From Alphaproteobacteria bacterium (GTDB lineage: Bacteria > Pseudomonadota > Alphaproteobacteria > M2410): a DNA stretch of 45,535 bases. The stretch is taken from positions 1 to 45,535 of the forward strand of contig JAUWTJ010000029.1 of assembly GCA_030614785.1 (NCBI GenBank). The letters run 5' to 3'. Positions 1-45,535 of this stretch are shown piece after piece; position 1 is the stretch's first letter, and the number at the start of each line of letters is the position of its first letter. The position numbers and the translations under genes were made by a program. Under the pieces are notes generated by a model. It did no database searches. It was not told the origin of the DNA and saw nothing but the letters and a program-made list of their open reading frames with translations.

Positions 1-117
1 ATTGCAATCAAACCGACATGGAAAGTCAAATATGAAGCTGGATACCTCATTGGCATCTCGGACGCCGCATCCGACGGCAAATTCAAATGGATGATCGAGC
101 TCGAAACATATTTCTAG
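1..117 (+). CDS. C-terminal end of a probable outer-membrane beta-barrel protein (partial)
   Basis: An open frame enters from the left edge and stops with TAG at 115-117, leaving 38 codons. The peptide alternates polar and hydrophobic residues in two short stretches separated by a turn rich in Asp, Ala, Ser and Gly, and its last residue is Phe (ending ELETYF). A terminal aromatic residue after an amphipathic strand is the known recognition signal of outer-membrane beta-barrels for the BAM complex. The family cannot be named from so short a piece, and a non-barrel protein is possible. The start lies outside the window. Confidence 0.5.
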   Translation: MAIKPTWKVKYEAGYLIGISDAASDGKFKWMIELETYF

Positions 118-151
118 ACTCTTTTTCACCTTGATTGAATCATCTTACATG

Positions 152-360
152 TTGTCATCCCGGATGTTTTGCAGCACGTAGTGATGCTTCAACGCATTTT
201 CAGTGAAAATGCGTTCGGTCCTCTTGTTCGAGCGTCCGGGCGCAAAACCGGGCCCCACTTTTGCTGACGCACTTTGCGCTGGTCCGGGATCCAGGTCTAT
301 CGGGTGGATACCGGACCAGCGGAGCAGCATTTTATGCCGCGCCGCATCCGGCACGACAAT
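152..360. repeat. Palindromic intergenic repeat element
   Basis: The element has imperfect inverted ends: TTGTCATCCCGGATG near 152-166 against CATCCGGCACGACAA near 345-359. Inside it is a perfect 12-1-12 palindrome at 191-215 (arms AACGCATTTTCA and TGAAAATGCGTT around one G) and a GC-rich pairing between GGTCCGGGATCC (280-291) and GGATACCGGACC (306-317). Elements of this build with GTCATCC/GGATGAC-like ends are scattered in intergenic DNA of many alphaproteobacteria. An open frame on the minus strand through it is a by-product of the repeat. The rest of 118-632 holds only the hairpin at 422-475; I see no supported gene there. Confidence 0.75.
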
Positions 361-421
361 TCGAATTATCTTGGATTGAGTAAATCAACCTGGAAAACAG
401 TCTAGACAACCTGGTAATTCA

Positions 422-475
422 TATCCACCGTCTACATTCGGCCACCATATACATTTGCTATGTATACGGTGGATA
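422..475. other. Overlapping inverted repeats able to form two alternative hairpins
   Basis: The arm at 460-475 (ATGTATACGGTGGATA) pairs with 422-437 at 15 of 16 positions. The inner arm ATACAT at 448-453 pairs with ATGTAT at 460-465 across a five-base loop, and the flanking bases extend that pairing. The two left arms are near-direct repeats (CCACCGTCTACAT and CCACCATATACAT), so they compete for the same partner. This could be a decaying mobile-element end, a protein-binding site or a structured RNA. No gene is close enough to fix a role. Confidence 0.4.
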
Positions 476-632
476 AGAAAATAGACTCTGTCTGCGACAA
501 TGACCTGAGCCCGCTGGGTATAGCATCAGGTCGACCTGACATGACGCGATCCAGATCGCCATGTCCTCTCTGCCATGAATAACGGACGCGGTGACGGCCC
601 GGCAGATAGCCTGTTCATAGCCAAAAGCGGAG

Positions 633-944
633 CTATGTTTTCCCGGCGGCAGGTGTTGAGTAAACAAGTGAGTATACGTAGGACTTCAGACCTTTCTTGC
701 TCACCCAGTCACCTTCAGGAGGGTGGTCGGTTTGATCTTGCGGCAAAACCGACCAAGGTCGTCCGGTTATTTCGCTCGTGATCGGATCAGTGACCACCCA
801 ACCAAGCCCATCGATTTGCACCATCCATAGGTCAGCGTCGCGGCGCTTGTATCCGCAACTCCCATCACCGCGCTGCATTCGATCAAACTGATAGACGAGG
901 TCGTCACTCTGTCGTCGGAGTTCAAAATAGCCGTACATGTCCAT
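633..944 (-). CDS. Hypothetical protein of about 104 residues
   Basis: Unrecognised protein. It is hydrophilic, with many aromatic and charged residues and a region of the form W-x-V-T-D-P followed by GRPW, typical of a small folded domain rather than random translation. The start is chosen at the ATG at 944-942 (MDMYGYFEL); a TTG nine codons upstream is also open, and neither has a strong ribosome-binding site. There is no signal peptide or membrane segment. Neighbours give no functional clue: the gene sits between the repeat-rich gap and a small membrane-protein gene on the same strand. An opposite-strand frame at 575-781 overlaps it but looks less protein-like. Confidence 0.55.
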   Translation of the reverse strand: MDMYGYFELRRQSDDLVYQFDRMQRGDGSCGYKRRDADLWMVQIDGLGWVVTDPITSEITGRPWSVLPQDQTDHPPEGDWVSKKGLKSYVYSLVYSTPAAGKT

Positions 945-1040
945 AACGATTCTGATCTTAGTAGTGAGCAAGGATTATTGCAAACGGCCGCTCCGGGGCA
1001 CTGGCGGAAATTGCAGTTCAGGCCGAATTGAGTCCGCGAC

Positions 1041-1478
1041 TCACTTCTTTGCTGAAAGCCGTGCAAAGATGAAGCCGCTCAGAGCGCCGACAGCACCGAT
1101 GGCGATGAGACCGCCCATGGTCCGGGCCCCGGCGATCGGGGTGATACCGCCGAACATTTGACCCATGGCCGCCATTTCAACTGTCAGCGCAACCAGGCCT
1201 GCAAGGGTGTAACCGAAGGTGCGTCGATTCCAGAGAAAGCGGATGATAAGCCATGCAATGATAAAGGCGATGGCCAGACCGATGGCATTGATCGGCCCTG
1301 CCGCCGGGGCAAGGCCAATAAAGTCCCCGATATAGGTGGAAACCTGGTCACCGGCTGATGCGGGATATCCCATGTCCTTGAGGTTCGCGAGCACTGTGAA
1401 GGTGGAGACGGCGCTGAGCCCGATGGTCGCAACCAGAACAGCAACAACATAGGCGACGACTGCGCGCAGAATTTTCAT
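1041..1478 (-). CDS. Small conserved-type integral membrane protein
   Basis: The 145-residue product is almost entirely hydrophobic, with four apparent membrane spans: roughly residues 5-27, 61-82, 88-110 and 119-140. The basic motif RFLWNRR sits between spans two and three and the protein ends in a short ARLSAKK tail, so an inner-membrane location is expected. I see no catalytic motif and cannot assign a function. The ATG start is supported by a strong purine-rich site (GGGGGAA) about six bases upstream. The gene is divergent from the PQQ-type sugar dehydrogenase, with about 90 bases between the two starts. Confidence 0.75.
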   Translation of the reverse strand: MKILRAVVAYVVAVLVATIGLSAVSTFTVLANLKDMGYPASAGDQVSTYIGDFIGLAPAAGPINAIGLAIAFIIAWLIIRFLWNRRTFGYTLAGLVALTVEMAAMGQMFGGITPIAGARTMGGLIAIGAVGALSGFIFARLSAKK

Positions 1479-1569
1479 GGAATTTCCCCCTGTTCATTCG
1501 TGTTGAAGTCAGCCTATCATGCGGCATGACGCCGGGCCTACAGAAATTGGCCCCTATCCGGGGAGAAAC

Positions 1570-2679
1570 ATGACAAATAGATCTTCGATTTGCAAATCAG
1601 GTATTGCTGCCGCGGTGCTGGCGGTCTCCATATCCTTCGGGATGGCCGAAGCTGCGGAGCCCAAATTGACAACTGTGGCCGAAGGGCTCGACTTCCCGTG
1701 GAGCCTTGCGTTCCTGCCGGATGGCGCCATGCTGGTGACCGAGCGCTCCGGCCAATTGCGCCGCATTGAAGACGGTGTGGTGTCGGAGCCAATCCCGGGC
1801 GTGCCCCAGGTTTACGTTGAGAGCCAGGGCGGCCTCTTTGATGTCGTGCTGCATCCGGACTATGCAAACAATAATATGATCTACCTGACCTATGCAGGCG
1901 GGACGCCGGAGGCCAACGCGACCCATGTAGCGCGCGCCCGCTATGACGGCACGTCGCTGCAGGACCTTGAAGTGATTTTCAGCGTCGACAGAAAAAAAGA
2001 CACGCCGGTGCATTACGGCGGACGGCTGGCCTTTCTTGCCGACGGGACGTTTGTTGTCACCACCGGCGATGGCTTTGACTATCGCGAGCAGGCGCAAAAC
2101 TTCGGCAATCATCTTGGCAGCACCATCCGGCTGAATGACGATGGCAGCGTTCCTGCAGACAACCCGTATGTCGGTGATGAGAATGCCAATGATGAGATCT
2201 GGACCAACGGTCACCGCAATCCGCAAGGATTGGTCCTCGATCCGATGACAGATAAACTTTATCTCCATGAACACGGACCGAAGGGTGGCGACGAACTCAA
2301 CCTGATTGAGCCGGGCAAGAACTATGGCTGGCCGGTCATCACCTACGGTCGCGACTATTCCGGTGCTGCAATTACGCCGTGGACGGAAAGGTCTGGTCTG
2401 GAGCAGCCCATGACCTACTGGGTCCCCTCGGTCGCGCCCTCGGGCCTTGCGATCTACTACGGCGACAAGTTCCCTGAGTGGCAGGGCGATCTTTTCATCG
2501 GCACGCTGGTCGAACATTCCTTGCGCCGCGTAGACCTCGAGGATGGCAAGGTCGTCGGGCAGGAAATCCTGCTCAGCGATCTTGATGAGCGCATCCGGGA
2601 CGTGCGACTGGGGCCAGATGGATCACTTTACATTCTCACGGACAGCGATGAGGGCAGGGTGATCCGGCTCGATCCCTGA
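1570..2679 (+). CDS. Periplasmic PQQ-dependent sugar (aldose) dehydrogenase, GSDH/YliI family
   Basis: A 369-residue secreted protein with an N-terminal signal peptide of about 28 residues ending near MAEAAEP. The body matches the soluble glucose/aldose dehydrogenase propeller family: early FPWSLAFLPDG, then QGGLFDVVLHP, then HYGGRLAF, GHRNPQGLVLDP and HGPKGGDELN, segments that line the PQQ/calcium site in this family. It would oxidise an aldose sugar to its lactone in the periplasm and pass electrons on. The ATG at 1570 is preferred over an upstream one at 1519 because GGGGAG lies just before it and the signal peptide begins there. The sugar substrate cannot be told from sequence. It converges with the rhodanese gene, with 26 bases between stops. 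Confidence 0.88.
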   Translation: MTNRSSICKSGIAAAVLAVSISFGMAEAAEPKLTTVAEGLDFPWSLAFLPDGAMLVTERSGQLRRIEDGVVSEPIPGVPQVYVESQGGLFDVVLHPDYANNNMIYLTYAGGTPEANATHVARARYDGTSLQDLEVIFSVDRKKDTPVHYGGRLAFLADGTFVVTTGDGFDYREQAQNFGNHLGSTIRLNDDGSVPADNPYVGDENANDEIWTNGHRNPQGLVLDPMTDKLYLHEHGPKGGDELNLIEPGKNYGWPVITYGRDYSGAAITPWTERSGLEQPMTYWVPSVAPSGLAIYYGDKFPEWQGDLFIGTLVEHSLRRVDLEDGKVVGQEILLSDLDERIRDVRLGPDGSLYILTDSDEGRVIRLDP

Positions 2680-2705
2680 TTGAGGCGCAGTCAAAGGCCT
2701 TGTTC

Positions 2706-3107
2706 TCAGGGTTTCACTTTCATGATCGCCTCGTAACCGCCGGCGTTGTGAACGTTGGTAAAGCCGTGCTCCACAAGAAGGCCTTCGGCGATACCGGAGC
2801 GGTTTCCACTTCGGCAATAAACGACAATCGACTGGTTCTTGTTGGCGCCATATTCGGACAGACGGGCGACCGTCTCGGTGTGGGGAATGTTGACGGCGTT
2901 CTCCAGATGGCCTGATGCAAATTCTTCAGGCGTGCGCACATCGACCAGCAATGCGCCCTGCGCAATGAGCTCCCAGCCGCGCGCCTCGCGGCTTGTCTCG
3001 TTGGCCCGTGTCTGTGACATCACGAAGAACCCGGCCACCAGCACAGCCGCAACAATCATCAGAACCCATCCGGACATTTTTACTTTTCCCGCTGTTAATA
3101 GTGTCAT
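2706..3107 (-). CDS. Membrane-anchored rhodanese-domain protein
   Basis: A 133-residue protein with one N-terminal membrane segment (about residues 12-30) followed by a single rhodanese fold. Landmarks are LLVDVRTPEEFASGH, then NIPH, then the active-site loop CRSGNRSG with the persulfide-forming Cys near residue 98, and a C-terminal HNAGGY. Single-domain rhodaneses move sulfane sulfur to thiol acceptors; the membrane anchor suggests the domain faces the periplasm or the membrane surface. The start is supported by AGAGGCG just upstream; an alternative ATG ten codons in lacks a comparable site. The aldo/keto reductase gene lies upstream on the same strand, 26 bases away, so the two may be cotranscribed. 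Confidence 0.85.
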   Translation of the reverse strand: MTLLTAGKVKMSGWVLMIVAAVLVAGFFVMSQTRANETSREARGWELIAQGALLVDVRTPEEFASGHLENAVNIPHTETVARLSEYGANKNQSIVVYCRSGNRSGIAEGLLVEHGFTNVHNAGGYEAIMKVKP

Positions 3108-3133
3108 GTTCGCCTCTTTTGTATTGTGTTAGC

Positions 3134-4114
3134 CTATCGATGACCAATAAGGCCTTGTGTCTCATAAGGCGCTTCCAGTTCTGCAATATCTTCTGCAGAC
3201 AGTTTGACCTCGAGCGAGGCAATGGCGTCTTCGAGATGCCCGGGCTTGGAGGCCCCGACAATTGGTGCCGTCACAGCTTCTTTTGAATGCAGCCAGGCCA
3301 GCGCGACCTGTGCTCGCGAGGTTCCGATCCGCTCGGCAACGGCGGCAACGGCGTCGCGCACGTTGGCATCCGCCGCACGCAATCCAAGGCTGAAAAAGTT
3401 ATTGACCTCTTCGTCCTTGCTGCGGGTGGTTTCTCCTTGCCCGCCCGGTGCCCGAACGAGAAACCCGCGTGCCATGGGGCTCCACGGGATCACACCGATG
3501 CCCTCGTCCTGGCACAGCGGCAACATCTCGCGCTCTTCCTCGCGGTACATCAGGTTATAGAAATTTTGCATCGAAACAAACTTCGCCCAACCATTGAGCT
3601 GCGACGTATAAAGCGCCTTTGAGAATTGCCAGGCATACATCGAGGAGGCGCCGATATAGCGAACCTTGCCGGCCTTGACCACATCGTTGAGGGCTTCCAT
3701 GGTTTCCTCAATCGGTGTGCCATGATGCCAGCGGTGGATCTGATACAGGTCAATGTAATCGGTCCCGAGCCGTTTAAGCGAGGCGTCAACCGCGTCCATT
3801 ATATGTTTGCGTGACAGGCCGTGCTGGTTGGGCTTGTCGCCCATGGGCATGAAGACCTTGGTGGCAATCACGACCTCGTCGCGCCGGGCAAAGTCGTTGA
3901 GAGCCTTGCCGACAACGATTTCCGAAACACCGGCGGAATAGGCATTGGCCGTATCAAAAAAGTTTATCCCCATCTCCAGCGCCTGCTGAATGAACGGGCG
4001 GCTCTCCTCTTCGTTTAGCACCCAGTCGCGCCATTTCGGCGAGCCATAGGTCATCGTCCCGAGGCAGATCGGCGATACACGCAGCCCTGTCTTGCCCAAT
4101 CTCACATAGTCCAT
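3134..4114 (-). CDS. Aldo/keto reductase
   Basis: A 326-residue NADPH-dependent oxidoreductase of the (beta/alpha)8 aldo/keto reductase superfamily. The tetrad residues are visible: Asp and Tyr in FFDTANAYSAG, Lys in VIATKVF and His in YQIHRWH. The C-terminal half carries the cofactor region (PIVGASKPGHLEDA). It reads like the subgroup containing YajO/TAS-type enzymes; the substrate is unknown. The ATG at 4114 is chosen because the open upstream stretch does not resemble protein and MDYVRLGKTGLRVSP is the family's usual beginning. It is divergent from the nitronate monooxygenase gene across 191 bases that contain a palindrome at 4161-4173. Confidence 0.9.
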   Translation of the reverse strand: MDYVRLGKTGLRVSPICLGTMTYGSPKWRDWVLNEEESRPFIQQALEMGINFFDTANAYSAGVSEIVVGKALNDFARRDEVVIATKVFMPMGDKPNQHGLSRKHIMDAVDASLKRLGTDYIDLYQIHRWHHGTPIEETMEALNDVVKAGKVRYIGASSMYAWQFSKALYTSQLNGWAKFVSMQNFYNLMYREEEREMLPLCQDEGIGVIPWSPMARGFLVRAPGGQGETTRSKDEEVNNFFSLGLRAADANVRDAVAAVAERIGTSRAQVALAWLHSKEAVTAPIVGASKPGHLEDAIASLEVKLSAEDIAELEAPYETQGLIGHR

Positions 4115-4160
4115 GGCATGCTCCGCTGAAAACTTGATAAATATGGAATCTCCGAGTGTG

Positions 4161-4173
4161 AGTGTGACACACT
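4161..4173. promoter_or_regulatory. Perfect palindrome, candidate operator between divergent genes
   Basis: AGTGTG-A-CACACT is a perfect 13-base palindrome, preceded at once by another AGTGTG half-site (4155-4160). It lies 46 bases upstream of the aldo/keto reductase start and about 130 upstream of the nitronate monooxygenase start. Its position suits a repressor acting on one or both genes. No regulator gene is adjacent, so the binding protein is unknown. Confidence 0.4.
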
Positions 4174-4287
4174 TTCGCCGGATCAACAATTTGCTCAGTG
4201 ACTTTGCTCCATGACAAGGGGTTGTGCCTCTCTGGTCATTCCAATACAAATTGCATAACAATAATGGCAGTCTGAATGCCGATATGA

Positions 4288-5280
<993 letters not shown>

Positions 5281-5300
5281 GAAAGGTTCTATGTGGTTTT

Positions 5301-5329
5301 GAAAGGGTGGTCCCAGGGATCGCCCTTTC
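5301..5329 (+). terminator. Possible terminator hairpin after the nitronate monooxygenase gene
   Basis: GAAAGGG (5301-5307) pairs perfectly with CCCTTTC (5323-5329), and inner bases may pair further. It starts 21 bases after the stop. No T-tract follows, so termination would be weak or the hairpin may serve another purpose. Confidence 0.4.
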
Positions 5330-5332
5330 CTA

Positions 5333-5346
5333 TTGACCAGCGTCAA
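5333..5346. promoter_or_regulatory. FNR/NnrR-type binding site upstream of nnrS
   Basis: TTGACCAGCGTCAA is a perfect TTGAC-N4-GTCAA palindrome with the spacing of the CRP/FNR family (TTGAT-N4-ATCAA for FNR, TTG-N8-CAA for NnrR/DNR regulators). It lies 65 bases upstream of the nnrS start codon. nnrS genes are known targets of NO- or oxygen-sensing members of this family, so activation under low oxygen or nitric oxide is the likely meaning. Confidence 0.7.
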
Positions 5347-5411
5347 GGCGTTAATGCTTCCGGTTTGCAATCTACCTGAACGGACACTGTGGATTGGGGT
5401 CAGGATACGCG

Positions 5412-6554
5412 ATGCAGGTATTGGACGATTTCTTTCAGAAGGGCTTTCGGCCTTTCTTTTTGGGCGCAGGCCTTTGGGCCGCGCTGGGTATGGCCCTTTG
5501 GACGCTGACGTTTCGAGGCGATGTGAATCTCGATTTTCAGTGGTCGCCAAGAGACTGGCATATCCACGAGATGTTGTTTGGATACGTCAGCGCGGTTATT
5601 GCCGGATTTCTTCTTACCGCTGTTCCGAACTGGACGGGGATCGCCGCGCCGAAGGGCTGGCGATTGGCCGGGCTCTTCGGGCTCTGGCTTGCCGGGCGGG
5701 TGGCGTTGCTCCTTGCCACCCATTTGCCGCCGCTGCTGGTGGCGGTGATCGACGTTTCGTTTCTCGTTGTTCTCGAAGTCTGGCTCGTCAGAACACTCCT
5801 GAAGAGCGGTAACAGACGAAATCTTGTCGTTGCCGGCCTCATCGGCCTGCTGATTCTATCCAACGCAGTGATGCATTGGAACGTCGGAGAGGCATTTGGC
5901 GTGCGCGGAGGGTTGCTCGCAGTTATAATGCTCATGAGTCTGATCGGTGGACGGGTCATTCCTGCCTTCACACGAAACTGGCTGGCCGGACAGGGCTCGG
6001 CGGTGGTGGTTCCCGAATTTGGCAGCATCGACAAGCTGGCCCTCATGACCTCGGCCTTTGCCCTCATCCTCTTCGCAGCCGGAGTTGAAGGCATCCTCAC
6101 GGCCGCCGTATTTGCGCTCGCGTCAATCGCCGGTGCCGCGAGGCTGGCGCGATGGCAGGGCAGGGCAGCGGGCAAGGAGCCGCTCGTCTGGATCATGCAT
6201 CTGGGCTACCTGTGGCTTCCCGTCGGCTATGCCTTGCTGGCGATTTCTCAAGTCTCTTCAATGGTGTCGGTAACCACAGCGCTGCACGCGCTGACCTCGG
6301 GCGCGGTCGGCACCATTACCCTTGCCATCATGACACGGGCGTCGCTCGGACATAGCGGAAGACCGCTTCAGGCAAGTCCTGCAACGCTTTACATATATGG
6401 ACTGGTGACGTTCGCGGCGTTGTTGCGTGTGACATCGGGCGCCTTTGCAGATCCGACCCTTTTCCACAGCCTTGCAGGCCTTGCGTGGGCGGCCGCTTTC
6501 CTGACCTTCGCACTGGTCTACGGCCGGATGTTCGCGCGACCTCAAACAGGCTGA
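5412..6554 (+). CDS. nnrS: NnrS family haem-copper membrane protein
   Basis: A 380-residue polytopic membrane protein with about 12 hydrophobic segments. It matches NnrS from the start (FFQKGFRPFFLGAG), through the HEMLFGYVSAVIAGFLLTAVPNW region with its conserved His, to GGRVIPAFTRNWL, HLGYLWLPVGYALL and HALTSGAVGTITLAIMTRASLGHSGR. NnrS proteins bind haem and copper and relieve nitric-oxide stress in denitrifiers and other bacteria; the exact reaction is not established. The ATG at 5412 is used because AGGA sits seven bases before it; a TTG 18 bases upstream is less convincing. The FNR/NnrR-type site upstream supports regulation by NO or low oxygen. No denitrification genes are in the window. 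Confidence 0.92.
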   Translation: MQVLDDFFQKGFRPFFLGAGLWAALGMALWTLTFRGDVNLDFQWSPRDWHIHEMLFGYVSAVIAGFLLTAVPNWTGIAAPKGWRLAGLFGLWLAGRVALLLATHLPPLLVAVIDVSFLVVLEVWLVRTLLKSGNRRNLVVAGLIGLLILSNAVMHWNVGEAFGVRGGLLAVIMLMSLIGGRVIPAFTRNWLAGQGSAVVVPEFGSIDKLALMTSAFALILFAAGVEGILTAAVFALASIAGAARLARWQGRAAGKEPLVWIMHLGYLWLPVGYALLAISQVSSMVSVTTALHALTSGAVGTITLAIMTRASLGHSGRPLQASPATLYIYGLVTFAALLRVTSGAFADPTLFHSLAGLAWAAAFLTFALVYGRMFARPQTG

Positions 6555-6639
6555 GTCCACTGAGGAAAGGGAGGAACAGTGCAGAAAAGGGGGCACACTT
6601 GTAATTGGAAGTTATATGCAGTTGAAAGTGGTATGTTGA

Positions 6640-6667
6640 TGCCCGGCATTTTATTTCTATGCCGGCA
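6640..6667 (+). other. Hairpin downstream of nnrS
   Basis: TGCCCGGCAT (6640-6649) pairs with ATGCCGGCA (6659-6667), with one bulged base and a nine-base T-rich loop. It lies in the gap between nnrS and the next membrane-protein gene. No T-run follows on either strand, so a role as terminator is uncertain; mRNA stabilisation or attenuation is equally possible. Confidence 0.35.
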
Positions 6668-6761
6668 ATGATGAATATGGCAGAAGGCAATATTGTATAA
6701 CCTTCGTTCGTGCGGATGACAGGCGAGAAAACCTGGCGTACAGCGCCTTGGGGAAAGCTGT

Positions 6762-7136
6762 ATGACACTCCTGGAACACTTGCAGCAAGAGCCGATCTGG
6801 CTGCAGATCTGGATCAACTGGCTGGTGCTCGTCAATCTTGGAGGGATCGTTTTTGTGTGGAGCAGGGTTGAACCGCGCTGGGTGGTCATTGCCTTTTTGT
6901 GTAGCGCCACATTCATGAATTACCTCTTTGGCATTCACGGCTATCAAAGGATCCTCGGTTCAGCCCACATCATTTTCTGGACACCTTTGCTCGTGTACCT
7001 GGTCTTGAGGCGCAATGAAATCGGTCGATATGGTGTTTCGGCCCTTTATCTTGGTGTTGTCTTTGCAACCGACCTCATTTCCCTCATGATCGACTTTGCC
7101 GATGTTGGTCGGTTCTTTATCAATGGTCCTCAATAG
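6762..7136 (+). CDS. Unknown small integral membrane protein
   Basis: A 124-residue protein with about four hydrophobic segments: near residues 18-34, 40-56, 68-84 and 92-110. Short polar links such as VWSRVEPRW and VLRRNEIGRYG lie between them. It begins with a hydrophilic MTLLEHLQQEP and ends with FINGPQ. No family is recognised. The ATG is supported by GGGGAAAG about five bases upstream. It follows nnrS on the same strand, 207 bases away and beyond a hairpin, so it may have its own promoter. Confidence 0.7.
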   Translation: MTLLEHLQQEPIWLQIWINWLVLVNLGGIVFVWSRVEPRWVVIAFLCSATFMNYLFGIHGYQRILGSAHIIFWTPLLVYLVLRRNEIGRYGVSALYLGVVFATDLISLMIDFADVGRFFINGPQ

Positions 7137-7180
7137 GCGTTTCCCGATTATCTGACATATTGGCGGGTTGTTGTTCAATC

Positions 7181-7195
7181 GACACGATAAGTGTC
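7181..7195. promoter_or_regulatory. Inverted repeat upstream of the glycosyltransferase cluster
   Basis: GACAC-GATAA-GTGTC is a perfect five-base dyad around a five-base spacer, 202 bases before the glycosyltransferase start in a 260-base gap that otherwise shows no gene. It could be an operator for the cluster or the foot of a small hairpin ending the preceding transcript. Evidence is limited to symmetry and position. Confidence 0.3.
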
Positions 7196-7396
7196 AATAT
7201 CCCCATCCTAACCGGTAATTTCTGCGGCCCCGGTTGCGTATAGTGGCCAAAACGGGTAAGTCTTCCTGAACAAAACGTCATTTTGGTGGGAACCTGAAGA
7301 CGGCGCGCGTGAGCACGATGAACGTAAAAAAATCAAAGGGTTAAAAGCCCGGCTCCAGGCGTCTAATCTGAAAGAAGAGAAAAAGGACCGTTCCGT

Positions 7397-8731
7397 ATGG
7401 CAACGCCGGGCTACGCTCATTTTCGCGGTGAAAGCGAAACATCAACAAACGCCCCGCGCCGAACGCCTCCGCTGCCAGATGCACCCTTGCGCATCATGCT
7501 GCCCTCGTATCGCTCGCATCCGTTTACCGGTGGTCAGGGGGTCTACATGCGGCATGTATCCAAGGCCCTTGTGGATATGGGGCACAAGGTCGATGTGGTG
7601 TCCGGTCCGCCCTATCCGGTGCTCGATCCGCGGGTCACGCTGATCAAATTGCCGTCGCTTGATCTTTATGCGCGCGAGATGACCCGCTTCGGGTTTCCTC
7701 TGCCGCCGTTGAAGGAGATGAAGACATTTGCCGACTACTATGAGTATTTCGCGCATTTCACGGGGAAATTCGGCGAACCCTACACGTTCGGGGAGCGGCT
7801 CTACCACTACATGAAAACCCGTTTGCATGAATACGATGTCATTCATGACAATCAGACCCTTTGTTGGGGATTGGTGAAATTGCAGAAGATGGGTATTCCC
7901 GTGGCCGGCACGATCCATCATCCGATAACGATGGACAGACGAATTGCAATTGATGCAGCAGATTCGCTCAAGCTCAATCTTTTGACGCGCCGGTGGTATC
8001 ATTTCCTCAGTATGCAGAAAAAAGTCTCACGTTTGCTCGACCCGATTATTGTTGTGTCGGAGAGTACAAAACGGGACGTCTCAAAGGATTTCAGGATCCC
8101 GCCCGAACGCATGGAGCTGGTTTACCACGGCATCGATATTGAACAGTGGCGACCGAAGCCTGAAATCCAAAGAGCCGATAACAAGTTGATCGCAATCGCG
8201 TCCGCAGACGTACCGCTCAAGGGCCTGATCTACCTCATTGAGGCTTATGCGGTGCTTCTCAAGGAGCGCCCGGATCTGGAACTCACAGTCATTGGATCTT
8301 TGCGGGAGGGTCTGACGAAGAAACGCCTGATCAAGCTTGGCATTCTCGACAAAGTGAAATTTGTATCAGGCATTTCCGAAGAGGAAATCTCCGACCTCTA
8401 TGCCGGGTCAACAATAGCGGTCACACCGTCTGTTTATGAAGGCTTCGGTTATCCCGTCGGTGAGGCAATGTCGAGCGGCATGGCTGTGGTTTCAACAACA
8501 GGTGGATCACTTCCCGAAGTTGTCGGGGATGCCGGACTGCTTGTCCCGCCAAAGGATCCCGGTGCTCTGGCCAGCGCTATCGCGAAACTTCTGGATAATC
8601 CCGAACTTCGCGCCGAGCTCGGCGAAAAAGCCCGGGCGCGTATTGTCACACAGTTCAACTGGCCGCGCGCCGCGCGCCAGGTCACACAAATCTATCATCG
8701 GGCGATTGCCAATGCTCACAATGGATCTTAG
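7397..8731 (+). CDS. Glycosyltransferase family 4 (GT-B fold)
   Basis: A 444-residue cytoplasmic GT-B enzyme. After a Pro/Thr-rich leader of about 30 residues, the N-terminal domain carries FTGGQGVYMRHVSKALVDMGH, the acceptor-side Gly loop of GT4 enzymes. The C-terminal domain shows VYHGIDIEQWRP near residue 250, KGLIYLIEAYA, and the donor-sugar site TPSVYEGFGYPVGEAMSSG near 340-358 with the paired-Glu motif of retaining glycosyltransferases. The sugar and acceptor are unknown. AAGGA precedes the ATG by nine bases. Its end overlaps the following methyltransferase by 20 bases, and the third gene overlaps that one in turn, so the three proteins are probably made together and act in one pathway. 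Confidence 0.9.
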   Translation: MATPGYAHFRGESETSTNAPRRTPPLPDAPLRIMLPSYRSHPFTGGQGVYMRHVSKALVDMGHKVDVVSGPPYPVLDPRVTLIKLPSLDLYAREMTRFGFPLPPLKEMKTFADYYEYFAHFTGKFGEPYTFGERLYHYMKTRLHEYDVIHDNQTLCWGLVKLQKMGIPVAGTIHHPITMDRRIAIDAADSLKLNLLTRRWYHFLSMQKKVSRLLDPIIVVSESTKRDVSKDFRIPPERMELVYHGIDIEQWRPKPEIQRADNKLIAIASADVPLKGLIYLIEAYAVLLKERPDLELTVIGSLREGLTKKRLIKLGILDKVKFVSGISEEEISDLYAGSTIAVTPSVYEGFGYPVGEAMSSGMAVVSTTGGSLPEVVGDAGLLVPPKDPGALASAIAKLLDNPELRAELGEKARARIVTQFNWPRAARQVTQIYHRAIANAHNGS

Positions 8732-9446
8732 TTCACTTGAGCTCAGGGACGGAGATACCGTTCTCGATCTGGGCTGCGGCGAGGGTCGCCACCTTCACGC
8801 CATGTACCATGCCGCACAGGTGCACGCTGTGGGCGTTGATCTTGGTTTTGATGATGTCAAAAAGACGCTCGACGTGTTCAAATCCTTCCCGGACCTTGAA
8901 GGTGATTTCCTGAGGTTCAGCGGTTCGGTCGCCAATGCGCTCAATCTGCCGTTTGCCGATGACACGTTTGAAGTCGTGGTCTGTTCCGAAGTGCTGGAGC
9001 ACATTCCCGACTACAAACAGGCAATCAATGAAATTACTCGAATCCTCAAGCCGGGTGGTCGGCTGGCTGTCAGTGTGCCGCGGCGGTGGCCGGAAAAGAT
9101 CTGCTGGGCGCTTGCCGAAGGCTATCACAACACGCCCGGCGGGCACGTCCGGATCTTCAAGGACAAGGAGTTGCGAAAAGACATCGAGCATCTAGGCCTG
9201 TCTTTTTTCCGCAAACACTGGGCACATGGTTTGCACTCACCTTATTGGTGGCTGCAATGCCTGATCTGGGATCGCCGCGAAGCGTCGTGGATGGTCAAAC
9301 AATACCACCGTTTTCTGGTTTGGGACTTGATGTTCCGTCCGCTTCTGACCCGTGTGCTTGAGGGCCTGGCCGGGCCACTCATGGGCAAGAGTGTTGTGCT
9401 TTATTTCTCAAAAGCGAAGGTCGCACCAGGGGCAGGCGCCAAATGA
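8712..9446 (+). CDS. Class I SAM-dependent methyltransferase in the glycosyltransferase cluster
   Basis: A 244-residue methyltransferase with the SAM-binding motif VLDLGCGEGRHLHA near residues 16-29, the acidic GVDLGFDD strand end, and the post-motif VVCSEVLEHIPDYKQAI with ILKPGGRLAVSVPR, as in UbiE/BioC-like enzymes. The C-terminus is aromatic and basic (SPYWWLQCLIWDRR), suggesting a lipid-like or membrane-associated acceptor, though this is inference. The start is chosen at 8712, inside the end of the glycosyltransferase gene; an open stretch further upstream runs through that gene out of frame and is not protein-like. Its stop overlaps the next start as ATGA, a translational-coupling arrangement. 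Confidence 0.85.
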   Translation: MLTMDLSSLELRDGDTVLDLGCGEGRHLHAMYHAAQVHAVGVDLGFDDVKKTLDVFKSFPDLEGDFLRFSGSVANALNLPFADDTFEVVVCSEVLEHIPDYKQAINEITRILKPGGRLAVSVPRRWPEKICWALAEGYHNTPGGHVRIFKDKELRKDIEHLGLSFFRKHWAHGLHSPYWWLQCLIWDRREASWMVKQYHRFLVWDLMFRPLLTRVLEGLAGPLMGKSVVLYFSKAKVAPGAGAK

Positions 9447-10561
9447 AAAACCTCTATCTCGCATCAGATACATTTCCTGAAGGCTTCTTCGATGGCGCGG
9501 TCAGCCGCATTCTGGAGCTTCAGCGCGAGGACGGTTCGATCCCCTGGTTTGATGGTGGCGTCGTTGATCCGTGGAATCACATAGAAGCTGCCATGGGTCT
9601 TGCGATAGCAGGCCAAAGGGATCATGCCGAGCGTGCCTATGCATTTTTGAAAAATAATCAAAATGAAGACGGGTCCTGGTGGGGGCAATATGGCTCCGCT
9701 GTGCCAATGGACGAAAGCCATTACACCGGCGATGGCAATGAAAAGAAAATCAGAGATACTAATTTCTGCGCCTATATCGCAACCGGGATATGGCATCATC
9801 ATCTTCTCTTCCAGGATGACGCTTTTCTGGCCACCTATTACCCGATTGTAAAGCGGGCCATCAAATTCGTTTTGTCGTGGCAGGCGCCGGAAGGCGATAT
9901 TCGTTGGGCGGCAGACGATGAATTGACACCGGAAAACGATGCCCTGATCACCGGCTGCGCTTCAATTTACAAGAGCCTTGAATGCGCCATCCGCCTCGCG
10001 CAGATGGCACAGGACACGGTCGCTGCGCGTGATTGGGCTGTCGCAAGGGCGCGTCTCGGGCAGGCCTTGCGGACCAAGCCGGAGCGGTTTGATCGCAGCT
10101 GGGAATCCAAGGAACGCTATTCCATGGACTGGTACTATCCGGTTCTGTCAGGGGCCGTCTCTGGCGATGCAGCAAAAGCCAGACTGGCGAAAAAGTGGGA
10201 TATTTTTGTTGCCGATGGAAAAGGTTGCCGCTGTGTCATGGATCATCCGTGGGTGACAATCGCAGAAAGCTGTGAGCTGGTGTTGGCCCTTCTTGTCGTT
10301 GGTGAAAAACACAAGGCGAGCGAAGTTTTTTCCTGGCAACATCAATGGCGCTCGCCGGAAGGTGCGTATTGGATGGGCTATCAGTTTGAAGCCGATGCGC
10401 CCTGGCCGGACGAAAAGCCGGCGTGGACCGCTGCATCGGTTATCCTTGCGGCTGATGCCCTGGTTGGCGCAACGGCCGCGTCTCGTCTTTTTATCGACAT
10501 CCTGCCAGAATGTGATGCCGGAGCACAGGCTGTCACCTTAAAGACGCTTGAGAAGTCTTAG
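9443..10561 (+). CDS. Prenyltransferase/squalene-cyclase-like alpha/alpha-toroid protein
   Basis: A 372-residue soluble protein with repeats of the QW type: QREDGSIPWF near residues 28-37 and QNEDGSWWGQ near 73-82, with later helices repeating at similar length. Such repeats build the alpha/alpha barrels of triterpene cyclases and protein prenyltransferase beta subunits. It is about half the length of a hopene cyclase, and I see no DXDD catalytic motif, so cyclase activity is doubtful; a carbohydrate-active alpha/alpha barrel is an alternative. The start overlaps the methyltransferase stop as ATGA. Its 3' end overlaps the opposing methyltransferase gene by 24 bases. Context suggests work on a glycosylated, methylated lipid or polysaccharide precursor. 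Confidence 0.72.
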   Translation: MKNLYLASDTFPEGFFDGAVSRILELQREDGSIPWFDGGVVDPWNHIEAAMGLAIAGQRDHAERAYAFLKNNQNEDGSWWGQYGSAVPMDESHYTGDGNEKKIRDTNFCAYIATGIWHHHLLFQDDAFLATYYPIVKRAIKFVLSWQAPEGDIRWAADDELTPENDALITGCASIYKSLECAIRLAQMAQDTVAARDWAVARARLGQALRTKPERFDRSWESKERYSMDWYYPVLSGAVSGDAAKARLAKKWDIFVADGKGCRCVMDHPWVTIAESCELVLALLVVGEKHKASEVFSWQHQWRSPEGAYWMGYQFEADAPWPDEKPAWTAASVILAADALVGATAASRLFIDILPECDAGAQAVTLKTLEKS

Positions 10562-11149
10562 AGAACCTGCCTGGCTTGTCTCTTTAAAGAGCCCTGAAGC
10601 AATGGCTAATTTGTAGATCTCAAATGGTGCCTGGCCACCGTCGGCGGGGTTCTCAAAGACATCATGGATCGCCAGCGTGCCACCGGCGCACACAAAGGGC
10701 GTCCATGAATTGTAATCTGCCAGTGCAGGTTCAATTGAATGACCACCATCAATGAAGAGGAACCCCAGTGGCGTTTGCCAGTGGCTTGCGATATGGGCGG
10801 ACGCGCCAACAATGGGAATAACCACGTCTTCAAGTCCGGCCAGACGGATCGACCGCCTGAGAAAGGGCAGCGTATCCATTGCGCCGGCTTCTTCATCCCA
10901 GGTATCGGCGTCATGATGTTCCCAACCCGGCTGATTTTCCTCAGACCCTCGATGGTGATCGACGGTGAAGAGCGTGCCGCCCCGCGCTTTTAGGGCGGTC
11001 CCGATATAAACAGCTGACTTACCGCAGTAGGAACCGACTTCAAGGGCAGGTGTTTCGGCCGGGGCGTTCCTTGCAGCCTCCGCCAGAGCCTGACCCTCAC
11101 CCTCGGGCATAAAACCCTTGATAGCATCCATGTCGATCGGCAGTTTCAT
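10538..11149 (-). CDS. Class I SAM-dependent methyltransferase (Methyltransf_24/CmcI-like type)
   Basis: A 203-residue protein with a SAM-binding loop ALEVGSYCGKSAVYIG near residues 35-50, the acidic end of strand two in LFTVDHHRGSEENQPG, and LGFLFIDGGHSIEPALADYNSW near 128-147, the metal/substrate acidic region of the TylF/CmcI-like O-methyltransferase group. The His-Asp-Val (AIHDVFENP) near residue 160 also fits. The acceptor is unknown. It faces the toroid-protein gene and overlaps it by 24 bases at the 3' ends, so antisense interference between the transcripts is possible. Together with the three genes opposite it may form one biosynthetic locus. Confidence 0.85.
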   Translation of the reverse strand: MKLPIDMDAIKGFMPEGEGQALAEAARNAPAETPALEVGSYCGKSAVYIGTALKARGGTLFTVDHHRGSEENQPGWEHHDADTWDEEAGAMDTLPFLRRSIRLAGLEDVVIPIVGASAHIASHWQTPLGFLFIDGGHSIEPALADYNSWTPFVCAGGTLAIHDVFENPADGGQAPFEIYKLAIASGLFKETSQAGSLRLLKRL

Positions 11150-11299
11150 GTCATTAACTCTTCGTTAGTTTGAATAAAGAAAATCCTAAAGTAGCCCGTC
11201 GGCGAGGTGCAAGGGGAGAAAAAAACGCCGCAAGCCATTTGCAGATACATGTTTTTAGACGACGTTAATCTGTTTTATCTAGTTTGGAAGCCACTAAAC

Positions 11300-11339
11300 A
11301 GGCGGAACCGGGGAATTTCCGAGGGTTAACGGTCCGCCT
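11300..11339 (+). other. Inverted repeat upstream of cheZ
   Basis: AGGCGGA (11300-11306) is complementary to TCCGCCT (11333-11339). The potential stem lies 36 bases before the cheZ start in the 225-base divergent gap, where it could shape the 5' untranslated region or bind a regulator. The remainder of the gap shows no gene. Confidence 0.3.
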
Positions 11340-11374
11340 TGTTTCATGGGGCCAAACAAGCGAGACCAGACGAT

Positions 11375-12334
11375 ATGAGCGAACCAGCATTCAATTCAGC
11401 CAGTCAAGACTTTGAAGCCCTTGAAGAGGCGGTCATGGCAACGCCGCGAGGCCGCTGGTTTCTGAAAGAGTTTTCTGCGCGCAATCGCACGACAGATACA
11501 AACTCGGTACTCGAACAATTGAGTGCTTTCCAGGCCCGTATCCTGGAGTCGCAAGAAGACGTGCGCCTCGAAGTGCTCCAGTCCGAGCTCAAGGAAATGG
11601 CGAAATCAATTACAGAGACCCGCGCCGACATCGCCACGTTGCAGACCGATGAAGTCTCCATTGACAAGATTGAATCGGCCACAGGCGAACTTGATGCCAT
11701 TGTCAATGCGACTGAAAATGCGACATCATCAATTCTCGCGGCCGCCGAAGAGCTTCAGATGATCTCCGAAAAACTGCGAGAAGCAGGTGTCGATGATGCC
11801 TTCTGTGATGACATCGAAATGCATACGACGGACATATTTATGTCCTGCTCGTTCCAGGATTTGACCGGGCAACGGATTTCGAAGGTTGTGAGCACACTCC
11901 ACTTCCTTGAACAACGCGTCAACATGATGATCGAAGTCTGGGGCGTGGATAAAGATGGCAAGTCGGAAGGGGGAGCCCTCTCGGCATCAGCGCGGGGTGA
12001 CAAGCGGCCTGATGCGGATATTCTGGCTGGCCCGGCAGCAGAAGGTGAGGGGTTCAGTCAGGACGAAATCGATTCCATGCTGGACGGAGATTTCTCGTCT
12101 ATTGATGCAGACGAATTGAGCAGGGCACAGGAAAAAGCTGATGCTGCAGCGGAGGCAGTTGAGGCGTTGGATTCTGATCGATTTGCAGGCGCTGAAAGCG
12201 CAGAGGTTGCAAAAAAAGAGCAAAAGGAGCCGCCTCAAGAGTCTGCGGCAAGCGATGTTCCTGGTTCGACGTCGCCTGAAGCCGACGCGACCGAAGACAT
12301 TGCTCAAGACGATATAGACTCTCTTTTCGGGTAG
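11375..12334 (+). CDS. cheZ: Protein phosphatase CheZ-like, chemotaxis
   Basis: A 319-residue protein whose central part is a long helical hairpin with DIFMSCSFQDLTGQRISKVV near residues 149-168, the CheZ active-site helix that supplies Asp and Gln for CheY-P dephosphorylation. The N-terminal third is coiled-coil-like; the C-terminal third is acidic, low-complexity and Ala/Glu-rich, with DEIDSML repeated as DDIDSLF at the very end. In other CheZ proteins the terminal helix binds CheY, so this duplicated acidic motif is a likely CheY contact. The ATG at 11375 is used; the upstream TTG is unlikely. No other chemotaxis gene is in the window, so it acts in trans. A terminator follows the gene. 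Confidence 0.85.
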   Translation: MSEPAFNSASQDFEALEEAVMATPRGRWFLKEFSARNRTTDTNSVLEQLSAFQARILESQEDVRLEVLQSELKEMAKSITETRADIATLQTDEVSIDKIESATGELDAIVNATENATSSILAAAEELQMISEKLREAGVDDAFCDDIEMHTTDIFMSCSFQDLTGQRISKVVSTLHFLEQRVNMMIEVWGVDKDGKSEGGALSASARGDKRPDADILAGPAAEGEGFSQDEIDSMLDGDFSSIDADELSRAQEKADAAAEAVEALDSDRFAGAESAEVAKKEQKEPPQESAASDVPGSTSPEADATEDIAQDDIDSLFG

Positions 12335-12373
12335 ACCAGATTTGCTTCCCATAGTGGAATAAGACGCCGGGTT

Positions 12374-12402
12374 GCGCAGGGCGAACTGCGCCCTTGCTTT
12401 TT
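12374..12402 (+). terminator. Rho-independent terminator after cheZ
   Basis: GCGCAG (12374-12379) and CTGCGC (12386-12391) form a perfect stem around six bases, with extra G-C pairing at the foot. A T-rich run (GCTTTTT, 12396-12402) follows. It lies 40 bases after the cheZ stop. Confidence 0.65.
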
Positions 12403-12485
12403 CGGTTTGTGCCTCTCATTCTCAGGGGACGGGACCTGGTATCATGCCGGTCAATGAGTTCAGCGTCGAGATCTGATTTGCCGCC

Positions 12486-13349
12486 ATGCCCTGCAGCCTT
12501 TCCCGAAAAACTCTGTTTGCCCTTCTTCTCGGCGTCTTGATCGTGTTGACCCTGACGTATGCATGCGCAGGTTCGGGAAATGCAATTGAAAGCCCGTGGG
12601 ACGTTCCCCGCAGTGAAAAATTGATCCCGGGCATTGGTAAGGTCGCCTGGTTCGAAGGGGGTGATGACGCCGCTCGAACGGTGGCCTTTGTACACGGGAC
12701 GCCGGGAAATGCTGCGGCGTGGAGCGACTATCTTGGCAACGTTCCACCAGAGTTCAATTTTATTGCACTCGACCGACCGGGGTTCGGTGCATCCACGACC
12801 GGCGTTGTGCCTGAACTCAGTCGTCAGGCCAGCGCTCTCGTATCACTCCTCCCGGAGACTGGAGGCAAGGCAATCCTCGTCGGGCATTCTCTGGGTGGTC
12901 CCATCATAGCGCGGGCGGCTGTTGATTTCCCGGATCGGGTCGGTGCATTGGTGATTGTTGCTGGCTCGCTTGATCCAGGTCTTGAGAAGATCAACCCATT
13001 GCAGTACATCGGGCGATGGTGGCCGGTTTCGAGGCTTCTTCCCCGTTCGCTTTACAAGTCCAATCTGGAAATTTTTGCTCTCGAAGCAGAGCTTGAGCTG
13101 TTGAAGCAGGATCTGGGCCGCATCACCATTCCTGTCATTATCATTCATGGGACAAAGGACCGCTTGGTTCCTTATGAAAATGTCGTGTATATGAAACAGA
13201 TGATGATAAATGCAGCCATGGAAGTTGTCACGCTTGAGGGGCAAAATCACTTTTTACCGTGGAATTCGAAGGATGTTGTGGACGAGGCAATTCGCAGAGC
13301 ATCACAAATGATGGATGTGTCCACTCAACGGGCATCTCTCATAGATTGA
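12486..13349 (+). CDS. Alpha/beta hydrolase with N-terminal export signal or membrane anchor
   Basis: A 287-residue alpha/beta hydrolase. The first 30 residues are a basic start followed by a hydrophobic segment, so the enzyme is exported or anchored. Catalytic features are the oxyanion HGTPG near residue 70, DRPGFGAS, the nucleophile elbow GHSLGG near 138-143, the acid in HGTKDRLVP near 220 and the His in GQNHFLPW near 256. The Cys at the end of the hydrophobic segment (TYAC) is not a good lipobox. The substrate is unknown; an ester or lipid is possible given the DedA and ATP-grasp genes that follow on the same strand. The ribosome-binding site is weak. Confidence 0.87.
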   Translation: MPCSLSRKTLFALLLGVLIVLTLTYACAGSGNAIESPWDVPRSEKLIPGIGKVAWFEGGDDAARTVAFVHGTPGNAAAWSDYLGNVPPEFNFIALDRPGFGASTTGVVPELSRQASALVSLLPETGGKAILVGHSLGGPIIARAAVDFPDRVGALVIVAGSLDPGLEKINPLQYIGRWWPVSRLLPRSLYKSNLEIFALEAELELLKQDLGRITIPVIIIHGTKDRLVPYENVVYMKQMMINAAMEVVTLEGQNHFLPWNSKDVVDEAIRRASQMMDVSTQRASLID

Positions 13350-13452
13350 AGACTCACTGTAAAGCAGCTATAGCCTTGGGCTGTTGCCAAAAGCGTTGCA
13401 ATGGAAATGAAACAGGAGTTCGGCCCGACATGCGAATTGGAAAGCTGTGCTG

Positions 13453-14070
13453 ATGATGGCGGTTTCATTGGTTTTCAGCAATGAGTTAACAGAAATTCTT
13501 CAAGCACTGGCTGATATGCCAATGCTGATGGCGGCCCTCATTGTCCTTGCCACATTCATCCTTGAAGATGCCGCAACCATAGCCGCAGCACTTCTGGCAG
13601 CAGGAGGTTACATTGATCCGGGTCTGGGTCTGGGTGCTCTCTATTTTGGCATTGTTGTTGGTGATCTCGCGCTATACGGGATCGGTCGTTATGCCGCCGG
13701 TCACCCTCGCGCTGTTCGATGGGTTGGACCCAAGCGGATAAAACGGGGTCGCGCGTGGATGCACGACAGGCTCGCGCCAGCTCTGATCGGCGCCCGATTT
13801 CTGCCTGGCATGCGCCTGCCGACCTATATTGCCAGCGGCTTTCTCAAGGTCAGCTTCTTCCGGTTCTCCATGATTGCAATCGCTGCAACGGCAGCCTGGA
13901 CCGGCATCTTCTTTTTCCTGATATTCAAATACGGAAGCTATATTGTTGACTTCTTTGGAGAGTGGGCCTGGGTGATCGGTGTCATTCTGCTTTTGAGCGT
14001 CATCTTTCTTCCACGTCGGCTTGAAAAACGGATCGAGGGCGATGACGATACGGTCGACGAGAAATCCTGA
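13453..14070 (+). CDS. DedA/VTT-domain membrane protein
   Basis: A 205-residue inner-membrane protein of the DedA family. It has the family's early acidic re-entrant region (FILEDAATIAAALLAAGGY), the GDLALYGIGRYAAG segment, and the signature RFLPGMRLPTYIASG followed by FFRF. DedA proteins are linked to recycling of undecaprenyl phosphate or phospholipids across the membrane and to proton-driven transport. GGAAAG lies eight bases before the ATG at 13453; a GTG two codons upstream is less well placed. The gene lies between an exported hydrolase and an ATP-grasp enzyme on the same strand, with 103 and 48 bases between them, suggesting a common role in envelope lipids. Confidence 0.88.
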   Translation: MMAVSLVFSNELTEILQALADMPMLMAALIVLATFILEDAATIAAALLAAGGYIDPGLGLGALYFGIVVGDLALYGIGRYAAGHPRAVRWVGPKRIKRGRAWMHDRLAPALIGARFLPGMRLPTYIASGFLKVSFFRFSMIAIAATAAWTGIFFFLIFKYGSYIVDFFGEWAWVIGVILLLSVIFLPRRLEKRIEGDDDTVDEKS

Positions 14071-14118
14071 CGGCCTCACGTTTTGACACAGTGCCCAAGC
14101 GGAGTTAGAGGAAAGGTG

Positions 14119-15282
14119 ATGAGCGTGGCAGATGACGGGGCCGGGCCCCGCAACAATACGGATCGTGACATTTCAGACGCCATCGCGCAGGTACATAAAG
14201 GCATGCCGCCCCTCGATCTTGGTGACCAGCCGATTTCCATGTTTGAATTCTGGCCCGCGAAAATCTTTTACATCCCTGTTGCCTTCTATTGGCTTTATCT
14301 ATCGCTGCGCCATCGTGGATTGACCCTGCCAACGGCTGCAAATCCGACGTTTCCGCTGGGCGGACTTGTCGGTGAATCCAAGGCGGCTGTCATGGCCAAT
14401 CTGCAAGGCAAGGCAAAGGAACGCTTCGCAGATCATGTCTGCTTCACACGCGGTGAAGAAGTGGCTCTCGATGAGGATCTGGAAGAGGCACTTGCAGCTG
14501 TGGAAGCTGCGGGTCTTTCCATGCCGTTTGTGGCCAAGCCGGATATGGGGTGCAGGGGTGCGGGTGTAAGATTGATCAAATCGCGCAATCAACTCGCCAA
14601 TTATCTCAAGATGTTCCCTTGCGGTCGATGCATCATCTTCCAGCAATATATTCCCTATGAGGCCGAAGCCGGTATCTTCTACGTCCGCCCGCCAGGCGCG
14701 AAAGAGGGGCGTATTATTTCCCTCACGCTAAAATATTTTCCACATATTTTTGGCGATGGAACATCGATGGTAAAAGACCTGATCCTCGCCGATCCCCGCG
14801 CGGGAAAACTGTCCCACCTCTACCTGCCTCGCCACTCGGATCGCCTCGATCATGTGCTTGCAAAGGGCGAACCCATGCGGCTTGCTTTCACCGGCTCACA
14901 CTCGCGCGGCGCCATCTTTCGCAATGGGAATGCCTGGATTACTGAGGAAATGCGGGTGGCATTTGACGAGGTAGCCGACGGGATTCCAGGCTTTTGCTTC
15001 GGGCGATTTGATGCACGGTTCCCCAGCCTGGAAGAGCTACAGGTCGGCGGCACCTTTCATTTGATGGAGGTCAACGGGGCAGGCGGTGAGGTCGCTCATA
15101 TCTGGGATTCGCGTACAACGTTGCTTGATGCTTATCGATCCCTGGCCGAGCAATTCCGCCTTGTTTTCGAAATCGGCGCGGACAATCGCAAACGCGGTCA
15201 CCCGCCCTCGTCAATCCGTGAAATTTATCAAGCATGGCGTGACGAGAAAAAGCTCACATCTGTTTATCCGCCAACAGAGTGA
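14119..15282 (+). CDS. ATP-grasp family ligase (D-Ala-D-Ala-ligase-like)
   Basis: A 387-residue enzyme with an ATP-grasp core: PFVAKPDMGCRGAGVRLI near residues 138-155 with the ATP-binding Lys, the hinge FQQYIPYEAEAGIFYVRPPG near 175-194, and the metal-binding end FGRFDARFP followed by HLMEVNGAGGE near 310-320 (Glu and Asn). About 100 residues precede the core and contain an aromatic, possibly membrane-associated stretch (FEFWPAKIFYIPVAFYWLYL). The family joins a carboxylate to an amine or thiol through an acylphosphate. The substrate is unknown. AGGAAAGG directly precedes the chosen ATG. It follows dedA and its stop abuts the stop of the opposing lipoprotein gene with no gap. Confidence 0.82.
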   Translation: MSVADDGAGPRNNTDRDISDAIAQVHKGMPPLDLGDQPISMFEFWPAKIFYIPVAFYWLYLSLRHRGLTLPTAANPTFPLGGLVGESKAAVMANLQGKAKERFADHVCFTRGEEVALDEDLEEALAAVEAAGLSMPFVAKPDMGCRGAGVRLIKSRNQLANYLKMFPCGRCIIFQQYIPYEAEAGIFYVRPPGAKEGRIISLTLKYFPHIFGDGTSMVKDLILADPRAGKLSHLYLPRHSDRLDHVLAKGEPMRLAFTGSHSRGAIFRNGNAWITEEMRVAFDEVADGIPGFCFGRFDARFPSLEELQVGGTFHLMEVNGAGGEVAHIWDSRTTLLDAYRSLAEQFRLVFEIGADNRKRGHPPSSIREIYQAWRDEKKLTSVYPPTE

Positions 15283-15993
15283 TCAGTCGAAATCCAGGTC
15301 ATCGGCGAGGGCGCGTAACTCCCGGGCTTCGACAAGAAGTTGCTGTACACCCTCTTCAAGCGGCGTAATATCGAGTGTTTCTTCGGATGTCTTCAAGACT
15401 TCAACGGTCGCGGCAAAAACCGAGGCCTGTTGCCGCAAGGATTTCGATGCTTGAATGGCTGCCCGGCGGTCTTCATCAGAATTACTGAGCAGGCGTTTTA
15501 TGCGGTTTCTATTGCTGCCGTTGTCCGGGCCCTTGCCAATATCTGCGAGCTCCTTGTGGTAACGATCGAGGGCCTCAACGCCTGAAGTCCTGAAGGCGGC
15601 GCTCGCCTTGGTCTTACCTTGAATATCACTCATCACAGCGCTCGCGAATGTGTCATAATTCTCACGCTGACTGATTTGCTCCAGGTATTTTTTCGCCTGG
15701 CGTGTTTCCGAGCTCTCCTTGGCTGTCCAGTCGAAGACATCCAGCGCCTCGCCGGCGGAGCGGGCACCACTGACAAAAACACTCGCCATCTGGTTCATCA
15801 TTGAGCGTTTTTCCTCAATCTCCCAAACCGGGTCTGCAATGGCATCAGCCTGCTCACGCATGTCGGGACCCTGACGAGCCGAATTCTGTAAGGGCGTATT
15901 TTCATCGCCCCAAAGCTTGGTTACGCCACAGCCTGTCAGGCTGATGGTGCAGAGAAAGGCTACAATGAGAGGTGACAGGAAGAAACGACGCAC
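15283..15993 (-). CDS. Putative lipoprotein of unknown function
   Basis: A 236-residue protein beginning with a signal peptide and lipobox (SLTGC), with the lipidated Cys near residue 22. The mature part is helical, hydrophilic and rich in Glu, Ala, Ser and Arg, resembling an envelope-associated coiled structure. No known domain is recognised. The stop codon is immediately adjacent to the stop of the convergent ATP-grasp gene, leaving no room for an ordinary terminator between them. It is divergent from the indolepyruvate oxidoreductase gene across 244 bases. Confidence 0.75.
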   Translation of the reverse strand: MRRFFLSPLIVAFLCTISLTGCGVTKLWGDENTPLQNSARQGPDMREQADAIADPVWEIEEKRSMMNQMASVFVSGARSAGEALDVFDWTAKESSETRQAKKYLEQISQRENYDTFASAVMSDIQGKTKASAAFRTSGVEALDRYHKELADIGKGPDNGSNRNRIKRLLSNSDEDRRAAIQASKSLRQQASVFAATVEVLKTSEETLDITPLEEGVQQLLVEARELRALADDLDFD

Positions 15994-16157
15994 GGATAGA
16001 GGTCCCTTTACAGCCAGGCAAGTTTTGGATTGCCATCAATACACGAGAATTGATTTGGTTTGTAGCGGGTTTTCAGGTCGGATCAACGGAAATGCAAAAA
16101 CATTCCGGAATTGCCTGCTGTTTTTTGCGAAAGATTGCTGCCTTTTCAGTGAAATCG

Positions 16158-16173
16158 CAAGGTAAGTACCTTG
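16158..16173. promoter_or_regulatory. Inverted repeat, candidate operator for the oxidoreductase gene
   Basis: CAAGGT-AAGT-ACCTTG has perfect six-base arms and lies 64 bases upstream of the indolepyruvate oxidoreductase start. Spacing and symmetry fit a dimeric regulator of catabolic genes. No regulator gene is adjacent. The rest of the 244-base gap shows nothing else I can name. Confidence 0.4.
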
Positions 16174-16237
16174 AACGAGGCTTATAATCCGCCGAATCCC
16201 TGATCCTTTCTGGCGAAAATTTGGAGTTCAGATCACC

Positions 16238-19200
16238 ATGCTTCCTGCGTCATCGATCAACACCGAATACGAACTGCGCGACCGATATCTCAAACAGAAC
16301 GGGCGGGTTTTTCTGACCGGCATCCAGGCTCTGACAAGATTGCCGATCATGCAGGCGATGCGGGACCGGGCGGCCGGGCTTAACACGGCGGGCTTTGTCT
16401 CGGGCTATCGCGGCTCGCCTCTGGGTGGCTATGATCAGGAAATGGTTCGTTCCAGGGAATATCTCGAACAATACGACATACATTTCAAGAACGGTCTCAA
16501 TGAAGATCTTGCCGCGACGGCGGTCTGGGGAACGCAGCAACTCGATCTCCTTGACGGCGCCAGGAAAGACGGTGTTTTTGGAATATGGTACGGCAAGGGC
16601 CCGGGCGTTGACCGTTCTGGCGATGCCTTCCGGCACGCCAATGCTTTTGGAACATCCCGCTATGGCGGTGTGCTCGCCGTTGCCGGAGATGACCACGGCG
16701 TCCAGTCATCGACGATTGCGCACCAAAGTGATCATGTCTTTATGGGCCATGCGATGCCGATCTTGTCGCCGTCCAATGTTGCGGAAATTCTGGAACTGGG
16801 ACTCGCCGGATTTGCACTGTCACGCTATGCCGGTTGCTGGGTTGGCTTCAAGACGGTGACCGAGGTTGTCGAAAGCGCCGCTTCCGTTGAAGTCGATCAA
16901 ATTCTCAAACATTTTGTGACGCCTGAAGATTTTGTTATGCCGCCGCGCGGTTTGAACTTCGACCCCAAATTGAAGTGGCCAGAGGAGCGCCGCGAGCTTG
17001 AAGTCTTGCAGCAGTCCCATCGTCTTGACGCGGTGAGGGCCTGGGCGCGGGCAAACGGTCTCGACCGGGTCGTGCTGGGGTGCGAAAAACCGCGCATCGG
17101 GATTATCACGACCGGCAAGGCTTATCAAGACGTCCTCCATGCCCTGAAGGAATTGCGCATCGACCAGGCAGAGGTCGAGCGGATCGGTATATCCATCTAT
17201 AAGGTCGGCATGAGTTGGCCGCTTGAGCCAGAAGGCATCAAGCACTTCGCCGATGGTCTCGAGGACATTATCGTCGTGGAGGAAAAGCGTTCGATCGTTG
17301 AGCGCCAGGTAAAGGACATCCTTTATCATCAGCCTGAAGGGCGCCGCCCTCTCGTTATTGGCAAAACCGATGAAACCGGCCGTGCCGGGCTTTCCATTCT
17401 TGGCGAACTCTCTCCGCGCCACGTGGCCTCAGTGCTGATGGACCGAATTCGCAAGGGTCCTGTTGGCAAGGATATGGATGACAGGTTTATCCGCATTCTC
17501 CGCGAAGCGCCCGAGTTGAACACGGTTGCCGCACCGGTGACCCGCGCCCCTTATTTCTGCTCCGGGTGCCCGCACAACACATCAACGAGAGTTCCCGAAG
17601 GCAGCAAGGCGATGGGCGGCATCGGTTGCCACATTATGGCGCTGTCCATGGACCGCGATACTTGCCTCTTTACGCATATGGGGGCAGAGGGCGCGAACTG
17701 GATTGGTCTGAGTGAATTTACTGACGTTCCGCATGTCTTTCAGAACCTCGGAGACGGCACCTACGAACATTCCGGCATTCTTGCCATTCGCGCCACCGTT
17801 CATGCCAATGTCAATATCACATACAAGATCCTCTATAATGATGCCGTTGCCATGACCGGAGGGCAGCCGATCGCGGGACAGCTCACCATTCCAGCGATTG
17901 TCAATCAGGTCCGCGCTGAAGGCGTGAAGCACATAGCGATCGTCAGCGAGAACGACCCGAAAATTGGCCTCAAGCACTATCATCTTGAGGGTGCTGCCTG
18001 GCCGGAACTTTCCTTTCATCACCGCGATGATCTTGATTCTGTGCAGAAACAATTTCGCGAATACAAGGGTGTGTCGCTGATTGTTTATGATCAGACCTGC
18101 GCTGCGGAAAAACGCCGTCGGCGCAAGCGCGGATTGATGGAAGATCCCGCGATAAGGGTTTTCATCAATGATGTGGTCTGCGAAGGGTGCGGCGATTGTT
18201 CCGCGAAGTCGAATTGCGTCTCTATCGAACCGCTGGAAACCGATCTTGGGATAAAGCGAAAGATCAACCAGTCATCGTGCAACAAGGACATTTCCTGCGT
18301 AAAAGGCTTTTGCCCGAGCTTCATCACCGTTCATGGCGGCGCCGTCAGAAAACCTGATCCGCGGCGGTTTGATGACGAAGAAACATCCCTGATGGCACGC
18401 CTTCCTGAGCCAGATTTTATTGAGGGACAGGAAGCTCATTACAATATTCTTGTTGGCGGCATCGGCGGAACCGGTGTTGTGACGGTCGGCGCCCTCATCT
18501 CCATGGCGGCGCATCTTGAGAGCAAGGGTGTCTCAACGCTTGATTTTACCGGTCTTGCCCAGAAAAACGGTGCGGTGATTTCTCATATCCGAATTGCTGA
18601 TACACCGTCGGGTCTTGATGCGGTGCGGATCGGGGAGCTCTCTGCAGATCTGTTGCTGGGCTGCGACATGGTTGTTGCCGGCAGCCTCGACGCTTTGACG
18701 CGCTGCGATGCCGGCCGCACACACGCGATTATCAATACCCATGAAACGCCGACGGCCGATTTCACGCTCGACACCAACGTGACGCTTCCGGCGGCAGCCA
18801 CAAAACGTGCCATCCGAACTCGGATGGGCGATGGTCTTTGTGATTTTCTTGATGTGACGTCGCTGGCGACAAACCTCTTTGGCGACGCGATTGCCACCAA
18901 TCTGATGCTGCTGGGGTATGCTTTTCAAAAAGGATTTATTCCTCTGAGCGGTGCATCGATCGAGCGGGCCATTGAACTCAATCAGGTCGCCGTTCAGCAA
19001 AATCTGAAAAGTTTCCGCTGGGGCCGCCTGCTGGCTCATGATCCTGATGCGGTTCTTCGCCGGGCCAATGAGGACAAGGTCGAAGTGTTGCCGATTGCTC
19101 AGTCTCGCGATGAGCAGGACACGCGCCGCGTCGCTTTCCTGACGGATTATCAAAACAGGGCCTACGCAAAACGCTATGAACAGTTGGTTGACAGGGGAAA

Positions 19201-19765
19201 GGCAGCGGAGGAGGGCGCGCGCGCCAGGTCAACGGATCTAACTGACACCGTGGCCGAGAGCTACTTCCGCCTGCTTGCCTATAAAGACGAATATGAAGTG
19301 GCCCGTGCCTGGTCGGATCCGGCCTTGATGCGCAAGGTCAGATCAGAATTCGCCGGAGACTTTAAACTGAAGTTCCATATGGCGCCGCCTCTATTGGCCG
19401 GAAAAGACAAATCAACCGGTCATGCCACCAAGCGGGAGTTGCCTGGTTCGATTATGGTTCCGCTGCTGAAGACCATGGCGAAAGGCCGCCGTCTTCGCGG
19501 CACTTTCCTGGATCCCTTTGGGTACCAGGTGGAAAGGCAGCTGGAACGGCGCCTCATTACAGACTTTGAACGCACGGTCGATAAATTACTTGAAAAGTTG
19601 AGCGGCGACAACCTGGATTTCGCTGGTGCCATCGCTGCCTTGCCACAAAAGATTAAAGGCTTCGGGCACATCAAAATGAAAAACTATGAAGTTGTGAAGC
19701 CGGAATGGGACTCGCATCTTATCTCCTGGGAGAAGAATGAGACGGTGTCCATCGCCGCTGAATGA
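16238..19765 (+). CDS. Indolepyruvate ferredoxin oxidoreductase, fused alpha/beta/gamma type
   Basis: A 1175-residue single-chain 2-oxoacid:ferredoxin oxidoreductase, the usual length for the fused proteobacterial form. The N-terminal half holds the pyrimidine domain (FVSGYRGSPLGGYDQEM near residues 52-68) and the TPP/Fe-S region with CSGCPHNTST near 440 and GGIGCHIMAL. A ferredoxin-type Cys cluster follows (CEGCGDC near 647, with further Cys to about 695), then the gamma domain at GGIGGTGVVTVG near 740 and a long C-terminal region typical of this form. It would decarboxylate aryl- or branched-chain 2-oxoacids to acyl-CoA with ferredoxin as acceptor. The amino acid dehydrogenase just downstream could supply the 2-oxoacid. 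A palindrome lies upstream. Confidence 0.93.
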   Translation: MLPASSINTEYELRDRYLKQNGRVFLTGIQALTRLPIMQAMRDRAAGLNTAGFVSGYRGSPLGGYDQEMVRSREYLEQYDIHFKNGLNEDLAATAVWGTQQLDLLDGARKDGVFGIWYGKGPGVDRSGDAFRHANAFGTSRYGGVLAVAGDDHGVQSSTIAHQSDHVFMGHAMPILSPSNVAEILELGLAGFALSRYAGCWVGFKTVTEVVESAASVEVDQILKHFVTPEDFVMPPRGLNFDPKLKWPEERRELEVLQQSHRLDAVRAWARANGLDRVVLGCEKPRIGIITTGKAYQDVLHALKELRIDQAEVERIGISIYKVGMSWPLEPEGIKHFADGLEDIIVVEEKRSIVERQVKDILYHQPEGRRPLVIGKTDETGRAGLSILGELSPRHVASVLMDRIRKGPVGKDMDDRFIRILREAPELNTVAAPVTRAPYFCSGCPHNTSTRVPEGSKAMGGIGCHIMALSMDRDTCLFTHMGAEGANWIGLSEFTDVPHVFQNLGDGTYEHSGILAIRATVHANVNITYKILYNDAVAMTGGQPIAGQLTIPAIVNQVRAEGVKHIAIVSENDPKIGLKHYHLEGAAWPELSFHHRDDLDSVQKQFREYKGVSLIVYDQTCAAEKRRRRKRGLMEDPAIRVFINDVVCEGCGDCSAKSNCVSIEPLETDLGIKRKINQSSCNKDISCVKGFCPSFITVHGGAVRKPDPRRFDDEETSLMARLPEPDFIEGQEAHYNILVGGIGGTGVVTVGALISMAAHLESKGVSTLDFTGLAQKNGAVISHIRIADTPSGLDAVRIGELSADLLLGCDMVVAGSLDALTRCDAGRTHAIINTHETPTADFTLDTNVTLPAAATKRAIRTRMGDGLCDFLDVTSLATNLFGDAIATNLMLLGYAFQKGFIPLSGASIERAIELNQVAVQQNLKSFRWGRLLAHDPDAVLRRANEDKVEVLPIAQSRDEQDTRRVAFLTDYQNRAYAKRYEQLVDRGKAAEEGARARSTDLTDTVAESYFRLLAYKDEYEVARAWSDPALMRKVRSEFAGDFKLKFHMAPPLLAGKDKSTGHATKRELPGSIMVPLLKTMAKGRRLRGTFLDPFGYQVERQLERRLITDFERTVDKLLEKLSGDNLDFAGAIAALPQKIKGFGHIKMKNYEVVKPEWDSHLISWEKNETVSIAAE

Positions 19766-19802
19766 TGGACACGCACAGCGATTGTTTGTTGAGGAAAATA
19801 AA

Positions 19803-20843
19803 ATGATATTCGACGCAGTATCTTACGATGATCATGAACAAGTGGCCTTTTGCCGCGATAGCGCATCAGGCCTCAGGGCCTTAATTGCCATTCACCGTCC
19901 TGGCCCCAAAGGGCGCGCTCTTGGTGGCTGCCGCATGGTGAACTATGCTTCTGAAGAAGAGGCCCTTGATGATGTTCTGAGACTGTCGAAAGGCATGACC
20001 TACAAGGCTGCGGTCGCGGGCCTGGCTCTCGGCGGCGCCAAGGGGGTCATTATAGGTGATCCGCTGAACGACAAGACGCCTGAATTGATGCGCGCCATGG
20101 CCCGGGCGGTCGAAGGTCTGGGTGGTCGTTATATTACAAGCGTGGATGTCGGAATCAGCGGCGCTGATGTAGCCGAAATGCAAAAGATCACAAAATATGC
20201 CGTTGGTGCCAACGCCGGTGACCCTTCGCCAATGACGTCGCTGGGGGTTTTTGTTGGGCTTAAGGCCGCCGCAGAGCACGAAGGCATCACCGATCTCAAG
20301 GGCGTCAGGGTTGGTATTCTAGGGGTTGGCAAGGTTGGCTACGGACTGGCCGAATACCTTCATGGCGAAGGGGCCGAGCTTGTGGTTTCTGATACCAACA
20401 AATCCGCGGTCGAAAAGGCTGTGGCGCAGTTGGGCGCAACCGAAGCGCCCGTCGAAACCTTCCTGTCTGAAGACATGGATATCTTTGCCCCGTGTGCCCT
20501 TGGGGGCATTATTGATGATGCCAGCCTTAAGCTTATGAAGGCCAAAATCATCGCTGGCGGAGCCAACAACCAACTTCGCCGTGACGGTCTTGCGGATGAC
20601 CTGAAGTCCAGCGGAATTCTCTACGCTCCCGACTATGTCATCAATGCCGGCGGTTTGATCATGGTGGATTCGGAAGTCGACCTCTACTCTTTGGATGACG
20701 TGCGTGATCGCACGATGAAGATTGCAGGTTCTTTGGCCGAGATCTTCAAGGCTTCTGATGAAAAGGGAATAACGACATTGGCCGCTGCTGAGGAAATGGC
20801 CAAACGTCGATATAGCGAGAGCTGGGCAACGGCTGCAGCGTAA
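19803..20843 (+). CDS. Leu/Phe/Val-type amino acid dehydrogenase
   Basis: A 346-residue NAD-dependent dehydrogenase of the Glu/Leu/Phe/Val family, of the leucine/phenylalanine dehydrogenase length. The catalytic segment KGMTYKAAVAGLALGGAKG carries both active-site lysines near residues 66 and 78. The Rossmann motif is GILGVGKVGYGLAEYL near 180. AAGGA-like GAGGAAAA precedes the ATG, and the gene begins 38 bases after the oxidoreductase stop, so cotranscription is likely. It deaminates an L-amino acid to a 2-oxoacid, which the upstream enzyme could convert to acyl-CoA: a transaminase-free route for branched or aromatic amino acids. Which amino acid is used cannot be told. A strong terminator follows. 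Confidence 0.9.
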   Translation: MIFDAVSYDDHEQVAFCRDSASGLRALIAIHRPGPKGRALGGCRMVNYASEEEALDDVLRLSKGMTYKAAVAGLALGGAKGVIIGDPLNDKTPELMRAMARAVEGLGGRYITSVDVGISGADVAEMQKITKYAVGANAGDPSPMTSLGVFVGLKAAAEHEGITDLKGVRVGILGVGKVGYGLAEYLHGEGAELVVSDTNKSAVEKAVAQLGATEAPVETFLSEDMDIFAPCALGGIIDDASLKLMKAKIIAGGANNQLRRDGLADDLKSSGILYAPDYVINAGGLIMVDSEVDLYSLDDVRDRTMKIAGSLAEIFKASDEKGITTLAAAEEMAKRRYSESWATAAA

Positions 20844-20870
20844 GCTCCCGTCCGGCTTCAGGCAGCAACA

Positions 20871-20912
20871 AGAAACGGCACTCCCGCCAGGCAGGAGTGC
20901 CGTTTCTTTGTT
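20871..20912 (+). terminator. Strong Rho-independent terminator
   Basis: AGAAACGGCACTCC (20871-20884) and GGAGTGCCGTTTCT (20894-20907) form a perfect 14-base stem around a nine-base loop, followed by TTGTTTC. It ends the oxidoreductase/dehydrogenase unit 28 bases after the stop. The A-rich upstream foot makes it potentially bidirectional for the minus-strand genes. Confidence 0.9.
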
Positions 20913-20952
20913 TCATTGCAAGTACGGGCTCAAGGCCCGCACGACACCGTGA

Positions 20953-21039
20953 TCAGATAATAATGCCTGCGGAGGCCATACCAAACCCGATGATCACTGC
21001 GCCGACCAACAAGATTTCGAGTGCTCTTGTAAATACCAT
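20953..21039 (-). CDS. Candidate 28-residue single-span membrane peptide
   Basis: The minus strand encodes a 28-residue peptide starting MVFTRALEI and ending GIII, with one hydrophobic span from about residue 9 to the end and a positive N-terminus, the arrangement of small bacterial membrane peptides. A longer open frame reaches 21162, but its upstream part does not look like protein. No strong ribosome-binding site is seen. An eight-base inverted repeat (CTTGCATG 21134-21141, CATGCAAG 21156-21163) lies upstream and may be part of the leader or of a small RNA. This remains a prediction. Confidence 0.35.
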   Translation of the reverse strand: MVFTRALEILLVGAVIIGFGMASAGIII

Positions 21040-21224
21040 TGTACTGTCTTTCACTTCTATTGTGTTATTCCATTCCAGCACTATGCTGCTGCACTGCAAC
21101 ATAGGTATTTTTAACCAAAAGAGAATTGCAATACTTGCATGGCTGCTCCGCACTACATGCAAGGCATTGAAGTTATTAATAGTTCAGAGGGCGTGTGTGA
21201 CTGACATCACACTAGTTATGGTAA

Positions 21225-21617
21225 CTATCGTGCATCCTTGTTGCGCTGCACAATAAACCCGACACACAGGAAAGCCCATCCGGCGAGAAAAGCCAGGCCC
21301 CCAAGCGGTGTTACAATGACAAGGGCCCGGGACCCTGTGATCCCGAGGAAGGCCAGAGAGCCGGAAAACAGAACAATGCCAACAATAAAGGCCCATCCCG
21401 ATATCCGGGCAGCGGCTGGACCCTGCTGTGACACGAGCAAGGCCACAACAGCGGCAACCGCATGAATGAGCCCGTAGCGCATGCCTGTGTCGAAGGCAGC
21501 AAGGTCCCTCGTAGGTATTGAGCCTTCAAGGCCATGCGCGCCAAAGGCGCCTCCTGCCACGGTCAGGAAGCCCAATAGCGCGGCAAGAAATCCGAGGAGT
21601 TTGTCTCTGCTGTCCAT
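21225..21617 (-). CDS. DUF423 family membrane protein
   Basis: A 130-residue, four-span inner-membrane protein of the DUF423 (YgdD) family. Family marks are GGAFGAHGL near residue 22, the FDTGMRYGLIHAVA segment near 42 and FSGSLAFLGITG near 84, followed by TPLGGLAFLAGW. The function of the family is unknown. The gene is divergent from the MDR oxidoreductase, with about 100 bases between starts. Between it and the 28-residue peptide, 21040-21224 holds only an inverted repeat. Confidence 0.9.
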   Translation of the reverse strand: MDSRDKLLGFLAALLGFLTVAGGAFGAHGLEGSIPTRDLAAFDTGMRYGLIHAVAAVVALLVSQQGPAAARISGWAFIVGIVLFSGSLAFLGITGSRALVIVTPLGGLAFLAGWAFLCVGFIVQRNKDAR

Positions 21618-21714
21618 AGTACCAGGTTCCTGAATTTTTTCTGTCGTGTTCTGCCCGGAGCGTTATGATGGGCGAAACACAAAAGACACTACAGACAATA
21701 ACCGGGAGGGCAAT

Positions 21715-22731
21715 ATGATGATGAAGAAATTTGAGTTGCAGGGGTTTGCAGGCCTTGAGGATCTGAAACAGGTCGAGTGCCCGATCCCCGAGCCGGGGCA
21801 TGGCGAAGTCCTGATCCGCATGAAGACAGCATCGCTCAACTACCGCGATCTCATCACTGTTTCCGGAGGTTACGGCAAGAGTGTAAGAACGCCGCTGGTT
21901 CCTCTGTCCGATGGCTGCGGCGAGGTCGTGGCACTCGGTGAAAGCGTGACCTCTGTTGCGGTTGGCGACCGGGTGGCGACGCTTTTCTTTCAGAACTGGT
22001 TGAGCGGTCCGCCGACCTTGACCGCACTGGCGTCGGCGCTTGGCGGCGGCCTCGACGGCGTCGCGCAGGAATATATGGTTCTGAAACAAGAGGGCGTCGT
22101 AAAGGTCCCGGACTATCTAACTGATGAGGGCGTTGCCTGTCTGCCCTGTGCCGGGCTCACAGCGTGGCGCGCCTTGCAGGTTGAAGGAGGCCTCAAGCCG
22201 GGAGAGACCGTTTTGCTTCTGGGCACCGGCGGTGTTTCCATTTTTGGCTTGCAATTCGCCAAGGCGGGCGGGGCGGAAGTTATCATCACGTCGTCATCCG
22301 ACGACAAACTGGCAAGGACCCGTGAGCTTGGTGCGAACCACACGATCAACTACCGTGACGAACCAAAATGGTCAAAGACAGTCCGTGACCTGACGGGTTA
22401 TATGGGCGTGGATCACGTGCTTGAAGTCGGCGGTGTTGGAACCCTGAAACAATCCATGATGTCGCTCAAGATTGGCGGTCACATCTCCCTTATCGGCGTG
22501 CTGGCGGCGGACGATGACAATTTCAGACTTGGAGCCGCCGTGGCCATGAATGCCAAACTGCAAGCTATTTCCGTCGGCAGTCGCGCCAGCTTTGAGGCCA
22601 TGACCAAAGCAATGGATCTCCACAAGATTGTTCCCGTTGTCGACAAGACCTTTGCCTTTGACGAGCTCATCCCAGCGCTTGATCATATGAAAAGCGGCAG
22701 CCACTTCGGGAAAATCTGCATCGGATTTTAA
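21715..22731 (+). CDS. Zinc-independent MDR oxidoreductase (alcohol dehydrogenase/quinone reductase-like)
   Basis: A 338-residue medium-chain dehydrogenase/reductase. The N-terminal GroES-like domain has NYRDLITVSGGYG and PLSDGCGEVVALGE; the Rossmann domain has LLLGTGGVSIFGLQFAKAGGA near residues 161-179. Typical zinc ligands of classical alcohol dehydrogenases are not evident, so an NAD(P)-dependent enal or quinone reductase-like activity is more likely than classical alcohol oxidation. GGGAGGG lies five bases before the chosen ATG; two more ATG codons follow directly and could also be used. Its stop codon overlaps that of the opposing DUF2817 gene by four bases. Confidence 0.87.
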   Translation: MMMKKFELQGFAGLEDLKQVECPIPEPGHGEVLIRMKTASLNYRDLITVSGGYGKSVRTPLVPLSDGCGEVVALGESVTSVAVGDRVATLFFQNWLSGPPTLTALASALGGGLDGVAQEYMVLKQEGVVKVPDYLTDEGVACLPCAGLTAWRALQVEGGLKPGETVLLLGTGGVSIFGLQFAKAGGAEVIITSSSDDKLARTRELGANHTINYRDEPKWSKTVRDLTGYMGVDHVLEVGGVGTLKQSMMSLKIGGHISLIGVLAADDDNFRLGAAVAMNAKLQAISVGSRASFEAMTKAMDLHKIVPVVDKTFAFDELIPALDHMKSGSHFGKICIGF

Positions 22732-23825
22732 CTCTCCAATGCGTTCATTGCCCTGAGGATAACTTCCTCGCCGCGCGCCCAGACCTTTTCTTTCCATTGG
22801 TCCTCGTCGGGATAGAAAGCGGCGCGGATATCGGCTTTCACTTGCCTGCCTTGCGGTGACGCAAGGTTGCCATTGAGATGAAGCCAGTTGTCGGCCCGGG
22901 TCGCGTCGAAGACATCGTCGGACGAGATCGTCCCGAATTCAAGTGCAATGGATACGCCTTCAATATCGCCAAGTTCCTGGTGAAAGGCATGGTCTGTCGT
23001 GCCGGTGAGCGCCGCCGATGAAGAGTCGCCGACCCGCGTCGATGTTACGTCCTCGCCGAGCCATGCTTTTGCTCTGGCAAAAGCCGGGTCGTCCTTATCA
23101 TATTCAGATATGATCTCGCCATAGCCGTAGGGTCCAAGGCCTGTGTGAAAGTCGATCTGGATCGCGCGTTCAGCGCTTTTCATCCGGTTCGTCAAAACTT
23201 CTCGTAACAACCGGTTCGACCAGGACGGTCCGGTGCCGCCGTAGTAAAGCCCCTCGGCATCGACATATTGCCCCTTCGTCAAGCCTTCCTGCAGAGTGCC
23301 AAATCCGTGTGCTTTACCGAAGGTCACCATCGCGCGGCTTGCCGTTCTTACGGTGTCTTCTTCGAGGTCTTTGACAATCATCGTCGGGCGCAAGGTCTCG
23401 TAATGCTCATTGAGTGGTAGGTCCGCCGAGAAGTCGATGAAGTTACGATTGAGATCAATATTATTTTCATTGACCCGCCTGAGCCATGCGAACCCGTGTG
23501 GATTAAGCGCATGAAGAAAGACAAGGCAGGTGTCGGCGGGCACGTGCCGCGCATGAGTGGAGCGCAAGAAGGCAGTTTGACAGCCTGATCCACAAAACCC
23601 CTCAACGCCGTGAGTCGCCGAGATCAAAAGGATCCGGTTTCGGGCGTCCGGGTCGCCGAGGGTCGCCAGATCGGCATGGAGTATCTCCCCGTTTGGGCCA
23701 CTTGTTTCCTCGTTGGTGCGTGTTTCGACGTCGAGACCGGCTGCACTGGCGGCGGCGAGAAATTTCTCGCGTGCCTCTATCCATGTCTTTGAAAAGGCAT
23801 CAGCAGCCATCCAGCCGTGCTCCAT
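22728..23825 (-). CDS. DUF2817 protein, M14-like zinc carboxypeptidase fold
   Basis: A 365-residue protein of the DUF2817 group, related to M14 zinc carboxypeptidases. The zinc-site region reads ATHGVEGFCGSG (His and Glu) near residue 69, the substrate Arg/Asn region VNENNIDLNRNF near 117, and a further His in QIDFHTGLGPYG near 220. The Glu in SIALEFGT near 300 fits the catalytic acid. Members are thought to be amidases or carboxypeptidases, but substrates are not established. The ATG at 23825 is preferred because longer starts run into the Sel1-repeat gene upstream; no clear ribosome-binding site helps. It follows that gene with only 13 bases between, so the two likely share a transcript. 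Confidence 0.85.
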   Translation of the reverse strand: MEHGWMAADAFSKTWIEAREKFLAAASAAGLDVETRTNEETSGPNGEILHADLATLGDPDARNRILLISATHGVEGFCGSGCQTAFLRSTHARHVPADTCLVFLHALNPHGFAWLRRVNENNIDLNRNFIDFSADLPLNEHYETLRPTMIVKDLEEDTVRTASRAMVTFGKAHGFGTLQEGLTKGQYVDAEGLYYGGTGPSWSNRLLREVLTNRMKSAERAIQIDFHTGLGPYGYGEIISEYDKDDPAFARAKAWLGEDVTSTRVGDSSSAALTGTTDHAFHQELGDIEGVSIALEFGTISSDDVFDATRADNWLHLNGNLASPQGRQVKADIRAAFYPDEDQWKEKVWARGEEVILRAMNALES

Positions 23826-23838
23826 GTTTGGGAAGAAA

Positions 23839-24810
23839 TTACTGTGAGGATAGCTCGCTGGAACGGATCTCGGCAATGCCGATTTCCGACGCACTCATAT
23901 GATCGAGAAGGGCCTTGCGGCGCTCCATCGCTGGAACCAGTCCTGAGGCGCTCGCGAGATTTGCCCAGGCCAGAGCCTCGATAGTGTCCGCAGGAACGAA
24001 TTCTCCGGTTTGATACATCGCGGCAAGCCGGTCCTGCGCCGGGGCATAGCCCGATCCGGCGGCTTTCAGGAAGAGCGCCAGCCCTTCGCGCCGGTCAACG
24101 TCAACACCCTGACCTTCGAAGAAACACCTGGCGAGGCGAAACTGAGCCTCGGCGTGGCCCTGATCCGCCGCTGCGGCAAGAAATCCGGTCGCCTCCGCAT
24201 TGTCTGCAGCGCTCGATGCACGATCAAGCAGGATTGATCCAAGAATATAGCGGGAACTGGCAAGCCTGTGCTTTGCGGCTTTGCGAAGCCAGACGAGGGC
24301 TGCATCAACGCGCGGCTCTTCGGCGACCCCGGGCAGTGCGGTCTCTCCGCCTAGATAGGCAAGCGCCAAATTGTGCTGGGCTTGAACATATCCGTTTTCT
24401 GCAGCAAGCCGCCACCATTTGATCGCGGCTTGTGGATTGCGCGGAACACCTCGACCTTCTGAATAGATCAGGCCCAGATTGTATTGCGCCGCTGCATCGC
24501 CCCTGGTGGCCAGTTGTCGCCACAGCGTTCGGGCCGCCTCGAAATCTCCCTTTTGATACGCACTGTAGGCCTGTTCGGATGGCGTAATGGCTGACGGGGT
24601 TTCAGATGCTTCCGCAGCAAAAGCAGTCAAGGTCATGAAAAGGACAAGCGACAGGCTAACCCCGATAGACAAGATCTTCGATACTCTGAGAGGTAACGCA
24701 GTCAGAAAATATTCTGAATGAAGATCGCCGGTGGCGACACCCCCGTATTGCGTTCGCTCGCCGGTCTTGAGGCTGCGAAAGCCGGAGGGAAGCTTGACAT
24801 TGAAAGTCAT
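23839..24810 (-). CDS. Exported Sel1/TPR-repeat protein
   Basis: A 323-residue protein with a basic 40-residue leader, a hydrophobic segment near residues 45-66 ending in Ala-rich sequence, then Sel1-like repeats. Repeat marks include AAQYNLGLIYSEGRGVPRNP, AQHNLALAYLGG, SRYILGSILLDRA, AQFRLARCFFEGQGV and AQDRLAAMYQTGE, spaced about 36-40 residues. Sel1 repeats form helical scaffolds for protein interactions, often in the periplasm. The start follows GGGAGAT. It is upstream of the DUF2817 gene and downstream of mlaC on the same strand, so it may be part of an envelope-related transcript. Confidence 0.85.
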   Translation of the reverse strand: MTFNVKLPSGFRSLKTGERTQYGGVATGDLHSEYFLTALPLRVSKILSIGVSLSLVLFMTLTAFAAEASETPSAITPSEQAYSAYQKGDFEAARTLWRQLATRGDAAAQYNLGLIYSEGRGVPRNPQAAIKWWRLAAENGYVQAQHNLALAYLGGETALPGVAEEPRVDAALVWLRKAAKHRLASSRYILGSILLDRASSAADNAEATGFLAAAADQGHAEAQFRLARCFFEGQGVDVDRREGLALFLKAAGSGYAPAQDRLAAMYQTGEFVPADTIEALAWANLASASGLVPAMERRKALLDHMSASEIGIAEIRSSELSSQ

Positions 24811-24928
24811 ATCTCCCTCAACACTGTAGTCCAGTCGATGCGCTCGTTCGCGCGTTTAAATGAATAAACTCAACTCAAATACGAAAGTCTACGCATGCAA
24901 AGTCTGGATTGGCCCGGCAGTTCCTGTC

Positions 24929-25558
24929 TCAGGACGGCGCCTCGGCAGACAACATTCCGGTTCGTGCTCGCAGAACCGCAATCAAACCAATCATCCCTTC
25001 GCGCGTCAGGATCGCATTGAACTCCTCGCGTTGCGACTGAACCATGGAAATGCCCTCGACCTTGATGTCGATGATCTTCAGAGCTTCGTTGAAACGCCGT
25101 ACGCGCCATTCTGTCGGAATGGGCGCGCCACTGGAGCGGCGAATTTCAGATCCAACCAGGACGTCGCGCTTGCCCGAAGGGCGGGACCCAAGAACGACAA
25201 AGGTCTCGCCAGCGTATCCACCAAGCAGCGCGGAATATTTTTTCAAAATGAATTCGCTGAAGTACAGTTGATACTCCTCAAGCTCTTCTGCGGTCGCGGT
25301 GCGACGGTGACGTTTTCCAAGAACGAGCAGTCCGATATATTTCAGCGCAAACCCCTCGCTCAGGATCCGGCGAAATTTCACTTCGCGATCTTCAAGGCTG
25401 ATGGTCTGCAACGCCAGCGTGTCGAGCGCATTTTCCGCTAATACGCTGACGAAGGCTTCTGCCTCCTCCGGCGAAATAGGGGAAGTCTGGGCGTTGGCAA
25501 CGCTCGCTCCCAACAGCAATGGCAATATCATGGCAAGCGCCGCGACTATGCTTTTCAT
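24929..25558 (-). CDS. mlaC: Phospholipid-binding periplasmic protein MlaC (Ttg2D family)
   Basis: A 209-residue protein with a signal peptide of about 23 residues ending at ANAQ. The mature part follows the MlaC/Ttg2D pattern: FVSVLAENALDTL early, then FALKYIGLLVLGKRHRRTATAEELEEYQLYFSEF, GSEIRR and WRVRRFNEALKIIDIKVEGISM near residues 150-170, and the closing REEFNAILTREG. MlaC carries phospholipids across the periplasm between the outer-membrane complex and the MlaFED transporter. The ATG at 25558 is preceded by GGGAGTGG; an ATG six codons upstream is less likely. It is divergent from mlaEFD across 489 bases rather than in the same operon as in Escherichia coli. Confidence 0.88.
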   Translation of the reverse strand: MKSIVAALAMILPLLLGASVANAQTSPISPEEAEAFVSVLAENALDTLALQTISLEDREVKFRRILSEGFALKYIGLLVLGKRHRRTATAEELEEYQLYFSEFILKKYSALLGGYAGETFVVLGSRPSGKRDVLVGSEIRRSSGAPIPTEWRVRRFNEALKIIDIKVEGISMVQSQREEFNAILTREGMIGLIAVLRARTGMLSAEAPS

Positions 25559-26047
25559 GCAACCACTCCCTTGCACCAGAAGACCACCGGATTCACCATC
25601 CCCATGGTGTTCAGCAAGTCCATCTCTCTATCTAACAGAGGTGACTCACCCCTCATACGCACCATATATTGGTGGTGCCGAGGTCAAATCACAAGAGATT
25701 TGGACACGTTTCAATGTATTCAATCAATGAATTGTGGCATTTGTGCAGCGTTAACTTTGCTTATGTTGCATTCCTCACACATCTGTGGATTTAAACAGCG
25801 CCAGGGTTGCAAGAGGTCCGTTTCGCCCTGCAGAACAGATCCGGGGCCCGGATATTCGATTGGAGTAAGGTTTCAGGCTGACATCGCCTGGCTTCATCAC
25901 GGTTCATTGATCCCGGTGTGATCGATGTCGCGATCTCCTGAAAGCCCGGTTTTCTCAAATAACGCGTTGAAATTGCACGATCTCGTCTAAACTGTCGATC
26001 AGACAAAATTTTGATTCGCAGGCCTGAAAAAAGGAAACAGACCAGGC
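25559..26047. promoter_or_regulatory. Divergent promoter region between mlaC and mlaE
   Basis: This 489-base gap must hold promoters for mlaC leftward and mlaE rightward. It is A/T-richer than the flanking genes in its middle, with ATTCA-ATCAA-TGAAT symmetry near 25720. AAGGAAAC at about 26030 is the likely mlaE ribosome-binding site. Open frames here have no protein-like character. I could not place convincing -35/-10 pairs by eye. Confidence 0.4.
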
Positions 26048-27178
26048 ATGGCCATCAAAGCGTCATTTCAGATCAATGACACCGGTCCCGAGTGGCGGAT
26101 CTATTTCTCCGGAAACTGGACCGTTACGCTGCTGGATGATGTCGATAGCCTGGTTCGGGATGTCGTTATTGATCCCGGCCGTCCGCTGATCATTGATCTG
26201 ACGCAGCTGGAAGCCATCGATACTGCCGGTGCATGGGTGATTTATCGCTTCAATCGGCGTGCAGGCGAGGATGGCCATACTGTTACCTATGAAGGGATGG
26301 GTGAAGAACACCGAACTCTCCTTGATGTGGTCGCTGAGTATGAAGAATACGTCAATCCCATCCCGCCCTCGCGCTCACCTGTCTATCGCCTGATTGACGG
26401 GATTGGTCGGACAGTGGTCGAGAGTTGGTACGACTTTGTTCATTCCATAGGATTTTTCGGGGCGGTGTTATTGGTCTTTCGCCGAGCAGTTTTTGAACCG
26501 AAAAGATTTCGCGGAGTCTCGCTTGTCCATCATATAGAATATGCCGGGTTTAATGCGTTGCCGATCATCATGCTGATTTCTTTTCTTGTCGGTGCGGTTC
26601 TGGCGTTCATGGGTGCGGATATTTTGCGGGACTACGGGCTGGAAGTTTTTACCCAAAGCCTGATCACGCATTCCTTTCTGCGGGAATTTGGTGCGATGCT
26701 GACGGCCATCATAGTCGCGGGGCGCTCGGGCTCCGCCTTCACCGCCCAAATTGGTTCAATGAAGGCCAATGAAGAAATTGATGCGTTGCGCTCTCTGGGA
26801 CTTGACCCCATGGAAATACTTGTCTTGCCACGTGTCCTTGCGCTTGTCTTGTCAGTACCGCTCCTGACATTCGTCGCAATGATCTCGGGGATTGTCGGTG
26901 GCGGTCTCGTTGCATGGATGATTTTGCAGATCTCCCCCAGCATGTTCATTGCGCAGATGTTGGCATCCACTGATATGAACTTTTTCTATGTCGGGATTAT
27001 CAAATCACCCTTTATGGCCGCGCTTATCGGCGTTATCGCCTGTTACCAGGGCATGCGGGTTGAAGGAACGTCGGAATCTATAGGAACACACACAACGGCA
27101 TCGGTTGTGCAATCGATTTTCGCAGTCATTACTGCCGATGCGGCCTTCGCGCTGTTCTTTCTTAAATTGGGGGTATAG
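26048..27178 (+). CDS. mlaE: MlaE permease with N-terminal STAS domain
   Basis: A 376-residue fusion. Residues 1-100 form a STAS-like domain (PLIIDLTQLEAIDTAGAWVI near 55-75), the MlaB-type partner that in E. coli is a separate protein. The remainder is the MlaE/YrbE permease with five or so membrane spans and the signature AGRSGSAFTAQIGSMKANEE near 219-238 followed by EIDALRSLGLDP. It forms the membrane part of the MlaFED phospholipid transporter with the ATPase just downstream. The next gene begins three bases after its stop. The fusion is common in alphaproteobacteria. Confidence 0.93.
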   Translation: MAIKASFQINDTGPEWRIYFSGNWTVTLLDDVDSLVRDVVIDPGRPLIIDLTQLEAIDTAGAWVIYRFNRRAGEDGHTVTYEGMGEEHRTLLDVVAEYEEYVNPIPPSRSPVYRLIDGIGRTVVESWYDFVHSIGFFGAVLLVFRRAVFEPKRFRGVSLVHHIEYAGFNALPIIMLISFLVGAVLAFMGADILRDYGLEVFTQSLITHSFLREFGAMLTAIIVAGRSGSAFTAQIGSMKANEEIDALRSLGLDPMEILVLPRVLALVLSVPLLTFVAMISGIVGGGLVAWMILQISPSMFIAQMLASTDMNFFYVGIIKSPFMAALIGVIACYQGMRVEGTSESIGTHTTASVVQSIFAVITADAAFALFFLKLGV

Positions 27179-27181
27179 CCG

Positions 27182-27964
27182 GTGGACCGTGTGGCAGACA
27201 GAGGCGAACCCATCATATCCGTCCGGGGGCTGTGCAATGCCTTTGGCTCGCAAATCGTGCATGACAATCTCGACCTTGATGTTTATGCCGGCGAGATCAT
27301 CGGGATCGTCGGCGGCTCGGGTACCGGTAAGTCGGTTCTTCTCAAATCAATTATCGGGCTTATCAAACCCATTGCAGGCGAAGTGCGCATGTATGGCCTC
27401 GACCCGCATGAACTCGATCCGGAAAAGGCGATGGAACTCGATTGCCGGTGGGGTGTGCTGTTCCAGGATGGCGCTCTTTTTACGTCGCTTAACGTTGCGG
27501 AAAATATTCAGGTGCCCTTGCGCGAACATGCAGTTTTGTCCGACCTTCTGATGGATGAGCTTGCCGCCCTCAAGATCCGAATGGTCGGACTGCCGGAAAT
27601 ATCGGCAACCAAACTGCCCGGCGAGCTCTCCGGCGGTATGCGCAAGCGGGCAGGGCTTGCCCGCGCAATTGCACTTGATCCGGATATCCTGTTTCTTGAT
27701 GAACCGACGGCCGGGCTGGACCCCATTGGCGCCGCCGCTTTTGACACGCTGATCAAACAGCTTCAGCAGTCTCTCGGGCTCACCGTTTTCCTCGTGACCC
27801 ATGATCTGGATACCTTGCATTCGGTTTGTGATCGTATCGCAGTGCTGGCTGATCAACGTGTACTTGCGGTCGGAACCCTTGAGGATATGCTGGAGTTTGA
27901 TCATCCCTGGGTGAGGGAATATTTTCACGGTCCGCGGTCACGGGCAGCGGGGATCGGTGTATGA
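27182..27964 (+). CDS. mlaF: MlaF ATP-binding protein of the phospholipid ABC transporter
   Basis: A 260-residue ABC ATPase with a Walker A motif GGSGTGKS near residues 44-51, Q-loop LFQDGALFTSLNVAENI near 97, signature LSGGMRKR near 150, Walker B DILFLDEPTAGLDP near 167 and switch His in LVTHDLDTLH near 204. It powers MlaE. Translation starts at GTG 27182, with GGGGG in the mlaE tail as the likely ribosome-binding site; a second GTG three codons later is possible. The stop codon overlaps the start of a short downstream frame as ATGA. Confidence 0.93.
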   Translation: MDRVADRGEPIISVRGLCNAFGSQIVHDNLDLDVYAGEIIGIVGGSGTGKSVLLKSIIGLIKPIAGEVRMYGLDPHELDPEKAMELDCRWGVLFQDGALFTSLNVAENIQVPLREHAVLSDLLMDELAALKIRMVGLPEISATKLPGELSGGMRKRAGLARAIALDPDILFLDEPTAGLDPIGAAAFDTLIKQLQQSLGLTVFLVTHDLDTLHSVCDRIAVLADQRVLAVGTLEDMLEFDHPWVREYFHGPRSRAAGIGV

Positions 27965-28068
27965 TGAAATATGGCAAGACTGGCCTCGCAAGGCCCCATT
28001 GGTGCAATCTCGGGCGCCGCAAAGTAGCCCGCCGCAAGTATCGACACGACAGGACAGAGAAGGTTTGA
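27961..28068 (+). CDS. Candidate 35-residue basic peptide between mlaF and mlaD
   Basis: A short frame starts on the ATGA that overlaps the mlaF stop and ends three bases before the mlaD ATG, so it fills the gap exactly. The peptide begins MMKYGKTGLARP, contains one Trp and one Cys, and is very rich in Arg and Lys towards its end. This geometry suggests translational coupling along the operon, but composition alone cannot prove that the peptide matters. The frame may be a decayed gene or act only to keep ribosomes moving. AGAAGG at its end is also the mlaD ribosome-binding site. Confidence 0.3.
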   Translation: MMKYGKTGLARPHWCNLGRRKVARRKYRHDRTEKV

Positions 28069-28071
28069 TCC

Positions 28072-28971
28072 ATGGAAACCAAGGCAAACACCATCATTAT
28101 CGGCAGCTTTGCGATTGCGACGATTGTCGGCGCTTTCATGTTTGTCATGTGGCTCGGGCAAAGTCAGCTGTCGAGAGAATTTACAACCTATGACGTATAC
28201 TTCCAGGGGTCCGTGTCGGGGCTATCGGTCGCGTCTGATGTCCGCTACAACGGGATCAAGGTTGGCAGTGTGAAAGGTATCTATCTGGATATTGATGATC
28301 CCAACGTGGTGCGCGTGCAGTTGGAGGTCGAGGCAGACGCGCCCGTCAAGGCCGATACGATTGCGCAAATGGCTTTTCTGGGGGTCACCGGGGTTTCGTT
28401 CATAGAACTGACAGGAGGCTCGACGGACAGTATCGCTCTGGTGCCAAAAAATGACGAATATTTTGCAGTGATCCAGTCACAACGATCATCTATCCAGGAA
28501 TTAATGGAAACCGCGCCAAATATTATTGCCCAGAGTAATATGCTGCTTCTGCAAGGCGCAAAGCTCCTCTCCGACGAGAATGTCACCCGTTTTTCATCGA
28601 TCCTCGGGGATCTGGACAGGGTGATCAATGCCATCGCCGAGAGGGACGGGGAAATAGGCGTACTGATTGCCAACGCTGCAGCCACATCTGAAAAGATCGA
28701 TGCCATGGCAGACGACTTCCCGGAAATGTCTGCGGAGATTTTGGCCGCTGCTGAAGCCATTGGCACTTTTGCATCCGGGGCGAACACTCTTCTGGATGAA
28801 AACAAGGCTTCAATTTCGCAGTTCTCGACCCAGGGCCTTGGCGAACTGAACGCGCTGTTGTCTGAAGCAAGACAAACTGTCGCGACGCTTGAACGTCTCG
28901 CGGCAGAAATAGAGGAAAATCCGACTGTGCTGCTCGGTCAGGAAAAGTATCCCGAATATGAAGCAAACTAG
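28072..28971 (+). CDS. mlaD: MlaD-like MCE-domain protein
   Basis: A 299-residue protein with one N-terminal membrane span (about residues 8-28) and an MCE domain near 40-120, with VSGLSVASDVRYNGIKVGSV as its core and GVTGVSFIELTGG near its end. A long helical C-terminal part (about 150-290) follows, as in alphaproteobacterial and plastid MlaD/TGD2 types, and is longer than in E. coli MlaD. MCE hexamers form a tunnel for lipids between the inner membrane and MlaC. The auxiliary lipoprotein gene starts 11 bases after its stop, in the same operon. Confidence 0.9.
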   Translation: METKANTIIIGSFAIATIVGAFMFVMWLGQSQLSREFTTYDVYFQGSVSGLSVASDVRYNGIKVGSVKGIYLDIDDPNVVRVQLEVEADAPVKADTIAQMAFLGVTGVSFIELTGGSTDSIALVPKNDEYFAVIQSQRSSIQELMETAPNIIAQSNMLLLQGAKLLSDENVTRFSSILGDLDRVINAIAERDGEIGVLIANAAATSEKIDAMADDFPEMSAEILAAAEAIGTFASGANTLLDENKASISQFSTQGLGELNALLSEARQTVATLERLAAEIEENPTVLLGQEKYPEYEAN

Positions 28972-28981
28972 AGGAAAACCC

Positions 28982-29608
28982 ATGATGATTCCAGTCAGAG
29001 CCTTCCTGGTCGTGACATTTGCCGTTTTCCTCACTGGATGCGGAATTTCACTGATTGATACTCAGCCGGCGCCCCAGATTTATGATCTCGGCGCCCCGGG
29101 GATAAACTCACAGGGTACGCCGGTCAGCTGGCAGCTCATCGTCGAGGAACCCTCCACGATCCGGGCCTTTGGCACCAACCGAATAGCGCTCAAGCGCGGC
29201 GACAATTCAATTCAGTACTATAAGGGTGCCAGGTGGAGTGATCGTGGGCCAAGCCTGTTTCAGGCCCGCCTGATCGAGGCGCTGGAAGATACCGGCCGCA
29301 TCATGTCTGTAGGCGCAGAGACCTCTGGAATTAACGCCAACTATCGCCTGAAGAGCAACTTGAGGAAATTCCATGCAGATCTCGGCGACGGCAAGTCAGT
29401 AACGGCAATGATCAGTATCTCGGTCAAACTCCTCGACGCCCGCACCCGCGAAGTCATTGCAACGACACTGCTTGAAAAACAGGTCAAGGCTCGTTCCGGA
29501 AAAATCGGGGATGTCGTGAAGGCCTTTGATGAGGCGGTGCAAGACGTGACACGCGAAGCGACCGAGTGGGTTCTCCAGGCAGGTGAGGCTCAACAGGGCG
29601 GTGTTTGA
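28982..29608 (+). CDS. ABC-type transport auxiliary lipoprotein (PqiC-like)
   Basis: A 208-residue lipoprotein with a short signal peptide and lipobox VFLTGC, lipidated Cys near residue 19. The mature part follows the PqiC/ABC auxiliary lipoprotein pattern: PQIYDLGAPG, then LIVEEPSTIRAFGTNRIALKRG, YYKGARWSDRGPSLFQARLIEALEDTGRI near 78-106, and a late AFDEAVQDVTREATEWVL. Such proteins sit in the outer membrane or periplasm and assist MCE transporters. GAGGAAAA precedes the ATG at 28982. It is the last gene of the mla operon and converges on the TipN-like gene. Confidence 0.87.
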   Translation: MMIPVRAFLVVTFAVFLTGCGISLIDTQPAPQIYDLGAPGINSQGTPVSWQLIVEEPSTIRAFGTNRIALKRGDNSIQYYKGARWSDRGPSLFQARLIEALEDTGRIMSVGAETSGINANYRLKSNLRKFHADLGDGKSVTAMISISVKLLDARTREVIATTLLEKQVKARSGKIGDVVKAFDEAVQDVTREATEWVLQAGEAQQGGV

Positions 29609-29622
29609 ATGCGCCGTCAGCC

Positions 29623-29742
29623 CTAACCGAAATGACCGATAGCGCCGCCGAGGAGAAAGTAGACCTTGCCGGTGGTTGAGCTCATGAAGGTCTCGACCAT
29701 GATCTCTTCCTGATCATTGGACAGAGCCTCATTCAACAACCC
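29623..29742 (-). pseudogene. In-frame C-terminal continuation of the TipN-like gene behind a TAA stop
   Basis: Directly after the TAA at 29743-29745, the same minus-strand frame stays open for 39 codons and ends with TAG at 29623-29625. It begins GLLNEALSNDQEE, includes VETFMSSTTGKVYFLLGG and ends HFG. This sequence is protein-like, without a start codon of its own apart from two TTGs. Its position 14 bases from the end of the convergent lipoprotein gene is what a complete gene would leave. From memory of related coiled-coil proteins, a closing segment of this type (TFL-SS-TGK) is common. It is best read as the natural C-terminus cut off by a nonsense codon, or reached by read-through. A sequencing error is also possible. 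Confidence 0.65.
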
Positions 29743-31941
29743 TTAGAATTGTTCAATGTATTGATTGACATTGTTGCGGAAATCCTGGTCTTCGAGATAC
29801 TTGTCATGGATCAGGGTTGCGGTGTCATCGTTTGAAATTTCCTTGAGGCGCTGCGTAAAGGTTGCCTTTTCACCGTTGAGATAACGTCTCAGGAGGTCAC
29901 GCGGCGGATCGGTTTCAAGCGCGCGGTCAAGATCAACGGCCATCGCCTGAAGAGTTTCAAAAATTTCGAGAGACGATTTTGAAAAGGCCTCGGCGTCCTT
30001 CGGCAGTGTCGCTCCGGCCACACCCGCCACACCGGCGTGCGAGAGGGTTTCTGATTGTTTGTCAAAGGGGCGCTCAGCGGCTGCGAGCACTTCACCCCAG
30101 GCCCACTGGCCATTGGTCTCGTCTGCGGCCCCCCGCCGTGAGACAGGGCCGGCCTCATTAAGAAGTCCTGGCCGGCGGACGTCGCCATATCCCGCAGCGC
30201 GCGGCGCCGTGGGCACATGGCGCGCATAGGCCTCAGTGAGGGAACGGATTTTCCGGGCGGATTCGTCTGCAAGCCGTGCAAACGCATTGAGTTCCTCATC
30301 AAGGACGCTGCGAATTTTGTTGGCCGTTTCCTCTGCAAGGCCGGGCAGGGACTTCATGTGGTCATCAACCTTTGTTGATGTTTCGTTGAAGGCCGTGCTC
30401 GATGCGGTGCTCGCCACAAGAAGTTTGTCGAACATGGCGGACAGCTTTTCGCTGGCCTGATTGATGGACCCGGTGGCCTCGGCAATGAGACCCTGTGCCT
30501 CGTCGGACTGCTCGGTAAGGGCGATCCGGGCCTCTTGCCTCGCGCTTTCAAGTCCCTTGCGCAGAGCATCGATTTCTCCGCTGGTGAGTTCTTTCAACTC
30601 ACCCGCCCGATTTTGATAGAGACCATCAAAATCATCAAACAGTGTTCCAAGGACGTCTCTGGTAACTTCGGTTTGCTCGGTTATCAACGCCTGAACCCGG
30701 GCCGCTTCCGCACTGAGATCAGTCCCCGCCGTCCTGGCAAGGTCTGAGGCTCGTTTTGCGGCATCAGAAATCTTGATAACCACTTCGTCAGTGCCATCGG
30801 CGACACGGTCTATTTCCGATTTGAACCCGGCGGCTGCAATCCCGGCTTGTTTGACGGTGTCGTCGAGCGTATCGCGCAGACGCGCGGATCCGTTTTCTAT
30901 TGAAGCAGCAATCTGATCGTTCTGACGCGCAATGAGTTCGGCAACGCTGCCAAGCAGGTCGCGCTGCTTGATGAGGGTCGCCTCGAGGCGTTCATTCTCT
31001 GCGCTCAATCCGCTGGCGGTAACCTCGAGTTTGCCCTGCTGTTCGTCATAACGCCCGGCAAGCTTGTCGGTCGTTGCCAGCGCCTGATCCGAGAGGGAGT
31101 TGAGGGTCTCGACCTGGGTCTCAAGCCGTGCCGAAACTTTCTGCGTCCCTGAAACTGCGGCGTCGGCAGCCTGGGTGAAAATCTGACCCTGGCGATCAAG
31201 CTGACGCGCCGTTTCTTCCAGAGCGCCGCGCGCGGTTCCGGTAACATCTTCGACCTTGCGGGTCTGCGCGACCAGTTCGCGGGCGTGAGCTTCGGTCTGG
31301 GTTTTCAGGCTCGACGTGATATCGCCCAGCGCCTTGCGCTCCAGTTCCATGCGACCCCGCACCTGTTCTGCGCGCGCCTCTGCATCGGCAGCAGCCTTGT
31401 CGATCGCCATGGCCTGAGCCGCAACAGCGCCTTCAAGAGAGCGCACCTTGTTGAGGGCGCTTTCAACGCCCGAAGACAGGCCTTCAACTTCACGTCTGAT
31501 GGCCATACCAACGGTGGCGATTTCGTGGGAGGCAGTTTGATCCGGTTGAAGCAGCCGATCAGCCAGTTGGGCGAGGCGTCTGGCTTCACGAGAAAGATCG
31601 CGAGCCTTTGCCCAGGTGATGACGGCAATCCAGATCGGCGGCAGCGGGAAAAGTGCCCCGGCGCCGATCATGACCCACCATTCAGGTCCGAGTGCCAGGA
31701 TTCCATTGAATCCGAGAAGAGCCGCAAGGAACGCGAATATAGCTACCGGCCAGACCGCAGAGACGAACAGTGCGCCCATAAACATCAAGATCGCAAACCC
31801 GCGCGCCCGATCCGCGAAACCGCTCTCGGCGGCATCGCCAAGGGCTGCCGTTTCCGACGAGGCCGACGTCAACCGGATAGCGCGAACCGGCCGAGGCTCA
31901 TCGGGATCTTGATCGGGTTGTGGAATGTCGACAGGTTCCAT
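29743..31941 (-). CDS. TipN-like polar coiled-coil membrane protein, apparently shortened by a nonsense codon
   Basis: A 732-residue protein with an acidic, Pro-rich cytoplasmic start, two membrane spans (about residues 48-72 and 84-108) and a long coiled-coil from about 115 to 570, rich in Ala, Glu, Gln and Thr. A less regular linker follows, then a terminal domain with RALETDPPRDLLRRYLNGEKATFTQRL near 680 and LEDQDFRNNVNQYIEQF at the end. This build resembles alphaproteobacterial TipN and related polarity factors that mark the new pole. The stop TAA could arise from GAA by one change, giving QYIEQFEGLLNE on into the 39-codon tail downstream. A Hpt gene is divergent. Assignment to TipN is by architecture, not proof of orthology. 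Confidence 0.7.
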   Translation of the reverse strand: MEPVDIPQPDQDPDEPRPVRAIRLTSASSETAALGDAAESGFADRARGFAILMFMGALFVSAVWPVAIFAFLAALLGFNGILALGPEWWVMIGAGALFPLPPIWIAVITWAKARDLSREARRLAQLADRLLQPDQTASHEIATVGMAIRREVEGLSSGVESALNKVRSLEGAVAAQAMAIDKAAADAEARAEQVRGRMELERKALGDITSSLKTQTEAHARELVAQTRKVEDVTGTARGALEETARQLDRQGQIFTQAADAAVSGTQKVSARLETQVETLNSLSDQALATTDKLAGRYDEQQGKLEVTASGLSAENERLEATLIKQRDLLGSVAELIARQNDQIAASIENGSARLRDTLDDTVKQAGIAAAGFKSEIDRVADGTDEVVIKISDAAKRASDLARTAGTDLSAEAARVQALITEQTEVTRDVLGTLFDDFDGLYQNRAGELKELTSGEIDALRKGLESARQEARIALTEQSDEAQGLIAEATGSINQASEKLSAMFDKLLVASTASSTAFNETSTKVDDHMKSLPGLAEETANKIRSVLDEELNAFARLADESARKIRSLTEAYARHVPTAPRAAGYGDVRRPGLLNEAGPVSRRGAADETNGQWAWGEVLAAAERPFDKQSETLSHAGVAGVAGATLPKDAEAFSKSSLEIFETLQAMAVDLDRALETDPPRDLLRRYLNGEKATFTQRLKEISNDDTATLIHDKYLEDQDFRNNVNQYIEQF

Positions 31942-32118
31942 AATGTCCTTGTTCTATAAGGTAAATTTTACTTTAGGCGGAAACGGGAAGATAATAAACC
32001 TGAGAAAGCAACACGCGGCATTTCTTCATGCGGCAGGCGCGAAATTCGGGGAAGAATCAAGTATTTGTCGGGACTTCCAGATCCGTGATCCGGGGGACAG
32101 CGTTTGAAAGGGTTTTTG

Positions 32119-32478
32119 ATGGGTGATCCGGGCGAGGGCGGCGACGCCTTCGATTTTGCATTTTTTGATCAATATACCAGCGGCGATGAGGCCTTGCAGC
32201 GCGAAGTCCTGCAGCTCTTTTTCGGCCAGGTTGTCGGCCTTGTCGCAGATCTTGACCCCGAAGGGAGCGACCAGGACTGGCGAGCCGGTGCCCATGCGAT
32301 CAAGGGAGGCGCGCGCGGCCTTGGCCTCAATGCGGTCGGCGATCTTTGTCAGCACATGGAAAACACGAAAGACCCCGGCGCGGCGCTGCGGCGGGCGGCT
32401 CTGGCGGATCTGGAGACGGCCCTCAAAGCGGTCAGGGAAAGTGTTGCTGATCATTATGAGGGAATATTCGACACCTGA
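32119..32478 (+). CDS. Histidine phosphotransfer (Hpt) domain protein
   Basis: A 119-residue helical protein made of a single Hpt domain. The phospho-accepting His is in AHAIKGGARGLGL near residue 59, the classic H-x-[IL]-K-G-[GS]-[AS] motif, followed by a helix with LCQHMENTKDPG. It would pass phosphate between a hybrid histidine kinase and a response regulator; no kinase or regulator is in the window. GAAAGGG precedes the ATG at 32119. It is divergent from the TipN-like gene across 177 bases that show no further gene, which suggests a link to polarity or cell-cycle signalling, by context only. Confidence 0.85.
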   Translation: MGDPGEGGDAFDFAFFDQYTSGDEALQREVLQLFFGQVVGLVADLDPEGSDQDWRAGAHAIKGGARGLGLNAVGDLCQHMENTKDPGAALRRAALADLETALKAVRESVADHYEGIFDT

Positions 32479-32647
32479 TCCCGGATATGCGGTGCACCCG
32501 GGCAGCGCGTAAATAGGGGCTTGCGATTCTGTGTCAAATAAGGCTCGATATAAAAAAGCAGCAGCGGCCGGGGAGCGCAATGTGACGGGGGACCTCACAC
32601 GCGTTATGGCGGTATGGGACAAAAGACAGAGATTGAGGGAGTAATCC

Positions 32648-33736
32648 ATGAGTGAGGAATCCGGGAGTGCGTCCACAGGCGTGCCGCTTGGTATGGATGT
32701 CGCGCCAGGCGGTATCCATGAGACGGATGTTGTTATCATCGGTGCAGGGCCGTCAGCGATCTTTGCGGTTTTTGAACTGGGGCTGCTTGGTCTCAAGGCG
32801 CATCTCGTCGACGTGCTGGATAAACCGGGCGGGCAATGCGCCGAGCTATATCCCGAAAAGCCGATTTATGACATTCCCGGCTTTCCGGAAGTCACCGGCT
32901 ATGAGCTGACTGACAATCTCCTCAAACAGGCCGCGCCCTTTGAGCCGGTATATCACTTCAATCAACTGGCGACGGTTTTTGATCGTCTGCCCGATGGTCG
33001 GTTCAAAATCACGACAGATGTCGATACGCAAATCACCGCATCGGTTGTTCTCATCGCAGCTGGCGGGGGAAGTTTCACGCCGAAGAAGCCGCCGCTTCCG
33101 GACCTCGAGCCCTATGAGGCAGCAAATTCGATCTACTACGCCGTGCGCAAGATGGAAACCTTCCGCGACAAGCGTCTGATTGTTGCCGGCGGCGGCGACA
33201 GTGCCCTTGACTGGACCATTCACCTCGCGCCGATTGCAAAGAGCCTGACCCTGGTACACCGCCGCGACGGCTTCCGCGCCGCGCCGGACTCGGTCGCCAA
33301 GATGGAAGAGCTGATCGACAGCGGCGACATCGAATTCCATGTCGCGCAAATGAAACATCTCAACGGCGATGACGGCAAGATCACGTCGGTTACTGTCGAC
33401 AGCAAGGTCAACGGCACCTACGACATCGAATGCGATATGCTGCTGCCGTTCTTCGGCTTCACCATGAAGCTGGGCCCGGTTGCCAATTTTGGCATTGAAT
33501 TCAATGAAGATGACAAGATTGAGGTGGATACGGAGTTTTTCCAGACGAAAGAAAAAGGCGTCTTCTGTATCGGTGATATTGCCAATTATCCTGGCAAGCT
33601 GAAACTCATCCTGTCGAGCTTCCATGAAGGGGCCCTGTTTGCTCGCGGCGCCTTCAAGCACATCAATCCGGATGTTGAGCTGAAGCTCGGCTACACCACG
33701 TCCAACAAGGCGCTGCAAAAGAAGATTGGTGCCTGA
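32648..33736 (+). CDS. Thioredoxin-reductase-like ferredoxin/flavodoxin-NADP+ reductase
   Basis: A 362-residue FAD- and NAD(P)-dependent enzyme. The FAD motif VVIIGAGPSAIFAVFELG lies near residues 28-45, then GGQCAELYPEKPIYDIPGFP, the hallmark of the TrxR-like ferredoxin-NADP reductases of Bacillus, Rhodopseudomonas and Chlorobium. The NADP motif IVAGGGDSALDW is near 178-189 and the late FAD contact is GVFCIGDIANYPGKLKLI. It lacks the CxxC disulfide of thioredoxin reductases. GGGAG precedes the start. The methyltransferase start overlaps its stop by one base (TGATG), so the two are coupled. It could supply electrons to, or regenerate, ferredoxin used by the oxidoreductase at 16238. Confidence 0.92.
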   Translation: MSEESGSASTGVPLGMDVAPGGIHETDVVIIGAGPSAIFAVFELGLLGLKAHLVDVLDKPGGQCAELYPEKPIYDIPGFPEVTGYELTDNLLKQAAPFEPVYHFNQLATVFDRLPDGRFKITTDVDTQITASVVLIAAGGGSFTPKKPPLPDLEPYEAANSIYYAVRKMETFRDKRLIVAGGGDSALDWTIHLAPIAKSLTLVHRRDGFRAAPDSVAKMEELIDSGDIEFHVAQMKHLNGDDGKITSVTVDSKVNGTYDIECDMLLPFFGFTMKLGPVANFGIEFNEDDKIEVDTEFFQTKEKGVFCIGDIANYPGKLKLILSSFHEGALFARGAFKHINPDVELKLGYTTSNKALQKKIGA

Positions 33737-34353
33737 TGGGATTTTACGAGCAGCGTATTCTGCCCAAACTGATCAACAGCGCCTGTGCCGCGCCGCCGAT
33801 CCTGCAGCAGCGCCAGAAGGTTGTGCCTCAGGCCCATGGCCGCATTCTTGAAATCGGTATGGGATCAGGTCTCAATCTGCCATTCTATGACCCGGAAAAG
33901 GTCGAGATGGTTTTCGGGCTTGAGCCCTCCGAAGGGATGCGCAAGCTTGCCGCACCGGCAGCCGAGGCGGCGCCTTTCGAAGTCAGGTTTCTTGATCTGC
34001 CGAGCGAGGAAATTCCCCTTGAAGATAATTCCATCGACTCGATTGTTTTGACCTACACGCTGTGCACCATCCCCGATGGCCCCAGGGCGCTTGAGCAGAT
34101 GCGGCGGGTTCTCAAGCCAGGCGGCATATTGCTCTTTTCCGAGCACGGCAAGGCTCCGGATGCGTCGGTTGAAAAATGGCAGAACCGGGTTAACCCGATC
34201 TGGAAGCGCATTGGCGGTGGTTGTCATATCAATCGGCCCATTGGCACCATGATCGAAAGCGCCGGCTTCAAAATGGACGATCTTTTCACCCTCTACCTGC
34301 CAGATACGCCGCGGATTTTTGGCTTTAACTATTGGGGCCAGGCCAGTATATAA
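33736..34353 (+). CDS. Class I SAM-dependent methyltransferase
   Basis: A 205-residue methyltransferase with RILEIGMGSGLNLPFY near residues 36-51, GLEPSEGMRKLA near 64, DSIVLTYTLCTIPD near 100 and the post-motif LKPGGILLFSEHG. It resembles the PmtA/METTL7-like group that acts on small lipophilic or thiol substrates, but the acceptor is not known. Its start overlaps the stop of the ferredoxin-NADP reductase gene, so it is expressed with that enzyme. No membrane segment is seen. Confidence 0.85.
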   Translation: MGFYEQRILPKLINSACAAPPILQQRQKVVPQAHGRILEIGMGSGLNLPFYDPEKVEMVFGLEPSEGMRKLAAPAAEAAPFEVRFLDLPSEEIPLEDNSIDSIVLTYTLCTIPDGPRALEQMRRVLKPGGILLFSEHGKAPDASVEKWQNRVNPIWKRIGGGCHINRPIGTMIESAGFKMDDLFTLYLPDTPRIFGFNYWGQASI

Positions 34354-34480
34354 GTCAGTATATGAGCCGTTTCTTTGCCATAATCGGCCTTTGGCCTTGC
34401 CATCGGGCGCTCTGGCGCGATATGACGCGAGCTAACTGACACGACGGGGTCCATGAGCCCCGCAAAAAGGAGCAAAATCC

Positions 34481-34696
34481 TTGGATAACGACGAGATCTT
34501 GAGAGTTCAGAAATATCTTCGCGGTAAGTTCAGGCTCGATACAATCACTTTGCACCGGCGCGCCAACAAGGATGACTCGGTCGAGATGATGATCGGCGAC
34601 GAGTTTATCGGGGTTATCTACAAGGATGACGAGGACGGCGAGGTCTCCTACGATTTTAATATGGCAATTCTTGATTTTGATTTGCCGAAAGATTGA
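34481..34696 (+). CDS. DUF3126 family protein (TTG start)
   Basis: A 71-residue acidic protein matching the alphaproteobacterial DUF3126 family: ILRVQKYLRGKF near the start, VEMMIGDEFIGVIYKDDEDGEVSY in the middle and NMAILDFDL at the end. Function is unknown. The start is TTG, supported by AAAGGAG eight bases upstream and by the absence of any suitable ATG before residue 36, so it is a good case of a TTG-initiated gene. It lies alone between the methyltransferase and a large membrane-protein gene on the same strand. Confidence 0.88.
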   Translation: MDNDEILRVQKYLRGKFRLDTITLHRRANKDDSVEMMIGDEFIGVIYKDDEDGEVSYDFNMAILDFDLPKD

Positions 34697-34782
34697 ACAA
34701 CGTGAGATTTGAATAAAGCCTCTTCCTCTCCCGCTTTCCGACCGTCGCCAAATGGGGTCGCATAGTTGAGCAGGAGAAGATC

Positions 34783-36036
34783 ATGGGCAGTTTTTCAGAG
34801 CATATTGAACAATATCGCATTGGCTTTCTGGGCCTTTCCTTTCTCATTTTAAGTTCGATTTTTCTGATCGGAGGACCGATGGGTGTTTCCTCAGGCACCT
34901 GGGGCATCATATTTGTCAGTCTTTTTGCGCCTTTTCTCCTGCTGGTCGCGCTGTTCCAGTCCTTCTTGCGGGCCGCCGCACCCACGCTCGGCGTTGTGGC
35001 CAGTCTTGCTCTTGTCCATGCGGTTTCCTCAATCGCGGGGTTTTCGCATCAAAGCGTCGAGGCGCTGTTTTTCCTGACCCTGATTACGACCGGCGGCATT
35101 GCGGTGCGTGCCAGTGTTGCCATCATGACCAATGTCACAAAGCTTGGCCGGAGTGACCCGGATGAACTGCCTCTGAAGGAAATCGCGCGCTACGGCTTTG
35201 CTGCATTTCTCGCCGGTGTCGTTGTGCTTGGCGATGTCTTTAATCTGACAGATCGTCCGATGGCGGAAGTTGTCTCCTTTGTCCTTGTCGCCATGGCCGC
35301 GCCGCTCTTTGGCTTTGGCCTGTTTTTCTTCCTTGTAATGGACAAGGCTCCGGCCACCGAAGAGACTGTCGCCCATCACAATCGATGGCTGCGGCGCGCC
35401 GAGGCCTTTGAATCAGTTGGCAATGCCGCACGCACCGAGCGCGAGGGGCTGGGTCTCTTGTTGTTCATGGTGCCGCTGCTCGGGCTTGTCATCGTGGTCT
35501 ACACCGGCACCGATGCTTTCCAGGGCAGGGCTGCAGATATGTTGCTCCTCATCGGCGGTCTCACCGGGGTTGCGCTGTTTGCCGGAAAATCCCTGAGATC
35601 CGCGCTCGTCATGGGTCTTGCGATTTCGGTCTTTGTCGGCGTCCTCGGGTTTGCCATCTCGACCTGGGGTCTGCCACAGCGCGGCGGGCTGGACGTCTAC
35701 GCCGCTCTGAGCGCTGCCACCGCCATTATGCTGCCGCCCTCAATCTATCTCTACAAGCTGTGCGAGTCTCATCTCCTGAGGGGCGATACCATGCGTACCG
35801 TGTTGGCAAACTCCGCCGTGCGCGGCGTTGCCATATTCATGTTCTCATCGGCGCTCTTTATCATGGGCGCGCTGCCGTGGATGATGCTGGGCGGCCGGGC
35901 CGTCGGTCTGTTCGCCTTCCTGTTCGCGGCTTTCCTCGCTCTGGGCGCACTCTTCGTGCCGCTCCTGTGCCTGTCGCTGTTCTCGGTCGTCGAAATGCTG
36001 TTCCCGAGGCGCGCGCTGATCAAACGCACGATTTGA
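34783..36036 (+). CDS. Unrecognised polytopic membrane protein
   Basis: A 417-residue inner-membrane protein with about ten hydrophobic segments, in two clusters separated by a charged stretch near residues 187-225 (HHNRWLRRAEAFESVGNAARTEREG). An SVAIMTNVTKLGRSDPDELPLKEIARYG loop lies near 110-140, and the protein ends in a basic MLFPRRALIKRTI tail. No transporter signature or catalytic motif is recognised. The ATG is preceded by AGCAGGAGA. Its role is unknown and its neighbours do not help. A repeat-rich gap follows. Confidence 0.75.
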   Translation: MGSFSEHIEQYRIGFLGLSFLILSSIFLIGGPMGVSSGTWGIIFVSLFAPFLLLVALFQSFLRAAAPTLGVVASLALVHAVSSIAGFSHQSVEALFFLTLITTGGIAVRASVAIMTNVTKLGRSDPDELPLKEIARYGFAAFLAGVVVLGDVFNLTDRPMAEVVSFVLVAMAAPLFGFGLFFFLVMDKAPATEETVAHHNRWLRRAEAFESVGNAARTEREGLGLLLFMVPLLGLVIVVYTGTDAFQGRAADMLLLIGGLTGVALFAGKSLRSALVMGLAISVFVGVLGFAISTWGLPQRGGLDVYAALSAATAIMLPPSIYLYKLCESHLLRGDTMRTVLANSAVRGVAIFMFSSALFIMGALPWMMLGGRAVGLFAFLFAAFLALGALFVPLLCLSLFSVVEMLFPRRALIKRTI

Positions 36037-36062
36037 GGTCCTGTCACCTCATTCAATTTATC

Positions 36063-36112
36063 TCCTCATCCTGAGGGATTGCGAAGCAATCGTCTCGAAG
36101 GATAGATGGCCC
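36063..36112. repeat. Intergenic palindromic repeat, CCTCATCCTGAGG type
   Basis: A short unit beginning CCTCATCCTGAGG, with GATTGC-GAA-GCAATC as an inner perfect hairpin (36078-36092), then a CTCGAAGGAT tail. Units with this build are dispersed between genes in many Hyphomicrobiales. It lies 27 bases after the stop of the membrane-protein gene and may also help end its transcript. Confidence 0.6.
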
Positions 36113-36155
36113 GTCGCACTTCCCCCCGGGAATTTTTCAAGCATCAACTTCTTGC

Positions 36156-36278
36156 TGTCATCCTCGGCTCATTCGCAGAATGAGGCCGGGGATCTTCTGT
36201 CAGCATGGCACCTGTTGAGAGAAGATCCCCGATTCCGCCCCCCCAAAATTTTTTGGTGGGCGGCTCGAGGACGACAAG
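36156..36278. repeat. Intergenic inverted-repeat element with nested long hairpins
   Basis: The ends TGTCATCCTCG and CGAGGACGACA are inverted. Inside, CGGGGATCTTCT (36187-36198) and AGAAGATCCCCG (36220-36231) are perfect 12-base arms around 21 bases, and next to them CCGCCC...GGGCGG closes an A/T-centred hairpin (about 36235-36263). The element fills the gap before the enoyl-CoA hydratase gene. It is a third family beside those at 152-360 and 40905-41034; no transposase is present. Confidence 0.7.
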
Positions 36279-36322
36279 TTGTGCTAGGCTCCCCTTGAAT
36301 CACTTCTCAAGGGAACCGCATC

Positions 36323-37213
36323 ATGACATCCGACACCTTCAAGACGCTCACCTATGAAACCGATGGCCGCATCGCCACCATCACCCTGAACCGGCCCGAA
36401 CGCATGAACGCCATTTGCGCCGGCATGCCCAGGGAAATTGCCGCTGCGGTGGAGCGTGCCAATGACGATGACGCCGTCCATGTCATCGTCCTCGCAGGTG
36501 CCGGCAAGGGCTTTTGCGCCGGTTATGATCTGAAAGACTTTGCCGAGGTAAAATCAAAGGGGCGAAGCCGGGGTGCCGCCTCCAGCACGGAAGACATGCC
36601 GTGGGACCCGATGGTTGATTTCAACATGATGTTCCGCAACACCGAGGATTTCATGAGCCTGTGGCGCTCGTACAAGCCGACCATCGCCCGTGTCCATGGC
36701 CCCGCCGTTGCCGGTGGCAGCGACATCGCGCTGTGCTGCGATATGGTGGTCATGGCCGAGGAGGCCAGCATCGGTTATCCACCGGCGCGCGTCTGGGGCT
36801 GTCCGACCACGGGCATGTGGGTCTATCGTCTGGGTGCGGAGAAAGCCAAGCGCATGCTGCTGACCGGCGATCTCGTCTCGGGCCGCGAGGCCGCCGACAT
36901 GGGCCTCGTCTATGAAGCGGTGCCACTGGCCGAGCTCGACGCCCGCATTGATCATTGGGTCGGCCGCATGCAGGGCGTACCGCGCAACCAGCTGATGATG
37001 CAAAAGATGATGGTCAATCAGGCCATCGAGAACATGGGCATGCTCAACACCCAAAGGTTCGCCACCCTCTTCGACGGTATAACCCGCCACTCACCCGAAG
37101 GCATGTGGTTCAAGCAACGCGCCGAGGAGGCTGGGTTCAAACAGGCAGTCAAGGAGCGGGACGGGGGCGATCCGATTGCCGAAGGGGTGTCGAAACGGAC
37201 GTATCGATTTTGA
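36323..37213 (+). CDS. Enoyl-CoA hydratase/isomerase (crotonase) family protein with a replaced 3' end
   Basis: A 296-residue crotonase-fold enzyme. The CoA/oxyanion segments are GAGKGFCAGYDL near residues 58-69 and HGPAVAGGSDIALCCDM near 128-144; GYPPARVWGCPTTGMW near 150-165 forms the active-site rim, and a Glu/Asp pair in that region would be expected to act on the enoyl-CoA. Members hydrate or isomerise enoyl-CoA in beta-oxidation or act on aryl-CoA; the substrate is unknown. The last 37 codons plus stop (37100-37213) recur at 37882-37995 with silent differences only. The attached copy uses more A/T-ending codons than the body, suggesting that it is the incoming one. The start follows AAGGGAACC. 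Confidence 0.9.
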   Translation: MTSDTFKTLTYETDGRIATITLNRPERMNAICAGMPREIAAAVERANDDDAVHVIVLAGAGKGFCAGYDLKDFAEVKSKGRSRGAASSTEDMPWDPMVDFNMMFRNTEDFMSLWRSYKPTIARVHGPAVAGGSDIALCCDMVVMAEEASIGYPPARVWGCPTTGMWVYRLGAEKAKRMLLTGDLVSGREAADMGLVYEAVPLAELDARIDHWVGRMQGVPRNQLMMQKMMVNQAIENMGMLNTQRFATLFDGITRHSPEGMWFKQRAEEAGFKQAVKERDGGDPIAEGVSKRTYRF

Positions 37214-37311
37214 AGAAAGATGGAGACAGATTGGGAGATTGGAATCCATTCGTATTTTTGCATGGAATGTGATAAGTAGTAAATCTTGATTGCATTGCAA
37301 CTGGAAATTTG

Positions 37312-37881
37312 ATGCGGCAGGCATTTAGACTGACATTTGCCAGCGTTTGGTCCTGGGCTGGCATTTTGGCCGGGTCAATTGCTCTTGCAAATCTCATGTC
37401 GATGTACATCGATGTAGGGATGGGGCCGGTTTTCGAGCGGGTACTGAGCACTTATCGGTCAATTGTGTATCCGGTCTACGCTTCAATATTTTCGGTATAT
37501 AATTGGTCTCCGCCCGACTGGACCAAGGACCTGGTTACAATGCATTTGGTAGGCGCTGCATCCTACTATCGATTCACAACTCAATTTATCGTCACTGATT
37601 TTGATCGGTTCTTTGCGCGTCTGATCGATGGGTTGGTCAGGGTCACAGTCAGTTTCTATTGGGAAGCTATGCTGGTAAACAGCCTGATAGGATTGAGGAA
37701 ATCTGATGACACACGACGCAGACAGATCAAGCGGTTCTTCAAAGACCTCGATGAAGACACGCTGGATGTGGAAGTGGATAATAGCCGGGCGTTGGAGAAA
37801 GACCTCTTGTTTGGCCTTGCACGGCATCTTATTGCCGTCCCTTCAGCAGCCTTCTTATTCATACTTGTGTCAGCCGGTTAA
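37312..37881 (+). CDS. Orphan membrane-associated protein inside the duplicated-tail insertion
   Basis: A 189-residue protein with a hydrophobic N-terminal segment (about residues 10-30), aromatic-rich middle parts (PVYASIFSVYNWSPPDW and TVSFYWEAMLVNSL), a basic/acidic stretch DDTRRRQIKRFFKDLDEDTLDVE and a hydrophobic C-terminus (LIAVPSAAFLFILVSAG). No family is recognised. GGAAA precedes the ATG. The stop codon TAA is formed at the junction with the second copy of the hydratase tail, since its last two bases belong to the repeat. Base composition is visibly more A/T-rich than the hydratase gene upstream, consistent with acquisition. Confidence 0.7.
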   Translation: MRQAFRLTFASVWSWAGILAGSIALANLMSMYIDVGMGPVFERVLSTYRSIVYPVYASIFSVYNWSPPDWTKDLVTMHLVGAASYYRFTTQFIVTDFDRFFARLIDGLVRVTVSFYWEAMLVNSLIGLRKSDDTRRRQIKRFFKDLDEDTLDVEVDNSRALEKDLLFGLARHLIAVPSAAFLFILVSAG

Positions 37882-37995
37882 GGCATGTGGTTCAAACAGC
37901 GCGCCGAGGAAGCCGGGTTCAAACAGGCGGTGAAGGAGCGGGACGGGGGCGATCCGATTGCCGAAGGGGTTTCGAAGCGGACGTATCGGTTTTAG
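37882..37995 (+). pseudogene. Displaced 3' end of the enoyl-CoA hydratase gene
   Basis: These 114 bases encode, in frame, the same 37 residues and stop as the end of the hydratase gene (GMWFKQRAEEAG to SKRTYRF), with no start of their own in context. Against the attached copy at 37100-37213 I count nine differences in codons, all silent, and a different stop (TAG for TGA). The displaced copy has more G/C-ending codons and so resembles the hydratase body better. It is most simply the original end of the gene, pushed 782 bases downstream. Confidence 0.88.
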
Positions 37996-38019
37996 GGGCA
38001 ACAATCCAAAATATATTAT

Positions 38020-38107
38020 TGTCATACCCGGGCTCGACCCGGGTATCCAGAAGCGGAACATGCGGTGTTTGCCTCACCGGATTGCCGGATCAAGTCCGGC
38101 AATGACA
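38020..38107. repeat. Intergenic repeat with two perfect hairpins (GTCAT...ATGAC ends)
   Basis: ATACCCGGG-CTCGA-CCCGGGTAT (38024-38046) and ATTGCCGGA-TCAAG-TCCGGCAAT (38081-38103) are perfect nine-base stems with five-base loops, in an element bounded by GTCAT and ATGAC. It lies 25 bases after the displaced hydratase tail. Nothing else was recognised between here and the gene ending at 38264, other than a short hairpin ACTCC-TTGA-GGAGT near 38250. Confidence 0.75.
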
Positions 38108-38263
38108 GGGTGCCATGGACCAAGTTCCTAGACCGTCAGGAGCGAGTATCGAAAAGGGGGATGGGGGCGATGGTCGCGACAAACTACAGGCACTGAAGCG
38201 GTGTCCGTCATTATCTGTTTGGCCCTCCGAATATGGCGAAGGCCCTTCTGACTCCTTGAGGAG

Positions 38264-39046
38264 TTACTTGATATACTGAGTGACGAAATACTCAAATGAG
38301 TCGAGTGTTTGTTCCACTACTTCCGACATGTGTTGCAGCGTCGAGACGACAGGTTCGCTCTCAAAAATTGCTCCTTGTGGGAATGTAATTTCAACCGATG
38401 TGCTGAAGTTACCGTCCATAATGATTGGCTGATCGGATCGAATTATCTTCATGTATCCATCGGCGTTGCCGCCGATACTACTGTTTTGCATGACAGTGGT
38501 GCCAATTCGGGCATTGATGTTTTCGACAGTCACAACTGAAACCGTCGGAATGAAGTCATTGTGTTTGTTTTGATTGCAAAGGCTGGCTGCGGCCCATAGA
38601 GGGAGGTTCGTGTCTCTGCAAGGTTTAATCTCCTCGAGAATGAAATTGGCGGCTTCAGGGAAGGCCCTTTCGATAGGCGCGTAATAGTGAGAGCTTTTAA
38701 GGTCTTGCCATCTTTCCGAAAATGGGAAATGGACCCGTTTGGGCTGTCCGATAGCTTCGAGAGCCGTGTTGATCGAATAGTCGAGCGCCTCTCTGAGATT
38801 ATTGACCGCGTCTCCAATGACAACGCCAAAGTGATCTGCAATCGGTTCTTTAGATCTGTAGGATAAGCCGTAGCCATCTGGTCGTGCTAGCAGCGCGATA
38901 GAACGTGTGGGTCCATTGGTGATTTCGTACAGACTCTTTGACAAGGGCGAAGAGTCGCGAATGAGTGTGCTGATATGGCTGTTGGCCCTTTTGACTTTCA
39001 ATTTCGCTCGGCGGAATCTATTGCTTGCGGTCATAGCTTGGGCCAT
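38264..39046 (-). CDS. Unrecognised soluble protein of about 260 residues
   Basis: A 260-residue protein with a basic start (RFRRAKLKVKRANSH), then FGVVIGDAVNNLREALDYSINTALEAIGQPKRVHFPF near residues 75-110, LWAAASLCNQNKHNDFIP near 150-167, and a C-terminal beta-rich then helical part. The R-x-x-L-D-Y and N-K-H-x-D elements recall the AbiV/HEPN-like or 'NLR-D' helical proteins common in accessory regions, but I cannot name a family with confidence. No membrane segment. The ATG at 39046 has no clear ribosome-binding site, and an ATG four codons later is possible. A/T content is higher than in the recA-icd block. Confidence 0.7.
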   Translation of the reverse strand: MAQAMTASNRFRRAKLKVKRANSHISTLIRDSSPLSKSLYEITNGPTRSIALLARPDGYGLSYRSKEPIADHFGVVIGDAVNNLREALDYSINTALEAIGQPKRVHFPFSERWQDLKSSHYYAPIERAFPEAANFILEEIKPCRDTNLPLWAAASLCNQNKHNDFIPTVSVVTVENINARIGTTVMQNSSIGGNADGYMKIIRSDQPIIMDGNFSTSVEITFPQGAIFESEPVVSTLQHMSEVVEQTLDSFEYFVTQYIK

Positions 39047-39147
39047 ATCTGGAATTCAAATGTTGGTGAGCAAGACTTTTACTCCAACACCGCCTCGGGG
39101 GCTGAAGGGCAGAGGGAAGGAAAAGGCACGTGGTCAGCTGCGCTTCA

Positions 39148-39378
39148 TTATTTGAATCTGGTTCGGATCACTCTTGGGGTTGATGCATTCGAATTGGCCG
39201 CTTTCAAAACGATTGGAGAAAAGGTGTCGCGCTGTACGACTCGCTTGTTTCCAACCTTTTCGAAACAAACACACCAGACGGCATCTTCTTTCGTCATCGA
39301 CGTTTTCCCGACCTGTTCGATAGTCATTGTCGGGCCGCCCGATTTCAGTTTGACCAAGTCGCCGTCTGCAAAGTCCAT
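39148..39378 (-). CDS. DUF2158 (YodC-like) small protein
   Basis: A 76-residue protein of the DUF2158 pattern: DFADGDLVKLKSGGPTMTIEQVG at the start and WCVCFEKVGNKRVVQRDTFSP after it, a small beta-barrel of unknown function with two Cys. The start is taken at the ATG at 39378, preceded by GGAGAAGGA; an upstream TTG is open too. It lies in the A/T-richer block between the hydratase and recA, next to the 260-residue unknown protein on the same strand, with 101 bases between them. Such genes are often found in accessory DNA. Confidence 0.82.
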   Translation of the reverse strand: MDFADGDLVKLKSGGPTMTIEQVGKTSMTKEDAVWCVCFEKVGNKRVVQRDTFSPIVLKAANSNASTPRVIRTRFK

Positions 39379-39560
39379 TTCCTTCTCCAAGATTTAGATG
39401 TTCATGTTTTGTTGCTGTATATCAAAGGTGGTTGCAGTTTGCCAGTACTCTTTATGTCGATTTTGCAAGCTCAGACAACAAGGATTGGTCTGATCTCCAA
39501 TTTTGACATCGTAATCCTGATTCTCTCGGACCTCAACCTTATCTCGCTCCAATTATATGA

Positions 39561-39575
39561 GAACAAAATCGGAAT
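39561..39575. promoter_or_regulatory. Candidate LexA (SOS) box, distal to recA
   Basis: GAACAAAATCGGAAT differs at one base from the alphaproteobacterial LexA consensus GAAC-N7-GAAC. It lies 121 bases before the recA start and 68 bases before a second such site. The whole 39379-39695 gap is A/T-rich; one open frame in it does not look like protein. Confidence 0.45.
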
Positions 39576-39628
39576 TCACATCTATTTACCTTTCAAAATC
39601 AAACACTTAAAAAAACTCTTGCCAATGA

Positions 39629-39643
39629 GAACAAAGTGGGTAC
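39629..39643. promoter_or_regulatory. Candidate LexA (SOS) box, proximal to recA
   Basis: GAACAAAGTGGGTAC has one mismatch to GAAC-N7-GAAC, and its reverse strand ends in TTTGTTC as known SOS boxes of this class do. It lies 53 bases upstream of recA, the expected place for repression by LexA. Confidence 0.55.
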
Positions 39644-39695
39644 ATTCACATCAATTGCATGATAAACACCCCTGTGAAATAAGGAGACGGGCGAT

Positions 39696-40805
39696 ATGGC
39701 CGCGAAGAGTTTGAAACTGGTAGAGACGGGTAATATGGACAAGCAAAAGGCGCTTGAAGCGGCTTTGAGCCAGATTGACAGGGCTTTTGGCAAGGGCTCG
39801 GTGATGAAGCTCGGAGCCAAGGAAATCGAGCCGATCGAAGCTGTCTCCTCCGGTTCCCTCGGGCTTGATATTGCCCTCGGCATTGGCGGTCTGCCAAGGG
39901 GCCGCGTGGTCGAGGTCTATGGTCCTGAATCGTCGGGCAAAACCACCCTGACGCTCCATGTTGTGGCCGAGGCGCAAAAGCTCGGTGGCATTTGTGCCTT
40001 CATTGATGCTGAACATGCGCTTGACCCCAGCTACGCCAAGAAGCTTGGCGTCAATCTCGACGAGCTCTTGATCTCACAGCCCGATACCGGCGAGCAGGCG
40101 CTTGAAATTACCGACACTCTGGTGCGCTCCGGCGCCGTCGATCTCATTGTCATCGACTCGGTTGCCGCGCTCACTCCGCGCGCCGAGCTTGAAGGCGAGA
40201 TGGGCGACAGTCTGCCGGGGCTGCAGGCGCGCCTCATGAGCCAGGCGCTCAGGAAGCTGACCGGCTCGATCTCCAAATCCAAGACCATGGTGATCTTCAT
40301 CAACCAGATCCGCATGAAGATCGGCGTCATGTTTGGTTCCCCGGAGACCACATCAGGCGGCAACGCGCTCAAGTTCTATTCCTCCGTGCGTCTCGACATT
40401 CGCCGCATCGGTGCGATCAAGAACCGCGACGAGATTGTCGGCAATCAGACCCGCGTCAAGGTCGTCAAGAACAAGGTCGCACCGCCCTTCAAGGTGGTCG
40501 AGTTCGACATCATGTATGGCGAGGGCATTTCCAAGACCGGCGAGGTGCTGGATCTGGGTGTCATTGCCGGCGTCGTTGAAAAATCCGGCTCGTGGTATTC
40601 CTATGACAGTCAGCGCATCGGCCAGGGCCGTGAAAACGCCAAGGTCTTCCTCAGGGAAAACCCCGATATCATGGACGCCATTGAGCATGCGGTGCGCCAG
40701 AACGCGGGCCTCATCGCCGAAGACATGATGACCGGCGAGATTGCACCCAAGACTAAGGACGACGACGACCCTGACGGCCCCGACGGGGATGCTCTGGAAG
40801 CCTGA
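39696..40805 (+). CDS. recA: Recombinase A
   Basis: A 369-residue RecA with the Walker A motif GPESSGKTT near residues 76-84, Walker [11 protein letters not shown] near 150-159, the L1/L2 DNA-binding region [15 protein letters not shown] and [30 protein letters not shown], and an acidic C-terminal tail ([11 protein letters not shown]). It forms filaments on single-stranded DNA, exchanges strands and activates LexA self-cleavage. AAGGAGACGG precedes the ATG; a second ATG 14 codons in is closer to the usual RecA start but lacks such a site. Two candidate LexA boxes lie upstream and a strong terminator follows. Confidence 0.98.
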
Positions 40806-40861
40806 GCCCTGCAAACTCTTCAGATATGACACCCGGCACGCCTCGATGCGAAACCGGCTGG

Positions 40862-40896
40862 AAAGCGGCACCTTTTGGAAGGGGGTGCCGCTTTTC
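40862..40896 (+). terminator. Rho-independent terminator after recA
   Basis: AAAGCGGCACC (40862-40872) and GGTGCCGCTTT (40884-40894) form a perfect 11-base stem around an 11-base loop, followed by TTCC. It lies 57 bases after the recA stop. Confidence 0.88.
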
Positions 40897-40904
40897 CTGT
40901 TTCT

Positions 40905-41034
40905 CAGTCCCTCTCCCTCCGGGAGAGGGTGCCCGGAGGGCGGGTGAGGGGCGATGTTGCACCGCTCCGAGAGCCTTGCAGACGCTGTCCCTCATCCGGC
41001 GCTGCGCGCCACCTTCTCCCGGAGGGAGAAGGAC
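40905..41034. repeat. Intergenic REP-pair element, copy A (before alaS)
   Basis: The element opens with a hairpin CCCTCTCCCTCCGGGAGAGGG and closes with CTTCTCCCGGAGGGAGAAGG; inside it are GGGTGAGGGG and CCCTCATCCGGCGC. The copy at 43788-43920 is the same element in reverse orientation, with well-kept ends and a diverged middle. It fills most of the 327-base gap between recA and alaS, which otherwise holds only the recA terminator and the alaS leader. Confidence 0.88.
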
Positions 41035-41132
41035 AAACCGCCCCTTTACCCCGCGTCCTCCCCCCTGTAAAACCACTCTCGAAACCGGCGCGGGACATAC
41101 GATTCGCGCCTTTGAACTGCGGGTAAGTAACA

Positions 41133-43778
41133 ATGACCTCTCTGAAAGACATTCGCGCCGAGTTCCTCGGCTATTTTGAATCTAACGACCACACCGTTGT
41201 GTCCTCGGGCTCGCTGGTGCCGCACAATGATCCGACGCTGATGTTCGCCAATGCCGGCATGAACCAGTTCAAGAATGTCTTCACCGGCAACGAGACCCGC
41301 GACTATGTCCGAGCGGCGAGCTCCCAGAAATGCGTTCGCGCCGGGGGCAAGCACAATGACCTCGACAATGTCGGCTACACCGCCCGCCATCACACCTTCT
41401 TTGAAATGCTCGGCAACTTTTCCTTCGGCGACTATTTCAAGGAAGAGGCGATCTATTACGCATGGCAGCTCCTGACCAAAGAGTTCGGCCTGCCAAAGGA
41501 CAAATTGCTGGCAACGGTCTATGCCGAAGACGATGCGGCCTTTGACCTGTGGAAAAAGATCGCCGGTTTTTCCGATGACAAGATCATCCGCATTCCGACC
41601 TCGGATAATTTCTGGTCCATGGGCGATGTCGGCCCGTGCGGGCCGTGCTCCGAAATTTTCTACGATCACGGCGAACACATCAATGGCGGCCCGCCTGGAA
41701 CCCCCGAGGAGGATGGCGACAGGTTTGTCGAAATCTGGAACCTCGTCTTCATGCAATATGAACAGATCTCGGCTGACGAGCGTCTCGATCTGCCCAGACC
41801 CTCGATTGACACGGGCATGGGGCTCGAGCGCCTCGCCGCCGTGCTGCAGGGCGTCCACAATAACTACGATATCGATCTCTTCGCCAATATCATTGATGTC
41901 TCCAAACATCTGACCGAAAGCGGTGATGCCAACGACATCACAAGCCACCGCGTCATCGCCGATCACCTGCGCTCCGCCTGTTTCCTCATCGCCGACGGCG
42001 TGTTGCCATCGAACGAGGGGCGCGGCTATGTGCTGCGCCGGATCATGCGTCGCGGCATGCGCCACGCCCAGATTCTGGGGGCAAAGGATCCGCTGATGCA
42101 CCGTCTCGTGCCAACGCTGATGGGAGAGATGAGCACAGCTTTTCCGGAACTCACCCGGGCCGAAGCGCTCATCACCGACACGTTGAAGCTGGAAGAGGAA
42201 CGCTTCCGCGAGACCCTCGCACGCGGTCTCAAGCTGCTCGGCGACGAGGTCAAAAATCTGGGCGGTGAAAAGTCGCTACCCGGCGCCGTCGCGTTCAAGC
42301 TCTATGACACCTACGGTTTCCCGCTCGACCTGACAGAAGACGCGCTGCGCACTCAGGGCCTCACCGTCGAGATCGCAGGTTTCGACGCCGCCATGGCGAC
42401 ACAAAAGGCCGCCGCGCGCGCCGCATGGAAAGGCTCCGGGGAGACCGCCACAGAAGAATTCTGGTTCGACCTGCGCGACCGTCTCGGCGCCACCGATTTC
42501 CTTGGCTATAGCAGTGAGCTGGCCGAAGGCGTCGTCACCGCGATCATTGTCGATGGCCAGGAGGTTGGCACCGCAGGCGAGGGCACCCAGATCCGCTTTA
42601 CCACAAACCAGACCCCGTTTTACGGCGAATCAGGGGGGCAGGCCGGAGATCGCGGCTACGGCCTCATCGGATCCTCGCGGATAGAGATCACCGACACGCA
42701 AAAGAAGCTCGGCGTTCTGCACGTCCATCATGGCGTTGTGACCAGCGGTCAGATCAAGGTCGGTGACGCCATCGAGCTGCACGTCGATCACGATAAACGC
42801 GCCGCCACCCGCGCCAACCACTCGGCAACCCATCTGCTGCACGCGGCGCTGCGCCTTACTCTCGGCGATCATGTGACGCAAAAAGGCAGCCAGGTTGATG
42901 ATGAGAAACTGCGCTTTGACTTTTCCCATCAAAAGGCCGTCACATCTGAGGAGCTCGCGCAGATCGAAGCCGAGGTCAATGCCATGGTGCTTCGCAACGA
43001 GGCGGTGACGACCCATCTGATGACGCCGGAAGCCGCCGTCGCTGAGGGCGCAATGGCACTCTTCGGTGAGAAATACGGCGATGAAGTCCGTGTCCTGACG
43101 ATGGGCACCGTCGAGACAGGCGATAACTATTCCGTCGAGCTGTGCGGCGGCACCCATGTTGGCCGCCTCGGCGATATCGGCCTGATAAGTATCGTTGCCG
43201 AAAGCGCTGTTGCCTCAGGTGTGCGGCGTATCGAAGGACTGACGGGCAAGGGCGCCAAGGCGCACCTCGATGCCGAGGCCGCGTTGCTGCATGAGGCCGC
43301 TGCCGTTCTCAAAACTCCGCCGCGCGATCTGCCAACCCGCATTGCCGCGCTCGTGGATGAGCGCAAGAAACTTGACCGTGAACTCACCGAAGCCAAAAAG
43401 GCGCTGGCGCTGTCCGGTGGCTCGGGTGCCTCCGAAGGCCCGAAGGTCGAGGAGATTGGCGGTGTGAAGTTTCTCGGCCAGGCCCTCGACGGCGTCTCCG
43501 GTAAGGACTTGCCAGGGCTTCTGGATGATGCCAAAGCGAAAATCGGCTCCGGCGTCGTCGCCTTCGCTTGTAACTCCGATGGCAAGGCCGCCGTCGCCAT
43601 CGGCGTCACCGACGATGTCAAAGACAAGATCAGCGCTGCGGACCTTATCAAGGTCGCCGTCGAAGCTGTCGGCGGCAAGGGCGGCGGCGGGCGCCCCGAC
43701 ATGGCCCGCGGCGGTGGCCCCAATGGCGGCGATATCGCCCAGGCGATCGAGGCTGTGAAGGCTGCGATGGCGGGGTAG
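41133..43778 (+). CDS. alaS: Alanyl-tRNA synthetase
   Basis: A complete 881-residue class II synthetase. The aminoacylation core begins at residue 1 ([37 protein letters not shown]); editing-domain zinc residues are in NHSATHLLH near 564-572 and CGGTH near 671; a C-terminal oligomerisation/C-Ala domain ends in a Gly-rich [16 protein letters not shown] segment, which is typical. It charges tRNA-Ala and edits Ser and Gly. The ribosome-binding site is weak. It follows recA as in related genomes and is flanked by inverted copies of one repeat. Confidence 0.98.
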
Positions 43779-43787
43779 GAAACAGGA

Positions 43788-43920
43788 GTCCTTCTCCCTC
43801 CGGGAGAAGGTGGCGCAAAGCGCCGGATGAGGGGCGGTGTTGCTCCACTCAGTGTACGTCGAGATATCGTCCCTCACCCGTCAGGCTTCGCCTGCCACCC
43901 TCTCCCGGAGGGAGAGGGAC
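43788..43920. repeat. Intergenic REP-pair element, copy B (after alaS)
   Basis: Reverse-oriented copy of the element at 40905-41034. It begins GTCCTTCTCCCTCCGGGAG and ends CCCTCTCCCGGAGGGAGAGGGAC. The outer hairpins and the GCGCCGGATGAGGG and CCCTCACCCG blocks match, while about 30 central bases differ. It starts ten bases after the alaS stop and may also act on the 3' end of that transcript. Confidence 0.88.
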
Positions 43921-43932
43921 TCTCGAACGGAA

Positions 43933-43960
43933 AAAGGCCGCACTCGAGAGTACGGCCTTT
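43933..43960 (-). terminator. Rho-independent terminator of icd
   Basis: AAAGGCCG (43933-43940) and CGGCCTTT (43953-43960) form an eight-base stem, extended inward by ACT/AGT pairing. Read on the minus strand it is followed by TTTTTCC, so it ends the icd transcript, about 24 bases after the icd stop. It may also act on alaS. Confidence 0.82.
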
Positions 43961-43983
43961 ACTTTAGTCAGTAACCAGACGTC

Positions 43984-45198
43984 TTACGACATCGCCTTCT
44001 GCATGTTCGTGTCGACCTTGTCGAGGAAGCCTGTCGTGGAGAGCCATTTCTGGTCGGGGCCGACGAGGAGGGCAAGGTCCTTGGTCATGTCGCCTGATTC
44101 AACTGTTGCCACAACGGTCTCTTCCAGCGTCGTTGCAAACTTTGCCAGTTCCGGATTGTTGTCCAGCTTGGCCCGGTGGGCAAGGCTGCGGGTCCAGGCG
44201 TAGATCGAGGCAATGGAGTTGGTCGAGGTTTCATTGCCCTTTTGATGTTCCCGGTAGTGACGGGTCACGGTACCGTGCGCCGCTTCTGCCTCGAGCACCT
44301 TGCCATCGGGGGTCATCAGGACCGAAGACATCAGGCCGAGCGAACCAAAGCCTTGCGCAACGGTGTCAGACTGAACGTCGCCGTCGTAGTTCTTGCAGGC
44401 CCAGACGTAGCCGCCGTTCCACTTCATGGCGCAGGCGACCATGTCATCGATGAGACGGTGCTCATAGGTGATGCCCGCCTTGTCGAAGTCGGCCTTGTAT
44501 TCCGCTTCAAAAACCTCCGCAAAGAGATCCTTGAAGCGCCCGTCATAGGCCTTCAGGATGGTGTTCTTGGTCGACAGGTAGACCGGCCATTTGCGTTGCA
44601 GGCCATAGGCCATCGACGCGCGGGCAAAGTCGCGGATGGATGCGTCGAGGTTATACATCGCCAGCGCGATGCCCGGGCTCGGGTAGTCAAAGACCTCACG
44701 CTCAATGGTCTCGGAGCCGTCCTCGGCTTCCCATTTCAGGGTCAGCTTGCCCTTGCCGGGAATAAGGAAGTCCGTCGCGCGGTATTGATCACCAAAAGCA
44801 TGACGGCCAATAACAATCGGCCGGGTCCATCCAGGCACCAGACGCGGCACGTTCTGACAGATAATAGGCTCACGGAAAACAACGCCGCCCAGAATGTTCC
44901 GGATCGTGCCGTTGGGAGACTTCCACATTTCCTTGAGGTCGAATTCCTCGACCCGGGCCTCGTCCGGCGTAATGGTCGCGCATTTGACGCCAACGCCGTA
45001 CTTCTTGATCGCCTCGGCTGAATCAATCGTGATCTGATCATTGGTTTCGTCGCGGGATTCAATCCCCAGATCGTAATACTTCAGATCGATATCGAGATAG
45101 GGCAGGATCAACTTGTCCTTGATAAACTGCCAGATGATACGCGTCATCTCGTCGCCGTCGAGTTCGACGACCGGGTTTTCAACCTTGATCTTGCTCAT
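43984..45198 (-). CDS. icd: NADP-dependent isocitrate dehydrogenase (homodimeric type)
   Basis: A 404-residue enzyme of the short eukaryote-like NADP-IDH class used by many alphaproteobacteria. It begins [26 protein letters not shown], has [12 protein letters not shown] for substrate binding near residues 93-104, [33 protein letters not shown] near 195-225, and the metal-binding Asp in [30 protein letters not shown] near 250-280, then [16 protein letters not shown]. It converts isocitrate to 2-oxoglutarate in the TCA cycle. AAGG lies nine bases before the ATG. It is divergent from trmJ. Confidence 0.97.
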
Positions 45199-45333
45199 GA
45201 GTTAACCTTCTAGCCGGGTGAGTTTTAATGGGATTTGAGGGTCGGAAACCGCTAGTCACTGCCGCTGGCGTCAAATGAGTTGGCGTGGTAATAGCACCCC
45301 CTTTCACGAGAAGAAAGGGTGAACAGACCTCCC

Positions 45334-45535
45334 ATGACCGCGCCGCCGTCAGACCTCAATCCAAAGGGCCGCATCAAGGGCCAATCGGGCACTGCAAAAG
45401 GAGCAGGAACCCCGGAAAACCTTAAGGCCGGCGCGCCCGTGGTGGTTCTGGTCCATCCCCAGCTCGGCGAGAATATCGGCATGGCAGCGCGGGCCATGCT
45501 TAATTTTGCCCTGACGGAGCTGCGCCTCGTGAAGC
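45334..45535 (+). CDS. trmJ: tRNA (cytidine/uridine-2'-O-)-methyltransferase TrmJ, 5' part
   Basis: The first 67 codons of a SpoU-class RNA methyltransferase, cut by the right edge. After a 33-residue hydrophilic leader rich in Pro, Gly and Lys, the sequence VVVLVHPQLGENIGMAARAM followed by LNFALTELRLVK matches motif 1 of TrmJ-type enzymes, with NIG-AAR and the Asn near residue 47 conserved; His replaces the more usual Arg before PQ. The enzyme 2'-O-methylates position 32 in the anticodon loop of some tRNAs. The related TrmH group is less likely because of the N-terminal match. It is divergent from icd with 135 bases between. Confidence 0.88.
   Translation, partial: MTAPPSDLNPKGRIKGQSGTAKGAGTPENLKAGAPVVVLVHPQLGENIGMAARAMLNFALTELRLVK

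Follow-up and report, generated by a model that had tools for sequence, protein, structure and literature searches.

Within the 45,535-nucleotide stretch of DNA analysed here (the window), a complete rightwards-transcribed gene at 36323–37213 (+ strand) encodes a 296-residue member of the crotonase/enoyl-CoA hydratase family, with a match to Pfam ECH_1 (E=1e-42) and a score of 437 bits, above the cut-off, to the PRK08272 subfamily (NCBIfam NF006128). The 3' end of this gene is present twice on the same strand. The copy attached to the gene (37100–37213) consists of 37 codons and a TGA stop, and the distal copy (37882–37995) consists of 37 codons and a TAG stop and lacks any upstream coding part. 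The two copies align without gaps 782 bases apart and are 92% identical, and two further shared bases (AA) at the left edge (37098–37099, with their counterpart at 37880–37881) bring the direct repeat from 114 to 116 bases. The longest identical run, 38 bases at 37151–37188, would be the easiest place for homologous exchange between the copies. The sequences 3' of the two stop codons have no similarity to each other. An earlier note, made from the letters alone, spoke of a 782-base insertion; this figure stands as the period of the repeat, and the DNA between the tails is 668 bases long.

Comparison of the two tails codon by codon reveals nine differences, all at third positions and all synonymous, with no amino acid changes, so the equal length, the silent-only divergence and the TGA and TAG stops reported previously are all confirmed. 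The probability that nine random single-base changes would all be silent is 3.5e-6, or 7.7e-6 with a transition bias of 4, and the NG86 method (S=25, N=86) gives a dS of 0.49 and a dN of 0. Because the distal copy is not translated as part of a gene it should drift freely, and the lack of changes over 86 nonsynonymous sites limits its drift since displacement to no more than about 3.5% (95%), well under the divergence between the copies. Taken together, the sequences indicate that each tail was the end of a working gene while the two diverged, in separate lineages, and that they met recently, the displacement being a recent one. Divergence in different lineages before the tails came together is what the earlier note had proposed, and the silent-only pattern is repeated in the two additional genomes described below.

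The 668 bases between the tails hold a single gene. It lies behind a putatively imported spacer (37214–37311) that follows the new stop codon and is unlike the sequence after the distal stop, and it encodes a 189-aa orphan protein (37312–37881, + strand) that is hydrophobic and mostly helical by prediction. Its TAA stop codon (37879–37881) lies across the junction with the displaced 3' end and uses the shared AA, and the insertion is, as was claimed, one orphan hydrophobic protein without an integrase. The GC3 of this passenger gene is 0.54 (GC 0.47), as compared to a GC3 of 0.78 for the hydratase. Searches of the orphan against protein families, PADLOC, PHROG and PDB gave no match, including none to restriction-modification (RM) proteins, it was not found in viral contigs, plasmids or phages, and a structure predicted from the single sequence (mean pLDDT 45) is too low in confidence for use. 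Across the 385 genomes searched for this class, a protein of genome G228 (27–30% identity), encoded next to a transposase-like gene, is the one relative that convinces. An adjacent hydratase and orphan, which could represent a potential donor, was not found in the genomes searched.

Several other features are present to the right of the hydratase. Immediately behind the displaced tail is a palindromic, dispersed-repeat-like sequence (38021–38106), for which the Rfam search returned a sub-threshold match only and nothing above threshold. Two leftwards-transcribed orphan ORFs, one of 260 aa without a family (38264–39046, – strand) and one of 80 aa that matches phrog_3261 (39148–39390, – strand), lie within the same stretch of lower GC content that extends from the hydratase to recA, and the whole interval 37214–39695 has the appearance of accessory DNA. 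Farther to the right, related inverted and direct repeats of 29–53 bases with CTCTCCCGGAGGGAGA cores (40891–41034 and 43786–43936) flank a large gene (41133–43778) that by eye encodes an alanyl-tRNA synthetase.

Recurrence at the hydratase gene

A tail-profile search of 385 genomes of the class identified two further genomes with two tails, and a 398-genome sample of the phylum yielded no further case. In the first of these (G357), a member of another alphaproteobacterial family, the same architecture lies inside a 245-kb contig with an insert of 3.6 kb: one gene only, for an 1150-aa Type IIG RM protein and on the opposite strand, lies between the complete hydratase and a second tail of about 32 codons, which shows two differences, both silent. 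Five congeners with 93–96% protein identity have one tail each, and in the closest of these (G385) sequence matching the 3' flank of the G357 distal tail begins 36 bases after the end of the single gene. Because the flank of the distal tail is co-linear with the DNA behind the single tail of G385, the site is an empty one in G385. In G357 it is accordingly the distal tail that adjoins the ancestral flanking DNA, and the attached tail and the RM gene are the incoming parts. The earlier proposal that the attached copy is incoming and the distal copy original therefore holds for G357, and by analogy the same direction of import, into a formerly empty site, may be inferred for the window. The codon-usage argument offered for it does not stand: segments of equal length from the gene body vary enough in their A/T-ending codons to encompass the attached copy, and its excess is not significant.

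In a mosaic test of the G357 gene against its congeners the private sites show a slight concentration towards the 3' end, but two of them occur in both tails, so a clear donor tract did not emerge. Four of the five close congeners carry about 1.3 kb of extra DNA between the hydratase and a MarR-type gene, and this is absent from G385 and from G357 itself, so the site downstream of the hydratase is variable in this genus too. Where it was read, just downstream of the hydratase in G280 and G187 (L119 / L113), the extra DNA is an ATPase-like ORF.

The second additional genome (G082) belongs to a third family, and here the structure is split between contigs. The hydratase is at the end of contig C56, and the start of contig C82 contains genes for an MT-A70/Type II methyltransferase, a protein of unknown function and a DndB-like protein, followed by the second tail. 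This tail has 43 codons, and all 14 of its differences are silent (dS 0.67). Contig C56 terminates (L092 2425–2661) within an apparent transposase C-terminus that is IS630-like by eye, and this would account for the break in the assembly of this insert. In total the three cases comprise 25 codon differences, none of which changes an amino acid. It is the passengers at the same site in these other genomes that suggest, by analogy, a possible defence role for the orphan in the window.

The same self-comparison of about 1,040 other ORFs of these genomes revealed no lone 3'-end duplication, and the 3'-end matches that these controls do have are to full-length or broad paralogs, or are non-terminal repeats; in the window genome the scan for similar events covered about 310 kb. 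With the window excluded, one event in about 38 homologues compares with none in 1,037 controls (p = 0.035). When G082 is counted as well, a case that spans two contigs and came to light by another route, p falls to 0.001. As the search was prompted by the same gene, this enrichment does no more than suggest that the hydratase is a special target. A lone tail match in genome G703 was rejected as a chance match in another frame, six tail matches on plasmids are all to whole crotonase genes, and neither the tail pattern nor the tail profile has any match in viral contigs.

Junctions, recombinases and mechanism

The structure is a real and recent xenologous replacement of a gene 3' end together with the gain of a passenger gene, and the same gene is affected in three families. 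As to mechanism, we favor for the window, with a probability of about 0.5, one-sided homologous recombination with the DNA of a relative, whose other end was joined illegitimately within the gene. The donor would be DNA of a related lineage in which the 3' part of the crotonase gene is followed by a different downstream neighbour, the gene for the putative 189-aa membrane protein. The gene part of the donor would pair with the resident gene and recombine at or upstream of codon 260, and at codon 260 itself the resident gene would receive the non-homologous donor end by illegitimate joining. The outcome would be gain of the passenger and movement of the resident tail 668 bases downstream, where it is now non-coding, with the protein sequence kept because the imported tail is synonymous. 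What we infer in this scheme is the donor's identity, a role for RecA and the precise position of the crossover.

Homology on one side of the imported DNA is apparent in the attached tail, which is homologous to the resident tail and has diverged from it silently, and the one-sided reading is supported by the silent-only xenologous copies, the recent displacement, the occurrence of different passengers at the same gene, the variable junctions, the lack of an integrase in the two complete inserts, the lack of lone 3'-end duplications among the control ORFs and the empty site for G357. At the right junction a different codon is involved in each of the three cases, with unrelated sequence on its left. 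In the window the microhomology at the junction, as read on the recipient side, is two shared bases only (AA), which if anything counts against the one-sided model. One-sided recombination events are reported to be rare, and three of them at one gene among about 40 homologues would, against that rarity, fit a targeted process.

An alternative that we regard as possible though unlikely is an in-place insertion with a long target duplication, followed by homologous recombination with the empty allele of a relative that overwrote one tail with a silently different functional one. Insertion of RM genes with target duplications that are long and of variable length has been reported, as far as the work of Nobusato et al. 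(2000) on such insertions in Helicobacter pylori is represented in the papers that cite it (PMC1643837, PMC3031569), and two of the three cases here have RM-type passengers. The G357 tails, which differ at two codons only, both silently, are close to what a duplication in place would give. Two events are required by this scheme in the window (dS 0.49) and in G082 (dS 0.67), however, and the passenger in the window is not an RM gene.

It is quite unlikely that the structure is the scar of a site-specific integrative element of the prophage, satellite or ICE type, as with e14 in the icd gene of Escherichia coli, that restored the 3' end of the gene and later lost its integrase and most of its genes. 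The anatomy matches that of icd/e14 and the same gene has been struck repeatedly, and the earlier note had likened the arrangement to elements of this kind, but the data argue otherwise. Neither of the fully sequenced inserts encodes an integrase, the one in the window holding only the 189-aa orphan and the one in G357 only the RM gene; an integrase could lie in the missing part of the contig-split G082 insert. The whole window genome has just two PF00589 tyrosine recombinases, in frames of 332 and 355 aa that are both on other contigs and are presumably XerC and XerD. Among the matches listed there is no PF00589 protein on the hydratase contig of G357 and no tyrosine recombinase near the hydratase in 20 genomes, and a tyrosine-recombinase motif, searched as a regular expression without a positive control, had no match downstream of about 38 homologues. 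The left boundaries of the repeats are about 37 (window), 32 (G357) and 43 (G082) codons before the stop, with runs of identity at the left edge of 16, 3 and 6 bases across the three cases, and no common attachment core was seen at them; different boundary codons with 3–16 bases of identity are unlike a single attachment core. Nor does any viral contig carry the tail or the orphan, and the plasmid matches to the tail are, as noted, whole crotonase genes.

A more speculative reading, which we consider very unlikely, is that cargo cassettes without an integrase dock preferentially at the crotonase 3' end. Circles composed of a gene tail and a passenger, often of defence type, would come and go here through the homologous recombination of the host, acting within the tail. 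If this were true the tail would be both homology arm and repair patch, and the three cases would represent a mode of mobility and not a set of accidents. It is likewise very unlikely that an orthologous hydratase and the orphan were inserted in tandem and that the 5' part of the second gene was later deleted; this too would yield silent-only tails and variable left boundaries with no integrase, but it needs two events each time, and no tandem full pair of the subfamily is present among the homologues searched. That the window is an assembly chimera of two strains is scarcely credible, since its genome, while a draft of 148 contigs, has a completeness of 99.1% and a contamination of 0.13%, there is no shared sequence of k-mer length at the junction to explain a misjoin, and the same architecture occurs in three independent assemblies, in one of them within a 245-kb contig and with an empty site in a congener.

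Comparison with known systems and implications

Homology-facilitated illegitimate recombination has been inferred for the effector–immunity arrays of the Vibrio cholerae T6SS (PMC5361080) and reported in E. coli conjugation (PMC3240628). One-sided recombination as we propose it for the hydratase resembles this process in that one end is anchored by homology and the other is illegitimate, and in that the displaced resident 3' part lies downstream of the imported module. The imported 3' part in the T6SS arrays encodes a different toxin, whereas here it is synonymous, so that the enzyme stays as it was and the passenger is the sole novelty. Rhs/CDI loci, whose orphan 3' regions are mentioned in PMC5361080, are similar in that displaced gene ends pile up behind a gene whose 5' part is conserved, but those ends are variable toxin tips and the displaced end here is that of a conserved enzyme.

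One-sided recombination would produce the arrangement that is known, for RM genes, as insertion with long target duplication. The H. pylori RM insertions, as the citing papers present them, share with our three cases the long and variable direct repeats, which enclose a single gene or a small number of genes and no transposase, and the RM-type passengers of two of the three. They differ as duplications in place: the repeats here are silently diverged xenologues with the second copy imported, and the window passenger has no RM match. The dS of 0.49 against a dN of 0 points to separate lineages, so the repeats would not both derive from the resident target. In icd the e14 element leaves a duplicated 3' end of 165 bp in which 12 nucleotides are changed, with an effect on the amino acid in only two instances (PMC11148124). 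There, as here, a metabolic gene has its 3' end restored by the insert and the copies differ almost only silently, but the hydratase insert is 668 bases long, it lacks an integrase and phage genes, and its site within the gene is not a fixed one.

The structure is of a known kind, and what is new is the silent-only signature that marks import and the recurrence with passengers of restriction-modification type. Silent-only divergence of flanking repeats offers a simple test, requiring sequence only, for distinguishing imported homologous DNA from duplication of a target in place, and drift of the displaced copy offers a handle for dating; the signature can be scanned for across all genomes. At least some RM insertions with long target duplications may, we suggest, be one-sided recombination events with the DNA of a relative, and this would explain how single defence-type genes spread beside conserved genes without an integrase or a transposase.
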